DNA of 64,000 nt from Caryophanales bacterium (lineage in GTDB: Bacteria; Bacillota; Bacilli; CAJFEE01). Below, piece by piece: positions 1 through 64,000 of this stretch. The notes under the pieces are model-generated. The model was not told the origin of the DNA, did not search any database, and saw nothing but the letters and a program-made list of their open reading frames with translations. Location of the stretch: contig JAQSYP010000001.1 in NCBI GenBank assembly GCA_029256085.1, positions 644,497 to 708,496 on the forward strand, read 5' to 3'. Position 1 is the first letter of the stretch; every line of letters starts with the position of its first letter. Made by a program: the position numbers and the translations under genes.

Positions 1-95
1 GGTATGGCACAAGGGATCACCTAGATGCTATTAGTAGATTTGGAGTCTTACCAATACACAGAATGACATTCGCACCGATAAAAGACATAATTTAA
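1..95 (+). CDS. rnhB: Ribonuclease HII, C-terminal end only (partial)
   Basis: This is the last 30 codons of a gene entering from the left edge, in frame from base 3 to the TAA at 93-95. The peptide begins YGTRDHLDAISRFG and ends HRMTFAPIKDII. That matches the C-terminal signature of RNase HII (YGT-x2-H, then HR-x-[ST]-F-x-P). The enzyme removes ribonucleotides from DNA and RNA primers from hybrids. Its catalytic acidic residues lie upstream, outside the window. In B. subtilis rnhB sits just before ylqG, as here. ylqG follows after 13 bases, so the two are probably co-transcribed. Confidence 0.85.
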   Translation, partial: YGTRDHLDAISRFGVLPIHRMTFAPIKDII

Positions 96-108
96 AAGGC
101 GTGATGAA

Positions 109-1845
109 ATGCTGAACCTGAATGTTATATCACAAATAATATCTGATAAAAATAACTCAGTTTATAAATCTGAAATGTTAACAAGGCCAGGGCAATTAGT
201 TTTTGGGAAGATAACAGAAATATTTCCTGAAGGATTTGCACGAATTCAAGTTGGGGATAAATCAGTAATAGCTAAATTAGAAACCCAAGTTCAAACTGAC
301 CAATCATATATATTTTTTATTGAAAATACAGAAGATTCGCTGATAACATTAAAGGTACTAACTAGCTCAGATAAATTTGATTTAGTGGCTGCACTTAATA
401 GATTAAAAAGCGAATGGGGAATACCAAATAACTCTTCAAATATTGATAAAATACTAATATCACTTATTGAAAATGGGAAACCACTTCAGAAGGAATTTAT
501 TCAAAGTGCAGTATTAATTTTTAAAAACGGAAAGATTTCTGATGATGATATCAATACATTATTTACAATTTTAGATAAGAAGCTCACTTTAACACCTAAA
601 GTATTTGATGCAATTAAAGAAGTAATTACAAATAAATCAATGACTCAAAATATAGAAAGAATTATTAATAATTTGCAGGAAATAAAAACCCCAATTTCTA
701 TAAAATTACAAAATGTACTTAATGAGTTTTTTAAACATGGAGATTCAGGAACTAAAGCTGATCCATCAGTTAAAATTCAAAGTAATCCAGAAAATATTAA
801 TAATAAATTAGTTACTAAAGAAGTAATAATAGAAATATTTAAAAATTTACTAGACGAAAAAAATATTAAACTAACAAAAGACCAAACTGAAAATGTTATT
901 AATAGACTCATTGGAGAAATGGATTTAAGAAATACAGATGTAAAAAAACTAATTCCACTGTTAGAAACAAGAGGTAATATAAACACTAAACAAGATGTTG
1001 TTAAGGAAATCTTAAATAGTCAGAACAAACCAATTGCCGAAAATTTTCAGCAACTATTAAAAATAGTAGATTTTAAGTCGACTACTAATTCATTAGATTT
1101 AAACAAATTCATGGACAAAATACTTGAAAATATTCAACTTAAAGATAATGTTAAAACAATTGTAATTAATAAGTTGGTAGATACTTTTCAAACTGAAGAG
1201 GAAAGTTTTGAAGTTAGAATTAGAAATGCGATTATAAGTAACTTTGATAAAATGGGATTTGAATTTGAAAGTTTATTAAAATCAAAAGTAATTACGAATA
1301 GTGAAGATAAGACAATGATAAAACAACTCCTACTCGAAATTTTAACTGATGATTCTTTACCACAAAACCTAAAGAGTGAAGTGGAATCTTTAATTAATAA
1401 GATAACTGGATCTCAACTTCTATCAGTAAATAAAGATAATCCATTACAAACTATATTTACACAAATACCTTTTGTTTTTAATGACTTTAAAGGCGACTTG
1501 AAAATACAGTGGCAAGGCAAAAAAAATAGCGATGGTAAGATTGATCCTAACTTTTGTAGGATATTGTTTTATCTTGATCTATCAAACATAGGCTCAACAA
1601 TTCTAGATGTAAATGTTATTAATAAGGTTGTAAATTTACAGATTATAAATAAAAATAATATCGTTGAGAAACTAGTACTTAAAGATAATTCAATGTTGCA
1701 TAGGCAATTACAAGATATTAACTATACACTAGGCAGTGTTAGATTTTCAAATAATGATATGAAATTAAAAACTAAGAAGAATAACAATAATGAAAATTCA
1801 TTTTACAACAATTCGAATTATCAAGGTGTTGATATAAAAATATGA
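109..1845 (+). CDS. ylqG: YlqG-like protein with FliK/hook-length-control-like C-terminal domain
   Basis: This 578-residue protein is probably cytoplasmic. It has no signal peptide or membrane segment. A small beta-rich segment (about residues 28-75, GQLVFGKITEIF) precedes a long Lys/Asn/Ile-rich, mostly helical middle (about 100-440). The C-terminal block (about 455-560) has the spacing of a Flg_hook/FliK C-domain, with GDLKIQWQ, then FYLDLSNIGS, then VVNLQIINKN. The start is ATG with AAGG 9 bases upstream. It overlaps ylqH by 4 bases (ATGA), which implies translational coupling. The B. subtilis gene in this position has no known function. The FliK resemblance is inference from pattern and from its FlhB-like neighbour. 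Confidence 0.75.
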   Translation: MLNLNVISQIISDKNNSVYKSEMLTRPGQLVFGKITEIFPEGFARIQVGDKSVIAKLETQVQTDQSYIFFIENTEDSLITLKVLTSSDKFDLVAALNRLKSEWGIPNNSSNIDKILISLIENGKPLQKEFIQSAVLIFKNGKISDDDINTLFTILDKKLTLTPKVFDAIKEVITNKSMTQNIERIINNLQEIKTPISIKLQNVLNEFFKHGDSGTKADPSVKIQSNPENINNKLVTKEVIIEIFKNLLDEKNIKLTKDQTENVINRLIGEMDLRNTDVKKLIPLLETRGNINTKQDVVKEILNSQNKPIAENFQQLLKIVDFKSTTNSLDLNKFMDKILENIQLKDNVKTIVINKLVDTFQTEEESFEVRIRNAIISNFDKMGFEFESLLKSKVITNSEDKTMIKQLLLEILTDDSLPQNLKSEVESLINKITGSQLLSVNKDNPLQTIFTQIPFVFNDFKGDLKIQWQGKKNSDGKIDPNFCRILFYLDLSNIGSTILDVNVINKVVNLQIINKNNIVEKLVLKDNSMLHRQLQDINYTLGSVRFSNNDMKLKTKKNNNNENSFYNNSNYQGVDIKI

Positions 1846-2132
1846 GTAAAAGTAACGATATTAACAAACGAAAAGAAGCAATTGCTTTAAGATACGATAT
1901 TAGTTCTGATAATTCCCCAGTTGTAGTTGCAAAGGGAAAAGGAATAATTGCAGAAAGTATTCTTTCAATAGCTGAAGAGAAGAATATTCCTATCCAACGT
2001 GATGAAAGCTTAATGGAAATGTTAGGTAATTTACAGATAAACGAGTCAATTCCAGAGGAGCTGTTCAATGTAGTTGCAGAATTATTTGCATATATATACA
2101 AAATTGATAAAGAAGCCGAAAAATATATCTAA
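1842..2132 (+). CDS. ylqH: YlqH: stand-alone FlhB cytoplasmic C-domain homologue (EscU/YscU/FlhB family)
   Basis: This 96-residue soluble protein aligns end to end with the post-cleavage part of FlhB, as seen in the real FlhB encoded at 28239-29324. FlhB reads AIALKYD, then APIVVAKG, then IPENFFKAVAEILAYVYKL. YlqH reads AIALRYD, then SPVVVAKG, then IPEELFNVVAELFAYIYKI. There are no transmembrane helices. Where FlhB has the autocleaving NPTH, YlqH has NKRK, so no self-cleavage is expected. FlhB's domain sets export substrate specificity together with FliK. Pairing with the FliK-like ylqG therefore suggests a related role, but this is inference. A strong terminator begins at its last codon. Confidence 0.85.
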   Translation: MSKSNDINKRKEAIALRYDISSDNSPVVVAKGKGIIAESILSIAEEKNIPIQRDESLMEMLGNLQINESIPEELFNVVAELFAYIYKIDKEAEKYI

Positions 2133-2166
2133 AATAGGGTTAAAATCCTATTTTATTTTTTTTTTT
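2131..2166 (+). terminator. Rho-independent terminator after ylqH
   Basis: A perfect 8-bp stem AAAATAGG/CCTATTTT (2131-2138 with 2147-2154) has an 8-base loop and is followed by A and then 11 consecutive T. It overlaps the ylqH stop codon and separates the rnhB-ylqG-ylqH unit from sucCD. Confidence 0.9.
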
Positions 2167-2197
2167 GCTTTTAAAAAGTTTTTTTTAGAAATAAGTA

Positions 2198-2226
2198 TTG
2201 AAAAAAATAATATTTTTATTTATAGA
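2198..2226 (+). promoter_or_regulatory. Candidate sigma-A promoter for sucCD
   Basis: TTGAAA (2198-2203) is followed by a 17-base spacer and TATAGA (2221-2226). It lies downstream of the ylqH terminator and 63 bases upstream of the sucC start. It is the best -35/-10 pair in this very AT-rich gap. Other weak pairs exist, so the exact start of transcription is not certain. Confidence 0.5.
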
Positions 2227-2288
2227 CAATTAACAGAATTTTTTAATAAAATTAGCATTGTAACGTAACTAATAGGGGCTGATAAAAG

Positions 2289-3467
2289 GTGAATATTCAT
2301 GAATATCAAGCAAAACAATTGTTTAGAGATTATGGGGTAGATGTTCCGTTTGGAATTCCTGCATTTTCTGTAGATGAAGCAATTAAAGCAGCTGAGAGTA
2401 TTTCTACTGAGATTAAAGTCGTTAAAGCTCAAATACATGCTGGAGGTAGAGGTAAAGCCGGTGGAGTAAAAATAGCAAAAAATGCAGCAGATGTAGAGAA
2501 GTATTCGAATGAATTAATTGGGAAAATTTTAGTTACACACCAGACTGGTCCGAGTGGAAAAGAAGTAAAGCGTTTATTGATAGAAGAAGGTTGTAACATT
2601 GATAAAGAATACTATTTGAGTATGATACTTGATAGAAGTATTTCAAAAATCATCGTTATGGTTTCAACTGAAGGCGGAATGGATATTGAAGAGGTTGCTG
2701 ATAAAAACCCTGAAAAAATAATTAAAGAAGTAGTTGAGCCGTCAATGGGGTTACAGCAATTCCAAGCAAGAAAAATAGCTTTTAAATTAGGACTAAAGGA
2801 TAAGTTAGTGTTCAAATTTGTAAATTTACTTTCTAATCTTTATAACCTTTTTATAGAAAAAGATTGTAGTATTGTTGAAGTAAATCCTTTAGTAACAACT
2901 ATAGAAGGAAACCTTGTTGCTCTTGATGCTAAGATTAATTTTGATGCAAACGCACTTTTTAGACATCAGGATATATTGAGTTTAAGAGATTTAGATGAAG
3001 AAGATCCAAAAGAAATAGAGGCATCTAAATTTGATTTAAGTTATATATCATTAGATGGGAATATAGGATGTATGGTTAACGGAGCAGGTCTTGCAATGTC
3101 TACTATGGATATAATTAAATTATATGGTGGCAACCCAGCAAATTTCCTAGATGTTGGTGGTAGTGCATCTTCTGAAAAAGTTACAGAAGCATTCAAAATA
3201 ATACTTTCAGACCGTAATGTTAAAGGTATATTCGTTAATATCTTTGGTGGGATAATGAAATGCGACGTGATTGCTGAAGGAATTGTATCGGCTACCAAAC
3301 AGGTAAGTTTAACACTACCTTTAGTTGTAAGACTTGAAGGTACTAATGTTCAAAAAGGGAAAGAAATTTTAAATGCATCTGGATTAAATATAATGTCTGC
3401 ATCAAGCCTTTCAGACGGAGCAGAAAAAATTGTAAATTTAGTCAACGGTATTGGCGGTGAAAACTAA
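2289..3467 (+). CDS. sucC: Succinyl-CoA synthetase (ADP-forming), beta subunit
   Basis: The beta subunit of succinyl-CoA synthetase makes ATP from succinyl-CoA in the TCA cycle, as an alpha/beta complex with SucD. The N-terminal ATP-grasp fold is recognisable from [12 protein letters not shown] and the nucleotide-binding [15 protein letters not shown] (about residues 46-60). VEVNPLV and ALDAKI (about 199-220) are the metal/nucleotide site. The C-terminal part has the [10 protein letters not shown] loop of the CoA-ligase domain (about 318-327). At 392 residues it is normal length. The start is GTG with AGGGG upstream. It overlaps sucD by one base (TAATG). Confidence 0.97.
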
Positions 3468-4369
3468 TGTCAATTTTTATAAATTCTAATACTAAAGTTA
3501 TTGTTCAAGGTATAACAGGTTCTCAAGGATTGTTTCATACACGTCAAATGATTGAGTATGGAACTAAAATTGTCGCAGGAGTAACACCAAATAAGGGTGG
3601 TACAATTATTGAAGGAGTACCTGTATTTAACACAGTTCAAGATGCTGTAATTGAGACTAAAGCTAATGCGAGTGTAATCTATGTTCCACCAGCTTTTGCA
3701 TCTGATGCAATTATGGAAGCGATAGATGCAAAACTTGAAATTGTTGTGTGTATTACTGAGGGAATTCCAGTTTTAGATATGATTAAGGTTAAGGAATACT
3801 TAAAGGGCAAAACAACAAGATTAATTGGCCCAAATTGTCCAGGTTTAATTACTCCTGAGGAATGTAAAATTGGTATTATGCCAGGTTATATACATAAAAA
3901 AGGACATATTGGTGTTGTTTCAAGATCTGGAACTTTAACATATGAGGCAGTTCACCAACTTACAACAGCTAATTTGGGTCAATCTTCAGCTGTAGGAATT
4001 GGCGGAGATCCTGTCTCGGGTACAAGTTTTATCGATGTATTAAAAGCGTTTAATGAAGATAAAGAAACGTTTGCAGTCATTATGATAGGAGAAATTGGTG
4101 GATCTGCAGAGGAAGAAGCAAGTGAATGGATTAAAAGTAACATGACTAAACCGGTTGTAGGTTTTATAGGTGGACAGTCAGCACCTGAAGGCAAAAGAAT
4201 GGGGCATGCAGGTGCAATTATATCAGGTGGAAAAGGTACTGCGGCAGAGAAGATAAAGACAATGGAAGAAGCAGGTATTTATGTGTCCATTTCGCCTGCA
4301 AATATAGGCACAACACTTATTAAGGCATTAAAAGATAATAACTTATATGAGAAATGTTTATTAAAGTAA
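3467..4369 (+). CDS. sucD: Succinyl-CoA synthetase (ADP-forming), alpha subunit
   Basis: The alpha subunit carries the CoA site and the histidine phosphorylated during catalysis. The CoA-binding Rossmann part is seen in [22 protein letters not shown] (first 30 residues, given here as a family motif). The phosphorylated residue is His247 in [17 protein letters not shown], equivalent to E. coli His246. At 300 residues it is full length and intact. Its start shares a base with the sucC stop, as expected for a 1:1 complex. Confidence 0.97.
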
Positions 4370-4380
4370 TAATAAATTAC

Positions 4381-4404
4381 AGCTCTCCTATTAATGGGAG
4401 AGCT
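4381..4404 (+). terminator. Hairpin after sucD, possible weak terminator
   Basis: A perfect 8-bp stem AGCTCTCC/GGAGAGCT (4381-4388 with 4397-4404) has an 8-base loop. The following bases (TATAATTAAGG) are not a proper T-tract. It may be a weak terminator or a 3'-end stabiliser that still lets dprA be read from the sucCD promoter. Confidence 0.45.
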
Positions 4405-4424
4405 TATAATTAAGGAGGGAGAAA

Positions 4425-5336
4425 ATGTATGAGTTCAAAGATAAACTTATTTACTATAATTTTTTAGCAAACGGAAATAATGGGAAATTCATAAATTATG
4501 TAAAAAATGATGTAAAGTTATTTAATGCTGTGAAAGAAAAGTTAAAGACGACTGAAATAACACATTTTGTAAGGGAAAGCGATAATAATGATTTAGATAT
4601 AAAGCTAAATCCTAACTTTAAAAAGACAAATATATATGATGATTTGCATATAAAGGGAATTAAAGTTATAACAATATTCGACAAAGAATATCCGGATAGC
4701 CTTTTAAATATTTTTGCTCCTCCATTAGTATTCTATTGTAAGGGAAACATTACTTCGTTAAACCAACCATCATTAGCCATCGTCGGCACTAGAGAACCAA
4801 CAAGTTACGCACTTCCAGTCCTTAAAAAAATTATCCCAAAGCTCATCGAAAATAACTTCGTAATAGTAAGTGGTCTTGCAAAAGGTGTAGATTCAATATC
4901 ACATCAATTGTGTTTACACAAAAAAAATAGTACTATCGCAGTATTAGGTGGAGGCTTTTTTCATATATATCCTCGTGAAAACATTATTCTTTCAGTAGAA
5001 ATGGAAAGAAATCAACTATTAGTATCTGAGTATCCACCCTTTGTTTATCCTGCGAAATGGAGATTTCCTGAAAGAAATAGAATTATTAGTGGCCTTAGTA
5101 TGGGTGTACTAGTTGTCGAGGCAAAAGAGAGAAGCGGATCTTTAATAACAGCACAAATAGCTCTTGATCAAGGAAAAGAGGTCTTCGCTATCCCAGGAAG
5201 TATAATTGAAACTAAAAGTACAGGGTGCAATAAGCTTATTCAACAAGGTGCAAAGTTAGTTTATAATGCTGAAGATATTATTGAAGAAATGAAATATGTA
5301 TATAATAATAATAATTTGTCTAATTATTTTTCTTAA
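4425..5336 (+). CDS. dprA: DNA processing protein DprA (Smf)
   Basis: DprA loads RecA onto incoming single-stranded DNA during natural transformation. The extended Rossmann fold is clear, with SLAIVGTREPTSYA (about residues 117-130), VIVSGLAKGVDSISHQ (about 148-163), VLGGGFFHIYPREN, then FPERNRIISGLS and AKERSGSLITAQIALDQG. At 303 residues it is close to the B. subtilis protein (about 297). I see no C-terminal winged helix, as in other short Firmicute forms. The start is ATG after GGAGGG. No ComK box was recognised upstream. Confidence 0.95.
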   Translation: MYEFKDKLIYYNFLANGNNGKFINYVKNDVKLFNAVKEKLKTTEITHFVRESDNNDLDIKLNPNFKKTNIYDDLHIKGIKVITIFDKEYPDSLLNIFAPPLVFYCKGNITSLNQPSLAIVGTREPTSYALPVLKKIIPKLIENNFVIVSGLAKGVDSISHQLCLHKKNSTIAVLGGGFFHIYPRENIILSVEMERNQLLVSEYPPFVYPAKWRFPERNRIISGLSMGVLVVEAKERSGSLITAQIALDQGKEVFAIPGSIIETKSTGCNKLIQQGAKLVYNAEDIIEEMKYVYNNNNLSNYFS

Positions 5337-5400
5337 TATATTTTAAATAATGTTTATAATTAAAAAACAAGGAGTATTAATATTGATATATTAAATTAGT

Positions 5401-5429
5401 TTGACAAAAACTATTATTATAGTGATAAT
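5401..5429 (+). promoter_or_regulatory. Sigma-A promoter for topA
   Basis: A consensus -35 TTGACA (5401-5406) is followed by a 17-base spacer and GATAAT (5424-5429). It lies 37 bases upstream of topA, whose ribosome binding site is GAGGAGGA. It is one of the best promoter matches in the window. Confidence 0.75.
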
Positions 5430-5466
5430 AGGAAATGTTTATTCAGCTTCCTGAGGAGGACCATTA

Positions 5467-7548
5467 ATGGAAGAAAATTTAGTAATAGTTGAATCACCCG
5501 CAAAGGCGAAGACTATTGAAAGATATTTAGGAAAAAAATATAAAGTAATAGCTTCAATGGGACACGTGCGTGATTTGCCAAAAAGTCAGATTGGCATTGA
5601 GATAGAAAAAAACTTTGAACCTAAGTACATAACGATTCGTGGTAAGGGTCAAATAGTAAAGGATCTAAAGAGTGCAGCAAAAAAGGCAAAAAATGTATAT
5701 CTTGCAGCTGACCCTGACAGAGAGGGAGAGGCAATTGCTTGGCACATTGCCCATACGTTAAATTTAGATTTAAAAAAACCAATTAGAGTAGTTTTTAATG
5801 AGATCACTAAGGATGCAATTAAAGACTCATTTAAGCAACCTAGAAAAATTAATATTGATCTAGTAAATGCACAACAAACTAGGAGAGTTTTAGATCGACT
5901 TGTTGGGTATAAAATTAGTCCATTATTATGGAAAAAAGTAAAGAAAGGTCTTTCAGCTGGTCGTGTTCAGTCTATTGCTGTCAAATTAATTATTGACAGA
6001 GAAAATGAAATAGAGGCGTTTGAACCGAAAGAATATTGGTCAATAAAAATAAATGCCCTGCAAGGATCAGAATCTTTTGAAGCAGATTTCTATGGAATTA
6101 ATAATAAAAGGTTAGCTTTGGATTCAGAGAGTGATGTTAAAAAAATTCTTAAAAAACTTAAATCTGGTGAAAAACTTCGTGTTGACTCAGTAATAAAGAA
6201 GGAAAGAAAGCGTTTTGCATCTGTTCCTTTCACTACCTCATCGTTACAACAAGAGTCAGCAAGAAAGTTAAATATGAAAGCAAAGAAAACTATGATGATT
6301 GCGCAACAACTTTATGAAGGAATTGAGTTGGGAAAAGAAGGCGCAATTGGTCTTATAACATATATGAGAACAGATTCAACGAGAATATCAGAAACAGCAC
6401 AAAATGAAGCATATGAATTCATTAAGGGAACATATGGTGAAAAATTTGTACTCTCTGAGGTGAGAAAAGAAAAGAAAAATGAATCAGCTCAAGATGCACA
6501 CGAAGCGATCCGCCCTACTTCAGCTAATCGTACCCCTGATTCGTTAAAGAGCATTCTTTCTCGTGACCAATTTAGATTATACAAACTAATCTGGGAACGT
6601 TTTATAGCTAGCCAAATGGCACCAGCTATATTAGATACAGTAACAGCGAGTTTGAGTAAAGAAGATATTACTTTTCATGCAACTGGATCAACAGTAAAGT
6701 TTCAAGGATTTATGAAGGTTTATGTTGAAAGTACTGATGATCAGACAGATGAGCCAGCAAATAGAAAATTACCAACACTTAATGAAGGAGATATGGTAAT
6801 TTTAAAAGACTTAATTCCAAAACAACACTTCACTCAACCACCACCTAGATATACTGAAGCAAGGTTAGTAAGAACGTTAGAGGAATTAGGTATAGGTAGA
6901 CCGTCAACATTTGTACCGACACTTGAAACTATTCAGAAACGTGGATATGTTAATTTAGATAATAAGCGATTTGTTCCTACAGAATTAGGCAGTATTGTAA
7001 TTGGAATCATGAATGAGTTTTTTCCGGATATCATGAATGTAGAGTTTACAGCACAGCTTGAAAAGAACCTAGATTTAATTAGTGTAGGTAAAGAAGAATG
7101 GATAGGTGTAGTCGATCAATTTTATAAAGGCTTTGAGTCAGAATTATCAAAGGCAGAGGTCGAATTACAAAGTGTTGAAATAAAGGATGAATTAGCTGGG
7201 GAAAAATGCGAATTTTGTGACCATGAAATGGTATATAAATTAGGTCGATATGGTAAATTTTTAGCGTGTTCTAATTTTCCTGAGTGTAGAAATGCAAAAC
7301 CTATAGTTAAAGATTTAGGTGTAAACTGTCCTAAATGTAAGGAAGGTAAAATAGTTGAACGGAAATCATCAAAGAAAAGAAAAACCTTCTACGGGTGTTC
7401 AACGTATCCTGGTTGTGACTTTGTATCATGGGATAAGCCACTTCCAAGACCGTGTCCTAAGTGTTCAGGACTACTAGTTGAGAAGAAAGTTAAAAAAGGT
7501 ATAAAAGTTTCATGTATTTCATGTGACTATGTAGAAGAACAGATGTGA
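5467..7548 (+). CDS. topA: DNA topoisomerase I (type IA)
   Basis: TopA relaxes negative supercoils by cutting one strand through a tyrosine link. The TOPRIM domain is at the N-terminus ([18 protein letters not shown]; acidic [14 protein letters not shown] at about residues 79-92). The catalytic residue is Tyr299 in [12 protein letters not shown]. The region [13 protein letters not shown] is typical of the family. The C-terminus has three zinc-ribbon repeats with paired CxxC motifs (about 581-607, 620-652 and 660-690). At 693 residues it matches B. subtilis. It has its own promoter and a GAGGAGGA ribosome binding site. Confidence 0.97.
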
Positions 7549-7569
7549 TAAGCATCTGTTTCTTTTTGG
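7538..7569 (+). terminator. Probable terminator at the end of topA
   Basis: A perfect 8-bp stem AACAGATG/CATCTGTT (7538-7545 with 7553-7560) has a 7-base loop and is followed by TCTTTTTGG. The stem overlaps the topA stop codon. The T-tract is short and interrupted, so partial readthrough into trmFO is likely. Confidence 0.55.
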
Positions 7570-7597
7570 TACTAAAATATTATTAACGGAGGAATAT

Positions 7598-8899
7598 ATG
7601 AGTCACAAAAATTTAACTATAATTGGTGCAGGATTAGCTGGTTGCGAGGCTGCATGGCAAGCGGCAAATAGAGGTATAAATGTAACATTGTACGAGATGA
7701 GACCGATGAAAATGACGCCAGCACATCATACGAGCAATTTTGCTGAATTAGTTTGTAGTAATTCATTGAGGTCAGATAGTCTAACTAATGCAGTTGGAGT
7801 ATTAAAGGAAGAAATGCGTCAATTAAACTCTTTAATAATGAAAGTAGCAGATGAAACGCAAGTCCCAGCAGGTGGAGCGCTTGCTGTTGATAGAACATTA
7901 TTTTCTGAAAAAGTTACAGAAATAATTAAGAATCATCCAAACATTAATGTAGTAAATGAAGAAGTTGAACATATTCCTGATAGTACAACTATTATTGCGT
8001 CAGGCCCACTTACGTCTGATAAACTAACAAAAAGTATTCAATTATTGACAGGAGAAGATTATTTTTACTTTTTTGATGCAGCAGCTCCGATAATTGAAAA
8101 AGATTCAATAAATATGGACAAGGTCTATCTAAAGTCTAGATATGACAAAGGTGAAGCGGCGTATTTAAATTGTCCGATGACAGAAGAAGAATTTAATATT
8201 TTTCATGAAGCTATAGTTAATGCAGAAACTGCTGAAATTAAGGAATTCGAGAAGAAGATATTTTTTGAAGGATGTATGCCAGTTGAAGTATTAGCAAAAA
8301 GAGGAAATAAGACACTTTTATTTGGGATGATGAAACCAGTTGGATTGGAAGATCCTAAAACTGGAAAGGCTCCTTACGCAGTAGTACAATTAAGACAGGA
8401 CGACGCAGCTGGCACTTTATTTAATATAGTAGGTTTTCAAACACATTTAAAATGGGGAGAGCAAAAAAGAATCTTTAGACTTATCCCTGGTTTAGAAAAT
8501 GCTGAGATAGTTAGATACGGTGTAATGCATAGAAATAGCTTTATAAATTCACCTAAGCTTTTAGAACCAACATACCAGTTTAAAGAAAGATCTAATTTGT
8601 TTTTTGCAGGCCAAATGACTGGAGTTGAAGGGTATATAGAATCTGCTGCTTCTGGTTTAGTTTCAGGTATTAATGCAGCAAATTTATTGAATGATAAAGA
8701 ATTAATCATTTTTGATCCAGAAACCATAATTGGAAGTATGGCACATTATATAACCCATACGAATCCAAAAAACTTTCAACCAATGAATGCAAATTTTGGA
8801 CTTGTACCTCCACTTAGTATTAAAATTAGAGGTAAGCAAGAAAGATATAGTAAATTAGCGCAAAGAGCTTTAGAAACAATTCAAAATTTTTTGAATTAA
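7598..8899 (+). CDS. trmFO: Folate-dependent tRNA (uracil-54-C5)-methyltransferase TrmFO
   Basis: TrmFO makes ribothymidine-54 in tRNA using methylenetetrahydrofolate and FADH2. The FAD dinucleotide-binding motif lies at the N-terminus ([19 protein letters not shown], about residues 7-25). Family blocks include [11 protein letters not shown] with Cys53, [15 protein letters not shown], and [14 protein letters not shown] with Cys226. These are the two cysteines expected in this family. A second nucleotide-binding stretch is [19 protein letters not shown]. At 433 residues it is normal length. The gene was formerly called gid. The ribosome binding site is GGAGG before ATG. Confidence 0.96.
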
Positions 8900-8912
8900 T
8901 ATCCTAATGTCA

Positions 8913-8942
8913 TTGCAAGGGTTTTTGAAGTATGATAATATT
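8913..8942 (+). promoter_or_regulatory. Weak candidate promoter for xerC-hslVU-codY
   Basis: TTGCAA (8913-8918) is followed by 18 bases and TAATAT (8937-8942). GATAAT overlaps it at 8934-8939. It sits in the 67-base gap before xerC, where B. subtilis also starts the codY operon. The match is modest. Confidence 0.3.
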
Positions 8943-8966
8943 TAGTAGCCTTCTGAGGTGTTAATA

Positions 8967-9854
8967 ATGGAAGAAGTTGTACTGTTTCTAGATAAACTTA
9001 AAATTGAAAAAAATTATTCTCCTCACACCATAAAAAATTATGAGAAGGATATTTTACAATTTTCAGAATATATAAAGTCAGAGGGAATAAATTCATTTCA
9101 GATAGTAACTGTTATAGAAGTAAGAGGATTTTATTCGTTACTACAAAAAAGAGGCAACTCTAGAAGAACAATATCTCGAAAAATTTCATGTTTACGATCT
9201 TTTTATAAATTCCTTTTGCAAGAGGAAAGAGCAAAAACAAATCCTTTTGTTGCGGTTTCTTTACCTAAAAAAAACATAAGTTTACCTAAATTTCTATATG
9301 AGGATGAATTACATAAATTATTTACAAGTTTAGGAGAGAATTCAAATCTAAGTATTAGAAATAAGGCCATTATGGAATTACTATATGCAACAGGTATACG
9401 TGTTAGTGAGCTTACATCTCTTAAATTACAAAGCATAAACTATGTGTCTGGGACTATAACGGTTTTTGGTAAGAGAAGCAAAGAACGAATAGTTCCATTT
9501 GGAGAATTTGCTAGAAAAGCAATTACACTTTACATTCGTGATGTTAGATTAAATCTACTGGATGGTATGGAAGAACACAATTTTCTATTTGTAAATAATA
9601 ATGGTAATCCAATTACTCCTAGGGGAATTCGATATATAATAAACGAAATTGTAAAAAATTCAGCAATGACTAATAATATTAGTCCGCACGTTCTCAGACA
9701 CACCTTTGCGACACATTTACTAGATAAAGGTGCTGATTTAAGGTCAGTGCAAGAATTATTAGGTCATGAAAATTTGTCAACAACACAAATTTATACACAT
9801 GTAACAAAAGAGAAACTTCAAAATATTTATACTATGTACCATCCTAGGGCTTAA
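8967..9854 (+). CDS. xerC: Tyrosine recombinase XerC (CodV)
   Basis: XerC partners XerD to resolve chromosome dimers at dif. The N-terminal SAM-like DNA-binding domain occupies about residues 1-90 ([16 protein letters not shown]). The catalytic domain shows all signature residues, with Arg in ATGIRVSEL, the H-x-x-R pair in [14 protein letters not shown], a His in [11 protein letters not shown], and the nucleophile Tyr in IYTHV. The ATG at 8967 was chosen because TGAGG lies 8 bases upstream. An in-frame GTG at 8958 overlaps that ribosome binding site. The product is 295 residues. Confidence 0.95.
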
Positions 9855-9873
9855 GCTAAAAGGAGGCTATTTA

Positions 9874-10416
9874 ATGGGTCAGTTTCATGCAACAACAATT
9901 TTTGCCATTAGACACAAAGGTAAATGTGCAATGGCTGGTGATGGGCAAGTAACACTTGGAAATCAGGTTGTAATGAAAAACACCGCTAGAAAGGTTAGAA
10001 GGCTTTTTAACGGAAAAGTACTTGCAGGTTTTGCAGGATCAGTAGCAGATGCTTTTACTCTGTTTGAACTATTCGAGGCGAGACTACAAGAGTACAATGG
10101 TAATCTGACACGTGCTGCTGTTGAACTTGCCAAAAAATGGCGAAGTGACAATGTGCTTAGAAAGTTAGAGGCCATGCTAATAGTAATGGACGAAAATAAT
10201 CTGCTTTTAATTTCTGGTACAGGAGAAGTTATTGAACCTGATGATGATATATTAGCAATTGGCTCAGGTGGTAATTATGCATTATCTGCAGGTAGAGCAT
10301 TAAAAAGATTTTCTGGTGATTCACTTACTGCATCAGAAATAGCTAAATCGAGTCTCGTTATAGCGAGCGAAATATGTGTTTTTACAAATAATAATATAGT
10401 TTTAGAAGAGCTTTGA
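9874..10416 (+). CDS. hslV: HslV/ClpQ peptidase subunit of the HslUV protease
   Basis: This is the proteasome-like peptidase that forms a double ring capped by HslU. Conserved blocks include [41 protein letters not shown] and [16 protein letters not shown]. At 180 residues it is full length. The protein begins [11 protein letters not shown]. The threonine aligning with the E. coli nucleophile is therefore residue 7, and residue 2 is glycine. In B. subtilis ClpQ ([11 protein letters not shown]) an N-terminal serine is reported to be used instead. The active N-terminus here is thus open. The stop overlaps a TTG of the next frame, and hslU follows 14 bases later. Confidence 0.95.
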
Positions 10417-10430
10417 TTGGAGGCTGTAAT

Positions 10431-11825
10431 ATGAGTTCAAATCTAACTCCTCGTCAAATTGTAGAAAAATTGGATAAGTACATTATCGGACAAAAGGATG
10501 CGAAAAAAGCAGTTGCTGTTTCTTTAAGAAACCGTTTTCGTAGAAGTCTTTTAGATGAAAAATTACAAAATGACATATCTCCTAAAAACATCTTAATGAT
10601 AGGACCAACAGGTGTTGGGAAAACAGAGATAGCTAGACGATTGGCTAATTTAGTAGGTGCGCCTTTTATAAAGGTAGAAGCAACTAAATTTACTGAAGTG
10701 GGATACGTAGGTAGAGATGTTGAGTCAATGGTAAGAGACTTAATTGAAACGTCTATTAGGATTGTTAAGGATGAGAAGATGACTTCAGTTTTAAATACAG
10801 CTGAAACTCTAGCAAATGAAAAGATAATTGAAATTTTAACTGGAGAAAAGAAATCAACTTCTGAATTTAAAAATCCGTTCGAATTTTTGTTCCAGCAAGG
10901 AGCAACTAAACAAGAGCCAACAACATCAACTGATAGTAACCAAGACATCCAAAGAAAAAAGGCACAAATTAAATTTAAATTAGAGTCAGGTCAATTAGAA
11001 GATGAACTAATTTCCATTGAAGTAGAAGAAAGTAATTCAGGACTAATGGATATGTTTCAGAATCCAAACATGGAACAAATGGGTATAAATATGCAAGACG
11101 CACTTGGATCAATTATGCCCAAACGTAAAAAACAACGTAAACTAACAGTTAAAGAAGCAAGGCCAGTTTTGATTCAGAGCGAGGCACAAAGACTTATCGA
11201 TATGGATGAAGTAAATGCTGAAGCTGTAAAAAAAGCAGAACAACTCGGGATAATCTTCATAGATGAAGTTGATAAGATTGCTGGAAAAAGCCAACAGTCA
11301 GCAGACGTTTCTAGAGAAGGTGTTCAGCGAGATATTTTACCGATTGTAGAAGGTTCAACAGTTGTTACAAAATATGGACCAGTTAAAACTGATTACATAT
11401 TATTTATAGCTGCAGGTGCTTTTCATATTTCAAAGCCGTCAGACTTAATTCCAGAGCTTCAAGGACGTTTTCCGATTAGAGTTGAGTTAAATAAATTAAC
11501 TACTGATGATTTCAGGAAAATTTTAATTGAGCCTGATAATGCAATAATCAAACAGTACAAAGCACTATTAAGTACTGAGGGTATAGAAATTGAATTTTCT
11601 GACGATGCTATTATCAGAATTGCCGAAATTGCATTTGAAGTCAATCAGGAAACAGAAAATATAGGTGCTAGAAGACTACATACGATCATGGAGAAGCTTT
11701 TAGAGGATTTACTTTTTGAAGCTCCAGACATTAACCTTGAAAGAATAACCATTACATCAAAGTACGTTGATGATAAATTAACTGCAATTGTAAAAAATCG
11801 TGATTTAAGCCAATATATCTTATAG
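10431..11825 (+). CDS. hslU: HslU/ClpY ATPase subunit of the HslUV protease
   Basis: This AAA+ unfoldase feeds substrates to HslV. It has the N-terminal [25 protein letters not shown], Walker [16 protein letters not shown] (about residues 57-71), an inserted I-domain (about 110-245), Walker [13 protein letters not shown] (about 272-283) and sensor-2 [19 protein letters not shown]. The C-terminus ends in the DLSQYIL tail that docks into HslV. The ATG at 10431 was chosen because TTGGAGGC lies just upstream. The upstream in-frame TTG overlaps the hslV stop. The product is 464 residues. Confidence 0.96.
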
Positions 11826-11845
11826 AAGTTATGGGAGGAACGAGA

Positions 11846-12625
11846 ATGAGTCTACTAGATAAGACTAGAAAAATTAATAAATTACTACAACAATCCGCTG
11901 GAAAGCCTGTTAACTTCAAGGAAATGGCAGATACTTTAGAAGAAGTCATTATGTCTAATGTTTTTATCATTTCTAGAAGAGGTAAACTACTTGGATTTTC
12001 AATTCATCAACAAATAGAGAATGAACGCATGAAAAATATGTTAGAGGAAAGACAATTTCCAGTAGAGTATACTAATTCTCTATACAGCATAACCGAGACT
12101 TCATCTAATTTAGATGTTGAAAGTGAACATACCGCTTTTCCAGTTGAAAATAAAGATTTATTCAAAAATGGATTGACTACAGTTGTTCCTGTTGTTGGTG
12201 GTGGAGAACGTCTAGGTACTTTAGTATTATCTAGGTTGGATGACAGATTTGAAGATGATGATCTAATACTAGCAGAATATGGATCTACAGTTGTTGGTAT
12301 GGAGATACTTAGAGAAAAAGCTGAAGAAATTGAAGAAGAAGCTAGACGAAAAGCTGTAGTTCAAATGGCGATAAGTTCATTATCATATAGTGAATTAGAG
12401 GCTATCGAACATATTTTTGAGGAATTAGCTGGAACTGAAGGTTTGCTAGTTGCAAGTAAAATTGCTGATAGAGTAGGTATCACTCGTTCAGTAATAGTGA
12501 ATGCTCTAAGGAAGCTGGAAAGTGCTGGAGTAATTGAGTCACGATCATTAGGAATGAAAGGAACATTCATAAAAGTCCTGAATGATAATTTCCTGTTAGA
12601 ACTAAATAAAATTAAGTCTCATTAG
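11846..12625 (+). CDS. codY: GTP-sensing global transcriptional repressor CodY
   Basis: CodY represses stationary-phase, amino-acid and motility genes when GTP and branched-chain amino acids are plentiful. It has the N-terminal GAF ligand domain (about residues 1-155), a linker helix, and the winged helix-turn-helix ([20 protein letters not shown], about 200-219, then a wing ending MKGTFIKV). The ATG at 11846 gives exactly 259 residues, the B. subtilis length. GGGAGG lies 7 bases upstream. It is the last gene before a strong terminator, directly upstream of fla/che, which has a candidate CodY box. Confidence 0.97.
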
Positions 12626-12632
12626 ACACAAT

Positions 12633-12669
12633 AAAACCTTTCCGAATTATGGAAAGGTTTTATTTTTTT
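12633..12669 (+). terminator. Strong Rho-independent terminator after codY
   Basis: An 11-bp perfect stem AAAACCTTTCC/GGAAAGGTTTT (12633-12643 with 12651-12661) has a 7-base loop, followed by A and 7 T. It insulates the codY operon from fla/che. Confidence 0.93.
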
Positions 12670-13006
12670 GAATACTCCTTCTATTAAAAAGTAAAAACAT
12701 ATACCACTTTATAATATTTATAATATAATAAAAAATATAAAAAGATAACTTTTGTTCTGATTATATCTAAAAGTAGGGAAATTGGAATAAATTTCACAAA
12801 ATTTTCTTCTAAATAGTTTTCTTTTTATAGTACAAAATGTAAAAAATTTAGTATTATTAGATGTATGGTGTAACAATTAGTAATATAATGTAATAATTAT
12901 GTATAAATATAAATCTTATTCAAAATATGTTAGGATTATTATATATCTAATATGAATAAATAAATGTTTATAGTTTTATCGATTTATAAAGGAAAGAGGG
13001 ATGTTT
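12670..13006 (+). promoter_or_regulatory. fla/che control region (gene-free)
   Basis: This 337-base gap lies between the codY terminator and flgB and is extremely AT-rich. I see no ORF or RNA gene in it. It holds the CodY-box candidate (12789-12803), several TATAAT-like hexamers (12710-12715 and 12884-12889) without a convincing -35 at 16-18 bases, and the flgB ribosome binding site at its end. In B. subtilis the equivalent region carries the sigma-A and sigma-D promoters of the operon. I cannot place the start site with confidence. Confidence 0.6.
12789..12803. promoter_or_regulatory. Candidate CodY operator upstream of fla/che
   Basis: AAATTTCACAAAATT matches the CodY consensus AATTTTCWGAAAATT at 13 of 15 positions, with mismatches at positions 3 and 9. 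A second, poorer partly overlapping match (11/15) lies at 12800-12814. CodY represses fla/che in B. subtilis, so the placement makes sense. AT-rich context raises the chance of a random match. Confidence 0.5.
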
Positions 13007-13399
13007 GTGAAAATTTTTTCATCAACTTTTACAAACCTTGAACGCGGAATAAATTACTCAAATGTTAAACAAAAAACTATAGCTCAAAATATTGCGAATG
13101 TTGATACTCCAAATTACAAAGCTAAAGATGTTCAGTTTATTCCATTCTCTGATCATATGAACAATTCATTACAGTCAAAGAAAACTGACCCAAGACACTT
13201 TGACTTTAAATACAATTCTGGATCTGGATTTAAATTATCTGAAAGAACAAATACAACTTATAACAATAACGGGAATAATGTTGATATAGATATGGAAATG
13301 TCAGAGTTGGCTCAAAATCAAATATACTATAATGCACTAACTGAAAGAATGGGAAGCAAGTTTAGTTCATTAAAAAATATCATTAGAGGAGGTAAATAA
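13007..13399 (+). CDS. flgB: Flagellar basal-body rod protein FlgB
   Basis: FlgB is a proximal rod component exported by the flagellar type III system. The family signature lies at the N-terminus (LERGINYSNVKQKTIAQNIA, then NVDTPNYKAKDVQF). The C-terminus (VDIDMEMSELAQNQIYYNAL) is the usual rod/hook heptad region. I prefer the GTG at 13007, because GAGG lies 7 bases upstream. An in-frame ATG at 13001 touches that ribosome binding site. The product is 130 residues, close to 129 in B. subtilis. It is the first gene of fla/che. Confidence 0.95.
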   Translation: MKIFSSTFTNLERGINYSNVKQKTIAQNIANVDTPNYKAKDVQFIPFSDHMNNSLQSKKTDPRHFDFKYNSGSGFKLSERTNTTYNNNGNNVDIDMEMSELAQNQIYYNALTERMGSKFSSLKNIIRGGK

Positions 13400-13401
13400 T
13401 A

Positions 13402-13854
13402 ATGTCTATATTTAATAGTATGAATATATCTTCATCTGCGTTAACAGCACAGAGACTACGTATGGATGTTATCTCCTCAAATATGGCTAATGTTGATACT
13501 ACAAGAGGAAAATTAGTTGATGGCAAATGGGAACCTTATTCGCGCAAAATGGTAGTTTTTGAACCGAGTGAAGGTAATTTTAGTTCACAATTAAATAGAG
13601 CGATGGGTAAACAAGGGGATATAGGTGGAGGAGTAAAAGTTTCTAAGATTATTGAAGACAAAACACCTTTTAAACTTGTGTATAATCCAGAACACCCTGA
13701 TGCCGATGCAAACGGTTATGTTAAACTTCCAAATGTTGATCCTTTGAAAGAAATGGTTGACTTAATGAGTGCAACTAGGTCATATGAAGCTAATATAACA
13801 GTTTTAAATGCTACTAAATCAATGCTCTTAAAAACGTTTGAGATTAGTAAATAA
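13402..13854 (+). CDS. flgC: Flagellar basal-body rod protein FlgC
   Basis: FlgC is a rod protein with the N-terminal basal-body signature (MNISSSALTAQRLRMDVISS, then NMANVDTTRG) and the conserved C-terminal block PNVDPLKEMVDLMSATRSYE that packs in the rod. At 150 residues it is full length. It lies 2 bases after flgB with AGAGGAGG as ribosome binding site, so it is in the same transcript. Confidence 0.97.
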   Translation: MSIFNSMNISSSALTAQRLRMDVISSNMANVDTTRGKLVDGKWEPYSRKMVVFEPSEGNFSSQLNRAMGKQGDIGGGVKVSKIIEDKTPFKLVYNPEHPDADANGYVKLPNVDPLKEMVDLMSATRSYEANITVLNATKSMLLKTFEISK

Positions 13855-13877
13855 CTATAATTAGGGTGGTTATATAA

Positions 13878-14180
13878 ATGATACAAAAGATGGCAATGAA
13901 TCCAACCCAAGCAATAAATTTTAAAAATGTACAAGCTAACAATGAAGTTAAACAAATGGGTTCAGAGTTTGGAACTATACTTAAAGAATCTATAAACAAA
14001 CTTAACGAGTCGCAAGTAGTTTCAGATAAAGCAACTAATGCTTTTATTAATGGCGAAAAAATTGATCTTCACCAAGTTTTAATAGCTTCTGAGAAAGCAG
14101 GCGTAAGTATGCAACTTGCATTAGAAATACGTAATAAGGCAATTGAAACTTACCAAGAAATGATGAGAATGAGTATTTAA
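13878..14180 (+). CDS. fliE: Flagellar hook-basal body complex protein FliE
   Basis: FliE links the MS ring to the rod. The family is recognised by the C-terminal pattern DLHQVLIASEKAGVSMQLAL followed by RNKAIETYQEMMRMSI. At 100 residues it is normal size. The start is ATG with AGGGTGG upstream. A 61-base gap with an imperfect inverted repeat separates it from fliF. Confidence 0.95.
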   Translation: MIQKMAMNPTQAINFKNVQANNEVKQMGSEFGTILKESINKLNESQVVSDKATNAFINGEKIDLHQVLIASEKAGVSMQLALEIRNKAIETYQEMMRMSI

Positions 14181-14227
14181 TGAATCGTAAATAACAACAC
14201 GCTATATCCTAACAAAACGTTTCATTA
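14178..14227 (+). repeat. Imperfect inverted repeat between fliE and fliF
   Basis: TAATGAATCG (14178-14187) and CGTTTCATTA (14218-14227) are complementary at 9 of 10 positions across a 30-base loop. The left arm includes the fliE stop codon. There is no T-tract, so it is not a standard terminator. It could be an mRNA processing or stabilising element. Confidence 0.4.
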
Positions 14228-14241
14228 ATCGGAGGAAGGTC

Positions 14242-15834
14242 ATGAATGAAAAATTACAGGACTACAATAAAAGAATAAAAGAGTTCTGGGGCCGCCGCAC
14301 TAAGGGTCAAAAACTTACAATGATTGGTGGTCTTGTAACTATTATTCTTGTAGTAACTATTACTAGTATTCTATCAATGAAAGTTAACTTAGTTCCTTTA
14401 TATAGTAATTTATCACCTCAGGAAACTGGACAAATAAAAGCTACATTAGATCAGAGAGGTATAACTTCTGTAATCTCTGACAACGGAGCAACTATTTCTG
14501 TACCAGAGCAAGTTGTTGACACTTTAAAGGTCGAACTTGCAGCTGAAGGAATCCCGGAAAGTGGTAACATTGACTACTCATTCTTTGGGAAAAATGCTGG
14601 ATTTGGAATGACAGATAACGAGTTTAATATTATTAAATTAGAAGCTACTCAAACAGAAATCTCTAATCTTATTAAAGAGATTGAAGGAGTTAATGATGCT
14701 AAAGTAATGATTAGTTTACCAGAAAAAAGTATTTGGGTTAATGAAGAAGGTCAGCAAGCTTCAGCATCAATTGTTTTAAAAACAAACCCAGGCTATAAAT
14801 TTCAACCAGATCAAATAAAAGCTTTATATCATCTAGTCTCAAAGAGTGTTCCAAATCTCCCTACTGATAATATCGTCATAATGAACCAAAATTTTGAGTA
14901 CTTTGACTTAGAAAATGAAAAAAATAATTCAAATGGCACAAATTTTGCAGATCAACTAGCAATTAAGAAACAAATTGAACGTGATTTACAAAGACAAGTT
15001 CAACAAATGCTAGGAACAATGATGGGACAAGATAAGGTTGTAGTTTCAGTAACTGCTGATATCGATTTTAAACAAGAAAATCGAGAAGAAAACCTAATTG
15101 AACCTGTAGATAAAGAGAATATGGAAGGCCTTGCCGTAAGCGTTGAAAGAATAACTGAAACGTTTACCGGGGAAAAAGCCGTTGGAGGGATTCCTGGAAC
15201 ACAAAACGGGGATATATCTGGAAACGACACGGTAACTTCTAATAACGGCAATGGTGATTATGAAAAGATAGAAGAAAGAATAAATAATGAAGTTAACAAA
15301 ATCCGTAAGCAGATAGTAGAAAGTCCTTATAAAGTTAGGGATCTTGGAATTCAAGTCATGGTTGAACCTCCTAACCCAAATAAGGCGAACTCAATGTCGG
15401 AAAAGACTGTTAATGATATAAAAAATATTTTAGGCACAGTTGTAAGAACATCGATTGCAAAAAATGAAGATGGCACAACTCTTACTCAGGACGAAATCGC
15501 TAATAAAATTTATGTATCGGTTCAACCGTTTAAAGGGAAAGTTGAATTTGACAGTAATAAAGGACTTTTAACACTTCCTACATGGGCATATGTTCTAATT
15601 GTAGTTATTATTCTAATAATTATTGGGTTAATAATATATTTCGTTAGAAGATCAAAAGCTAAGCAATATAGTATAAATGAATTAGAAGCAGCTAGTATGT
15701 CTGAGATTATTCCAGATATAACCGAAGAACAAAATAGTGATTTTAATGCACGTAAAAAACAGCTTGAGAAATTAGCTAAAGATAAGCCAGAGGACTTCGC
15801 GAAATTATTACGCACTTGGCTGTCAGTGGAATAG
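14242..15834 (+). CDS. fliF: Flagellar MS-ring protein FliF
   Basis: FliF forms the inner-membrane ring on which the flagellum is built. It has a first transmembrane helix (about residues 24-45, LTMIGGLVTIILVVTITSIL), the YscJ/FliF ring-building domains (VPLYSNLSPQETGQIKATLD; then EGVNDAKVMISLPE), a Ser/Gly/Asn-rich loop (about 320-345), and a second helix (WAYVLIVVIILIIIGLIIYF, about 449-468). The cytoplasmic C-terminal tail that binds FliG ends FAKLLRTWLSVE. At 530 residues it matches B. subtilis (536). The ribosome binding site is GGAGGAAGG. Confidence 0.97.
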   Translation: MNEKLQDYNKRIKEFWGRRTKGQKLTMIGGLVTIILVVTITSILSMKVNLVPLYSNLSPQETGQIKATLDQRGITSVISDNGATISVPEQVVDTLKVELAAEGIPESGNIDYSFFGKNAGFGMTDNEFNIIKLEATQTEISNLIKEIEGVNDAKVMISLPEKSIWVNEEGQQASASIVLKTNPGYKFQPDQIKALYHLVSKSVPNLPTDNIVIMNQNFEYFDLENEKNNSNGTNFADQLAIKKQIERDLQRQVQQMLGTMMGQDKVVVSVTADIDFKQENREENLIEPVDKENMEGLAVSVERITETFTGEKAVGGIPGTQNGDISGNDTVTSNNGNGDYEKIEERINNEVNKIRKQIVESPYKVRDLGIQVMVEPPNPNKANSMSEKTVNDIKNILGTVVRTSIAKNEDGTTLTQDEIANKIYVSVQPFKGKVEFDSNKGLLTLPTWAYVLIVVIILIIIGLIIYFVRRSKAKQYSINELEAASMSEIIPDITEEQNSDFNARKKQLEKLAKDKPEDFAKLLRTWLSVE

Positions 15835-15848
15835 GGAGGATGGATTAA

Positions 15849-16868
15849 TTGGCTAAGAAAGAAGGTAAAACTGAGCTTTCGGGTAAACAGAAGGCTGCAA
15901 TACTCCTTATTTCATTAGGTCCTGATGTTTCTGCCCAAATTTATAAACATTTATCTGAAGATGAAATAGAGAAATTAACGTTAGAAATTTCGAGTGTAAA
16001 GAAAGTAGACTCAAGGGCAAAAGAAGATATTTTAGAAGAGTTTCATCAAATAGCTCTTGCTCAGGACTATATAACCCAGGGTGGTATTGGTTATGCAAAA
16101 ACAATACTTGAAAAAGCTCTAGGTACTGAACAAGCTGCTGCGATTATTAATCGACTAACTTCTGCATTACAAGTTAGACCTTTTGATTTCGCTAGAAAGG
16201 CAGATCCTGCCCAAATTCTTAATTTCATTCAAGGTGAGCATCCACAAACTATTGCACTTATTCTTTCTTATCTAGAGCCCGCACAAGCTGGACAAATCTT
16301 GTCAGAGTTACCACAAGAGATGCAAGCTGACGTTGCTAGGAGAATAGCTATAATGGATAGCACTTCACCTGACATTATTAATGAAGTTGAACAGGTACTA
16401 GAACGTAAACTTTCGGCTACTGTAACACAAGATTATACACAAACTGGCGGAATAGAATCCGTAGTAGAAGTATTAAATGGTGTTGATAGAAGTACAGAAC
16501 GAACAATTTTAGAGGCCCTAGAGATTCAGGATCCTGAACTTGCAGAGGAAATTAAGAAAAGAATGTTCGTGTTTGAAGATATTGTTACACTTGATAGTAG
16601 AGCTATACAAAGAGTTATCCGTGATGTGGAAAATGCCGACCTAATGCTTTCACTTAAAGTTTCTAGTGAAGAGGTTAGAGAGATTGTTTTCAAAAACATG
16701 TCATCTCGTATGGCTGAAACATTCCGTGAAGAAATGGAATTTATGGGGCCAGTTAGATTACGTGACGTGGAAGAAGCTCAGTCACGAATTGTAGCAGTAA
16801 TAAGAAAGCTTGAAGAAGCCGGCGAGATCGTAATTGCTCGTGGTGGAGGAGATGATATTATTGTCTAA
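15849..16868 (+). CDS. fliG: Flagellar motor switch protein FliG
   Basis: FliG is the rotor protein that contacts the stator and sets torque direction. Its N-terminal region (KQKAAILLISLGPDVSAQIYKHL) binds FliF. The middle has the EHPQTIALILSYL motif (about residues 126-138) for FliM contact. The C-terminal charged torque helix is FEDIVTLDSRAIQRVIRDVE. At 339 residues it is near the B. subtilis length (338). The start is TTG, with GGGAGGA 8 bases upstream. Confidence 0.97.
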   Translation: MAKKEGKTELSGKQKAAILLISLGPDVSAQIYKHLSEDEIEKLTLEISSVKKVDSRAKEDILEEFHQIALAQDYITQGGIGYAKTILEKALGTEQAAAIINRLTSALQVRPFDFARKADPAQILNFIQGEHPQTIALILSYLEPAQAGQILSELPQEMQADVARRIAIMDSTSPDIINEVEQVLERKLSATVTQDYTQTGGIESVVEVLNGVDRSTERTILEALEIQDPELAEEIKKRMFVFEDIVTLDSRAIQRVIRDVENADLMLSLKVSSEEVREIVFKNMSSRMAETFREEMEFMGPVRLRDVEEAQSRIVAVIRKLEEAGEIVIARGGGDDIIV

Positions 16869-17637
16869 AGTTATTAAATCCAGATCAGCTAGTGATGTAA
16901 CAGACACTTATGTAATTGGAGTAAAAAAGATCAATAATATTAATCCTTTAGTGGAATCAAGTAATCAAGCACAACAAGTATTAGATGAAGAATTTCTACG
17001 ACTTCAAAGAATGAAAGAAGATATAGAAGTGTATGCTGAAACAATTCGTTTTCAAGCAGATACTTTGTATCAAAATACACTTGATGAAATAAATTCTCTT
17101 AAAAATAAATGGGAGTTTGAAAAGGAAGAATTAATAAGAATTTCTAATGAAACCGGATATAATGATGGCTTTAGGCAAGGTTTAATAGACGGTAAGGCAT
17201 CACTTATGGAGAAGTTTCTAGAAGTAGAAGAAATAATTCAACTAGCTAAAACCGACTATGATAAAAAAATTATAGATAGTGAGGAAACTATCCTCCAATT
17301 AGCTTTAACTATATCTGAAAAAGTATTAAGGGAAAAGTTAATTGATAGTGACGAGTTATTTGTAAAATATGTACAAAATGCTTTGAAACAGATGAAGGAA
17401 TCAGAAGAAGTTAAGATTAAGGTCGCTCCAGACAATTACAAACTATTATTAAGTCAGAAGAATGAGTTAGTTAACATTCTTGCTGAAAATCAATCCTTAC
17501 TAATTTTACCTATTGAAGAACTAGATGAAGTTTCTTGTCTTATTGAAACTAACACTGGGCAAGTTGATATAAGTATTGATACTCAGTTAACTGAATTGAA
17601 AAATAAATTGGTAGAGTTATTGCATGGTGATCAATAA
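16861..17637 (+). CDS. fliH: Flagellar export apparatus protein FliH
   Basis: FliH is the stator and negative regulator of the FliI ATPase. The sequence is mostly charged and helical, with a coiled coil around residues 35-130 and the GYNDGFRQGLIDGKA glycine-rich stretch. The C-terminal FliH/V-ATPase E-subunit-like domain contains LQLALTISEKVLREKLIDSD. It overlaps the fliG end. GGAGGA (16845-16850) fits a TTG start at 16861 better than the ATG at 16852, which is too close. The start is therefore uncertain by three codons. The stop overlaps the fliI ATG (TAATGA). Confidence 0.9.
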   Translation: MSKVIKSRSASDVTDTYVIGVKKINNINPLVESSNQAQQVLDEEFLRLQRMKEDIEVYAETIRFQADTLYQNTLDEINSLKNKWEFEKEELIRISNETGYNDGFRQGLIDGKASLMEKFLEVEEIIQLAKTDYDKKIIDSEETILQLALTISEKVLREKLIDSDELFVKYVQNALKQMKESEEVKIKVAPDNYKLLLSQKNELVNILAENQSLLILPIEELDEVSCLIETNTGQVDISIDTQLTELKNKLVELLHGDQ

Positions 17638-18959
17638 TGAAAGCTAAAGATCTTATTGCGACAATTCCTCATCTTGAATCATATAAGTTGTATGGAAAAG
17701 TAACAAAAGTAATTGGACTAATGATCGAATCAAGAGGTCCAGAAGCATCTATTGGTGATGTTTGCTATATACACATTGGTAAGAACCATGACAAAAAAGT
17801 ATATGCCGAAGTTGTTGGGTTTCGTGACGAATACGTAATATTAATGCCTTTTACAAATGTTCAGGATATTTCTTTAGGTAGTATTGTAGAAGCTACAAGA
17901 AAACCATTACAAGTTAAAGTTGGAACTTCATTAATTGGGCAAGTACTTGATTCATTAGGAAATCCAATAGATGGTTCAATTTTACCTAAAGGTCTTCTTA
18001 ATGTCCCAACTGACCAAAATCCACCTAATCCAATGAATAGACCTCCAATTTACGAGCCAATTGAAGTTGGAGTAAAGGCAATTGATACTTTACTTACTGT
18101 TGGTAAGGGACAAAGAATAGGGATCTTCGCTGGAAGTGGTGTTGGTAAAAGTACATTAATGGGAATGATCGCTAGAAATACAAATGCAGATATAAATGTA
18201 ATTGCTCTAATTGGGGAACGAGGACGTGAGGTTCGAGAATTTATCGAACGTGACTTAGGTGAAGAAGGTCTTAAGAAGTCAATTGTCATTGTTGCAACTT
18301 CAGACCAACCAGCACTAATGAGATTAAAAGGTGCATATACTGCTACCTCAATTGCTGAATATTTTAGAGATCTTGGAATGAATGTGATGTTTCTTCTAGA
18401 TTCTACTACTAGAATTGCAATGGCTCAACGAGAAATTGGACTTGCTGTTGGTGAACCACCTACTACAAAAGGTTACACTCCTTCAGTATTTGCGATTTTA
18501 CCAAAGCTATTGGAACGCACAGGAACTAACGACAAGGGATCTATAACAGCGTTTTATTCCGTCCTAGTCGATGGTGATGATATGAATGAACCGATAGCTG
18601 ATACTGTAAGAGGGATACTAGATGGACATATGATCTTGGATCGTAAGTTAGCCAATAAAGGTCATTTTCCGTCAATTGCGGTTCTAAATAGTATTAGTAG
18701 AGTCATGAATAATATTGTAAATGATCATCATAAAGAAATAGCTTATAAAGCAAGGGAAATTATTAGTACTTATCTTGAAGCTGAAGATTTGATAAATATA
18801 GGAGCGTATAAAAAAGGTAGCTCAAGAAAAATAGACACTGCATTACAGTATTATCCTAAAATAGTAACCTTTCTAAAACAGGATCTTTACGAAAAATCCA
18901 ATCTTGAAGATGCGTTAAATATGCTAAAAGAAATATTACCTAAGGATGATTTTGAATGA
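17637..18959 (+). CDS. fliI: Flagellum-specific ATPase FliI
   Basis: FliI is the hexameric ATPase that energises unfolding of flagellar export substrates. It is related to the F1 ATPase beta subunit. The Walker A motif is GIFAGSGVGKSTLMGMIARN (about residues 162-181) and Walker B is MNVMFLLDSTTRIAMAQREI (about 246-265). The EPPTTKGYTPSVFAILPKLLER block is characteristic of FliI/YscN proteins (listed as a family landmark). At 440 residues it is full length. It overlaps fliJ by 4 bases. Confidence 0.97.
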   Translation: MKAKDLIATIPHLESYKLYGKVTKVIGLMIESRGPEASIGDVCYIHIGKNHDKKVYAEVVGFRDEYVILMPFTNVQDISLGSIVEATRKPLQVKVGTSLIGQVLDSLGNPIDGSILPKGLLNVPTDQNPPNPMNRPPIYEPIEVGVKAIDTLLTVGKGQRIGIFAGSGVGKSTLMGMIARNTNADINVIALIGERGREVREFIERDLGEEGLKKSIVIVATSDQPALMRLKGAYTATSIAEYFRDLGMNVMFLLDSTTRIAMAQREIGLAVGEPPTTKGYTPSVFAILPKLLERTGTNDKGSITAFYSVLVDGDDMNEPIADTVRGILDGHMILDRKLANKGHFPSIAVLNSISRVMNNIVNDHHKEIAYKAREIISTYLEAEDLINIGAYKKGSSRKIDTALQYYPKIVTFLKQDLYEKSNLEDALNMLKEILPKDDFE

Positions 18960-19402
18960 AATTCAACTACAAATTTGAAAAAATCCTAAATTTAAAAGCA
19001 CAAGAGAAGGATTCGGTTTTGAAACAATACGAAGAAGCGAAGAGCATATTTGAAAATGTTGCAAATAAACTCTACGAATATCTTTTAAAAAAAGAAGAAT
19101 TAATTAATACTCAAGAAAATTTACTTCTAGATGGACTTACAATCTATGAAATAAAACAGCAGCAGTTATATATTCAAAATATCGAAAAGTTAATAAGTGA
19201 TTTCCAAACTAGAGTTATAGAAGCAAGACATAATATGCAAATGCAAGAGCAGATTTTAATAGAAAAAAATATAGAAGTGAAAAAATATGAAATTATGAAA
19301 GATAAATCATTTGTTTCATACTTAGAACAAATAAAATTATTAGAAAACACTCAAATGGATGAAATATCAATACAACAGCACTTGAATAAGGCGAATAGGT
19401 GA
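18956..19402 (+). CDS. fliJ: Flagellar export chaperone FliJ
   Basis: This is a 148-residue, almost entirely alpha-helical coiled-coil protein. Its N-terminus (FNYKFEKILNLKAQEKDSVL) is typical of FliJ, the central stalk of the FliHIJ ATPase complex. It starts with ATGA overlapping the fliI stop. Sequence conservation in FliJ is low, so the call rests on length, coiled coil and position between fliI and ylxF. Confidence 0.9.
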   Translation: MKFNYKFEKILNLKAQEKDSVLKQYEEAKSIFENVANKLYEYLLKKEELINTQENLLLDGLTIYEIKQQQLYIQNIEKLISDFQTRVIEARHNMQMQEQILIEKNIEVKKYEIMKDKSFVSYLEQIKLLENTQMDEISIQQHLNKANR

Positions 19403-19409
19403 TAATATT

Positions 19410-20015
19410 ATGGATGATAATTTAATTGAAAAACCTGAAAAAGAATATGGTGCCTTTCAATGGTTTGTATTTGTTATTCTAATACCATTAATGTTTGCAG
19501 TGACTATTTCATTAGTCATATTAATTGTGGCTGGTGTAAATGTATTTGATACAGCGAAGGATTTCGGAAAGAAAATTCCATACGTATCTACATTGCTCAA
19601 AGATGAAACAAAACCGGAAGACCAAATCCAATTGTTAGAGGATAATGTTGTTGACCTCCAAGCAACAAATGAAGAAAACCAAAAAACTATTGAAAGCTTA
19701 AATAATAAAGTTAGAAAACGCGATGATCAAATTACACAATTAAATGAAGAAATTTCTGAACTAAAACGTAAGCTTATGGATAATAACGTAGAAGCTGAAA
19801 AAGCAAACGTAAAACTTAATGAAATCGCAAAAATGTATGAAGGTATGTCTGCAAAAAAAGCCGCTGAAATTATTCCACAATTAAGCGATGATGAAGCAAT
19901 TATGATTTTATCTAGAATTTCAAATAGTTCGGTAAGTGCAATACTTGAAAAAATGGATGCAAAGGCAGCCGCAAAGTATACAGGATTACTCTCTAAACAA
20001 AATAATCAAAATTAA
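19410..20015 (+). CDS. ylxF: YlxF: membrane-anchored coiled-coil protein with MgtE-N/MotE-like domain
   Basis: This 201-residue protein has a single N-terminal transmembrane helix (about residues 14-42, WFVFVILIPLMFAVTISL). A long coiled coil follows (about 72-130), then a C-terminal MgtE N-domain-like repeat (KMYEGMSAKKAAEIIPQLSD, then EAIMILSRISNSSVSAILEK). The helix and coil with an outside MgtE-N domain resembles MotE, a motor chaperone in alphaproteobacteria. The B. subtilis gene ylxF is in the same place and is poorly characterised. A role in the motor or export is inference. Confidence 0.85.
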   Translation: MDDNLIEKPEKEYGAFQWFVFVILIPLMFAVTISLVILIVAGVNVFDTAKDFGKKIPYVSTLLKDETKPEDQIQLLEDNVVDLQATNEENQKTIESLNNKVRKRDDQITQLNEEISELKRKLMDNNVEAEKANVKLNEIAKMYEGMSAKKAAEIIPQLSDDEAIMILSRISNSSVSAILEKMDAKAAAKYTGLLSKQNNQN

Positions 20016-20041
20016 AATATCGATTAAAGGAGGATAGATTT

Positions 20042-21253
20042 ATGAAGGTTGATTTAGCGTTATGGGGAAACCCTGTTCAGGCATCTTCTAATAGTTCCTT
20101 GCAATCAGCATCAGTACCAGTCAATTTTTTTAACATGCTTCAATTGATTCAAGTTGATCCCACTACTTCATCAGCATTTGAAGATCAGGCAATCTCAATT
20201 GAACAGTTGTTTACTAAACTAAAAGAAATATTAAGTAAAAGTACAACTGAATTAGTAAAAACAACCGAAACTACTTCTCCAAAAGAAGTCGATAGTCAAG
20301 ATGAAAATAACCTAAATTTTGAAACATGGTTTATTCAGTTAACTACCCTAATTAATAAAATATTTGATCAAATAAGCAATGATAATAATCAGACTACCAA
20401 TGTAGATGTAGAAGCTAATATAACGAATATATTTTCTAGTAATGATAAATTGAAAATTTTCTTTAGTTCTTTAAACCCAACTCAAATTAAAGAATTAGAA
20501 AAAATAATCAATAGTATCAAAGACACTCTAGTAAAAAATGACTCTATTAAATTTGATCCTAAATTAATTGAAATCACCAAAGCTTTTGAAGAATATAATC
20601 CTAAAAAGAATAATCCAATACAGAATAATGTAAATCATAAATCGACTATAGTTGAGAAGGTTGTTGAAGTAATAAGGGAACTTCAACCAAATAAAGAAGT
20701 AAAACAAACCGAAATTAAACAGGTAATAAACATACTTGATAAATTTAGTACTGGGCAGCAGCTTAATAGAATTCAGCAGTTTTCTATTTTCACTCAAACT
20801 AGAGGAAATGAATTAAACACTGAAAACCTTATAAAACAATTTGAAAACATTTTATCATCAAGTATTATTAGTAAGTCTGCAAACCTTCAAAAATTAGTAG
20901 TTAAGTTATATCCAGAAAGTCTTGGTTCTCTAAGAATTGAGATATTACAGAATTCAGAGGGAATAACTGCAAGAATTCAAGCATCTACGCAACAAGTAAA
21001 ACAGCTTATTGATGCAAACCTACACACTCTAAAGCATTCACTAGCAGCACAAAATTTGAATGTAGAAAAGTTTGAGGTCACTCAGGCAATGAATCAAATG
21101 TTTGATAAAGGTTTACCAGATAGAGAGAATTTAAATCAGAATAATCAAAACTCTAGGCAACAACAGCAAAACTCAAAGGAAGAAGATTCAGAAAAGTCGT
21201 TTGAAACCTTCCTTAATGAACTAAAAGAAGTAGAAGGTGATAATATTGGCTAA
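20042..21253 (+). CDS. fliK: Flagellar hook-length control protein FliK
   Basis: FliK measures hook length and triggers the export switch through FlhB. The N-terminal two thirds are low-complexity, Asn/Thr/Lys-rich and presumably unfolded for export. The C-terminal Flg_hook domain is clear (LVVKLYPESLGSLRIEILQ, about residues 283-301, then ITARIQASTQQVKQLI). The tail is Gln/Asn-rich. At 403 residues it is shorter than the B. subtilis protein (487). Ruler regions vary widely. It overlaps flgD by 8 bases. Confidence 0.93.
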   Translation: MKVDLALWGNPVQASSNSSLQSASVPVNFFNMLQLIQVDPTTSSAFEDQAISIEQLFTKLKEILSKSTTELVKTTETTSPKEVDSQDENNLNFETWFIQLTTLINKIFDQISNDNNQTTNVDVEANITNIFSSNDKLKIFFSSLNPTQIKELEKIINSIKDTLVKNDSIKFDPKLIEITKAFEEYNPKKNNPIQNNVNHKSTIVEKVVEVIRELQPNKEVKQTEIKQVINILDKFSTGQQLNRIQQFSIFTQTRGNELNTENLIKQFENILSSSIISKSANLQKLVVKLYPESLGSLRIEILQNSEGITARIQASTQQVKQLIDANLHTLKHSLAAQNLNVEKFEVTQAMNQMFDKGLPDRENLNQNNQNSRQQQQNSKEEDSEKSFETFLNELKEVEGDNIG

Positions 21254-21698
21254 CTCAGTTGACTTTAGAAATTCTGTATTACTAAGTAATCAAAATCAAC
21301 AAAAATCACCAACTAGTAATATTCTAGGAAAAGATGATTTCCTAAAATTACTAATGACACAAATGCAAAACCAGGATCCACTGAATCCAATGCAAGATAA
21401 AGATTACATTGCTCAAATGGCAACATTTTCATCACTAGAACAGTTAACGAATATGAATACCATGTTGGAAAATTTCTTCACATATTCTGCTGAAAATAGC
21501 TTAATTCAGTATGGTGATATGATCGGTAAAAAAGTAGATTATACAGATGTTGTTACAAAAGAGGATGGCACAACAGAATCAATAACTGGAAATGGTACTG
21601 TTAAATCTGTCCATTTCAAGGATTATAAAGTAATGCTTGAACTTGAAGATGGTAAAATGATTAACGCAATTGGTGTAAATGTAATTTCAAAAGCTTAA
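21246..21698 (+). CDS. flgD: Flagellar hook scaffolding (cap) protein FlgD
   Basis: FlgD caps the growing hook and guides FlgE assembly. The N-terminal signature LGKDDFLKLLMTQMQNQDPL and the following NPMQDKDYIAQMATFSSLEQ are diagnostic. At 150 residues it is a short Bacillus-type FlgD. A TTG start at 21246 fits AAGG 8 bases upstream. An in-frame GTG at 21237 lies inside that ribosome binding site. It is translationally coupled to fliK. Confidence 0.95.
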   Translation: MANSVDFRNSVLLSNQNQQKSPTSNILGKDDFLKLLMTQMQNQDPLNPMQDKDYIAQMATFSSLEQLTNMNTMLENFFTYSAENSLIQYGDMIGKKVDYTDVVTKEDGTTESITGNGTVKSVHFKDYKVMLELEDGKMINAIGVNVISKA

Positions 21699-21735
21699 TA
21701 ATTAATCGATTTAAAAATCGAGAGGAGAATGTTAA

Positions 21736-22530
21736 ATGCTTCGTTCAATGTATTCAGGTATTAGTGGTATGAAGGGCTTCCAAACTAAGTTAGATGTAAT
21801 TGGTAACAACATTGCAAACGTAAATACGTTTGGATTTAAAAAGGGTCGTGTTACCTTTAAAGATATGATTTCACAAACAATATCTGGGGCGAGTGCACCT
21901 TCAGCTACAATTGGAGGAACCAATGCTAAGCAAGTAGGGTTAGGAACACAAATTTCTTCAATAGACACAATTCATACGCAAGGTAATATTCAAACAACTG
22001 GGAGACCACTAGATATTTCTATTAGTGGTGATGGTTATTTTGTTGTTGCGAGTGGATCAGACACTTTATATACACGTGCTGGAAACTTTTATCTTGATGA
22101 GAATGGGAGTCTAGTAAACTCTGAAGGTTTATTCCTTCAAAGTACAGGAGGAGCAAATATAACTATCCCAACAACTGCAAAAAGCTATAGCATCTCTTCA
22201 AATGGTGATGTGGTTTATGTTGCTGCAGATGGAACATCCACTACTTTGGGTCCAATTGCACTAGCCAAATTTGCTAATAATGAAGGATTAGAAAAAGTTG
22301 GTGGAAACACATATAGAGAAACTCAAAACTCAGGAACACCTACAACTAATAATGTTCCTGGAACAAACGGTACAGGATTTTTAGTTTCAGGATCTCTTGA
22401 AATGTCAAACGTTGATCTTTCTGAAGAATTTACAGAAATGATCGTTGCACAACGTGGATTCCAGGCTAATACTAGAATTATCACTACATCTGATGAAATA
22501 TTACAAGAACTTGTTAACTTAAAGCGATAG
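21736..22530 (+). CDS. flgE: Flagellar hook protein FlgE (Bacillus short type)
   Basis: This is the hook subunit. It has the N-terminal rod/hook signature (MLRSMYSGISGMKGFQTKLD, then IGNNIANVNTFGFKKGRVTF), a central FlgE D2-type region (ISGDGYFVVASGSDTLYTRA), and the C-terminal polymerisation block (SNVDLSEEFTEMIVAQRGFQ, then ANTRIITTSDEILQELVNLK). At 264 residues it equals the B. subtilis hook protein, which older annotation calls FlgG. A GAGGAGA ribosome binding site precedes ATG. Confidence 0.93.
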   Translation: MLRSMYSGISGMKGFQTKLDVIGNNIANVNTFGFKKGRVTFKDMISQTISGASAPSATIGGTNAKQVGLGTQISSIDTIHTQGNIQTTGRPLDISISGDGYFVVASGSDTLYTRAGNFYLDENGSLVNSEGLFLQSTGGANITIPTTAKSYSISSNGDVVYVAADGTSTTLGPIALAKFANNEGLEKVGGNTYRETQNSGTPTTNNVPGTNGTGFLVSGSLEMSNVDLSEEFTEMIVAQRGFQANTRIITTSDEILQELVNLKR

Positions 22531-22562
22531 GGGGATAGAGGGCTATTCATAGCCTCCTAATT

Positions 22563-22793
22563 ATGATTAGTGTAACGCGTCTAAATGGTCAAACTTTTCA
22601 TATTAATGCTTTATATATCGAACAAATTCAATCATTTCCTGATACTACAATAACACTTACTAGTGGAAAGATTTTTGTTGTAAAAGAAAATGAGCGAGAT
22701 GTAGTAGATAAAATTACTGATTTTTATCGGACTATTCAATTATTTAGCGCTAAGGATCTAAAAGTAGAGGGGTATAAGTTCAATGAAGAATAA
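22563..22793 (+). CDS. swrD: FlbD-family protein SwrD (YlzI)
   Basis: This is a 76-residue FlbD-family protein ([20 protein letters not shown], then [20 protein letters not shown]). In B. subtilis the equivalent gene, between flgE and fliL, is swrD. It raises motor power and is needed for swarming. The biochemical activity is unknown. The ribosome binding site is weak (the upstream sequence is CATAGCCTCCTAATT), so expression may depend on coupling to flgE. Its stop region overlaps fliL by 11 bases. Confidence 0.9.
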
Positions 22794-23208
22794 ATTACTT
22801 AGTATCACTATTATTATGCTCCTTGCAATAACACTTGTTGCGGTAGTTGCGGGTATAATTATTTTAAAGTTATCAAAAGGTGACGAACCAAAGGAACCAA
22901 AAATTGAAGAAGTTGTAGCCAGTTCTGTAGACATACCAGAGATTACAACAAATCTTGTTGGTGGTAAATTTATTAAAATATCTTTTAAAATTCAAACTGA
23001 TAGTGAAGATGCTAAAGCAGAACTTGAGCAAAGGGATTTCCAAGTAAAAGATATTATTATAAAAGAGATTTCAGAAACTGATGCACAGACTCTAAAAGGT
23101 AAAGATGGTATTGTTAACTTAGAAAATAATATAAAAGAAAAAATAAATGAATTAATGCAAGAGGGTACTATTATCAGAGTATATACAACGTCCTTTATAT
23201 TACAGTAA
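22783..23208 (+). CDS. fliL: Flagellar basal-body-associated protein FliL
   Basis: FliL surrounds the stator units and supports torque. The 141-residue protein has a short cytoplasmic N-terminus, one transmembrane helix (about residues 5-29, [20 protein letters not shown]) and an extracytoplasmic SPFH-like domain ([20 protein letters not shown], then [14 protein letters not shown]). That is the FliL pattern. A GAGG ribosome binding site lies inside swrD. Confidence 0.94.
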
Positions 23209-23255
23209 TTAAGTGGAGATTACCTTAAGGCGTTACGAAAGCAGAGGTGAGCGTT

Positions 23256-24254
23256 TTGTCTGGAGAGGTATTGTCTCAGAATGAAATAGATGCCCTTCTA
23301 TCGGCACTTTCTACAGGTGAAATGGATGCCGATGAATTGAAAAAAGAGGAATCAGAGAAAAAAGTAAGAGTCTATGACTTCAAAAGAGCACTTAGATTTT
23401 CAAAAGATCAAATAAGAAGTTTAACTAGAATACATGAAAACTTTGCTCGTTTACTTACAACTTATTTCTCAGCCCAACTAAGAACATTTATACAAATTTC
23501 CGTAGCATCAGTTGATCAAATTCCGTATGAGGAATTTATACGATCAATTCCAAAAATGACAATATTAAACATCTATGATGTTCCGCCTTTAGATGGTAGA
23601 ATTATTCTCGAGGTCAATCCTAATATTGCATATTCAATGATGGATAGACTGATGGGTGGACTTGGCTCTGCAGTTAGTAAAGTTGAAAATCTAACTGAGA
23701 TTGAAACTAAAATTATGTCTGGTTTGTTTGAAAAAGCTATTGATAATTTATCCGAGGCATGGAGTTCAATCGTAGAAGTTGAGCCGCAACTATCAGAATT
23801 TGAAGTGAATCCACAATTTTTACAATTAGTATCGCCTAACGAAACGGTAATTGTTATTTCTTTAAACACTCAGATCGGTGATACTAGTGGCATGATAAAC
23901 ATCTGTTATCCTCACGTAGTTTTGGAGCCTATAATACCAAAGTTATCTGTACACTATTGGATGCAAGAAACTAAAAAGGATCATGATGAAGTCAAATACG
24001 AGGCATTAAAGAAAAATTTGAAAAAGGCTGTTGTACCTGTTATTGCGCAGCTTGGTACATCTAATATTTCAATTTCAGAATTTCTATCATTAGATTATGG
24101 TGATGTAATTCAACTAGATCAACTCGTTACTGATCCACTTATTGTAAAAATAGATCAAGAACCTAAATACACAGCCCAACCAGGTTGTGTAAATAAAAAA
24201 ATGGCTATTCAAATAATAGACATTCTAAAGGGGGAAGATGAAGATGATGAGTGA
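23256..24254 (+). CDS. fliM: Flagellar motor switch protein FliM
   Basis: FliM is the C-ring protein that binds phosphorylated CheY. The N-terminal CheY-binding motif (VLSQNEIDALLSAL, residues about 5-18) is intact. The CheC-like middle (FAQLLT-type ENFARLLTTYFSAQLRTFIQ) and the C-terminal SpoA domain (ISEFLSLDYGDVIQLDQLVT) follow. A TTG start at 23256 gives 332 residues, the B. subtilis length, and has GAGG upstream. The GTG at 23247 lies in the ribosome binding site. It overlaps fliY. Confidence 0.96.
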   Translation: MSGEVLSQNEIDALLSALSTGEMDADELKKEESEKKVRVYDFKRALRFSKDQIRSLTRIHENFARLLTTYFSAQLRTFIQISVASVDQIPYEEFIRSIPKMTILNIYDVPPLDGRIILEVNPNIAYSMMDRLMGGLGSAVSKVENLTEIETKIMSGLFEKAIDNLSEAWSSIVEVEPQLSEFEVNPQFLQLVSPNETVIVISLNTQIGDTSGMINICYPHVVLEPIIPKLSVHYWMQETKKDHDEVKYEALKKNLKKAVVPVIAQLGTSNISISEFLSLDYGDVIQLDQLVTDPLIVKIDQEPKYTAQPGCVNKKMAIQIIDILKGEDEDDE

Positions 24255-25452
24255 TGATATGCTTTCCCAAGAAGAAATAGAAGCACTTTTAAAAGGGGAA
24301 CTAGAAAAGGGCTTAGATAGTAATAATTCTTTTAAAGAAGAATTGCCTGAAATAAGTGATGTACTGTCACCAATTGAACAAGATGCCCTTGGTGAAATAG
24401 GCAATATTTCTTTTGGAAGTTCTGCTACAGCTCTATCTACATTACTAAATCAAAAGGTAGAAATTACAACACCCAATGTAACACTCGTACGTCGTGAGGA
24501 TTTAATAAATGAATTTCCAAGCCCGTATGTTGCTGTATCCGTTGGGTATACTGTAGGTTTTTCCGGTACCAATCTTTTAATAATTAACACTAGTGACGCT
24601 GCAGTTATTGCTGATTTAATGCTTGGTGGGGACGGACTTAATCCAAGAGATTATATGGATGAAATTCAGCTAAGTGCAGTCCAAGAAGCAATGAATCAAA
24701 TGATGGGTTCTGCTGCAACATCATTATCTACAATTTTTAGTAAGAAAGTTGATATTTCTCCTCCTAGTATAGATATTTTAGATCTACCACATGGAGAAGG
24801 TGAAGATACAATCCCTAAAAATGATACCTTAGTTAAGATATCTTTTAAATTAAAGATTGGTAACTTAATTGATTCATTCATTATGCAATTATTGGAACCA
24901 GAATTTGCAAAAAATTTAGTTAATATATTATTAGCTAAAACTGAGGAATCAACTAACACACAACCAGAAGCAATACAGCACTCATATACTGAACCAAGTG
25001 TAACACCAGTATATGAGCAACAGGTTATTCACACTCCGCAACCGCAACTACAACCTGTTGGAGCAAACAGGAGTGTTGATCCATATATGGAACAAAGACA
25101 AAATTTTGGAAACCATGTTAGTAGAAATAATGCAGATGTACAACCAGCAGTTTTTTCTCAATTTCAAAATACAAATCTGCCAGAAAGTGAAGCAAGAAAT
25201 TTAAACATGCTTCTTGATATTCCACTTTCTGTAACAGTTGAACTTGGAAGAACAAAGAGAACTGTAAAAGATATTTTGGAATTAGGGCACGGTTCAATAA
25301 TTGAACTAGACAAGCTTGCCGGAGAACCAGTTGATATATTAGTTAACAACAAACTAATAGCAAAAGGTGAGGTTGTAGTAATCGAAGAAAATTTTGGTGT
25401 CCGTATTACTGATATAATCAGTCAATCTGATAGATTAAATAATCTTAAATAA
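24244..25452 (+). CDS. fliY: Flagellar motor switch phosphatase FliY
   Basis: FliY is a C-ring protein and CheY-P phosphatase of Gram-positives. It has an N-terminal CheY-binding-like motif (MLSQEEIEALLKGE). The CheC-like domain has two intact E-x2-N phosphatase sites (DALGEIGNISFGSSATALST and SAVQEAMNQMMGSAATSLST). A Pro/Gln-rich linker follows (about residues 240-310), then a C-terminal SpoA/FliN domain (VELGRTKRTVKDILELGHGS). Several ATGs cluster at the start. I chose 24244, 7 bases after the AAAGGGGGAA ribosome binding site. 24238 and 24247 are alternatives. Confidence 0.95.
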   Translation: MMSDDMLSQEEIEALLKGELEKGLDSNNSFKEELPEISDVLSPIEQDALGEIGNISFGSSATALSTLLNQKVEITTPNVTLVRREDLINEFPSPYVAVSVGYTVGFSGTNLLIINTSDAAVIADLMLGGDGLNPRDYMDEIQLSAVQEAMNQMMGSAATSLSTIFSKKVDISPPSIDILDLPHGEGEDTIPKNDTLVKISFKLKIGNLIDSFIMQLLEPEFAKNLVNILLAKTEESTNTQPEAIQHSYTEPSVTPVYEQQVIHTPQPQLQPVGANRSVDPYMEQRQNFGNHVSRNNADVQPAVFSQFQNTNLPESEARNLNMLLDIPLSVTVELGRTKRTVKDILELGHGSIIELDKLAGEPVDILVNNKLIAKGEVVVIEENFGVRITDIISQSDRLNNLK

Positions 25453-25469
25453 TTAGGAGGAGTTCTTTC

Positions 25470-25832
25470 ATGGCACACAAGATACTAATCGTTGATGATG
25501 CTGCTTTCATGCGAATGATGATTAAAGACATACTAACAAAGAATGGCTATGATGTAGTTGGTGAAGCTGCTGATGGAGCACAAGCTGTAGAAATGTATAA
25601 AGAACATTCACCTGATTTGGTTACTTTAGACATAACAATGCCAGAAATGGATGGTATTACTGCATTAAAACAAATCAGAAGTATGAATCCAAATGCAAAG
25701 GTTATTATGTGCTCAGCAATGGGCCAACAAGCAATGGTAATTGATGCAATTCAAGCTGGTGCTAAGGACTTTATCGTTAAACCTTTCCAAGCTGAACGTG
25801 TATTAGAAGCTATTGCAAAAACACTATCATAA
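25470..25832 (+). CDS. cheY: Chemotaxis response regulator CheY
   Basis: This single-domain receiver of 120 residues carries the CheA signal to the switch. The acidic pocket is DD in ILIVDDAAFMRMMI, the phosphorylation site is the Asp of VTLDITMPEMDGI (about residue 54), and the switch Ser/Thr and Lys are in MCSAMGQ and FIVKPFQ. In Bacillus CheY-P promotes smooth swimming. A strong AGGAGGAG ribosome binding site precedes it. Confidence 0.97.
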   Translation: MAHKILIVDDAAFMRMMIKDILTKNGYDVVGEAADGAQAVEMYKEHSPDLVTLDITMPEMDGITALKQIRSMNPNAKVIMCSAMGQQAMVIDAIQAGAKDFIVKPFQAERVLEAIAKTLS

Positions 25833-25853
25833 AAAATGAATGTGGTGAGATAA

Positions 25854-26507
25854 TTGTTTTTAACAAAAAAATCTACTTTACTACTAGTATTGTTTACTAT
25901 CATTTTTGTTTTTGCATCTACAAACACATCAATTGTAGATGCAAAACAATTATCTGCAAAAGAATGTATAGAGAAACCTGAACTATGTAAGAAAAAAGAA
26001 GAAGTGTCAAAGGATGGACAAGCTACTGAAACGAATACTAGTGTAACTGCTTGGGATTACTTTAAAATGATGTTCGCACTTATATTTGTAATATTTCTCA
26101 TTTATGCTTTTCTTCGTATAATTCAAGCTAAAAATAGAGTTTTTAATAGCAATGAACTATTACAGAACTTGGGTGGTTCCGCTCTAGGTAATAATAGATC
26201 AGTTCAAATAGTAAAGGTTGGAAATAGTGTTCTAGTTTTAGGAGTAGGTGAAGATATTAGTCTACTCAAGGAAATTAACAATGAGTTAGAAGTTGAAGAA
26301 ATACTAGAACAGTATAATGATAGACTTCAAAATATGTTTAAACCAAATTCATTTATTGAAAAATTTCTAAATAAATCCAATGTAAGTAATGAAACAGTAA
26401 CAAAAGGCTTTAAGGATCAATTTCTTCATCAACTAAAAGAAATATCAAACCAAAGAAACAGTATGATGAGAGAGTTAGAGCATGATAGGAAGGATTTGGA
26501 TCAATGA
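25854..26507 (+). CDS. fliZ: Flagellar biosynthesis protein FliZ (FliO-type)
   Basis: This membrane protein is related to FliO, the assembly factor for the FliP gate. It has a signal-like hydrophobic N-terminus (residues 7-24), an external charged stretch, a transmembrane helix (about 61-82, YFKMMFALIFVIFLIYAFLR) and a cytoplasmic FliO domain (VQIVKVGNSVLVLGVGEDIS). At 217 residues it matches B. subtilis FliZ (219). The start is TTG preceded by GGTGAG. It overlaps fliP by 4 bases. Confidence 0.92.
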   Translation: MFLTKKSTLLLVLFTIIFVFASTNTSIVDAKQLSAKECIEKPELCKKKEEVSKDGQATETNTSVTAWDYFKMMFALIFVIFLIYAFLRIIQAKNRVFNSNELLQNLGGSALGNNRSVQIVKVGNSVLVLGVGEDISLLKEINNELEVEEILEQYNDRLQNMFKPNSFIEKFLNKSNVSNETVTKGFKDQFLHQLKEISNQRNSMMRELEHDRKDLDQ

Positions 26508-27169
26508 ACGAATTTTTTCAATTATTCAATGCTAGTGATCCCGCGAATGTTGCAACATCGGTTAAATTATTTTTAGTTCTTACAGTATTATCCATTGCAC
26601 CAGGAATTCTAATTTTAATGACGTCGTTCACTAGAATAATAATTGTTTTATCATTTGTTAGAACGTCATTGGCAACACAGCAAATGCCTCCTAACCAAGT
26701 TCTAATTGCACTAGCGATGTTTATGACATTTTTTATTATGGGACCTACTTTTAATAAGGTTAATAAAGAAGCTCTTACACCGCTATTTGAAGAAAAAATA
26801 ACATTAGATGAAGCGTATGACAAAGCGTCCATTCCCTTTAAGCATTTCATGAGTAAGCATACGAGGGAAAAAGACCTAGCTTTATTTATGAATTATGCTG
26901 GATATAGTAAGCCTAAAAAGGTTGAAGATATCCCGATGGCTGCATTAGTTCCAGCGTTTGCTATCAGTGAAATTAAAACATCATTTCAGATAGGTTTTAT
27001 GATATTCATTCCGTTTTTAGTTATAGATATAATTGTAGCTAGTGTCCTAATGTCGATGGGGATGATGATGCTACCACCAGTTATGATTTCTCTACCATTT
27101 AAGATTTTACTTTTTGTTCTAGTAGATGGATGGTATCTAGTTGTTAAATCACTACTACAAAGCTTTTAG
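26504..27169 (+). CDS. fliP: Flagellar export gate protein FliP
   Basis: FliP is a core of the type III export gate (FliPQR). It has hydrophobic helices at both ends (LFLVLTVLSIAPGILILMTS, about residues 22-41; FMIFIPFLVIDIIVASVLMS, about 165-184). The family motif FTRIIIVLSFVRTSLATQQM and the C-terminal MGMMMLPPVMISLPFKILLF are present. At 221 residues it equals B. subtilis FliP. Like other Gram-positive FliP it has no long cleavable signal. Confidence 0.97.
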   Translation: MNEFFQLFNASDPANVATSVKLFLVLTVLSIAPGILILMTSFTRIIIVLSFVRTSLATQQMPPNQVLIALAMFMTFFIMGPTFNKVNKEALTPLFEEKITLDEAYDKASIPFKHFMSKHTREKDLALFMNYAGYSKPKKVEDIPMAALVPAFAISEIKTSFQIGFMIFIPFLVIDIIVASVLMSMGMMMLPPVMISLPFKILLFVLVDGWYLVVKSLLQSF

Positions 27170-27186
27170 AAGGGGTGTATTAATCA

Positions 27187-27456
27187 ATGAGCTTAGAAGC
27201 AGTCATATCTCTAGCTGAAAAAGGTATTTACACCATTCTAATGGTAAGCGGACCTCTTTTACTACTTGCCTTAGTTGTAGGATTGATAGTTAGTATTTTT
27301 CAGGCAACTACGCAAATTCAAGAGCAAACGTTGGCTTTTATTCCAAAAATAGTTGCTGTTTTAGTAGGAATAATATTTTTCGGACCATGGATGTTAAAGC
27401 AATTATTGACCTATGCTACTGATATATTTTCCAATCTAAACAGGTTCGTAGGGTAG
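27187..27456 (+). CDS. fliQ: Flagellar export gate protein FliQ
   Basis: FliQ is an 89-residue two-helix membrane protein of the export gate. The helices are about residues 16-41 and 50-73. The connecting IFQATTQIQEQTLAFIPKIV is the family signature. It lies 17 bases after fliP and 1 base before fliR. Confidence 0.97.
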   Translation: MSLEAVISLAEKGIYTILMVSGPLLLLALVVGLIVSIFQATTQIQEQTLAFIPKIVAVLVGIIFFGPWMLKQLLTYATDIFSNLNRFVG

Positions 27457-27457
27457 T

Positions 27458-28237
27458 ATGGATGCATTAGTTGCTAATTTCCCAACACTACTACTAGTCA
27501 TTACTAGAATTTCTTCATTTTTTGTTACTGTTCCATTATTTTCATATAGAACTATACCAAATAATTTAAAGATTGGGTTAGCGGTTCTGTTATCTTTTCT
27601 AGTATCTACATCGATGAAATTGCCTGTTGTAGAAATCGATGATGTGTATTTAATGTTAGTCTTAAAGGAAGCAATGGTTGGATTATCAATTGGCTTAATT
27701 GCATTTATAATGATGTCTGCAATTCAGATAGCTGGCGGATTTATAGATTTTCAGATGGGATTTGCAATCGTTAACGTAATTGATCCCCAAACCGGTGCAC
27801 AAGGGCCGATTATGGGTCAGTACTTTTATGTAATTGCACTACTACTATTACTAACATTTAATGGACATCATTTATTACTTGATGGAATTTACTATAGCTA
27901 CAAAATTGTACCTATTACTAGTGTTGCAAATTTTCCTTTTGGAAGTGAACATTTAGTAGAGTACTTTGTAAGAACATTTAATTCAATGTTTATAATAGCT
28001 TTTCAAATGGCTGCACCTGTAGTAGGGACTTTATTTTTAGTTGATCTAGCCTTAGGTATAGTAGCAAGAACCGTACCACAACTCAACATCTTTGTTGTTG
28101 GGCTACCATTAAAAATACTTGTAAGTTTAGTTTTAATAGCTATTTCTATGTCAGCTTTTTCACTTGTATTAAATAACTTATTCCAACAAGTGATAGAAGT
28201 AATGCGTGGACTCATGGAAATAATTGGAGGAGTATAA
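27458..28237 (+). CDS. fliR: Flagellar export gate protein FliR
   Basis: FliR is a 259-residue polytopic membrane protein of the export gate. It has six or so hydrophobic segments. Typical blocks are RISSFFVTVPLFSYRTIPNN near the N-terminus, GFIDFQMGFAIVNVIDPQTG (about residues 92-111) and NIFVVGLPLKILVSL near the C-terminus. It ends one base before flhB. Confidence 0.97.
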   Translation: MDALVANFPTLLLVITRISSFFVTVPLFSYRTIPNNLKIGLAVLLSFLVSTSMKLPVVEIDDVYLMLVLKEAMVGLSIGLIAFIMMSAIQIAGGFIDFQMGFAIVNVIDPQTGAQGPIMGQYFYVIALLLLLTFNGHHLLLDGIYYSYKIVPITSVANFPFGSEHLVEYFVRTFNSMFIIAFQMAAPVVGTLFLVDLALGIVARTVPQLNIFVVGLPLKILVSLVLIAISMSAFSLVLNNLFQQVIEVMRGLMEIIGGV

Positions 28238-28238
28238 C

Positions 28239-29324
28239 ATGCTTAAAATCCAGCTGGATCTTCAGTTTTTTTCAGGCGAAAAGACTGAAAAAGCTACCCC
28301 TAAGCGTAGAGAAGACTCTCGCAAAAAAGGCCAGGTAGCCAAAAGTGCTGATTTAAACACGGCATTTATACTCTTCTTCTGTTTTTTATTCTTATTTTTT
28401 CTAGGAAATTTCTTTGAAAAAAATATAATAAATTTTTTTAAAATATTTCTTGAACAATACCTTGTAGTTGATATTTCAAATAATAATTTAAGACCAGTAA
28501 TTTACTTCATCGCTAAAAGTCTCTTTGTAATATTAGGACCTGTGTTATTAATAGCGTTTATTAGTGCAACAATAATTAACTATGTGCAAGTTGGTTTTAT
28601 TTTTTCAACAGAACCATTAACACCTAAGTTAAATAAATTAGACCCGATTCAAGGTTTTAAAAAGATTTACTCGATGAGAGCGTTAGTTGAATTAGCAAAA
28701 TCTATTTTAAAAATTTCTTTTGTTGGTTTTGTTGCTTTTTATGTAATATGGTCAAATATCGATAAGATACTATTACTTTCACAAAAATCTGCTATCGATA
28801 CTTTTAGAGTAATTTATAAGTTAGCAGTGCAAACAGGACTATATTCATCAGGCGCATTATTGTTTCTTTCAATTTTTGATTATGCATATCAAAAGTTTGA
28901 CTTTGAAAAAAACATTAAAATGTCTAAACAGGATATTAAGGATGAATATAAAAAGTCAGAGGGAGATCCCCTAATAAAATCGAAAATTAAGCAAAAGCAA
29001 AGAGAAATGGCTATGAGGAGAATGATGCAAGAAATTCCTAAAGCTGATGTTGTTATAACAAACCCAACCCATTTTGCAATTGCGTTAAAATATGATGAAA
29101 ATAATGGTGATGCACCTATAGTTGTGGCAAAAGGTGTGGACTATTTAGCATTAAAAATAAAAAAAATAGCTAAAGAACATGAAGTGGTTATGGTAGAAAA
29201 CAGACCGCTTGCAAGAGCATTATATGATCAAGCAGAGATTGGCAAACAAATACCTGAGAATTTCTTTAAGGCAGTTGCTGAAATTCTAGCTTATGTTTAT
29301 AAATTAAAAAAGAAAATAAATTAA
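28239..29324 (+). CDS. flhB: Flagellar export switch protein FlhB
   Basis: FlhB sets export specificity (rod/hook first, then filament). The N-terminal KTEKATPKRREDSRKKGQVA is the family signature. Four transmembrane segments follow (about residues 35-205), then a cytoplasmic domain. The autocleavage site NPTH is intact in VVITNPTHFAIALKYDE. The ATG at 28239 was chosen because GGAGGAG lies just upstream. The in-frame TTG at 28224 overlaps that site. The product is 361 residues, equal to B. subtilis. Confidence 0.96.
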   Translation: MLKIQLDLQFFSGEKTEKATPKRREDSRKKGQVAKSADLNTAFILFFCFLFLFFLGNFFEKNIINFFKIFLEQYLVVDISNNNLRPVIYFIAKSLFVILGPVLLIAFISATIINYVQVGFIFSTEPLTPKLNKLDPIQGFKKIYSMRALVELAKSILKISFVGFVAFYVIWSNIDKILLLSQKSAIDTFRVIYKLAVQTGLYSSGALLFLSIFDYAYQKFDFEKNIKMSKQDIKDEYKKSEGDPLIKSKIKQKQREMAMRRMMQEIPKADVVITNPTHFAIALKYDENNGDAPIVVAKGVDYLALKIKKIAKEHEVVMVENRPLARALYDQAEIGKQIPENFFKAVAEILAYVYKLKKKIN

Positions 29325-29363
29325 TAATTACAACATCTTATGTAATTTAAGGGAGAGACAGAA

Positions 29364-31394
29364 ATGCAATTAAAAGATTTATCTGTTCTTCTAGCTGTTG
29401 TCATGATTGTAGCAATGTTAATCATACCGCTTCCAACTTGGCTTATCAGCTTTTTAATTATCATTAATATAACGGCAGCTTTACTCGTACTTTTAGTTTC
29501 AATGAATATGAAGGAACCGTTAGAATTCTCAATTTTCCCTTCATTACTCTTAATCATGACATTATTTAGATTAGGATTAAACGTATCAACAACTAGAGCA
29601 ATTTTATCACATGGAGAAGGTGGTAAAGTTGTAGAAGCTTTTGGTGATTTCGTTGTTGGAGGAAATATATTAGTTGGTTTAGTTATCTTCCTAATACTTG
29701 TAATTATTCAATTTATCGTTATAACGAAAGGTTCAGAACGTGTATCTGAAGTTGCTGCTAGATTTACACTAGATGCAATGCCAGGGAAACAAATGTCAAT
29801 TGATGCTGATCTTAACGCTGGTCTAATTTCTGAGAAGCAAGCAAGAGAACGACGCGAGAAAATCCAGAGAGAATCGGACTTTTACGGAGCGATGGATGGA
29901 GGAAGTAAATTTGTAAAAGGTGATGCTATTGCCGGAATAATAATTGTTTTTATCAATATTATTTTCGGAATTATAATAGGAATGCTTCAATTGGATATGA
30001 CTTTCGCAGAGGCATCTCAAAGATTTACTCAACTAACAGTAGGTGATGGATTAGTGAGCCAAATTCCAGCACTAATGATCTCAACTGCAACAGGTATAGT
30101 CGTAACTAGAGCTGCGTCTGAAGGGAGTTTAGGATCAGATATTACTGGACAATTAGCAGCTTTTCCTAAAATGTTTTTTGTCGCAGGTGGAACAATTTTT
30201 GCGTTAGGCCTATTTACACCAATCGGTATTTTTATTACAGGTCCTATTGCAGGAATGTTAGTTTTTGCGGGCTATCAAATAATAAATAATAAAGCAAAAT
30301 CTGTTGAGATGATCGAAGAAGAGCAAGAAGAAATTCAAACAAATGAGATGAAGAGTCCTGAAACTATTGTACATCTGCTTAGCATTGACCCAGTAGAATT
30401 TGAATTTGGATATGGATTAATACCTCTAGCAGATGCTAATCAAGGAGGAGATCTTCTTGATAGAATCGTTATGATAAGAAAACAGCTTGCTTTAGAATTA
30501 GGTATAGTTATTCCGGTTGTCAGAATCAGAGATAATATTCAGTTACAACCAAATGAATATAGACTAAAAATTAAAGGACATGAAGTAGCTAAGGGTGAGT
30601 TATTCTTAGATCACTATCTAGCAATGAGTCCAGGAATAGAAGACGATCAAGTTCAAGGTATTGATACAATTGAACCTTCATTTGGATTACCAGCTAAATG
30701 GATAAATGAGCAAATGAGAGAAATTGCTGAAATATCAGGGTACACTGTAGTAGATCCACCATCTGTGGTATCTACACATTTAACAGAAACTATTAGAAAT
30801 CATGCATATGAATTACTTGGACGTCAAGAGACAAAACAGTTAGTTGATCATTTAAAGGAAAGCTACCCAATACTTGTTGAAGAAGTAACACCTTCACCGT
30901 TGTCTATAGGGGATATACAGAAAGTCTTGGCAAAACTCCTAAAAGAAAAAGTTTCAATTAGGAATTTACCAATAATATTTGAAACATTAGCTGACTACGG
31001 GAAAATGACTACTGACTCTGATTTATTAACTGAATATGCTCGTCAAGCTCTTGCAAGACAAATTACTAGTCAGCATTCTCAGAATGGTAATCTAAAAGTA
31101 GTAACTTTATCAGGTAAGGTAGAAAAAGCTGTTGCCGATGCTATACAGCAGACCGAACATGGTGCTTATTTAGGACTAGATCCAGACACGTCACAGCAAA
31201 TAATTAATTCAATCGGTGAACAATTAGAACAAGCTTCGATTCAAGGGATATCACCTGTTGTTTTATGTTCACCTGCTGTGAGAATGTATGTTAAACAATT
31301 AATTGAAAGATATGTACCAAATATACCTATACTATCTTATAACGAATTAGATTCTGATGTTGAAGTACAAAGTGTTGGGGTGGTGAAAATTTAA
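29364..31394 (+). CDS. flhA: Flagellar export protein FlhA
   Basis: FlhA is the largest export-gate protein. The N-terminal half has about eight membrane segments (residues 1-310). The FHIPEP-family signature region is LLIMTLFRLGLNVSTTRAIL (about 57-76), and the conserved cytoplasmic loop is RFTLDAMPGKQMSIDADLNA (about 141-160). The C-terminal cytosolic ring domain (about 340-676) receives chaperone-substrate complexes. At 676 residues it is full length. It overlaps flhF by one base. Confidence 0.97.
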   Translation: MQLKDLSVLLAVVMIVAMLIIPLPTWLISFLIIINITAALLVLLVSMNMKEPLEFSIFPSLLLIMTLFRLGLNVSTTRAILSHGEGGKVVEAFGDFVVGGNILVGLVIFLILVIIQFIVITKGSERVSEVAARFTLDAMPGKQMSIDADLNAGLISEKQARERREKIQRESDFYGAMDGGSKFVKGDAIAGIIIVFINIIFGIIIGMLQLDMTFAEASQRFTQLTVGDGLVSQIPALMISTATGIVVTRAASEGSLGSDITGQLAAFPKMFFVAGGTIFALGLFTPIGIFITGPIAGMLVFAGYQIINNKAKSVEMIEEEQEEIQTNEMKSPETIVHLLSIDPVEFEFGYGLIPLADANQGGDLLDRIVMIRKQLALELGIVIPVVRIRDNIQLQPNEYRLKIKGHEVAKGELFLDHYLAMSPGIEDDQVQGIDTIEPSFGLPAKWINEQMREIAEISGYTVVDPPSVVSTHLTETIRNHAYELLGRQETKQLVDHLKESYPILVEEVTPSPLSIGDIQKVLAKLLKEKVSIRNLPIIFETLADYGKMTTDSDLLTEYARQALARQITSQHSQNGNLKVVTLSGKVEKAVADAIQQTEHGAYLGLDPDTSQQIINSIGEQLEQASIQGISPVVLCSPAVRMYVKQLIERYVPNIPILSYNELDSDVEVQSVGVVKI

Positions 31395-32605
31395 TGAAGG
31401 TAAAAAAGATTGTAGCACCAACTATGCCTGAAGCAATGAAAATAGTAAAAGAACAGCTAGGTAATGATGCTATCATTTTAAACTCAAAAGTTGTTGAAGT
31501 TGGAGGCTTTTTAGGTTTTTTTAAGAGAAAAAGCATTGAAGTTATTGCTGCTATTGATGAGGCACCTCCAATTTCAAAAAAAATTGAGGCTAAAGATCAA
31601 AAACAAAAATTCGTACCAATTGTTAACATTAGTGAAACAAAGCAGGATAATAAACCTCTAATCACTTCTGTAAACAATAATATAAAAGAGAGCAACAACG
31701 AAGAAGCATTATTACAAGAAATAAAGGAATTAAAGCAATTGCTCACTAAAAGTAGCAATCAAAAGGATGAATTGACTAATAAAGATGTAGTTAATATTAA
31801 TCATCCAATTATTTCAGATTTGTACAATCTACTTATTAAACAAGAAATAGAAAAGAGTATTGCCGATCGTCTCATCAAAAAAGTACAAAACCAATGGACA
31901 TCTTCATTAGACTCTACTAATCAAGAAAAACTATTAAACGTGATTAAAAATGAACTATTAAATGAATTTTCGAAGATTGATTTTGGTGGAATTTCCTTTA
32001 GCAAAAAGTATATTAATGTAGTTGGACCAACTGGTGTTGGTAAAACAACTACTTTAGCTAAAATTGCAGCGCAATGTGTACTAAAATTTAATAAACGAGT
32101 TGCCTTTATTACTACCGACACCTATAGAATTGCAGCAATTGAGCAACTTAAAACGTATGCCAAAATTCTAGGTGTACCAATCGAAGTATGCTATAACCTT
32201 GAAGACTTTAAAGCTGCGAAAGAAAAATTTAATGAGTACGATTTAGTTTTTATTGATACAGCGGGCAGGAATTTTAGAAACAAGGAATATGTTGAAGAAC
32301 TTACCAAAATTATTGATTATAGTGAAGAGGTTGAAACATATTTAGTTCTTGCTGTTACAAGTAAATACCTTGATATGGTTGATATATATAATCAATTTTC
32401 AATAATTCCTATTAACAAATTAATTTTTACTAAAGTTGATGAAACTAGATTTTATGGATCTATTTTAAATTTAATTATTAATTCATCAATTGGTATAGGT
32501 TATATTACTAACGGTCAAAACGTTCCTGATGATATTATAGAATCAACTCCACTAACAATTGTAAATCTAATAATTGAGGGATTAAATAATGAGAGATCAA
32601 GCTGA
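31394..32605 (+). CDS. flhF: Flagellar placement GTPase FlhF (SRP-type)
   Basis: FlhF is an SRP-family GTPase that controls where and how many flagella form. The N-terminal basic domain (VKKIVAPTMPEAMKIVKEQL) and a charged linker (about residues 55-140) precede the NG domain. G1 is [18 protein letters not shown] (about 208-225), with DTYRIAAIEQLKTYA and the G3 DTAGRNFRNKEYV. At 403 residues it is longer than B. subtilis FlhF (366), mainly in the linker. It overlaps flhG by 17 bases. Confidence 0.96.
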   Translation: MKVKKIVAPTMPEAMKIVKEQLGNDAIILNSKVVEVGGFLGFFKRKSIEVIAAIDEAPPISKKIEAKDQKQKFVPIVNISETKQDNKPLITSVNNNIKESNNEEALLQEIKELKQLLTKSSNQKDELTNKDVVNINHPIISDLYNLLIKQEIEKSIADRLIKKVQNQWTSSLDSTNQEKLLNVIKNELLNEFSKIDFGGISFSKKYINVVGPTGVGKTTTLAKIAAQCVLKFNKRVAFITTDTYRIAAIEQLKTYAKILGVPIEVCYNLEDFKAAKEKFNEYDLVFIDTAGRNFRNKEYVEELTKIIDYSEEVETYLVLAVTSKYLDMVDIYNQFSIIPINKLIFTKVDETRFYGSILNLIINSSIGIGYITNGQNVPDDIIESTPLTIVNLIIEGLNNERSS

Positions 32606-33455
32606 AAGCCTTAGACGAAGATTAAACAAACAACATAGAGGCTCAAGTGCAAAAGTACTTTCCGTGATTAGTGGAAAAGGCGGCGTTGGAAAATCAAACT
32701 TTGCACTTAATTTCTCGATTTCTTTATCTCAAAAGGGACATAGCGTTTTGTTAATAGACCTAGATATCGGAATGGGTAATATCGATATTCTTATGGGCTT
32801 CACAGCCGATAGAACTATTGTAGACCTTTTTAATAAGCAATTACCAATACATGAAGTAATAAAGTCAGGCCCAAATGGATTATCATACGTTGCAGGAGGT
32901 ACTGCATTTAATAAACTTTTTGAGTTTGATAATGACAGGCTTCAAGTTTTCTTTAATGAATTTGAGAAGCTGCTACAAGAATATGAATATATAATCTTAG
33001 ACATGGGAGCTGGCTTATCAGATGTTAGTTTTAGATTTTTAATGGCATCAAACGAAATTTTAGTAGTTACAACCAATGAACCTACAGCTATTACAGATGC
33101 TTATGCGTCTATTAAATATATTAATAGCCAAAATAATGAGATACCTATTAGTTTATTACTTAATCGTTCAAGAAATCTTAGTGATGGTAAGCAAGTAATA
33201 ACTCGGTTAAGTAATGCTGTAAAGCAATTCTTAAAAAAGGATACTAGATTATTGGGTATTATTCCAGATGATCCAGAAGTTTCAAAGGCTGTTTCACAGC
33301 AAATACCCTTTATTATAAATAACCCGAATTCCAGAGCAAGTACATCTATTAGAGAAATATCAGACAGATTTGTCTCAGGTGAAGACCAAGAATGGAATTC
33401 ACAGAAAGGCACATCTTTTGTGGACCGGTTAAGAAAACTCTTGTTCGAAAGGTAG
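32589..33455 (+). CDS. flhG: Flagellar number regulator FlhG (YlxH), MinD-type ATPase
   Basis: FlhG is a ParA/MinD ATPase that works with FlhF on flagellar pattern. The extreme N-terminus holds DQAESLR (residues 3-9), the motif known to stimulate FlhF GTPase activity. The deviant Walker A is ISGKGGVGKSNFALNFS (about 26-42), with Walker B-like LLIDLDIGMGNIDILMG and a C-terminal amphipathic membrane helix (VDRLRKLLFER). At 288 residues it is close to B. subtilis (298). Confidence 0.95.
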   Translation: MRDQAESLRRRLNKQHRGSSAKVLSVISGKGGVGKSNFALNFSISLSQKGHSVLLIDLDIGMGNIDILMGFTADRTIVDLFNKQLPIHEVIKSGPNGLSYVAGGTAFNKLFEFDNDRLQVFFNEFEKLLQEYEYIILDMGAGLSDVSFRFLMASNEILVVTTNEPTAITDAYASIKYINSQNNEIPISLLLNRSRNLSDGKQVITRLSNAVKQFLKKDTRLLGIIPDDPEVSKAVSQQIPFIINNPNSRASTSIREISDRFVSGEDQEWNSQKGTSFVDRLRKLLFER

Positions 33456-33461
33456 ATTTAT

Positions 33462-34517
33462 ATGGGGAAAGTAAAAGTCTTAGTTGTAGATGACTCTGCT
33501 TTTATGAGGAAAATAATAAAAAACCTTCTAGAAGAGGATGACCGCATTCAAGTAGTTGCAACTTCAAAAAATGGTATTGAATGCCTTGATGTTTTACAAA
33601 ATCAAGAAATTGATGTAATTACATTAGATGTTGAAATGCCAAAAATGAATGGTCTAGATTGCTTAAAAGAAATAATGAGAATTAAACCGACTCCAGTTGT
33701 TATGCTATCAAGTACTACAACTGAAGGGGCAGAAAATACTATTACTGCTATGTCTTTAGGAGCAATTGATTTTCTGACAAAACCATCGGGACAAATTTCG
33801 TTAGATCTACACAAAGTTCAAGACATTTTAATTTCAAAAGTTTTAATTGCTAAAGATGTTAATATTAATAATTTTAGAAAAAGCAGTGAAAAAGAGAAAA
33901 AACAATTTGATAAAGAAACTAACATTTTAACTAATATTTTTAAAAAAAGGTGCGTCATTGCAATTGGAACATCCACTGGGGGTCCTAGGGCCCTCCAACA
34001 AGTTTTAACTAATTTACCAAAACTAGACCTACCTATTTTTGTAGTACAACACATGCCAAAAGGTTTTACAAAGTCTCTTGCGGACCGACTTAACACTCTA
34101 AGTTCATTAAATATTAAAGAGGCAGAACAAAATGAGAAAGTCAATAATGGTACAGTATATATTGCACCAGGCGGATTGCATATGACAGTGGAATTAGTTA
34201 ATAATGAACTGTTTATCAGACTAAATACAAATGAACCTCGCAACGGACATAGACCATCAGTAGATGAGTTATTCGAATCTATTTCATACTTAGACGGTTA
34301 TCACAAAATTGGAGTTATTATGACAGGGATGGGATCGGACGGAGCAAAAGGTCTGAAAAAAATGAAGTTATCAAAAAACTGTTTATCCATTGCAGAATCG
34401 GAAGAAACATCGATAGTATTTGGTATGCCGAAATCAGCTATTCAAAATGATTGCGTAGACGAAATAGTACCACTCGATGATATTGCTATGACATTACTAA
34501 GAATTTTAAAGGTGTAA
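33462..34517 (+). CDS. cheB: Chemotaxis response regulator and protein-glutamate methylesterase CheB
   Basis: CheB removes methyl groups from chemoreceptors for adaptation. It has an N-terminal receiver (VDDSAFMRKIIKNLLEED; phospho-Asp in VITLDVEMPKMNGLDCL, about residue 55), a linker, and a C-terminal esterase. The triad is visible as Ser in IGTSTGGPRALQQVL, His in FVVQHMPKGFTKSLADRL, and Asp in GMGSDGAKGLKKM. At 351 residues it is normal length. Confidence 0.97.
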   Translation: MGKVKVLVVDDSAFMRKIIKNLLEEDDRIQVVATSKNGIECLDVLQNQEIDVITLDVEMPKMNGLDCLKEIMRIKPTPVVMLSSTTTEGAENTITAMSLGAIDFLTKPSGQISLDLHKVQDILISKVLIAKDVNINNFRKSSEKEKKQFDKETNILTNIFKKRCVIAIGTSTGGPRALQQVLTNLPKLDLPIFVVQHMPKGFTKSLADRLNTLSSLNIKEAEQNEKVNNGTVYIAPGGLHMTVELVNNELFIRLNTNEPRNGHRPSVDELFESISYLDGYHKIGVIMTGMGSDGAKGLKKMKLSKNCLSIAESEETSIVFGMPKSAIQNDCVDEIVPLDDIAMTLLRILKV

Positions 34518-34531
34518 GGGGAGATAGGATT

Positions 34532-36595
34532 ATGGATATGAACCAATATTTGGAGGTCTTTATCGAAGAGAGTAAAGAGCATCTCCAGAATGTCAATGAT
34601 CAATTACTAGAATTAGAAAAAAAGCCTGATGATATTTCAATAGTAAATGAAATATTTCGCTCTGCACATACTTTAAAAGGTATGTCAGCAACAATGGGGT
34701 ATGAAGATTTAGCTAACTTAACACACAAAATGGAAAATGTACTTGATGCAATCAGAAATAACAAAATCAAAGTAACTTCTGAAATTCTAGATGTTGTATT
34801 TCTATCAGTTGATGATCTTGAGGCAATGGTTCTAAGTATATCAACAGGTGGCGATGGTAAGAGAGACGTATCGAATGTTGTTGATTTACTTCAGAAAATT
34901 GAAAAGGGAGAATCAATCCAAACTAAGTCATCACAGAAACCTGTAAAGAACGTTGAGTCTTTTGTTGACCTTTCAAATGAAACATTTGATCAATTCCAGA
35001 TTGCGGTGTTTGAACAATCAAATGAGCAAGGCTTTCATAACTATAAAATTAAAGTTACATTGAGAGAAGATTGCTTATTAAAGGCTGCTAGAGCATACAT
35101 GGTTTTTGAAATTCTTGAACAAATAGGTGAAATCGTAAAAACTTTCCCAAGCTCTCAAGAAATTGAGGAAGAAAAATTTGATCATGATTTTACAGTATTT
35201 CTAGCTTCTAAAGAAGATGCAAGTGATATAAGTGCAAGAATTAATAAAGTATCTGAGATTAATAGTGTCGAAGTTGAAGAGTTTAATATAGCTCAATATA
35301 ACGAATCAAAAAATGAACAAGAACTTATTAACCAGGTTGAAGTTACCACACAAGTTACTGAAACTGTATCAGTTAGTAATAGTGTTAAACCAACTACGAT
35401 AGAAAAAACAGAAGAAAATAATGAAAAGTCACAGGCAAAATCAGTAGGAAATAAAACGATCCGTGTAAATATCGAGAGATTAGACATATTAATGAATTTA
35501 TTTGAGGAACTAGTTATCGATAGAGGTCGACTTGAGCAAATTTCAAAGGATTTAAATAATTCTGAACTTGTTGAAACTGTGGAAAGAATGTCTAGGATTT
35601 CTGGAGACCTACAAAACATTATTTTAAATATGAGAATGGTTCCTGTTGATACAGTATTTAACCGTTTCCCTAGAATGGTTCGACAACTAGCCAAGGACTT
35701 AGGCAAAAAAATCGAATTAGACATTGTAGGTGCTGAAACTGAGTTAGATAGAACAGTTATCGATGAAATTGGTGATCCACTAGTACACTTAATCAGAAAT
35801 GCTCTAGATCATGGTGTTGAACTACCAGAAGTAAGAAAAGCTGCTGGAAAAGATGAAACAGGTCATGTAACTTTAAGAGCTTATCATAGTGGAAATCACG
35901 TTTTTATTGAAATTCAAGATGATGGTGCAGGAATTAATAAAGAAAAAGTTATAAAAAAGGCAATTTCAAGGGGAGTAATTACTGAGCAAAGTGCTTCATT
36001 AATGACTGATAAACAAATCTTTGATTTAATTTTCGCATCTGGACTATCTACTGCGGATAAAATCTCTGATGTTTCAGGTAGAGGTGTAGGACTAGACGTA
36101 GTTAAAAACACTATTGAATCATTAGGTGGATCTGTATCAATTGATTCAGAATTAGGTAAGGGTTCATTATTCCTTGTTCAATTACCTTTAACACTTTCTA
36201 TCATTTCTGTAATGTTAGTTGAAATTGAGAAAGAGAAGTTTGCAATTCCGCTATCTTCAATTATAGAAACAGCTATAGTGAAAAAATCAGAAATCTTAAA
36301 TGCCCATAATCAAAAAGTAATTGATTTCCGTGGAAGAGTGGTTCCTTTAATATTCTTAAAAGATATATTTGATGTACCTAGTAGATCCGGAGAAGACAAT
36401 CTATATTCTGTTATTATTGTCAGAAAAGGTGATAAATTAGCAGGTTTAGTAGTTGATTCATTTATCGGTCAACAAGAGATTGTTTTAAAATCATTAGGTG
36501 ACTATTTGCAAACAGTTTTTGCAATTTCAGGTGCAACAATTCTTGGTGACGGACAGGTTGCTTTAATCATTGATTGCAATGCATTAATCAAATAG
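34532..36595 (+). CDS. cheA: Chemotaxis histidine kinase CheA
   Basis: CheA is the central kinase of chemotaxis. P1 has the phosphoacceptor His in IFRSAHTLKGMSATMGYEDL (about residue 48). P2 spans about 155-255, with an acidic linker after it. The P3 dimerisation helix (NMRMVPVDTVFNRFPRMVRQ) is followed by the P4 kinase motifs, with the N-box HLIRNALDHGVELPEVR, G1 IEIQDDGAGINKEKV and G2 VSGRGVGLDVVKNTIESLGG. The P5 CheW-like regulatory domain closes the protein. It has 687 residues. The start is the first of two ATGs (34532 and 34538). Confidence 0.97.
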   Translation: MDMNQYLEVFIEESKEHLQNVNDQLLELEKKPDDISIVNEIFRSAHTLKGMSATMGYEDLANLTHKMENVLDAIRNNKIKVTSEILDVVFLSVDDLEAMVLSISTGGDGKRDVSNVVDLLQKIEKGESIQTKSSQKPVKNVESFVDLSNETFDQFQIAVFEQSNEQGFHNYKIKVTLREDCLLKAARAYMVFEILEQIGEIVKTFPSSQEIEEEKFDHDFTVFLASKEDASDISARINKVSEINSVEVEEFNIAQYNESKNEQELINQVEVTTQVTETVSVSNSVKPTTIEKTEENNEKSQAKSVGNKTIRVNIERLDILMNLFEELVIDRGRLEQISKDLNNSELVETVERMSRISGDLQNIILNMRMVPVDTVFNRFPRMVRQLAKDLGKKIELDIVGAETELDRTVIDEIGDPLVHLIRNALDHGVELPEVRKAAGKDETGHVTLRAYHSGNHVFIEIQDDGAGINKEKVIKKAISRGVITEQSASLMTDKQIFDLIFASGLSTADKISDVSGRGVGLDVVKNTIESLGGSVSIDSELGKGSLFLVQLPLTLSIISVMLVEIEKEKFAIPLSSIIETAIVKKSEILNAHNQKVIDFRGRVVPLIFLKDIFDVPSRSGEDNLYSVIIVRKGDKLAGLVVDSFIGQQEIVLKSLGDYLQTVFAISGATILGDGQVALIIDCNALIK

Positions 36596-36618
36596 AGGGA
36601 CAGTAAGGGGAGATTTAA

Positions 36619-37065
36619 ATGACTGAATTATTTGAGAAGGAAGAAAAAGTTATAGTTTTTCAGTTAAGCGATGAAGAATATGCTATTCCTGTTAGCAAAG
36701 TCCGTTCTATTGAAAAGCTACAACATATTACAAGAGTGCCAAGAACAGCAAACTTTGTTAAAGGTGTAGTAAACTTAAGAGGATTAGTTACACCTATTAT
36801 AGACTTAAGAACTAGATTAAATATCGAAGAAGTAGAGTACAATGAATCTACCAGAGTAATTATAGTTACACATAGAGATTACGAGGTTGGTTTAATTGTA
36901 GATGCTGCAAATGATGTTATAGACATTAATTTATCTAATGTTGAACCGCCACCTGATGTTGTTGGTGTAGTTGAGGTTGAATATATCGATGGTGTTGTTA
37001 AATTAGATAAGAGATTATTAATAATTTTAAATTTAGATAAAGCGCTAAAATATGATAAAAAGTAG
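36619..37065 (+). CDS. cheW: Chemotaxis coupling protein CheW
   Basis: CheW is a 148-residue SH3-like adaptor that couples receptors to CheA. The family pattern is plain in FQLSDEEYAIPVSKVRSIEK, RVPRTANFVKGVVNLRGLVT and PIIDLRTRLN. It follows cheA by 23 bases with an AGGGGAG ribosome binding site. Confidence 0.97.
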   Translation: MTELFEKEEKVIVFQLSDEEYAIPVSKVRSIEKLQHITRVPRTANFVKGVVNLRGLVTPIIDLRTRLNIEEVEYNESTRVIIVTHRDYEVGLIVDAANDVIDINLSNVEPPPDVVGVVEVEYIDGVVKLDKRLLIILNLDKALKYDKK

Positions 37066-37091
37066 TAAAGAGCCCCGAAAGGATTGAGTTT

Positions 37092-37748
37092 ATGCCGTAT
37101 TTCGAAAATATTTCTCATGCTCAAATGGATGTTCTTAAAGAAATAGGTAATATTGGGGCAGGAAATGCTGCAACTGCATTATCAAAGCTATTAAATAAAA
37201 AAATAGATATGAAGGTTCCTGACGTAAAGATTGAATCTTTTAATAATATTATGGAAAATATTGGTGGTCACGAAAGAGTAGTAGCTTCGATATTTTTAAG
37301 AGTAGAAGGAGATGCTCCAGGAAGTATATTTTTTATTTTACCTCTTGAGCAAGCAGAGTATTATATTCAAACTGCAACAAGTGATACTAACTTTAGCTTT
37401 TCTAAACCACCGTACGCTGAGCTATCATTATCATTCTTACAAGAATTAGGAAATATTTTATCTGGATCATATTTATCTGCACTTGCTGATCTTACAAATC
37501 TAGACTTATATCCATCAGTACCTGCGTTAGGTATTGATATGATTGGAGCAGTATTAACATATGGACTTATAGAAATTTCTCGTGAAAGTGATAGTGCTAT
37601 CGTTATTGATACAGTTTTAACCGATGATATAAAAAATAAAAGCGATAGTGTGAGAGGTCACTTTTTCTTCCTACCAGACCCAGGGAGTTCAGAGACAATA
37701 TTTAGATCACTAGGTGTACTTAAGGATGACAACGGTGGAAATAGTTAA
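37092..37748 (+). CDS. cheC: CheY-P phosphatase CheC
   Basis: CheC dephosphorylates CheY-P and controls CheD in Bacillus-type adaptation. Both phosphatase motifs are intact, as E-x2-N in MDVLKEIGNIGAGNAATALS (about residues 13-32) and in LSFLQELGNILSGSYLSAL. At 218 residues it is near the B. subtilis length (209). Its 3' end overlaps cheD, consistent with the known CheC-CheD complex. Confidence 0.95.
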   Translation: MPYFENISHAQMDVLKEIGNIGAGNAATALSKLLNKKIDMKVPDVKIESFNNIMENIGGHERVVASIFLRVEGDAPGSIFFILPLEQAEYYIQTATSDTNFSFSKPPYAELSLSFLQELGNILSGSYLSALADLTNLDLYPSVPALGIDMIGAVLTYGLIEISRESDSAIVIDTVLTDDIKNKSDSVRGHFFFLPDPGSSETIFRSLGVLKDDNGGNS

Positions 37749-38220
37749 AGTTGGGATTGCTGAGCTTAATGTTGTTAAAACCCCAAATTCAATAAGAACA
37801 TCTGGATTAGGATCATGTGTTGGAGTAGTCATTTACGATGAACTTCAGAAGGTTGGAGGTCTTGCACATGTAATGCTTCCTGATTCTAGTCTAGCAAAAG
37901 GTGGAATTATAAATTCCTCAAAGTTTGCTGACACTGCGGTGGTAGATTTATATAATCGGTTAATTCAAATTGGTGGTCGTCAAAGCGTATTTAAAGCAAA
38001 AATTGCCGGTGGGGCACAAATGTTCAATTTCACAAACGGAAATGAAATGATGAGAATTGGACCCAGAAATGTAGAAGCGGTGAAAGAAGTACTTAAAAAA
38101 CTAAAGGTACCTATTATTGCTGAAGATGTGGGCGGTAATTCTGGAAGGACAATTGAATTTTTTCCGAACACAACTATCCTAACAGTTAGAACTGTTAATC
38201 AAGGAGTTAAGGAATTATAA
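37726..38220 (+). CDS. cheD: Chemoreceptor glutamine deamidase CheD
   Basis: CheD deamidates receptor glutamines and is controlled by CheC. The catalytic Cys lies in RTSGLGSCVGVVIYD and the catalytic His in GLAHVMLPDS. The FKAKIAGGAQMF block is characteristic. Starting at ATG 37726 gives 164 residues. A GTG at 37735 with AAGGA 8 bases upstream is also plausible. The upstream in-frame GTG at 37714 is less likely. It overlaps the next gene by one base. Confidence 0.94.
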   Translation: MTTVEIVKVGIAELNVVKTPNSIRTSGLGSCVGVVIYDELQKVGGLAHVMLPDSSLAKGGIINSSKFADTAVVDLYNRLIQIGGRQSVFKAKIAGGAQMFNFTNGNEMMRIGPRNVEAVKEVLKKLKVPIIAEDVGGNSGRTIEFFPNTTILTVRTVNQGVKEL

Positions 38221-38543
38221 TGTTCAAAAGTTTGTATGTAAACTTCATGATTGGAGTGTTAGGTTTTTTTATAAGTTTCCTATTTTCACTTTCAACTAAT
38301 GGTTTTATAACATCAATGTACAGAGGGTTTTTGGCATTTTTTGTTTTTTTCTGCTTAACCTTTTTACTAAAATCCCTAATGAAGTTTGCAACTACCGATA
38401 AACAGTCAACTGCACCGCAAGAATATATACCACCATTTGGTGAGATAAGTGATACTAATAAACAACAGCAAGAAGAAAGTTTTTCTGACGACAATTTCAA
38501 ACATCTTGCGAGCATTATTAAGGACCAACTAAATGATAAGTAA
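38220..38543 (+). CDS. Uncharacterised two-helix membrane protein between cheD and sigD
   Basis: I do not recognise this 107-residue protein. It has two hydrophobic helices (about residues 5-25, VNFMIGVLGFFISFLFSLST, and 36-52, GFLAFFVFFCLTFLLK). A polar, Gln/Ser-rich cytoplasmic tail follows, ending in a short helix (NFKHLASIIKDQLND). The start ATG shares a base with the cheD stop (TAATG), so it is coupled to cheD. B. subtilis has no gene at this spot. Its place in the operon suggests a motility or sigma-D related role, but nothing in the sequence proves that. Confidence 0.8.
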   Translation: MFKSLYVNFMIGVLGFFISFLFSLSTNGFITSMYRGFLAFFVFFCLTFLLKSLMKFATTDKQSTAPQEYIPPFGEISDTNKQQQEESFSDDNFKHLASIIKDQLNDK

Positions 38544-38578
38544 AATTAAATCTTTAAACTATAATTGAGGTGGAACTA

Positions 38579-39355
38579 ATGAGTGTTATGCAAACTAAAG
38601 ACGAATTACACCTATGGAAACGCTGGAAAGAGACTCGTGACCAGACTGCTGCAGACATACTCGTTCGCAAATATACACCTCTTGTACATTTTCACGTACA
38701 AAGAATATTGGTAAGTTTACCAAAGAATGTTTTAAAAGATGATTTAATAAGTCAAGGTTTATTTGGACTATTTGATGCTCTAGATAAGTTTGATATTTCA
38801 AAGGACATTAAATTTGATACCTATGCGTCATTCAGGATAAGGGGATCTATTATTGACTATCTACGCAAAGAGGACTGGCTCAGTAGATCTTCACGTGAAA
38901 AAACAAAGAAACTTGAAGCAGTAATTGAACAATTAGAGCAAAAACATATGAGGTCTGTTTCTACTAAAGAAATCTCTGAAGCATTAAGTGTTTCTGAAGA
39001 CGAAGTTTATTCAGCAATTAATGAAAGCTTTTTTGCAAATGTGTTATCTATTGATGAACTTGCAAATGATTCTGATGGTGAAACAGACCAAAAGGGGTAC
39101 ATCATTCGAGATCAAAGAGAAAAAAATCCCGAAGATCAATTTTTAGAGAAGGAAAAAATTTCTGATTTAATTAGTGTAATATCTAGTGAAATGAATGACC
39201 GAGAAAAAATAATACTAGATTTATTTTATAGAGAAGAATTAACATTTACTGAAATAGCTAGCATATTAGACATTACTACATCAAGAGTTTCACAAATACA
39301 TTCTAGAAGTCTATTAAAGTTAAGGAACACACTAAAATCTATTGATAAGAGTTGA
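38579..39355 (+). CDS. sigD: Motility RNA polymerase sigma factor SigD (sigma-28/FliA family)
   Basis: SigD directs transcription of late flagellar, motor, chemotaxis and autolysin genes. Region 2 is clear (LVRKYTPLVHFHVQRILV, KFDTYASFRIRGSIIDYLRK, EDWLSRSSREKTKKLE). Region 4 ends with the helix-turn-helix LTFTEIASILDITTSRVSQI and HSRSLLKLR. The ATG at 38579 was chosen because GAGGTGG lies 6 bases upstream. The earlier GTG is part of that site. The product is 258 residues (254 in B. subtilis). Confidence 0.95.
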   Translation: MSVMQTKDELHLWKRWKETRDQTAADILVRKYTPLVHFHVQRILVSLPKNVLKDDLISQGLFGLFDALDKFDISKDIKFDTYASFRIRGSIIDYLRKEDWLSRSSREKTKKLEAVIEQLEQKHMRSVSTKEISEALSVSEDEVYSAINESFFANVLSIDELANDSDGETDQKGYIIRDQREKNPEDQFLEKEKISDLISVISSEMNDREKIILDLFYREELTFTEIASILDITTSRVSQIHSRSLLKLRNTLKSIDKS

Positions 39356-39360
39356 GGAAT

Positions 39361-40719
39361 ATGAAAAGTTATTTCGATGTAAAATTGTCAAAAGATCGCC
39401 TTGAAGCTTATATTGATTTAAAGGAAATTGTTCCAAGCCAAGTCTTCTTCAATCATGAAGAAATTACTAAGTTTTTATATGACAACAGGATTGTTCATGG
39501 CATATTAGAAGATGCCGTAAGAGAACTTGAAACTAATTTGCAAAACTGCAGCTTTCCAATTACAATTGCTCAGGGTACTGCCGCTATTAATGGTGATGAT
39601 GCCTACCTAAGAACAGAGGTTCATGTTAATAAAGAAAACCATGATATTGAAAAGGTTAATTTAAGAGAAGTTATTCACATACCCAGTGTCAAGGTAGGTC
39701 AACTTTTAGCAACAATCATACCTGAAACAGCAGGTACGGATGGCAAAGATGTTCACGGAAATGTAGTAAAGTCTAAAAAAGGTAAGCAATTTAGATTTAA
39801 ACCAGGTAAAAATATAGATATAAAAAATAATACAATATTTGCTACTATTGATGGCCAAGTAAACTATTTACCGAATAGTATAAGTGTTTTACCTGTTTTT
39901 GAGGTTAACTCTGACCTAGATATGAGTATTGGGAATATTGAATTTATAGGAAATGTAAATATTAAAGGTAATGTACCGACTGGATTTACTGTAAAAGCTG
40001 GTGGAGATATAACTATCGGTGGGTTAGTTGAAGGCGCAACAATTATTTCAGACGGCTCAATTAGTATTAGAGGTGGAGTTGTAGGAAGTAATATTGCAAA
40101 ATTGATTGCCAAAAAAGAAATACACGTATCTTATTTAAATCAAGCGAGTGTTGAATGCGGTGACCACTTAATAGTAGAAAATTCTATATTGCATAGTAAG
40201 TGCATTTCTTCAGGTAAAATAATCTGCAAAAATGGCAATATTTATGGTGGTAGTTTATCAGCCACCCATGGAGTAGAAGCTAAGGATATTGGTAATTCCC
40301 TATTTATAAAGACTGATATATATATAGGTGTTAACCAAAAAATTGTCGATCGTGAAAAATTTCTTAAAACAAAACTTGCTGAAGCTAATGATACAAAGAC
40401 TAAACTAGATATGATGTTAATTAAATTAAACTCTAAAGTTAAGCAATCTATACCACTATCACAAGCTGAAAAGAATATGTTAATTAAACAGAAGCCGATA
40501 TATGAAGCAGTAACATCTCAAATAGAAGAAATGTCTGATGAATTATCTAAATTTTCTAACCTTTTTGTTTCAATTGAGAATGCTCAAATTATTTGTCGTG
40601 GTGCAATACATCCTAATGTTAGTATAAATTTTGGGAAATACACTCAGACATTAAAGCATGTGTACAACACTGTCAGAATAAAAGTTATTAATCATGAAAT
40701 TAAAATAATCCCGCTATAA
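39361..40719 (+). CDS. fapA: FapA/DUF342-family protein
   Basis: This 452-residue protein belongs to the DUF342 (FapA, flagellar assembly protein A) family. The N-terminal domain includes ITIAQGTAAINGDDAYL and GTDGKDVHGNVV. A right-handed beta-helix of short hydrophobic repeats follows (VNIKGNVPTGFTVKAGGDIT, about residues 200-310). The C-terminal part is a coiled coil (about 325-400). FapA is tied to flagellar regulation in Vibrio. Its role in Bacillus is unknown, and B. subtilis lacks it here. The ATG has GAGG only 3 bases upstream, overlapping the sigD stop, so translation is probably coupled. Confidence 0.85.
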   Translation: MKSYFDVKLSKDRLEAYIDLKEIVPSQVFFNHEEITKFLYDNRIVHGILEDAVRELETNLQNCSFPITIAQGTAAINGDDAYLRTEVHVNKENHDIEKVNLREVIHIPSVKVGQLLATIIPETAGTDGKDVHGNVVKSKKGKQFRFKPGKNIDIKNNTIFATIDGQVNYLPNSISVLPVFEVNSDLDMSIGNIEFIGNVNIKGNVPTGFTVKAGGDITIGGLVEGATIISDGSISIRGGVVGSNIAKLIAKKEIHVSYLNQASVECGDHLIVENSILHSKCISSGKIICKNGNIYGGSLSATHGVEAKDIGNSLFIKTDIYIGVNQKIVDREKFLKTKLAEANDTKTKLDMMLIKLNSKVKQSIPLSQAEKNMLIKQKPIYEAVTSQIEEMSDELSKFSNLFVSIENAQIICRGAIHPNVSINFGKYTQTLKHVYNTVRIKVINHEIKIIPL

Positions 40720-40735
40720 GTAAGGGGGAAGTGGG

Positions 40736-41044
40736 ATGAGTTTAAAGGCAATCGAATTACAAGTTGCATTACCAAGAACACAAGATATTGGTAAACTGCA
40801 AGAAAGTATGCAACAACGTGGTACTCACGTTGCAGAAAACCTTCAAGCATCAATTTTAAAAGAAGATGAAAAGTTACGACATCAAGTTAATGATTTAAAT
40901 CAGAAAAATAAGGCAAAGTTAAATAGTGACCAAGGAAGTACTAAACAAAATAGTGATAGTAATCCAAAAAAGCAACAAGATAGTAAAAATGAAGAAGTTG
41001 TTAAACACCCATATAAGGGAACAAATATCGACTTTTCAGGTTAG
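40736..41044 (+). CDS. Small uncharacterised protein with HPYKG tail
   Basis: This 102-residue hydrophilic protein has two parts. A helical N-terminal half (SLKAIELQVALPRTQDIGKL, then QESMQQRGTHVAENLQ) leads to a low-complexity Lys/Asn/Gln/Ser linker (about residues 52-85) and a short conserved-looking end, VVKHPYKGTNIDFSG. I recall similar small proteins next to sigD and DUF342 genes in other Firmicutes, without a known function. There is no signal peptide or membrane helix. A strong AAGGGGGAAG ribosome binding site precedes ATG, 16 bases after the DUF342 gene. Confidence 0.75.
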   Translation: MSLKAIELQVALPRTQDIGKLQESMQQRGTHVAENLQASILKEDEKLRHQVNDLNQKNKAKLNSDQGSTKQNSDSNPKKQQDSKNEEVVKHPYKGTNIDFSG

Positions 41045-41055
41045 AGGTAATTAAT

Positions 41056-41634
41056 ATGACGTTTGCATTAGCAATAAGCTTTACTATTCATGCGTTTCTT
41101 TTACTCTGGCTAATAGTAATCTCAGCCCAACTTCACAGAGCTAAAGAAGCAGAAAAGAAATATGATAAATTTAGAAGAGAAATGGAAGAACTTTTCTCTT
41201 CTTATTTGTTAGAAATTAAAGAAGAAAACGAAGTATTCATTAGTAATTTAGCTTCATTACAAACTAATAAATTAAATAATAGCAAACAAAAAGTTGAAAC
41301 AAATTTACATAGTAATTCAAGATTTATAAATAAATATGCTGATAACGGTCTAGATAAAATAGACTTTGAGGATGATATTAGTGATCTATTACCTGACTAT
41401 AAAAATTTGAAGTCAGAGAATCTAACTAAAAATAGACAGAGTACTAAACGTCTCGATTTGTCTTTTGGTAACTTAGGACAAACAAAAGTAATCACAAAAG
41501 ATGAACTTATAACACAATCTTTAACAGCTCAGGCATTACTTCTTCTTCAAAAAGGATATACGATTGAGCAAATTGCAAAGGAACTAAATAAAGGACAAAC
41601 TGAAATAGAACTTCTATTAAAATTCAGACAATAA
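41056..41634 (+). CDS. swrB: SwrB-like (YlxL) membrane-anchored motility protein
   Basis: This 192-residue protein has one N-terminal transmembrane helix (about residues 3-22, FALAISFTIHAFLLLWLIVI). A charged coiled coil follows, then a variable linker and a C-terminal helix-turn-helix-like end (ALLLLQKGYTIEQIAKELNK, then GQTEIELLLKF). That layout and the place just before rpsB match B. subtilis SwrB, which activates FliM/FliG/FliY assembly. Sequence similarity is low outside the C-terminus, so orthology is likely but not proven. It is the last gene of the motility operon. Confidence 0.75.
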   Translation: MTFALAISFTIHAFLLLWLIVISAQLHRAKEAEKKYDKFRREMEELFSSYLLEIKEENEVFISNLASLQTNKLNNSKQKVETNLHSNSRFINKYADNGLDKIDFEDDISDLLPDYKNLKSENLTKNRQSTKRLDLSFGNLGQTKVITKDELITQSLTAQALLLLQKGYTIEQIAKELNKGQTEIELLLKFRQ

Positions 41635-41648
41635 AATCAGATAAAAAC

Positions 41649-41677
41649 TTGAAGTTTAAGTTTATCTGTGATATATT
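41649..41677 (+). promoter_or_regulatory. Sigma-A promoter for rpsB-tsf (extended -10)
   Basis: TTGAAG (41649-41654) is followed by 17 bases and TATATT (41672-41677), with TG at 41669-41670 forming an extended -10. It lies immediately after swrB and ahead of the structured rpsB leader. Confidence 0.65.
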
Positions 41678-41694
41678 ATCACATGGTGTTACTA

Positions 41695-41762
41695 CACACG
41701 CGTAATGATTTAAGTATTGGTGCTGAGAATTCAGTTTTACTTAAAAGTGATTTATGCGGAGG
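41695..41762 (+). ncRNA. Structured 5' leader of rpsB (candidate S2 autoregulatory leader)
   Basis: Three nested stems are visible. CGCGTAA (41699-41705) pairs with TTATGCG (41752-41758), with one G-U. TTAAGTA (41710-41716) pairs perfectly with TACTTAA (41738-41744). CTGA/TCAG (41723-41726 and 41731-41734) closes a GAAT tetraloop. Internal loops separate the stems. It sits between the promoter and the rpsB ribosome binding site. That is the usual place for a ribosomal protein leader that binds its own product. Regulation by S2 is inference. Confidence 0.55.
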
Positions 41763-41787
41763 ATAAAAACCTAGGAGGAAACAAACA

Positions 41788-42480
41788 ATGTCAGTAATTT
41801 CTATGAAGCAATTATTAGAAGCTGGTGTTCACTTCGGTCACCAAACACGCCGTTGGAACCCAAAAATGAAGAAGTATATTTTCACTGAGCGTAACGGAAT
41901 ATACATCATCGATTTACAAAAAACAGTTAAAAAAGTTGAGGAAGCTTTCAACTTCATGCGTGAAGTTGCTCAGAACAACGGAACAATTCTTTTCGTTGGT
42001 ACAAAAAAGCAAGCTCAAGATTCAGTTAAAGAAGAAGCTGAACGTTCAGGTATGTACTATGTAAACCAACGTTGGTTAGGCGGAACTTTAACAAACTTCC
42101 AAACAATTCAAAAGCGTATTAAGCGCCTTAAGGATATCGAAAGAATGGAAGAAGATGGAACTTTCTCAGTTCTACCTAAAAAAGAAGTTCTTGACTTGAA
42201 AAAAGAGCAAGAAAAGCTTGAAAAATTCTTAGGTGGAATTAAAGAAATGAAACAAGTTCCAGACGCTTTATTCGTTGTTGATCCACGTAAAGAGCGCATT
42301 GCAGTTGCAGAAGCACGTAAGTTAAATATTCCAATAATCGGAATTGTAGATACTAACTGTGATCCAGATGAGATTGACTATGTAATCCCTGCTAATGATG
42401 ACGCTATTCGTGCTGTAAAATTATTAACTGCTAAAATGGCTGATGCTATTATCGAAGTTAAGCAAGGCGAAGAAACTTAA
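41788..42480 (+). CDS. rpsB: 30S ribosomal protein S2
   Basis: This is the small-subunit protein S2. The N-terminus ([20 protein letters not shown]) and the block [20 protein letters not shown] are signatures. [20 protein letters not shown] and [20 protein letters not shown] follow. At 230 residues it is a little shorter than B. subtilis S2 (246). Arg is usually CGT/CGC, unlike the AGA-rich flagellar genes, as expected for high expression. The ribosome binding site is TAGGAGG. Confidence 0.98.
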
Positions 42481-42493
42481 GGAGGATATATCC

Positions 42494-43378
42494 ATGGCAA
42501 TTACTGCTCAAATGGTAAAAGAACTTCGTGAAACAACTGGTGCTGGAATGATGGATTGTAAAAAAGCACTAACAGAAACAAACGGTGATATGGAAAAGGC
42601 AATTGACTATCTTCGTGAAAAAGGTATAGCTAAAGCTGCAAAGAAATCTGATCGTATTGCTGCAGAAGGTTTAACATACATTGCTACTTCAGGTGACAAG
42701 GCTGTTATCCTAGAATTAAATTCTGAGACTGATTTCGTTGCTAAAAATGAAGGATTCAAAACTCTACTTGCAGAAGTATCGGAACACCTTTTAAATAGTA
42801 GCGCATCTAACGTAGAAGAAGTATTAACTGAAACAATGGCAAATGGTGTTGCAGTTCAAGACCATATTAATACTGCTATTGCTAAAATCGGAGAAAAATT
42901 ATCTTTACGTAGATTTACACTTTTAACTAAGAACGCTAATGAAGCGTTTGGTGCTTACTTACATATGGGTGGTAGAATCTCGGTTTTAACTTTATTAGAA
43001 GGAACAACAGATGAAAATATCGCTAAAGACGTATCTATGCATATTGCTGCTGTTAACCCTAAATACATTTCTCGTGACCAAGTAGTAGCTGATGAAATTG
43101 AACGTGAGCGTCAAGTTTTAACACAACAAGCTCTAAACGAAGGGAAACCAGCTAACATTGTTGAAAAAATGGTAGAAGGACGTATTAACAAGTTCTATGA
43201 AGAAATTTGTTTATTAGAACAAGCATTTGTTAAGAATCCTGATGTTAAAGTTGGACAATTCGTACAAAGCAATGGAGCAAGTGTTAAATCATTCATCCGT
43301 TATGAAGTTGGAGAAGGTATTGAAAAGCGTCAAGACAATTTTGCAGAAGAAGTTATGAACCAAGTTCGCGGAAACTAA
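42494..43378 (+). CDS. tsf: Translation elongation factor Ts
   Basis: EF-Ts recycles EF-Tu by GDP release. The UBA-like N-terminus ([20 protein letters not shown]) and the core [20 protein letters not shown] are diagnostic. The ATG at 42494 was chosen, with GGAGG 9 bases upstream. It gives 294 residues, near 293 in B. subtilis. The longer frame back to 42443 overlaps rpsB and is not likely to be used. It ends just before a strong terminator. Confidence 0.97.
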
Positions 43379-43383
43379 TGATA

Positions 43384-43415
43384 AAATAGGGGACACTTTG
43401 TGTTCCCTATTTTTT
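43384..43415 (+). terminator. Strong terminator after tsf
   Basis: A 13-bp stem (43384-43396 with 43400-43412, core AAATAGGG/CCCTATTT, one G-U) has a TTT loop and is followed by more T. It ends the rpsB-tsf unit. Confidence 0.9.
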
Positions 43416-43515
43416 AAGGTAATAAATATATTATTACAATACATTAATACTATAATTTTCTTTTTTACTAATATACTTTACACAGGTACTACAATTAAAA
43501 TCACCGGAGGTAAAT

Positions 43516-44238
43516 ATGTCACATCCAAAGTATAAACGTGTTGTTCTAAAATTAAGTGGTGAAGCATTGGCTGGTGAACAAGGATTTGGGTTAGAGCCAA
43601 AAATTATAAAAAATGTTGCAAACCAAGTAAAGGAAATTAATTCCTTAGGTGTTGAAGTAGCGGTAGTAGTTGGTGGGGGTAATATTTGGCGTGGTAAAAT
43701 AGGTTCAGAAATGGGTATGGATAGAGCAACAGCTGATTATATGGGAATGTTAGCGACAGTTATGAACTCTCTAGCATTACAAGACTCACTCGAGCAAATT
43801 GGAGTTGATACGAGAGTACAAACATCAATAGAAATGAGACAAGTTGCTGAACCTTATATACGTAGACGTGCGATCAGACATCTTGAAAAGAAAAGAGTTG
43901 TTATTTTCGCAGCAGGTACTGGTAACCCATATTTTTCAACAGATACAACAGCAGCATTAAGAGCAGCAGAATTGGAAGCTGAAGTAATTCTTATGGCAAA
44001 AAATAATGTTGATGGTGTATATAATTCTGATCCTAAATTAAATAAGGATGCAAAGAAGTACGAGAATTTAACATATTTAGAAATACTTAATGAAGGTTTA
44101 GGAGTTATGGATGCAACTGCATCATCTCTTTGTATGGATAATAATATTCCTCTTATTGTTTTCTCAATTACTGAAGATGGTAATATAAAGAAGGCGGTAT
44201 TAGGAGAAAATATTGGAACAATTGTTAGGGGGAAATAA
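43516..44238 (+). CDS. pyrH: UMP kinase
   Basis: PyrH phosphorylates UMP to UDP in pyrimidine synthesis. Amino-acid kinase fold motifs are present, with [20 protein letters not shown], the glycine loop [13 protein letters not shown] (about residues 50-62), [19 protein letters not shown], and the C-terminal [20 protein letters not shown]. At 240 residues it is full length. A GGAGG ribosome binding site precedes ATG. The upstream gap has TATAAT at 43451 but no convincing -35. Confidence 0.97.
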
Positions 44239-44240
44239 AA

Positions 44241-44798
44241 ATGGGACAACAAGTTATCCGAGCTACTAAAGAAAAGATGGATAAAGCAATACAATCATAT
44301 TCTAAGGAACTAGCTTCTATTAGAGCAGGACGTGCGAATCCTTCTCTTTTAGATAAAATCACAGTAGATTACTACGGCATGCCAACTCCTCTAAATCAAA
44401 TTAGTGGGATAAGTGTTCCTGAAGCAAGATTATTAATTATATCTCCATACGATAAATCATCATTAGGAGATATTGAAAAAGCTATTATGAAATCAGATTT
44501 AGGACTTAATCCTTCAAATGATGGTAGTGTAATTAGAATCGCAGTTCCTGCATTAACTCAGGAAAGAAGAGCTGAGCTTGCAAAACAAGTAAAAAAATAT
44601 GCTGAAGAAGCAAAAATTGTTATTAGAAATATCCGTCGTGATGGGAACGACGATTTAAAAAAGTTAGAAAAAAATGGTGATATTACAGAAGATGAATTAC
44701 GAAATCTTACTGAGTTAATCCAAAAAGAAACAGATTCTCATATTGTGAAAATTGACAATATAACAAAAGAAAAAGAGAAGGATATAATGGAAGTTTAG
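44241..44798 (+). CDS. frr: Ribosome recycling factor
   Basis: RRF splits post-termination ribosomes with EF-G. Typical blocks are [33 protein letters not shown] and the C-terminal helix [20 protein letters not shown]. At 185 residues it is exactly family length. It begins 2 bases after pyrH with AGGGGG as ribosome binding site, so the two are co-transcribed. Confidence 0.98.
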
Positions 44799-44814
44799 TT
44801 CTTTCATGTTGTAT

Positions 44815-44860
44815 AATTAAAGAAGTCATAAGCCCGGCTTGTTGCTGGGTTTCTTTAATT
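44815..44860 (+). terminator. Long nested hairpin between frr and uppS
   Basis: The outer stem AATTAAAGAA/TTCTTTAATT (44815-44824 with 44851-44860) is perfect over 10 bp. The inner AGCCCGGC/GCTGGGTT (44831-44838 with 44844-44851) pairs over 8 bp with two G-U. The inner hairpin followed by TTTCTTTAATT could act as a terminator. The outer arm could compete with its T-rich tail. Confidence 0.5.
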
Positions 44861-44900
44861 GTGCACATAAATATCGTGCAATAAATATGGGAGGCACGAA

Positions 44901-45662
44901 ATGTTTAAATTTCTTTTTAGAAAAGATGCCGATGTTAATAATAAAATAATTGAAATCGATAAAAATAGTTTACCAAAACACGTTGCTATAATTATGGATG
45001 GTAATGGAAGATGGGCGTCCGAGAAAAGACTTCCAAGGATTGCTGGTCATCGTGAAGGAATGCAGACTGTTAAGAAAGTTACAAGATTTGCTAGTAATTT
45101 GGGTATAAAGGTACTTACACTTTATGCATTTTCAACTGAAAACTGGAAGCGACCTAAAGAAGAGGTTGACTTCTTAATGAAATTACCAAGTGATTTTTTA
45201 AATTCATTTTTGCCTGAGTTAATTGAAAAGAATGTAAAGGTAAAAGTAATTGGTAATATTCATGAATTACCTGAGCATACGCTTAACGCTTTAGAAGAAG
45301 CTGTTCTTAAAACTGAAAAAAACTCTGGACTCATTTTGAACTTTGCACTAAATTATGGAAGTCGAGATGAAATAAAACAAGCTGTACAACATATTTCAAA
45401 ACAATGCTTAGAAGGTAGTTTATTAGTTGATAATATAACTGAGGACTTAATATCTAAAACACTTATGACAAAAAACATACCTGATCCAGAGCTTGTAATT
45501 CGCACTAGTGGAGAATTGAGAATTAGTAATTTCTTGCTTTGGCAAATTGCATATAGTGAACTTATTTTCTCAGATGTATATTGGCCAGAATTCAATGAAG
45601 TTCATTTTACTGATGCTATTATTAATTATCAAAATAGGACTCGGAGATTTGGCGGAATTTAG
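44901..45662 (+). CDS. uppS: Undecaprenyl diphosphate synthase (cis-prenyltransferase)
   Basis: UppS makes the C55 lipid carrier for peptidoglycan and teichoic acids. The signature AIIMDGNGRWASEKRLPRIA (about residues 31-50) holds the catalytic Asp. GHREGMQTVKK, LTLYAFSTENWKRPKEEVDF and the C-terminal RTSGELRISNFLLWQIAYSE are also family blocks. At 253 residues it is normal. It starts after GGGAGGC and is followed by cdsA after 12 bases. Confidence 0.97.
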   Translation: MFKFLFRKDADVNNKIIEIDKNSLPKHVAIIMDGNGRWASEKRLPRIAGHREGMQTVKKVTRFASNLGIKVLTLYAFSTENWKRPKEEVDFLMKLPSDFLNSFLPELIEKNVKVKVIGNIHELPEHTLNALEEAVLKTEKNSGLILNFALNYGSRDEIKQAVQHISKQCLEGSLLVDNITEDLISKTLMTKNIPDPELVIRTSGELRISNFLLWQIAYSELIFSDVYWPEFNEVHFTDAIINYQNRTRRFGGI

Positions 45663-45674
45663 TGAGGTAAAATT

Positions 45675-46454
45675 ATGAAACAACGTATTTTAACAGGTCT
45701 TATTGCAGCCGCATTATTTATACCATTAGTTATTTTAGGTGGTAATGCATTTAATATTGCAATGACATTATTAGGTTTAGTAGGGTTATATGAGCTTTTA
45801 AAAATGCGGAAATTACCATTAATATCGATTTTTAGTTTAACAATTATATTTTTGTATTTATGGTTAGTTCCAAAGCAACATATAATTCAAGCTTTTAATT
45901 TAGTTGAGAAAAGTGATATTGTTTTATTTGGTGGTCTGGCACTACTTTCCCTAACGGTTGTGACCAAAAATAAATACACATTTGATGACGTAGGTTTTGC
46001 GCTAGTATCGTTACTCTACGTGACTGCAGGGTTTTATTTTATGCAAATGACAAGAGCAGAAGGTTTAGCTGTTACCCTTTTTCCATTCTTTATAATTTGG
46101 TTCACAGACTCAGGAGCTTATTTCTCTGGAATGGCATTAGGAAAACATAAGTTGTGGCCAGAAATAAGCCCCAAAAAAACAATTGAAGGATTTATCGGCG
46201 GAATAATTATAGCATGCATAATTCCATGTATTTTCTTTTTTAATGGCTTCATCAATGAAAATTTAACTAAATTATTATTAATTACAATAGTTATAAGTAT
46301 CGCTGGTCAATTTGGTGATCTAATTCAATCTGCTTTTAAGCGACATTACGGTATTAAGGACTCTGGAAATATCTTACCTGGACATGGTGGTATTTTAGAT
46401 AGATTTGATAGTCTAATCTTCATAATGCCAATATATTTTTATATAATGTTTTAA
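45675..46454 (+). CDS. cdsA: Phosphatidate cytidylyltransferase (CDP-diglyceride synthase)
   Basis: CdsA makes CDP-diacylglycerol, the precursor of most membrane phospholipids. The protein is polytopic, with about seven hydrophobic segments. The C-terminal family signature is intact (SAFKRHYGIKDSGNILPGHG, then GILDRFDSLIF, about residues 216-246). At 259 residues it is usual length (269 in B. subtilis). Confidence 0.97.
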   Translation: MKQRILTGLIAAALFIPLVILGGNAFNIAMTLLGLVGLYELLKMRKLPLISIFSLTIIFLYLWLVPKQHIIQAFNLVEKSDIVLFGGLALLSLTVVTKNKYTFDDVGFALVSLLYVTAGFYFMQMTRAEGLAVTLFPFFIIWFTDSGAYFSGMALGKHKLWPEISPKKTIEGFIGGIIIACIIPCIFFFNGFINENLTKLLLITIVISIAGQFGDLIQSAFKRHYGIKDSGNILPGHGGILDRFDSLIFIMPIYFYIMF

Positions 46455-46475
46455 TTAAATTCAAGAGGTGACAAA

Positions 46476-47618
46476 GTGAAACGAATTGCATTGCTAGGAG
46501 CAACTGGTTCAATTGGGACACAGACATTAGATATCATTAGAAGAAATAGTAATATTTTTAAACTTGTATCGATGTCACTTGGAAAAAATATAGTGCTTGG
46601 TAGGAAAATAATTCAAGAGTTCAAACCAAAAGTTGTTTCAGTTATTTCAAAAGAAGATTGTGATACATTAAAAATTGATTATCCAGATATAGAATTTTAC
46701 TACGGTGTTGAAGGTTTGACTGAAGTAGCAACACAAAAAGATGTTGATATTGTTATTACAGCAGTTATGGGAAGTGTTGGACTTAAACCTACTCTAGCAG
46801 CAATTGAGTGCAAAAAAACAATTGGTCTTGCTAATAAAGAAACACTAGTTACAGCAGGGCATTTAGTAGTAGAAAGTGCTAAAAGAAACAATGTTCAGAT
46901 TATACCAGTTGATAGTGAGCATTCTGCAATATTTCAATGTTTACAAGGTGAGGGAACTAATGAAATATCCAGAATAATATTAACAGCTTCTGGAGGAAGT
47001 TTTAGAGATAAAAATCGTGATGAATTAAAGGGTGTTACTGTAAAAGATGCACTGAATCATCCAAATTGGTCGATGGGCGCTAAAATCACAATTGATTCAG
47101 CAACAATGTTAAATAAGGGCTTAGAGGTAATAGAGGCTCATTGGTTATTTAATCTGCCTTATGAAAAAATTGAAGTATTACTTCATAAAGAGAGCATTAT
47201 TCATTCAATGGTTGAATTTAAAGATACTAGTGTGATTGCACAATTGGGGAATCCAGACATGAGAGTTCCAATTCAATATGCAATTACTTATCCAAACCGA
47301 TTAGAATTAGTCGAGAGACCACTAAATTTATGGGAAATATCTACATTAAATTTTAAAAAGTTGGACTTTAACCGTTACCCTGGACTTAAACTTGCCTATG
47401 AAGCTGGTAAAGTAGGAGGCACTATGCCTACAGTACTAAATGCTGCTAATGAAGTGGCGGTCGATGCATTCTTACAAAATAAAATTAAATTCTTAGAAAT
47501 AGAAGAAATTATAGAAAAAGTATTAAATATGCATACATCTATACATAATCCAGATATATATGTTATTAATGAAGTAGATGAATGGACGAGAAGGATGGTC
47601 TACTCAAAAATTAAATAA
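46476..47618 (+). CDS. dxr: 1-deoxy-D-xylulose-5-phosphate reductoisomerase
   Basis: Dxr makes MEP, the committed step of the non-mevalonate isoprenoid pathway that feeds UppS. The NADPH motif is [19 protein letters not shown] (about residues 5-23). Metal and substrate residues are in [15 protein letters not shown] (about 144-158) and [20 protein letters not shown]. At 380 residues it is full length. The start is GTG with AAGAGGTGA upstream. Confidence 0.97.
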
Positions 47619-47629
47619 AGGTGGTTGAC

Positions 47630-48892
47630 TTGTTGGTTACTGTAATCTCATTTGTTTTGATATTTGGAGCATTAGTGTTTTTTCACGAGCTTGGTCACTT
47701 AGTATTCGCACAGAGAGCTGGTATTTTGTGTAGAGAGTTTGCAATTGGATTTGGGCCAAAGATTTTTTCATTTAAAAAGAAAGAAACAGTATATACAATT
47801 CGTCTCTTCCCAATTGGTGGCTTCGTTAAAATGGCAGGCGAGGATGCTGAATTAGTGGAGCTTAAAAGAGGGCAACGAGTTGGCTTAATCTTTAACTCAC
47901 TAAATACAGTTACAAAAATAGTAACAAATAATTTCGAAAAATATGCTAATTTAACAATAATTGAAGTACTTTATTCTGACCTTGAAGGTCAACTTATAAT
48001 TAGTGGAGTAGATGAAAATGATGAAGAAATTAAATATAAGGTCGATCCAAAATGTGAAGTAATTACTAACGGGGAATCAATCCAAATTGCCCCGTATAAT
48101 CGACAATTCAACTCTAAAACGATACCACAGAGAGCAATGGCTATATTTGCTGGACCAGCAATGAATTTTGTCTTAGCCGCGATTCTACTATTTATAGTTG
48201 GTCTTGGTCAAGGTGTTCAAACTAATAAACCAGTAATGGGTCAAATTATTAATAAAAGTGTTGCTGAGAAAGCTGGATTAAAGCAGGGCGATAAAATACT
48301 AACCGTTGATGGGGACAAAGTTTCTAGTTGGCAAGATGTGGTGCAAATAATTCGAAACAATCCTGGTAAAGAATTAGACTTTACTATTGATAGAAACGGA
48401 GAACAAGTAAATTTAAGTGTTATTCCTGATACAGTAGAACAAGAAACTGGTAAAGAAAAGTTCGGTAGAATTGGAGTATATGCTCCAGTAGAGAAAGAAT
48501 TTTTACTAGCACTTAAAATGTCAGTTACGCAGACGATAACTTGGACTAAAGAAATTGCTATTGGTATTGGAAAACTAATAACCGGTAAGTTTTCTCTTGA
48601 CGCGTTAGCTGGTCCTGTTGGGATCTATAACTACACTGGAGAAGTTGCTGAATCAGGATTTTATAGTCTTTTAACGTGGGCATCAATATTAAGTATAAAC
48701 CTTGGTATTGTTAACCTACTTCCATTACCTGCACTTGATGGTGGAAGATTATTATTTTTTGCCGTTGAGGCTGTAAGAGGTAAACCAATAGATCGAAATA
48801 AGGAAGGATTAGTTCATTTTATTGGTTTTGCATTACTGATGTTACTTATGTTAGTTGTTACATGGAATGATATTCAGAAGTTTTTCTTTTAA
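47630..48892 (+). CDS. rasP: Site-2 intramembrane zinc protease RasP (RseP/YluC)
   Basis: RasP cleaves anti-sigma factors and leftover signal peptides inside the membrane. The zinc site HExxH lies in the first helix (LVFFHELGHLVFAQRAG, about residues 15-31). The third metal ligand is in NLLPLPALDGGRLLFF near the C-terminus. A PDZ domain lies between (GQIINKSVAEKAGLKQGDKI). Three to four membrane helices are seen. The TTG at 47630 was chosen from spacing to AAAGGTGG. GTG 47621 and TTG 47633 are alternatives. The product is 420 residues. Confidence 0.95.
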   Translation: MLVTVISFVLIFGALVFFHELGHLVFAQRAGILCREFAIGFGPKIFSFKKKETVYTIRLFPIGGFVKMAGEDAELVELKRGQRVGLIFNSLNTVTKIVTNNFEKYANLTIIEVLYSDLEGQLIISGVDENDEEIKYKVDPKCEVITNGESIQIAPYNRQFNSKTIPQRAMAIFAGPAMNFVLAAILLFIVGLGQGVQTNKPVMGQIINKSVAEKAGLKQGDKILTVDGDKVSSWQDVVQIIRNNPGKELDFTIDRNGEQVNLSVIPDTVEQETGKEKFGRIGVYAPVEKEFLLALKMSVTQTITWTKEIAIGIGKLITGKFSLDALAGPVGIYNYTGEVAESGFYSLLTWASILSINLGIVNLLPLPALDGGRLLFFAVEAVRGKPIDRNKEGLVHFIGFALLMLLMLVVTWNDIQKFFF

Positions 48893-48908
48893 TATTGTTT
48901 ACTAATAG

Positions 48909-48937
48909 TTTACAGCACTAGTAAATTAGGTTATCTT
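48909..48937 (+). promoter_or_regulatory. Weak candidate promoter for proS
   Basis: TTTACA (48909-48914) is followed by 17 bases and TATCTT (48932-48937), just after rasP. The match is modest and overlaps the 5' arm of a hairpin. Confidence 0.25.
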
Positions 48938-48963
48938 TAATATTAATATTTTCTAGTGCTTTT
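48914..48963 (+). terminator. Hairpin upstream of proS
   Basis: AGCACTAG (48914-48921) and CTAGTGCT (48953-48960) are perfect 8-bp complements across a 31-base AT-rich loop, followed by TTT. It may be a weak terminator of the uppS-rasP transcript or an attenuator for proS. No T-box sequence is present. Confidence 0.4.
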
Positions 48964-48987
48964 AAATTAAAGAGGGTGAATTTTTTT

Positions 48988-50676
48988 ATGAGACAAAGTA
49001 ATTTTTTTGCACCGACATTACGTGAAGTACCAGCAGATGCTGATACGAAAAGTCAACAGTTATTATTAAGAGCAGGATACATAAGGCAAAATGCCGCAGG
49101 GATTTATAGCTATTTACCTTTAGGTTTAAAGGTATTAAAGAACATTGAGAACATTGTCAGAGATGAAATGGATAAAGCTGGTGCTGTTGAATTGCTGATG
49201 CCTGCATTAGCTCCAGCAGAATTATGGATGGAATCAGAAAGATGGTTCTCGTATGGTCCAGAGCTAATGAGAATGAAGGATCGTCATAATCGTGATTTTG
49301 CACTAGGTGCAACACATGAAGAGGTAGTTACAGATTTAATTAGAAATGAGATTAATACATATAAGAAATTACCGCTAACTGTTTATCAAATTCAAAATAA
49401 GTTTAGAGATGAAAAGCGCCCTCGGTTCGGACTTCTAAGAGGTCGTGAATTTCTAATGAAGGATGCGTATTCGTTCCATTCTAACAAAGAAAGTCTTGAC
49501 GATGTTTATAATAAAATGTTTACAGCATATTCGAATGTATTTACACGTTTAGGTTTAAACTTCCGAGCTGTTATTGCTGATTCAGGAGCAATGGGTGGTA
49601 AAGATACACATGAATTCATGGTTTTATCTGAAATCGGTGAAGACACAATCGCATATTCTGATACTTCTAGTTATGCAGCAAACATTGAGATGGCACCATG
49701 TCTAAATAATTATGAAAAATCAATAGATGAAATTTTAACACTTGAAGAAGTAGAAACGATTGATAAGAGATCAATTGAAGATGTTGCTTCTTATTTAGGA
49801 TTAGAAACTGTAAAATGTTTTAAGTCAATGTTATTTAAGGTTGATGAGAAATTTGTTTTAGTCTTAGCCCGTGGTGATCATGAAGTTAATGATATAAAAC
49901 TGAAAAATTTATATAGTGCCTCTAATGTTGAATTAGCTACTGAAGAAGATGCGAAACGACTTCTAGGAGCAAATTTTGGCTCACTTGGTCCGATTAATAT
50001 AGACACTAATAAGATAGATATCGTGGCAGATAACGCAGTTGCAGCAATTGTAAATGCGTGCTGTGGTGCTAACAAAAATGACTATCATTATACGAACGTA
50101 AATATTAATAGGGATTACAAGCCTACTATAGTTGCGGATATTAGGTTTATAAAAGAAGGTGACGCTTCTCCTGATGGTCAAGGTATTGTAAAATTTGCCA
50201 AAGGTATTGAAGTTGGGCACATTTTCAAGCTTGGTACACGTTATAGTGAATACATGAAGGCAAACTTCTTAGATGAAAATGGTAAGCAACAGCCAATGAT
50301 TATGGGATGTTATGGAATTGGAGTATCAAGACTAATTTCAGCAATTGCGGAAACATGTAATGATGAAAAAGGTCTTGTCTGGCCAAATGCAGTTGCCCCA
50401 TTTGATGTTCATGTTGTTGTAGTAAATCCAAAAGACCAAGACCAAAAGGAACTTGGGGAAAAGATTTATGAAAATCTAATGAGTAAGAAATGTAAAGTTC
50501 TATTGGATGATAGAAATGAACGTCCTGGAGTTAAATTTGCTGACGCGGATTTAATCGGTATACCAGTAAGAGTTACAATAGGCAAAAAGTCAGCCGAGAA
50601 CATTGTCGAATTTAAACAAAGAACTAGTGATGAAGTTATTGAAATAACTGTCGAAGAGCTATACAATAAAATATAG
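48988..50676 (+). CDS. proS: Prolyl-tRNA synthetase (bacterial type with editing insertion)
   Basis: ProS charges tRNA-Pro. Class II motifs are visible, with [20 protein letters not shown] at the N-terminus, motif 2 [20 protein letters not shown] (about residues 137-156), and motif 3 [19 protein letters not shown] (about 430-448). Between motifs 2 and 3 lies the roughly 180-residue INS editing domain ([13 protein letters not shown]). A C-terminal anticodon-binding domain follows. The ATG at 48988 was chosen by family N-terminus. The in-frame GTG at 48976 falls in the AGAGGG site. The product is 562 residues. Confidence 0.96.
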
Positions 50677-50687
50677 TAAAAATTATA

Positions 50688-50717
50688 AAAGGGTACACCG
50701 TTTAGGGGGTACCCTTT
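50688..50717 (+). terminator. Terminator-like hairpin between proS and polC
   Basis: A 9-bp perfect stem AAAGGGTAC/GTACCCTTT (50688-50696 with 50709-50717) has a 12-base loop and is followed by AATAATTTT. It ends only 38 bases before polC. Confidence 0.6.
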
Positions 50718-50755
50718 AATAATTTTAATGAATTGAATCGTAAGGAGGCTAATAA

Positions 50756-53700
50756 ATGTCTCAAAATGGGGAAAAATTTAAGATTTTATTGGAGCAAATT
50801 CAATTTCCAGAAAAATTAATTAATGATAACTTTAGCAATGCTGAAATAGAAAAAGTAGAAGTATTGAAAAATAATGCGACTTGGAATTTTCACTTCGTCT
50901 TGCAAAAACCAATATCTGTTGATATTTATTGTCTTTTAAAGTTAAATTTAGAGCAAACATTTAAGCATATCGCAAATATTACTTTTTCAATCAGGTATCT
51001 TGAGCAAGAAACGATTGAAGATGTAGTATGTGAATACTTAAAATTTATTTTTACAGAATTAGCTGAACAAACACCTGTCTTTTCATATCTTTCGAGTGAA
51101 AATTTTACTATATCAAATAATATTATTGAACTTCCGATGAATAATGAAGCACAATTAACTAGTTTTAAAAACAAATACTTAAGTTTTGTTAGAGAAAGAT
51201 TAAGTTTACTTGGATTTTCTAACATTAATTTTGTTTTAAAGCAAATTACAAATAATGAAGAAATTGATAATTTCATTGCGCAAAGGGATATTGAAGACAG
51301 AATACTAGTAGAACAAACAATTAAAGAAAGTATAGATCGAAATGATGAAAGTGCATCAGGAACGAAGGAATTAGTGATCTCAATAGGAAATAATCTTAAA
51401 GAAATACAACCAGAACAAATAAGTTCTATTCAAGAGGAAGAACGCACTAAAACAATTCAAGGCTATATATTTTCTTCAGAACTAAGAGAGTTGAAAACTG
51501 GTAGATTTCTATTAACATTCAAAATTACAGATTATACCGATTCAATAATTGTAAAGATTTTCTCTCGAGATAAAGAAGATGTTGGAATTTTAAAATTAAT
51601 TAATAAAGGAATGTGGATTAAAGTCCGTGGATCAGTACAGTATGACACATTTGTTAAGGAACTAGTTCTCATTGCAAATGACCTACAAGCTATTAACGGC
51701 CCTACCCGAAAAGATTCATTCCCTGAAGGTGAAAAACGCGTAGAGTTACACGTTCATACACAAATGAGTCAAATGGATGGCTTAACTTCTGCAAGTAAAT
51801 ATATTGAACAAGCAAAAAAATGGGGACATTCTGCAATTGCAATAACAGACCACTATGTAGCACAAAGTTTTCCTGAAGCGTACAGTGCTGGAAAGAAACA
51901 TGGTATTAAGATAATTTACGGTGTTGAAGGTAATTTAGTTGATGACCAAGTAAACATAGCGTATGAAGAAAGTGAAAGAAATTTAATTGAAGAAACATAT
52001 GTAGTTTTTGATATTGAAACAACAGGACTCTCGGCAGTATATAATACAATAATTGAACTTGCCGCTGTAAAGATAAAAAATGGTGAAATTATTGATAAAT
52101 ATGAGTCGTTCTCAAATCCACATCATCCACTATCTTCTACAACTATTGAACTAACAGGGATAACGGATGAAATGGTCGAAAATGCTCCGGAGGTAAGTGA
52201 AGTCTTATCAGAATTTAAAGAATGGGCAGGTAATGCAATACTTGTAGCACATAATGCGTCATTTGATACGGGGTTTTTACGGGTTGGATACAAGAAATAT
52301 GATTTAGGAGAGTTTAATTCATCATGTATTGATACACTTGAGTTATCTAGAGCACTTTTTCCAGAATTTAAAAATCATAGACTGAATACACTTTGTAAAA
52401 AATTTGAAATTAACTTAACTCAGCATCACCGAGCTATTTTTGATGCGGAAGCAACAGCATATTTGTTTCTAAAAATGTTAAAAGAAGTATTAGAAAAAGG
52501 AATAATTTATCATAATGAATTAAATTATGCATTTAGTAATTCCAAAAGTTATCAAAGATCAAGACCAAATCACGTTACAATTTACGCTAAAAATGAAGTT
52601 GGTCTAAAGAATTTATATAGAATTATTTCAGAGTCACATATTAACTATTTTTATAGAGTTCCAAGAATTCCAAGATCATTACTAATTAAGTACAGAGAAG
52701 GACTTATAATTGGAACTTCTTGTGATAAAGGTGAAGTATTTGAAGCAGTAATGCAAAAAAATCCTGAGGAAGTTGAAAGATTAGCAAAATTTTATGATTT
52801 CATTGAGGTACATCCACCTGACGTTTATGCACCACTAATTGAAAATGAATTAGTAAATAATGAAGAATCATTAAAAGAAATTATAATTAGGTTAATAAAT
52901 TTAGGTGAGAAATTAGATAAACCAGTGGTCGCTACTGGTAATGTTCATTATTTAGAAAAAAGAGATGCCCTTTATAGAAAAATACTTATAGCTTCTCAAG
53001 GGGGTAATCCTCTAAACAAGGTAAAACAACCACCTGTTTATTTTAGAACTACTGATGAAATGATTGAAGCATTCAATTTTCTTGAAGAAAAAATCGCAAA
53101 AAAAATAATCATAGAAAATTCACAACTCATAGCAAATATGATTGAAGATGTAAAACCCATTAAAGATGATCTTTATACTCCTAGAATCGATGGTGCCGAT
53201 GAAGAGATGAGATCTATGTCATATTCTAGAGCGAAGAGTATATATGGAGAAAATCTACCGAAAATTGTAGAAGATAGATTAGAAAAAGAACTTAAAAGCA
53301 TAATTGGTCATGGTTTTGCAGTAATATACTTAATATCTCATAAGCTAGTAAAAAAATCTCTTGATGATGGTTATTTAGTTGGTTCACGAGGCTCAGTAGG
53401 TTCTTCTTTTGTTGCTACGATGACAGAGATAACAGAAGTTAATCCATTACCACCACATTATGTTTGTCCAAATTGTAAAAGATCTGAGTTTTTTGATGAT
53501 GGATCAATAGGATCTGGTTATGACTTACCTGACAAAAATTGTCCTGATTGCGGAGAAATTTTCAATAAGGATGGACATGATATTCCTTTTGAAACGTTCT
53601 TAGGGTTTAAAGGAGATAAAGTACCAGATATTGATTTGAACTTTTCTGGAGAATATCAACCAAGAGCCCACAATTATACTAAGGTATTATTTGGAGATGA

Positions 53701-55045
53701 GAATGTTTTTAGAGCAGGGACAATTGGTACTGTTGCTGATAAAACGGCATTTGGGTATGTAAAGGGTTACTTAAATGACTATGGATTGAATTGTAGAAAT
53801 GCTGAAATTGAGCGCTTAGCTTCTGGTTGTACCGGTGTAAAAAGAACAACTGGACAACATCCAGGAGGAATAATTGTTGTACCTGATTACATGGATATAT
53901 ATGACTTCACACCTGTACAATATCCAGCTGATGATGTTGAATCAGAATGGAAAACTACACACTTTGATTTTCATTCTATACATGACAATCTACTAAAATT
54001 AGATATTCTTGGACACGATGATCCGACGGTTATTAGAATGTTACAAGACTTGAGTGGTATTGATCCAAAAACTATTCCAACTGATGACAAAGAAGTAATG
54101 AAAATATTTAGTAGTACAGAAAGTCTAAATGTCTCGGAACAACAAATCAATTGTAAGACTGGAACGTTAGGAATACCTGAATTTGGGACAAGATTTGTTA
54201 GACAAATGCTAGAGGAGACAAAACCAAAAACATTCTCTGAACTTGTTCAAATATCGGGATTATCGCATGGAACAGATGTATGGCTTAATAATGCTAATGA
54301 ACTCATCGCTAATGGAACTTGTAACTTAAGTGAAGTTATTGGTTGTCGTGACGATATTATGGTTTATTTAATTTATAAAGGGCTTGAACCCTCACAAGCA
54401 TTTAAAATTATGGAAAACGTACGTAAAGGTAAAGGGCTAACTGAAGAATGGATTGAGGAAATGAAGAAACATAATGTTCCTGACTGGTATATTAACTCAT
54501 GCCAGAAGATAAAATATATGTTTCCAAAAGCCCATGCGACTGCATATGTATTAATGGCAGTTAGAATTGCATATTTTAAAGTTCACTACCCTATACTCTT
54601 TTATGCAGCTTATTTTTCCGTAAGAGCAGATGATTTCGACTTAGAAGTAATGAATCGTGGTAGTAATGCAATTAAATCAAAGATTGAGGAAATTGTTGTT
54701 AAAGGTTTAGAAGCCACTCCTAAAGAGAAGAATCTATTAACAGTTCTTGAAATAGCATTAGAAATGTGTGAAAGAGGCTTTAATTTCAAGAAGTTAGATT
54801 TGTATAAATCACACGCGAGAAATTTCTTAGTGGAGGGTAATTCTTTAATACCTCCGTTTAGAGCTATTTCGGGACTTGGGACTAGCGCAGCCGAAAGCGT
54901 AGTATCTGCTAGAATAGATGGGGAGTTTCTATCTAAAGAGGATCTCTTAAAACGTTCTAAATTATCGAAAACAATCTTAGAATTTTTAGATAAACAAGGA
55001 TGTTTGAACGGTCTACCTGATCAAAATCAACTGTCATTATTCTAG
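50756..55045 (+). CDS. polC: DNA polymerase III alpha subunit PolC (Gram-positive type, with proofreading exonuclease)
   Basis: PolC is the main replicative polymerase of low-GC Gram-positives. Domains in order are an N-terminal domain, an OB fold (about residues 235-320), the PHP domain ([15 protein letters not shown], about 330-344) split by the DnaQ-like 3'-5' exonuclease ([20 protein letters not shown], about 416-435; [20 protein letters not shown]), a zinc finger (two CxxC pairs, about 904-946), and the polymerase palm with catalytic Asp in [14 protein letters not shown] (about 955-968). The C-terminus ends QLSLF, a beta-clamp binding motif. At 1429 residues it is full length (1437 in B. 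subtilis). Confidence 0.98.
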
Positions 55046-55105
55046 ACTAATTGATTTAATAACAGTTTTATGTTATATTATCTTTAAATCATAATAATTT
55101 TAACA

Positions 55106-55133
55106 AAAAGAGTGGGGAAACCCGCTCTTTTGT
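55106..55133 (+). terminator. Terminator after polC
   Basis: An 11-bp stem AAAAGAGTGGG/CCCGCTCTTTT (55106-55116 with 55121-55131, one T-G pair) has a GAAA tetraloop. The T-run is partly in the stem and followed by TGTCATT. The rest of the gap to rimP (55134-55247) is AT-rich, with no promoter I would defend. Confidence 0.7.
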
Positions 55134-55247
55134 CATTGTAATCTATAAAAATTTATACTGATTTGAAATTTAAGACATACTAAAATAAATCAATTTACAT
55201 AAATGCAAAAATAATTTTAACACAGGCTTAATAAAAGGAGTAACTAT

Positions 55248-55721
55248 ATGAAGCGTAAAGTTGTTGATATCGTTGAGGAACTTATTAAACAACCTCTAAT
55301 TGATATGAATGTAGAGTTAGTTGATATAGAATATGTAAAAGAAGGCAAGGATTGGTTTTTAAGAATATATGTAGATACTGAAAATGGAATCGACATCGAT
55401 ACTTGCAGCGATGTTAGTGAAAAAGTATCTGAGTTATTGGATGCAGTTGATCCTATTGAACATTTATATTTCTTAGAAGTTTCATCACCAGGTGCTGAGA
55501 GACCAATAAAAAAGAAAGAGGACTTTCCTAAGTACATTGGTAAAAATATATTCGTGAAATTATATGAACCACTTGACGGTATAAAAACGTTCGAGGGTGA
55601 ACTGATTTCATTTGAGGACAACATTTTAGTAATAGAAGTAAAAATAAAAACTCGTAAAAAGCAGTTTTCAGTTCCATACGAAAAGATCGCTTCTGCGAGA
55701 CTTGCAATATCATTTGCATAA
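55248..55721 (+). CDS. rimP: Ribosome maturation factor RimP
   Basis: RimP helps assemble the 30S subunit. Recognisable parts are LVDIEYVKEGKDWFLRIYVD (about residues 24-43), the acidic DIDTCSDVSEKVSELLDAVD, and LEVSSPGAERPIKKKEDF. At 157 residues it is normal length. It starts at ATG after AAAGGAG and opens the nusA-infB operon, as in other bacteria. Confidence 0.96.
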   Translation: MKRKVVDIVEELIKQPLIDMNVELVDIEYVKEGKDWFLRIYVDTENGIDIDTCSDVSEKVSELLDAVDPIEHLYFLEVSSPGAERPIKKKEDFPKYIGKNIFVKLYEPLDGIKTFEGELISFEDNILVIEVKIKTRKKQFSVPYEKIASARLAISFA

Positions 55722-55734
55722 AAGGGGGATAATC

Positions 55735-56832
55735 ATGAAAATCGATTTAATTGAAGCTCTAACTTCAATTGAAAAGGAAAAAGGTGTAAGTAGAGATGTT
55801 ATATTAGAGGCTTTAGAAACAGCATTAATATCTGCTTACAAGAAAAACTTTAACCAAGCTCAAAATGTAAGAGTAGACATCAACGTTGAAACTGGTAATG
55901 TAAAAATTCTTGCAAGAAAGGATATCGTAGAGGAAGTTAATGATTCTAGATTAGAAATTTCATTAGCAGAGGCTCATACTTACAATCCTAATTATCTTGT
56001 TGGAGATGTAATTGAATTAGAGGTTACTCCAAAAGACTTTGGTAGAGTTGCAGCTACAAATGCTAAGCAAGTTGTAACCCAACGTGTTAGAGAAGCAGAA
56101 AGAGGTATCATATATAACGAGTTTATCGATCGTGAATCTGATATAATGACAGGTATTGTTCAAAGACAAGATACTAGATACATATACGTGAATCTCGGTA
56201 AAATCGAAGCAATTTTACCTCCAACAGAACAAATGCCAAATGAAAAGTATGAACCACACGATAGAATAAAAGTTTTTCTTACAAAAGTAGAAAAAACTTC
56301 AAAGGGACCTCAAATTTTTGTATCAAGAACTCACCCTGGGTTACTTAAAAGATTATTTGAAGTAGAGGTACCTGAAATTTACAACGGGGAAGTCGAAATA
56401 AAATCTGTGGCAAGAGAAGCAGGCGATAGATCGAAAATTTCTGTTTATACAGATAACACTGATTTAGATCCCGTTGGTGCATGCGTTGGACAAAAAGGAC
56501 AAAGAGTTCAAGCTGTTGTAAATGAGCTTAAGGGTGAAAAGATTGATATCGTTGAATGGTCTAAAGACCCAGTAGAATTTGTAGCAAACGCATTAAGTCC
56601 ATCACAAGTTCTTAAAGTAATGGTAAATGAAGAAGAAAAATCAACTATGGTAATTGTTCCTGACAGTCAACTTTCACTTGCGATCGGCAAGCGTGGTCAA
56701 AACGCTAGATTAGCTGCAAAGTTGACAGGTTGGAAAATTGACATTAAGAGTCAATCAGAAGCCGATAATTTAGGTATTGAATACAAGGATAGTAATTTCC
56801 TATTTTCAGATATGTATGATACTTTAGATTAA
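55735..56832 (+). CDS. nusA: Transcription termination/antitermination factor NusA
   Basis: NusA binds RNA polymerase and tunes pausing, termination and antitermination. The N-terminal polymerase-binding domain (MKIDLIEALTSIEKEKGVSR) is followed by an S1 domain (about residues 135-200, MTGIVQRQDTRYIYVNLGKI) and two KH domains (VGACVGQKGQRVQAVVNELK and AIGKRGQNARLAAKLTGWKI). At 365 residues it is the short Firmicute form without acidic repeats. The ATG at 55735 was chosen, with AAAGGGGG upstream. Confidence 0.97.
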   Translation: MKIDLIEALTSIEKEKGVSRDVILEALETALISAYKKNFNQAQNVRVDINVETGNVKILARKDIVEEVNDSRLEISLAEAHTYNPNYLVGDVIELEVTPKDFGRVAATNAKQVVTQRVREAERGIIYNEFIDRESDIMTGIVQRQDTRYIYVNLGKIEAILPPTEQMPNEKYEPHDRIKVFLTKVEKTSKGPQIFVSRTHPGLLKRLFEVEVPEIYNGEVEIKSVAREAGDRSKISVYTDNTDLDPVGACVGQKGQRVQAVVNELKGEKIDIVEWSKDPVEFVANALSPSQVLKVMVNEEEKSTMVIVPDSQLSLAIGKRGQNARLAAKLTGWKIDIKSQSEADNLGIEYKDSNFLFSDMYDTLD

Positions 56833-56847
56833 TTAGGAGTGGTATAC

Positions 56848-57132
56848 ATGCAGAAAAAGGTTCCGATGAGAAAATGTGTCGTGACTCAAGAAATGATGCC
56901 CAAAAAAGAACTGATTCGAGTTGTTAGGTCTAAAGAAGGTGAGATATCTGTGGACACTACTGGAAAAAAATCTGGTAGAGGGGCATATTTAAGCAAGAAT
57001 ACTAATTGTGTTCTTCAAGCACAGAACAAAAAAATCTTAGACAAACAATTAGAAGCTAAAGTTCCCGATACTATTTATGAAGAATTGATTCACATCATCG
57101 AAAGAGAGAAGTTATTTAATGGCAGACAATAG
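56848..57132 (+). CDS. ylxR: YlxR (RnpM/DUF448) RNA-binding protein
   Basis: This small nucleic-acid-binding protein of the nusA operon has the family pattern RKCVVTQEMMPKKELIRVVR, then GKKSGRGAYLSKNTNCV. YlxR (now also RnpM) has been linked to RNase P modulation in Bacillus. The ATG at 56848 has TAGGAG 8 bases upstream, giving 94 residues. The GTG at 56839 lies in that site. It overlaps ylxQ by 14 bases. Confidence 0.92.
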   Translation: MQKKVPMRKCVVTQEMMPKKELIRVVRSKEGEISVDTTGKKSGRGAYLSKNTNCVLQAQNKKILDKQLEAKVPDTIYEELIHIIEREKLFNGRQ

Positions 57133-57427
57133 GTGGACCTCTACATTAGGTCTAGCAAACAGGGCTGGAAAAATAGTCTCTGGCGAGGAGTTTGTTTTAA
57201 AAGAAATCAAGGCAAAACGTGCAAAACTTGTACTTCTTAGTAAAGACACGTCTCTTAATACAGAAAAGAGAATTTTAGATAAATGTAATTTCTACAATGT
57301 TCCTATAATTCGTGTTGAGAGTAGGTACGAATTAGGGTATGCAATTGGAAAAGACGAACGCGTAACTGTTGCTATAGTAGATAATGGTTTCGCTGTAAAA
57401 ATACGTATGTATTTAGAACAACCATAA
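57119..57427 (+). CDS. ylxQ: YlxQ, L7Ae/L30e-family RNA-binding protein
   Basis: This 102-residue member of the L7Ae/L30e/S12e/Gadd45 family probably binds kink-turn RNA. Visible landmarks are [40 protein letters not shown] and the C-terminal [20 protein letters not shown]. It overlaps ylxR, and infB follows 17 bases later. The cellular RNA partner is not certain. Confidence 0.93.
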
Positions 57428-57444
57428 TTTTTGGGGGTGAACAC

Positions 57445-59748
57445 ATGGCAAAAATTCGTGTTTATGAATTTGCTAAGAAACATAACATTTCAAGTAAAGA
57501 TGTTATTTCAAAATTAAAGACCATGGATATTGAAGTATCTAATCATATGGCAATGATCGATGATTCTGCTGTAATTAAATTAGAAAAGATGTTAAGTGGT
57601 TCAGGTATAGAGGAGAAAAAATTGAATATAGAAAAACAGCCATCTGAGAAAAAGCAAGAAGATAAAAAGAAGGTTTCAAATAATAACAAACCAAATAATA
57701 ACAAACCAAATCAGAATCAAAAACAAAGCAACACTCAGAAAAACTCTCAAAGTAATAATTCACAAAGTGCAAATAGACCAGCTGTGAATAATGTACCAAA
57801 ACCAAGTACTGATGACTTTGAAGACTTAACAATTGCAAAAGCACCAACGAAAGAGAAAATTGTTACTACAAAGAAACACGTACACCCAGATAGTACAAAG
57901 AATGAGAAAAACCGTGGTGGATTTAATAACAGTAACAATAGAAAAAAGAGTAAAAATAGACATTCACAACCTCAACATAAAACTGTAATGGATCTTCCTA
58001 AAAAGATATCATTTGAGTCAACTTTAACAGTTTCTGAATTAGCGGCTAAGTTGCATAGAGAAGCGGCTGAGTTGATTAAGAAACTATTCCTTTTAGGTAT
58101 TGTTGCTACTAAAAATAATACTTTGGAAGAAGATACTATTGAGTTAATTTGTACTGACTACGGCGTTGAAATTGAAAAAATCGTTGTTGTAGACGAGACT
58201 GATTTTGATATATACAATGTTGATGATGCTGATGAGTTAAAGATCGAACGTCCACCAGTTGTAACAATTATGGGTCACGTTGACCATGGTAAGACTACAT
58301 TACTTGACTCTATCAGAAACACTAAGGTAACTGAAGGAGAAGCTGGTGGAATCACACAGCATATCGGAGCATATCAAGTAAAAGTAAACAATAAACCGAT
58401 AACTTTCCTTGATACTCCTGGTCACGAAGCATTCACAACGATGCGTGCTCGTGGTGCGCAAGTTACTGATATAACAATTATTGTTGTTGCAGCAGATGAT
58501 GGTGTAATGCCTCAAACTGTTGAAGCAATTAATCATGCTAAGGCTGCAGGTGTACCAATTATTATTGCAGTTAACAAGATTGACAAACCTTCAGCTAATC
58601 CTGATAAAGTAATGCAAGAACTAACTGAATTCGGATTAGTGCCTGAAGATTGGGGTGGGGATACGATATTTGTACCAGTTTCTGCAAAGGCAGGTACTAA
58701 CATCGAGTCACTATTAGAAATGATTCTGCTTGTAGCAGAAGTTGAAGAATTAAAAGCTAATCCATCTAGAAAAGCTATTGGTACAGTAATTGAAGCACAG
58801 CTAGATAAAGGTAGAGGACCAGTTGCAACATTATTAGTGCAAAACGGTACTCTACACGTTGGAGACCCAATTGTTGTAGGTAACACATTTGGAAAAGTTC
58901 GTGCGATGGTAAACGATATCGGTCGTCGAGTTAAAGAAGCTTTACCGTGTACTCCAGTAGAAATAACTGGTTTGAGTGATGTTCCTCAGGCTGGTGACCG
59001 TTTCGTTGTTTTTGAAGATGAGAAGAAAGCACGTCAAATTGGTGAAGCTCGTTTACAAAAACAATTAGTTGAGCAACGTGGTGAAAAATCAAAACTTTCT
59101 TTAGAGGATTTATTTAATCAAATTAAAGAAGGCCAAGTTAAAGATATTAACCTAATTGTAAAAGCAGATGTTCACGGTTCGGTTGAAGCTCTATCTTCAT
59201 CGCTTCAAAAAATTGAAGTTGAAGGTGTTAAAGTTAAAATAATTCATTCAGGAGTTGGAGCAATTACAGAATATGATGTAATGCTTGCAAGTGCATCAAA
59301 TGGCCTAGTAATTGGTTTTAACGTTAGACCTGATGTAAATGCAAAACGTGCTGCTGAAGCTGAAAAAGTAGATATCCGTCTTCATAGAATTATTTATAAA
59401 GTTATCGAAGAAATCGAGGCTGCTATGAAGGGAATGCTTGATCCTGAATTCGAAGAGAAGATTATTGGTCAAGCTGAAGTTCGTCAAACATTCAAGGTTT
59501 CTAAAGTTGGTACAATTGCAGGTTGCTACGTAATTGATGGTAAGATTAGTCGAGATAGTGGTGTACGTGTAATTAGAAATGGTGTTGTGGTATTTGAAGG
59601 TAAACTTGATGCACTTAAGCGCTTTAAAGATGATGCAAAAGAAGTTGCCCAAGGTTATGAATGTGGTATTACAATTGAGAGATATAATGATATTAAAGAA
59701 GGCGACATCATTGAAGCGTATGTAATGCAGGAAATTATTCGTAAATGA
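57445..59748 (+). CDS. infB: Translation initiation factor IF-2
   Basis: IF-2 delivers fMet-tRNA to the ribosome. An N-terminal IF2N repeat ([20 protein letters not shown]) leads to a low-complexity Asn/Gln/Lys linker (about residues 55-175) and a second IF2N repeat. The GTPase domain has G1 [18 protein letters not shown] (about 276-293), G3 [15 protein letters not shown] and G4 [14 protein letters not shown]. Domains II to IV follow. At 767 residues it is larger than B. subtilis IF-2 (716), mostly in the linker. Strong CGT/GGT codon bias marks it as highly expressed. It overlaps ylxP by 4 bases. Confidence 0.98.
57678..57707 (+). repeat. Two exact 15-bp tandem repeats in the infB linker
   Basis: The unit AAATAATAACAAACC occurs twice back to back (57678-57692 and 57693-57707). 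They encode NNKPN-type repeats in the IF-2 linker. A degenerate third copy follows. The repeat keeps frame and probably arose by slippage. Confidence 0.85.
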
Positions 59749-60023
59749 TTTTAGCACTACACATTGAAGTCACAATACCTTTATCTCAATCTTTAAAGGA
59801 TAAAAGGGCTGTATTACAAAGAATAATGACCCGCACTAAACAAAAATTTAATGTTGCAATTTCCGAAGTTGATTTTCAAGACCAATGGCAAAGATCAGAA
59901 ATTTGCATAGTTACTGTGGCTTCGGTAAAACTAGCTTCTGAAAGGGAATTAAATAATGTGTTATCATTTATTAGTTCCTTTCCAGAGTTAGAAATCACTC
60001 AAACGACATATGAGTGGCTTTAA
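59745..60023 (+). CDS. ylxP: YlxP, DUF503 protein
   Basis: This 92-residue DUF503 protein has the pattern [40 protein letters not shown] and [17 protein letters not shown]. It sits between infB and rbfA across Firmicutes. B. subtilis YlxP/YlxQ-type neighbours point to ribosome biology, but its activity is unknown. The start ATG overlaps the infB stop. Confidence 0.92.
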
Positions 60024-60038
60024 TTAGAGGTGATAATA

Positions 60039-60380
60039 ATGAAAATTCGTCCTACAAGAATTGGCGAACAGATGAAAAAAGAGCTTACCGAAATTATTAG
60101 CCGTAAACTAAAGGACCCTAGAATTGGTTTTGTAACTGTGACTGATGTAGATGTTACAGGTGACTTATCAATTGCTAAAGTATATATAACTGTTTTAGGG
60201 AACGATGAACAAAAGCAGGATACTTTAAGAGGCTTAGAAAAAGCAAAGGGCTTTATTAGAAGTGAAATTGGACAAAGAATTAGGATGCGTAAGACTCCTG
60301 AAATTTTATTCGAATTCGATTCCGCAATAGAATATGGTAATAAAATCGATAGTCTCCTTAGAGACTTAAATCAAGATTAA
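60039..60380 (+). CDS. rbfA: 30S ribosome-binding factor RbfA
   Basis: RbfA is a cold-shock-linked 30S maturation factor. The KH-like fold is recognised from [40 protein letters not shown] and the C-terminal [20 protein letters not shown]. The ATG at 60039 has AGAGGTG 6 bases upstream, giving 113 residues. The in-frame GTG at 60030 lies in that site. A strong terminator hairpin follows. Confidence 0.95.
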
Positions 60381-60382
60381 TT

Positions 60383-60409
60383 AAGATAGACAACTTTGTC
60401 TATCTTTTT
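60383..60409 (+). terminator. Terminator between rbfA and truB
   Basis: A perfect 10-bp stem AAGATAGACA/TGTCTATCTT (60383-60392 with 60397-60406) has a 4-base loop and a T tail. It lies only 22 bases before truB. Readthrough or an internal promoter must supply truB. Confidence 0.85.
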
Positions 60410-60430
60410 CAAATTAAAAAGGTGAAAAAA

Positions 60431-61339
60431 ATGAATGGTATATTACCGATAAATAAACCAGCTGGTATGACATCACACGATGTTGTATTTAAGTTACGAA
60501 AAATATTAAAAACTAAAAAGATTGGCCACACGGGCACTTTAGATCCAGATGTAACAGGCGTTTTACCAATTTGTATAGGTAACGCCACTAAAATTGTTCA
60601 GTTTTTAACTGAAGACAAAAAAGAATATGTATGCGAAGTAACAATAGGAACTTCTACAACTACTGAAGACTTTTCAGGTGAAGTTGTAGAATTCGATAAC
60701 TCGCATAAAATCATTTCTCGTGAGCAAGTATTAGATGTACTAAATAAACTTACTGGTGAGATTACCCAAATTCCTCCAATGTATTCTGCAGTTAAGGTAA
60801 ATGGTAAAAAACTTTATGAATATGCGCGTGCAGGTAAGGTAGTTGAACGACCAGAAAGAAAAATAACAATCTACGAATTTGAATTGTTAGATAACTTTGA
60901 TAAATACGAAGGTGAATTTATAAAAATAAACTTTAGAGTATTATGCTCTAAGGGTACGTATGTAAGGACGATAGCCGTATCAATTGGTGAAATGCTAGGA
61001 TATCCATCACATATGTCACGGTTAGTTAGAACGAAGTCTGGTACGATACAATTAAAAGACTGTTTAACAATCGAAGAAGTACAGGAGTATTTTGAAAAAG
61101 ATCAAATATTAAATAAGTTACTACCGCTCGAAACAGGATTAAAATCACTATCGAAACTTGTCGTAGATAGTGATACAATTAACAAAGTATTAAACGGAGC
61201 ATTACTGCCAGTTCCTAATAATTTTAATATTACTGATAAGTTAGCAATTTTCGATCAGTTTGGGAAATGTTATGCAGTATATGAACAACATCAAACTAAA
61301 CATGAATTTATAAAACCAACACGAGTGTTTAACCAGTAA
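60431..61339 (+). CDS. truB: tRNA pseudouridine-55 synthase TruB
   Basis: TruB makes pseudouridine-55 in tRNA. The catalytic Asp lies in KIGHTGTLDPDVTGVLPICI (about residue 39). GILPINKPAGMTSHDVVFKL is the N-terminal signature, and CSKGTYVRTIAVSIGEMLG is the second conserved block. The ATG at 60431 is 6 bases after AAAGGTGA, giving 302 residues (309 in B. subtilis). The GTG at 60422 is in the ribosome binding site. Confidence 0.96.
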   Translation: MNGILPINKPAGMTSHDVVFKLRKILKTKKIGHTGTLDPDVTGVLPICIGNATKIVQFLTEDKKEYVCEVTIGTSTTTEDFSGEVVEFDNSHKIISREQVLDVLNKLTGEITQIPPMYSAVKVNGKKLYEYARAGKVVERPERKITIYEFELLDNFDKYEGEFIKINFRVLCSKGTYVRTIAVSIGEMLGYPSHMSRLVRTKSGTIQLKDCLTIEEVQEYFEKDQILNKLLPLETGLKSLSKLVVDSDTINKVLNGALLPVPNNFNITDKLAIFDQFGKCYAVYEQHQTKHEFIKPTRVFNQ

Positions 61340-61362
61340 GTTCTTGTAAGAGAGGGAAAACG

Positions 61363-62304
61363 ATGAAAGTTTACAATATAACTATGAATGATATTCCTAA
61401 TATAAAAATCGATAAAAAACTTTCATTAGCATTAGGGTATTTTGACGGTGTACATAAAGGTCATAAAAAAGTTATATCAACTTGTGTTGAAATTGCAAAA
61501 AAAAGAAATTTAATACCAGCTTTAATGACTTTAGAACCTCATCCATTAAAAGTCTTGAAACCAGAAAAAACTATTGAATGCATTACAAATATTGATCAAA
61601 GAATCAGGTATATAAAACAACTTGGTATTGAATACCTTATAATTTTAAAGTTTGACATAGATATTTCTGAATTATCACCAGTGGAGTTTATGGAAAAAAT
61701 TTTAAAACCGTTAAAAGTACAAGAGATTGTAGCTGGTTTTGATTATCGTTTTGGCAGAAATGGCGAAGGAAATATGTCTTCTTTAACTGAATTAGGTAAG
61801 GGAAGTTTTAGTGTTACAACGATTGACAAAGTTGAGAGCGAAAATATTAAGATTAGTTCCACACTAATTCGAAAATTAATTTGTGAAGGCGATGTCGATA
61901 AAGTTGATAAATACTTAGAGAAGAAATATAAAATCATCGGTAATGTAATACATGGTGAAAAGAGGGGTAGGACAATTGGATACCCTACAGCAAATATCTT
62001 ACCGAGTGATAATTATGTAATTCCCAAAACGGGTGTATATATTGTTGAAATAGTTGTTGAATCAGTTATATATAAGGGAGTTTGCAATGTTGGATTACGA
62101 CCTACATTTCATGTTGATCAATTAAAGCCAAATATAGAAGTACATATATTGGATTTTGATAAGGAGATTTATGGTGAAACAGTAGAAGTAATTTGGCATA
62201 AAAAATTAAGAGATGAAAAAAAGTTTAACAATATTAGTGAATTGATATCTCAACTTGATATAGATTCTAGTAATGCTAAAAATTATTTTAAAGATAAATA
62301 TTAG
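61363..62304 (+). CDS. ribF: Bifunctional riboflavin kinase / FAD synthetase RibF (RibC)
   Basis: RibF converts riboflavin to FMN and then FAD. The N-terminal FAD synthetase has the nucleotidyl transferase motif LALGYFDGVHKGHKKVISTC (about residues 22-41) and VAGFDYRFGRNGEG. The C-terminal flavokinase shows VIHGEKRGRTIGYPTANILP and GVYIVEIVVES-type strands. At 313 residues it matches B. subtilis (316). No FMN riboswitch is visible upstream. Confidence 0.96.
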   Translation: MKVYNITMNDIPNIKIDKKLSLALGYFDGVHKGHKKVISTCVEIAKKRNLIPALMTLEPHPLKVLKPEKTIECITNIDQRIRYIKQLGIEYLIILKFDIDISELSPVEFMEKILKPLKVQEIVAGFDYRFGRNGEGNMSSLTELGKGSFSVTTIDKVESENIKISSTLIRKLICEGDVDKVDKYLEKKYKIIGNVIHGEKRGRTIGYPTANILPSDNYVIPKTGVYIVEIVVESVIYKGVCNVGLRPTFHVDQLKPNIEVHILDFDKEIYGETVEVIWHKKLRDEKKFNNISELISQLDIDSSNAKNYFKDKY

Positions 62305-62309
62305 TAGAC

Positions 62310-62338
62310 TTGATTTCTTATAACAAAAGTAGTATTCT
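62310..62338 (+). promoter_or_regulatory. Candidate promoter for rpsO
   Basis: TTGATT (62310-62315) is followed by 17 bases and TATTCT (62333-62338), giving a start just upstream of the leader hairpin. An extended -10 TGCTATACT at 62347-62355 is an alternative, but would begin inside the hairpin. Confidence 0.4.
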
Positions 62339-62358
62339 ATTATACGTGCTATACTGCC

Positions 62359-62398
62359 TATTCTTGGCTAATTGAGTCTCCGACGTTGGCTAGGAATA
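62359..62398 (+). ncRNA. rpsO leader hairpin (candidate S15 autoregulatory leader)
   Basis: TATTCTTGGCTA (62359-62370) and TGGCTAGGAATA (62387-62398) form a 12-bp stem with G-U pairs, closed by a 16-base loop. It lies 35 bases upstream of rpsO. S15 is known to repress its own mRNA by binding such leaders in Geobacillus and other bacteria. Binding here is inference. Confidence 0.6.
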
Positions 62399-62433
62399 TG
62401 GTCTATTAAAACATATTTAGGAGGAATTATAAA

Positions 62434-62703
62434 ATGGCATTAACACAAGAACGTAAAAACGCATTAATCAGTGAGTACAAAACACATGAGAGTGATACTG
62501 GTTCTCCAGAAGTACAGATTGCTGTATTAACAGAGCAAATCAATACTTTAAACGATCACTTACGTACACACAAGAAAGATCACCATTCTCGTCGTGGATT
62601 ATTAAAAATGGTTGGTAAGCGTCGTAACTTATTAACTTACTTACGTAACAAAGATATCACTCGTTATCGTGAATTAATCACAAGATTAGGATTACGTCGT
62701 TAA
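62434..62703 (+). CDS. rpsO: 30S ribosomal protein S15
   Basis: This is an 89-residue four-helix 16S rRNA binding protein. The family signature is complete ([60 protein letters not shown]). Codon use is strongly CGT/AAC/CTTA biased, as for a ribosomal gene. The ribosome binding site is TAGGAGG. Confidence 0.99.
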
Positions 62704-62726
62704 TAAAAGCTTTTTAAATAATTGAA

Positions 62727-62830
62727 GCTTTTTGGACGTGGGTGATTTGCCTAGTTGCCCTATTGCGGTTAGGAAACTTTATAAGTTCCTATAAGCTAAC
62801 AAAAAGCGGGATTATTCCCGCTTTTTTTTT
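62727..62830 (+). terminator. Leader with strong terminator between rpsO and pnp
   Basis: The terminator is AAAAAGCGGG/CCCGCTTTTT (62801-62810 with 62817-62826) plus more T. Upstream lies a 9-bp hairpin, CCTAGTTGC/GCGGTTAGG (62750-62758 with 62765-62773). GCTTTTT (62727-62733) is the exact complement of the first seven bases of the terminator arm, so an antiterminator fold is possible. The terminator itself is certain. The attenuation model is inference. Confidence 0.85.
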
Positions 62831-62866
62831 AAATAAACAAATATTTCGATTAGTTATTAGAATAAG

Positions 62867-62875
62867 TGTTAAAAT
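62867..62875 (+). promoter_or_regulatory. Candidate extended -10 promoter for pnp
   Basis: TGTTAAAAT (62867-62875) is an extended -10 element with no good -35. It lies between the terminator and the pnp start. Confidence 0.35.
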
Positions 62876-62928
62876 ACATAATAGTAATTAAAAATTCATT
62901 TTATAATCCAGAGAGGGGTTAAAAATAA

Positions 62929-64000
62929 ATGGAGCAAATAAAAAAATCTTATACATATGAGCTAGCTGGTAAACAAATAATTGTCGAAACTGGACAATTA
63001 GCTAAACAAGCTAGTGGAGCAGTCTTAATCAGATATGGTGATTCAGTAGTTTTATCTACAGCAACCGCTTCTAAAGAACCTAAAAATCTAAGCTTTTTCC
63101 CGTTAACAGTAAACTATGAGGAAAGATTATACGCTGTAGGTAAGATCCCTGGTGGTTTTATTAAACGTGAAGGTAGACCAAGTGAAAAAGCGATTCTAGC
63201 AAGTAGGCTAATTGATAGACCAATTCGTCCATTATTTGCAGAGGGCTTTAGAAATGAAGTTCAAGTAACAAGTATTGTAATGAGCGTCGATCAAAATTAC
63301 TCAACTGAAATTGCCGCAATGATTGGATCATCACTTGCATTATCTATTTCTGACATCCCATTTGAAGGACCAATTGCTGGTGTAATAGTTGGTAGAGTAA
63401 ATGATCAGTTCATAATTAATCCTAATGTTGAACAAGCTGAACAAAGTGATATTAACTTAGTTGTTGCTGGTACAAAAGAAGCAATTAACATGGTTGAAGC
63501 TGGATCGCTAGAAGTACCAGAAGAAGTTATGTTAGAGGCTATAATGTTTGGACATGATGAGATTAAAAAGATTATTGAATTCCAAGAAAAGATAATCGCA
63601 GAAGTTGGTAAAGAAAAAAGAGAAGTTAAGTTATATGAAGTTGACCAAGACTTAGATACAAAAGTTAGAGGTATGGCTGAAAAAGATTTAACTGTTGCTG
63701 TACAAGTAGCTGAAAAACATGCACGTGAAGCGGCTATTGAAGAAGTTAAAGTAAGAGTTATTCAGGCCCTAGTTGAAGAAGGTATAGAAGAAGATTCTAC
63801 TGAAGTTAAACAAGCGAAAGAAGTTATGTATACAATCGTTAAAGAAGAAGTTAGACGTCTAATAACAGAAGATAAGATTCGTCCTGATGGAAGAAAAGTA
63901 GATGAAATCAGACCGTTATCTTCTGAAGTTAAATTACTTCCTCGCACACACGGTTCCGGATTATTTACACGTGGTCAAACACAAGCACTAAGTGTTTGTA
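62929..64000 (+). CDS. pnp: Polyribonucleotide nucleotidyltransferase (PNPase), N-terminal half (partial)
   Basis: PNPase degrades RNA 3' to 5' using phosphate. The frame opens at ATG 62929 ([20 protein letters not shown]) and runs off the right edge after 357 codons without a stop. The first RNase PH-like core is clear ([54 protein letters not shown]). The all-helical middle domain and the start of the second core ([35 protein letters not shown]) follow. The KH and S1 domains lie outside. The ribosome binding site is GAGAGGGG, about 12 bases upstream. Confidence 0.97.

What the first reader, a model, noticed from the sequence alone, without database searches (positions are those of the whole stretch)
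109..2132. Orphan FliK-like/FlhB-C-like pair ylqG-ylqH, a possible uncharacterised specificity-switch module
YlqG ends in a beta-rich block spaced like the FliK Flg_hook domain and overlaps ylqH by ATGA. FliK and FlhB-CC are the two partners of the flagellar substrate switch. A second pair with both functions, in a different operon next to rnhB and ended by its own terminator, suggests a conserved but unstudied module. This is the best candidate for an undescribed system here.
Basis: inference. Interest (0 to 1): 0.6.

Follow-up and report, generated by a model that had tools for sequence, protein, structure and literature searches.

The report
Second FliK–FlhB-tail pair for flagellar switching
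Two tightly coupled genes outside the main flagellar operon encode a second copy of the two partners that tell a bacterium to stop building the flagellar hook and start the filament; the pair is ancient, widespread and almost confined to genomes with a flagellar export gate, but what it does has not been tested.

Summary
ylqG (109-1845) and ylqH (1842-2132) are real, ATGA-overlapping genes between rnhB and sucC, closed by a terminator hairpin. YlqH is FlhB's post-cleavage domain alone (no membrane part, no NPTH site). YlqG ends in a true FliK switch domain (profile-profile 95%, P 2e-8; 42 of 70 homologues hit Pfam Flg_hook). The pair recurs, mostly with the same overlap, across Bacillota, Nitrospirota, Campylobacterota, Desulfobacterota-type, Aquificota and Planctomycetota genomes. 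In a Bacillota survey YlqH almost never occurs without a flagellar export gate. (2) YlqG has an N-terminal beta domain absent from all 61 canonical FliKs examined. (3) All eight duplicate pairs found sit beside fliS and flagellin. YlqH homologues are known (FlhX; H. pylori HP1575 'spare part') and 'flhX-fliK' has been mentioned in passing, so this is a new variant of a known kind. Best reading: a soluble FliK/FlhB-CC complex acting on the export switch. That the tail supplies YlqH's missing first strand is attractive but unproven.

The parts
1..95 (+). 3' end of rnhB (ribonuclease HII), the gene upstream of ylqG
   Evidence: read directly from the sequence; RnhB neighbours the pair in 46 of 59 and 49 of 80 homologous loci
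109..1845 (+). ylqG: FliK paralogue, 578 aa
   Evidence: ORF; C-terminal profile-profile match to FliK; separates from canonical FliK in trees
184..360 (+). YlqG residues 26-84: conserved N-terminal beta-rich domain that defines the YlqG family
   Evidence: profile found in 114 of 138 YlqG and in 0 of 61 canonical FliK proteins; no confident Pfam or PDB sequence match
1552..1758 (+). YlqG residues 482-550: Flg_hook (T3S4, FliK switch) domain
   Evidence: hhalign 95.3%, P 2.4e-8 over 69 columns; AF2 models of homologues match FliK-C 2RRL and PscP 5CUK
1825..1842 (+). YlqG C-terminal tail GVDIKI-COOH, the FliK-type switch tail
   Evidence: tail motif in 124 of 138 YlqG against about 1.2% per internal position; E. 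coli FliK ends GVDIFA
1842..1845 (+). ATGA stop/start overlap (translational coupling)
   Evidence: same -4 overlap in 100 homologous pairs
1842..2132 (+). ylqH: FlhB-CC (post-cleavage domain) paralogue, 96 aa, no membrane domain and no NPTH
   Evidence: PF01312 1.1e-17 at profile 262-335 of 335; TIGR00789 3e-26; PDB FlhB-C chains; separates from FlhB-CC in a tree with support 0.997
2130..2167 (+). intrinsic terminator: 11-bp A/U-rich hairpin and T-run
   Evidence: RNA fold -9.6 kcal/mol, z -3.7
20042..21253 (+). canonical fliK in the flagellar operon of the same window, for comparison; lacks the tail (ends KEVEGDNIG)
   Evidence: only Flg_hook hit above cut-off in the genome, 5e-18
28224..29324 (+). 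canonical flhB in the same window, with ADVVITN|PTH autocleavage site, for comparison
   Evidence: sequence; second YlqH-like match in the genome

Best explanation
ylqGH encodes a second, soluble copy of the flagellar substrate-specificity switch pair. YlqG is a FliK paralogue that keeps the FliK switch domain and the FliK switch tail. YlqH is the part of FlhB that lies after the autocleavage site, made as a separate protein that never needs cleavage. The two are made in fixed stoichiometry by translational coupling and most likely bind each other as FliK-C binds cleaved FlhB-CC, giving a preformed complex like the one FliK is proposed to make when it ejects FlhB-CC from the export gate. Most likely function: YlqH is an exchangeable FlhB-CC ('spare part') whose docking on, or removal from, FlhB-CN is governed by YlqG, which sets or holds the early/late export state. 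Shown here: the homology of both proteins, fixed pairing, coupling, tail conservation, near-confinement to genomes with a flagellar export gate, and duplicate pairs beside fliS and flagellin. Inferred: that they bind each other, that YlqH occupies FlhB, and the direction of the effect.
For: FliK domain. FlhB-CC identity without membrane part or NPTH. Fixed pairing and -4 overlap across phyla. Co-occurrence with FlhB/FlhA in Bacillota. Pairing of YlqG with YlqH: 40 of 44 FlhB-only genomes have exactly one Flg_hook protein and none has two, whereas most YlqGH genomes tested in several phyla have two. All eight duplicate pairs lie beside fliS and flagellin, one also beside fliD/fliT-like genes. 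The tail equals that of E. [quoted passage not shown] FliK-dependent ejection of cleaved FlhB-C is the current model of the switch (PMC13344023). H. pylori HP1575 acts as a 'spare part' when FlhB-CC is deleted (title of Wand et al. 2006, seen in a reference list).
Against: No direct evidence of binding. In the fusion model the tail has pLDDT under 50, and inter-protein covariation gave no signal above background. At least 72 surveyed Bacillota genomes with a full-length FlhB lack YlqH, so the pair is not essential for switching in general. The location between rnhB and sucC gives no flagellar hint by itself. Three MAG-like assemblies have YlqH and no FlhA or FlhB match.
Confidence: 0.45

Rival explanations
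1. Decoy or lock: YlqH is a soluble FlhB-CC mimic that occupies the switch domain and tail of FliK and so prevents premature switching, a counterpart of enteric Fluke (Flk); YlqG titrates YlqH and sets the threshold.
For: YlqH keeps the FlhB-CC fold but cannot be part of the membrane gate by itself. Switching is held back by inhibitory components in Salmonella (PMC13344023). Duplicate pairs lie in late-gene neighbourhoods.
Against: In the window and in B. subtilis the canonical FliK has lost the usual tail, so its grip on a FlhB-CC mimic may be weak. YlqG, not FliK, is the fixed partner of YlqH.
Confidence: 0.2
2. Split switch: in these lineages FliK mainly measures the hook and YlqG supplies the tail that flips the switch, with YlqH as its carrier or chaperone.
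For: In genomes without the pair, 25 of 29 FliKs end in the strict tail motif (29 of 29 relaxed); in Bacilli with the pair only 8 of 20 do (13 of 20 relaxed), Fisher p about 0.001. YlqG keeps the tail in 124 of 138.
Against: Species are not independent data points, and the compared groups are different clades. Some FliKs keep the tail although YlqGH is present. Bacillaceae FliKs share another conserved ending (F..L..EEV) that may do the same job. The motif classes were drawn up after seeing the tails.
Confidence: 0.2
3. Not a flagellar module in function: a housekeeping or decaying pair carried along with rnhB and sucCD or yraN-comM.
For: Most loci lie in the rnhB-ylqG-ylqH-yraN/sucC neighbourhood; a few assemblies have it without FlhA/FlhB matches; Lentibacillus populi has a broken ylqG.
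Against: In the Bacillota survey YlqH without an FlhB or FlhA match was found in only three genomes; all eight duplicate pairs sit beside fliS and flagellin; the tail is conserved across phyla.
Confidence: 0.1

Closest known systems
FliK (flagellar hook-length control protein; Flg_hook, PF02120)
   Same: C-terminal switch domain and the same type of C-terminal tail as E. coli FliK (GVDIFA)
   Different: N-terminal beta domain not found in 61 canonical FliKs; encoded outside the flagellar operon and coupled to ylqH; forms its own group in a tree (0 of 74 misplaced, support 0.66; core-only 1 misplaced, support 0.93)
FlhB C-terminal domain after the N|PTH autocleavage site (FlhB-CC, FlhB-CCD)
   Same: sequence and predicted fold of FlhB-CC
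   Different: no membrane domain, no NPTH, no first beta strand; an independent gene and a separate branch (support 0.997)
FlhX / Helicobacter pylori HP1575 ('spare part' for FlhB-CC)
   Same: stand-alone FlhB-CC homologue; Campylobacterota relatives (Aliarcobacter, Sulfurospirillum) carry the same pair with the tail; 'flhX-fliK' named for Nitratiruptor (PMC9321776)
   Different: published work seen here treats FlhX alone; I found no description of its obligate FliK-paralogue partner, the tail, or the duplicate pair beside fliS and flagellin
T3SS switch proteins PscP/YscP with PscU/YscU
   Same: fold of the switch domain (5CUK) and of the U-protein C domain
   Different: those act in injectisomes; here the association found is with flagella

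Membership tests
FliK / Flg_hook (PF02120) | Flg_hook switch domain | tested here: met
   hhalign 95.3%, P 2.4e-8; 42 of 70 homologues by hmmscan; the window protein itself is below the Pfam cut-off
FliK / Flg_hook (PF02120) | C-terminal tail of the FliK kind (hydrophobic-[DNS]-hydrophobic-x-hydrophobic-COOH) | tested here: met
   124 of 138 YlqG; E. coli FliK GVDIFA; 25 of 29 FliKs of genomes without the pair
FliK / Flg_hook (PF02120) | groups with canonical FliK rather than apart (orthology) | tested here: not met
   42 YlqG and 32 FliK separate without a misplacement, support 0.66; with core columns only, 1 misplaced, support 0.93: a paralogue, not an orthologue
FliK / Flg_hook (PF02120) | secreted ruler that sets hook length | not testable with these tools
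   needs mutants and secretion assays
FlhB | N-terminal transmembrane domain | tested here: not met
   96 aa; matches only profile positions 262-335 of 335
FlhB | NPTH autocleavage site | tested here: not met
   absent; YlqH aligns from just after the PTH of FlhB
FlhB | FlhB-CC fold | tested here: met
   PF01312, TIGR00789, PDB FlhB-C sequence matches; homologue models
FlhX / HP1575-type spare part | stand-alone FlhB-CC homologue beside a full FlhB in the same genome | tested here: met
   G000 has both; most survey genomes with a YlqH-type match have at least two matches
FlhX / HP1575-type spare part | can replace a deleted FlhB-CC | not testable with these tools
   reported for HP1575 (title cited in PMC3040844); not tested for YlqH

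The most novel reading that the evidence does not exclude
The YlqG tail (GVDIRI-COOH) donates the beta strand that YlqH lacks. In FlhB this strand (ADVVITN, ending at the autocleavage site) stays on the membrane-bound FlhB-CN. The gene boundary between ylqG and ylqH would then correspond to the FlhB cleavage point, and YlqG-YlqH would be a pre-cleaved switch. By extension, FliK would flip the switch by strand displacement: its last residues take the place of FlhB-CN's strand and pull FlhB-CC out.
Probability: 0.25. Interest if true: 0.85.

Novelty: new variant of a known kind. Interest (0 to 1): 0.6.

Why it matters
How FliK flips the flagellar export switch is a long-standing question. The 2026 model says that the last five residues of FliK engage and eject the cleaved FlhB domain (PMC13344023). 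ylqGH looks like a natural, soluble, co-expressed version of that complex, present in B. subtilis and in many phyla, so it offers a tractable system for solving the complex and testing the model. It also gives the little-studied FlhX family a fixed partner and a defined tail motif to mutate.

Tried and rejected
Single-sequence Pfam and NCBIfam scans of YlqG: nothing significant; solved by profile-profile comparison. First fusion alignment (A3) put YlqG rows on YlqH columns and was discarded. Second AF2 job (A5, L171; tails correctly aligned): the Flg_hook domain is well predicted; the tail has pLDDT under 50. VIA-align maps model residues from 126 on to the strand just before the cleavage asparagine of uncleaved FlhB/EscU chains, but the natural linker is short (about 16 residues), and judged from the residue ranges alone the register may be one off a D-to-D alignment; suggestive only. 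Inter-protein mutual information on 135 pairs: no excess for the tail. YlqG N-terminal domain: only sub-threshold hits to S1 and NfeD, none in PDB sequences. Natural gene fusion: none convincing; Lentibacillus populi L119 looks like a broken gene. Presence in genomes without flagella: three possible cases only, not followed to closely related isolates.

Full report
What is there. The window begins in the 3' end of rnhB. ylqG (109-1845, 578 aa) and ylqH (1842-2132, 96 aa) follow, overlapping by ATGA, then a strong A/U-rich terminator hairpin (-9.6 kcal/mol, z -3.7) and sucCD. The canonical fliK (20042-21253) and flhB (28224-29324, with ADVVITN|PTH) are in the large flagellar operon of the same window. 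The genome is 2.63 Mb.

YlqH. It matches the last 74 positions of the FlhB family (PF01312 1.1e-17), TIGR00789 (3e-26) and FlhB-C chains in the PDB. It begins just after the point where FlhB is cleaved and has no NPTH and no membrane part. In a tree of 82 YlqH and 20 FlhB-CC sequences the two separate completely with support 0.997 (the FlhB set is from Bacillota only).

YlqG is a FliK paralogue. By itself its C-terminus is only a 0.09 hit to Flg_hook. With 60 homologues against a FliK alignment, hhalign gives 95.3% and P 2.4e-8 over 69 columns, against 0.2% for an FlhB control. 42 of 70 homologous C-termini hit Flg_hook directly, best 3.6e-13. AF2 models of two homologues match FliK-C (2RRL) and the PscP switch domain (5CUK). 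Trees place 42 YlqG and 32 canonical FliK from several phyla on opposite sides of one branch (0 misplaced, support 0.66; with the core alone 1 misplaced, support 0.93). YlqG also has an N-terminal beta-rich domain of about 60 residues, found in 114 of 138 YlqG and in none of 61 canonical FliKs (17, 14, 30); it has no confident relative.

Pairing and distribution. Among 59 Bacillota loci and 80 named loci (Bacillota, Nitrospirota, Deltaproteobacteria, Aquificota, Campylobacterota, Planctomycetota, Margulisbacteria, Hydrogenedentota), ylqH is almost always directly preceded by a ylqG, and 100 pairs have the same -4 overlap. In a survey of 398 Bacillota genomes 327 have an FlhB-CC-type match. By my count of that table 96 of these have a single match. 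Re-examination of 80 single-match genomes (77 of them from the survey) found 75 in FlhB-size frames; of the five short frames one lies directly beside flhA and is FlhB, one genome has FlhA, and three (G124, G362, G461) have no FlhA or FlhB match. Of 44 FlhB-only genomes, 40 have one Flg_hook protein and none has two, while most YlqGH genomes tested across phyla have two. So the pair moves as a unit and, in Bacillota, tracks flagellar export almost completely.

Duplicate pairs. Eight loci carry an additional pair (L073, L083, L085-L090). All eight have fliS and flagellin beside them; Pfam confirms FliS in four and flagellin in three of those checked, and FliD-C and a FliT-like protein beside one. 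These copies have the tail and, in six of eight, the ATGA overlap. This ties the pair to filament-stage genes independently of the rnhB neighbourhood.

The tail. 124 of 138 YlqG end in hydrophobic-[DNS]-hydrophobic-x-hydrophobic-COOH; 100 end in D-hydrophobic-[RK]-hydrophobic, against 0.05% per internal position. E. coli FliK ends NSGVDIFA, and FliKs of other phyla end in GLVNIFA, ALNLFA or VLDLIA. In genomes without ylqGH the FliK tail is kept in 25 of 29 by the strict pattern and 29 of 29 by a relaxed one; in Bacilli with ylqGH, in 8 of 20 and 13 of 20 (p about 0.001). That comparison is between clades and is uncorrected for kinship, and the pattern was defined after looking at the tails. 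In Salmonella the last five FliK residues are needed for switching and fliK(A405V) is a suppressor (PMC10965912). The current model is that these residues engage and eject cleaved FlhB-C (PMC13344023).

Mechanism. YlqG thus carries the two parts of FliK known to act on FlhB-CC, and its coupled partner is a FlhB-CC. The simplest reading is that they bind each other and act on the export gate. H. pylori HP1575 was reported as a spare part for deleted FlhB-CC (title in the reference list of PMC3040844), which favours YlqH as an exchangeable FlhB-CC. Whether the pair promotes, resets or delays the switch cannot be told from sequence; decoy/lock and split-switch models are listed as rivals.

The strand idea. 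FlhB-CN ends in a strand with the same pattern (A-D-V-V-I) just before the cut; YlqH lacks this strand and YlqG ends with a look-alike. A chance match of the pattern is about 1% per register, so this alone is weak. A read-through fusion of a Thermacetogenium pair (stop read as Ser) was modelled: the tail falls in the place of that strand by structural alignment, but with pLDDT under 50 and a short natural linker. Covariation gave nothing. I give this 0.25.

Known or new. FlhX is a recognised flagellar component in Campylobacterota and Actinobacteria surveys (PMC9321776, PMC10746217), and 'flhX-fliK' is named once for Nitratiruptor. For YlqG only one paper was found, where it appears as a passenger mutation in evolved swarming isolates (PMC11523185). 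The library holds only openly licensed papers, so earlier descriptions may exist. I rate it a new variant of a known kind.

Noticed in passing
window 20042-21253 and FliKs of loci L092-L111, L207, L210: Canonical FliKs of Bacillaceae-type genomes share a different C-terminal ending (F..L..EEV or similar) instead of the hydrophobic-D-hydrophobic-x-hydrophobic tail; the window's own FliK ends KEVEGDNIG.
   Followed up: partly
window 184-360 (YlqG residues 26-84): Unassigned N-terminal beta-rich domain conserved in YlqG across phyla, with only sub-threshold similarity to S1/OB-type and NfeD domains.
   Followed up: partly
L073, L083, L085-L090: Additional ylqG-ylqH-like pair beside fliS and flagellin genes, with YlqG-like proteins of about 600 to at least 1486 aa.
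   Followed up: partly
L119:4763-5282: Lentibacillus populi: ylqG appears broken or rearranged, with a tail-like GQGVDFLH in the same open frame as ylqH.
   Followed up: no
L192 (G124), L193 (G362), L194 (G461): ylqGH or its remains in assemblies with no FlhA or FlhB match; in L194 ylqG is split. Could be recent loss of flagella or assembly gaps.
   Followed up: partly
L071, L076, L078, L091: A family of Bacillota in which the ylqG-like gene upstream of ylqH lacks the C-terminal tail.
   Followed up: no
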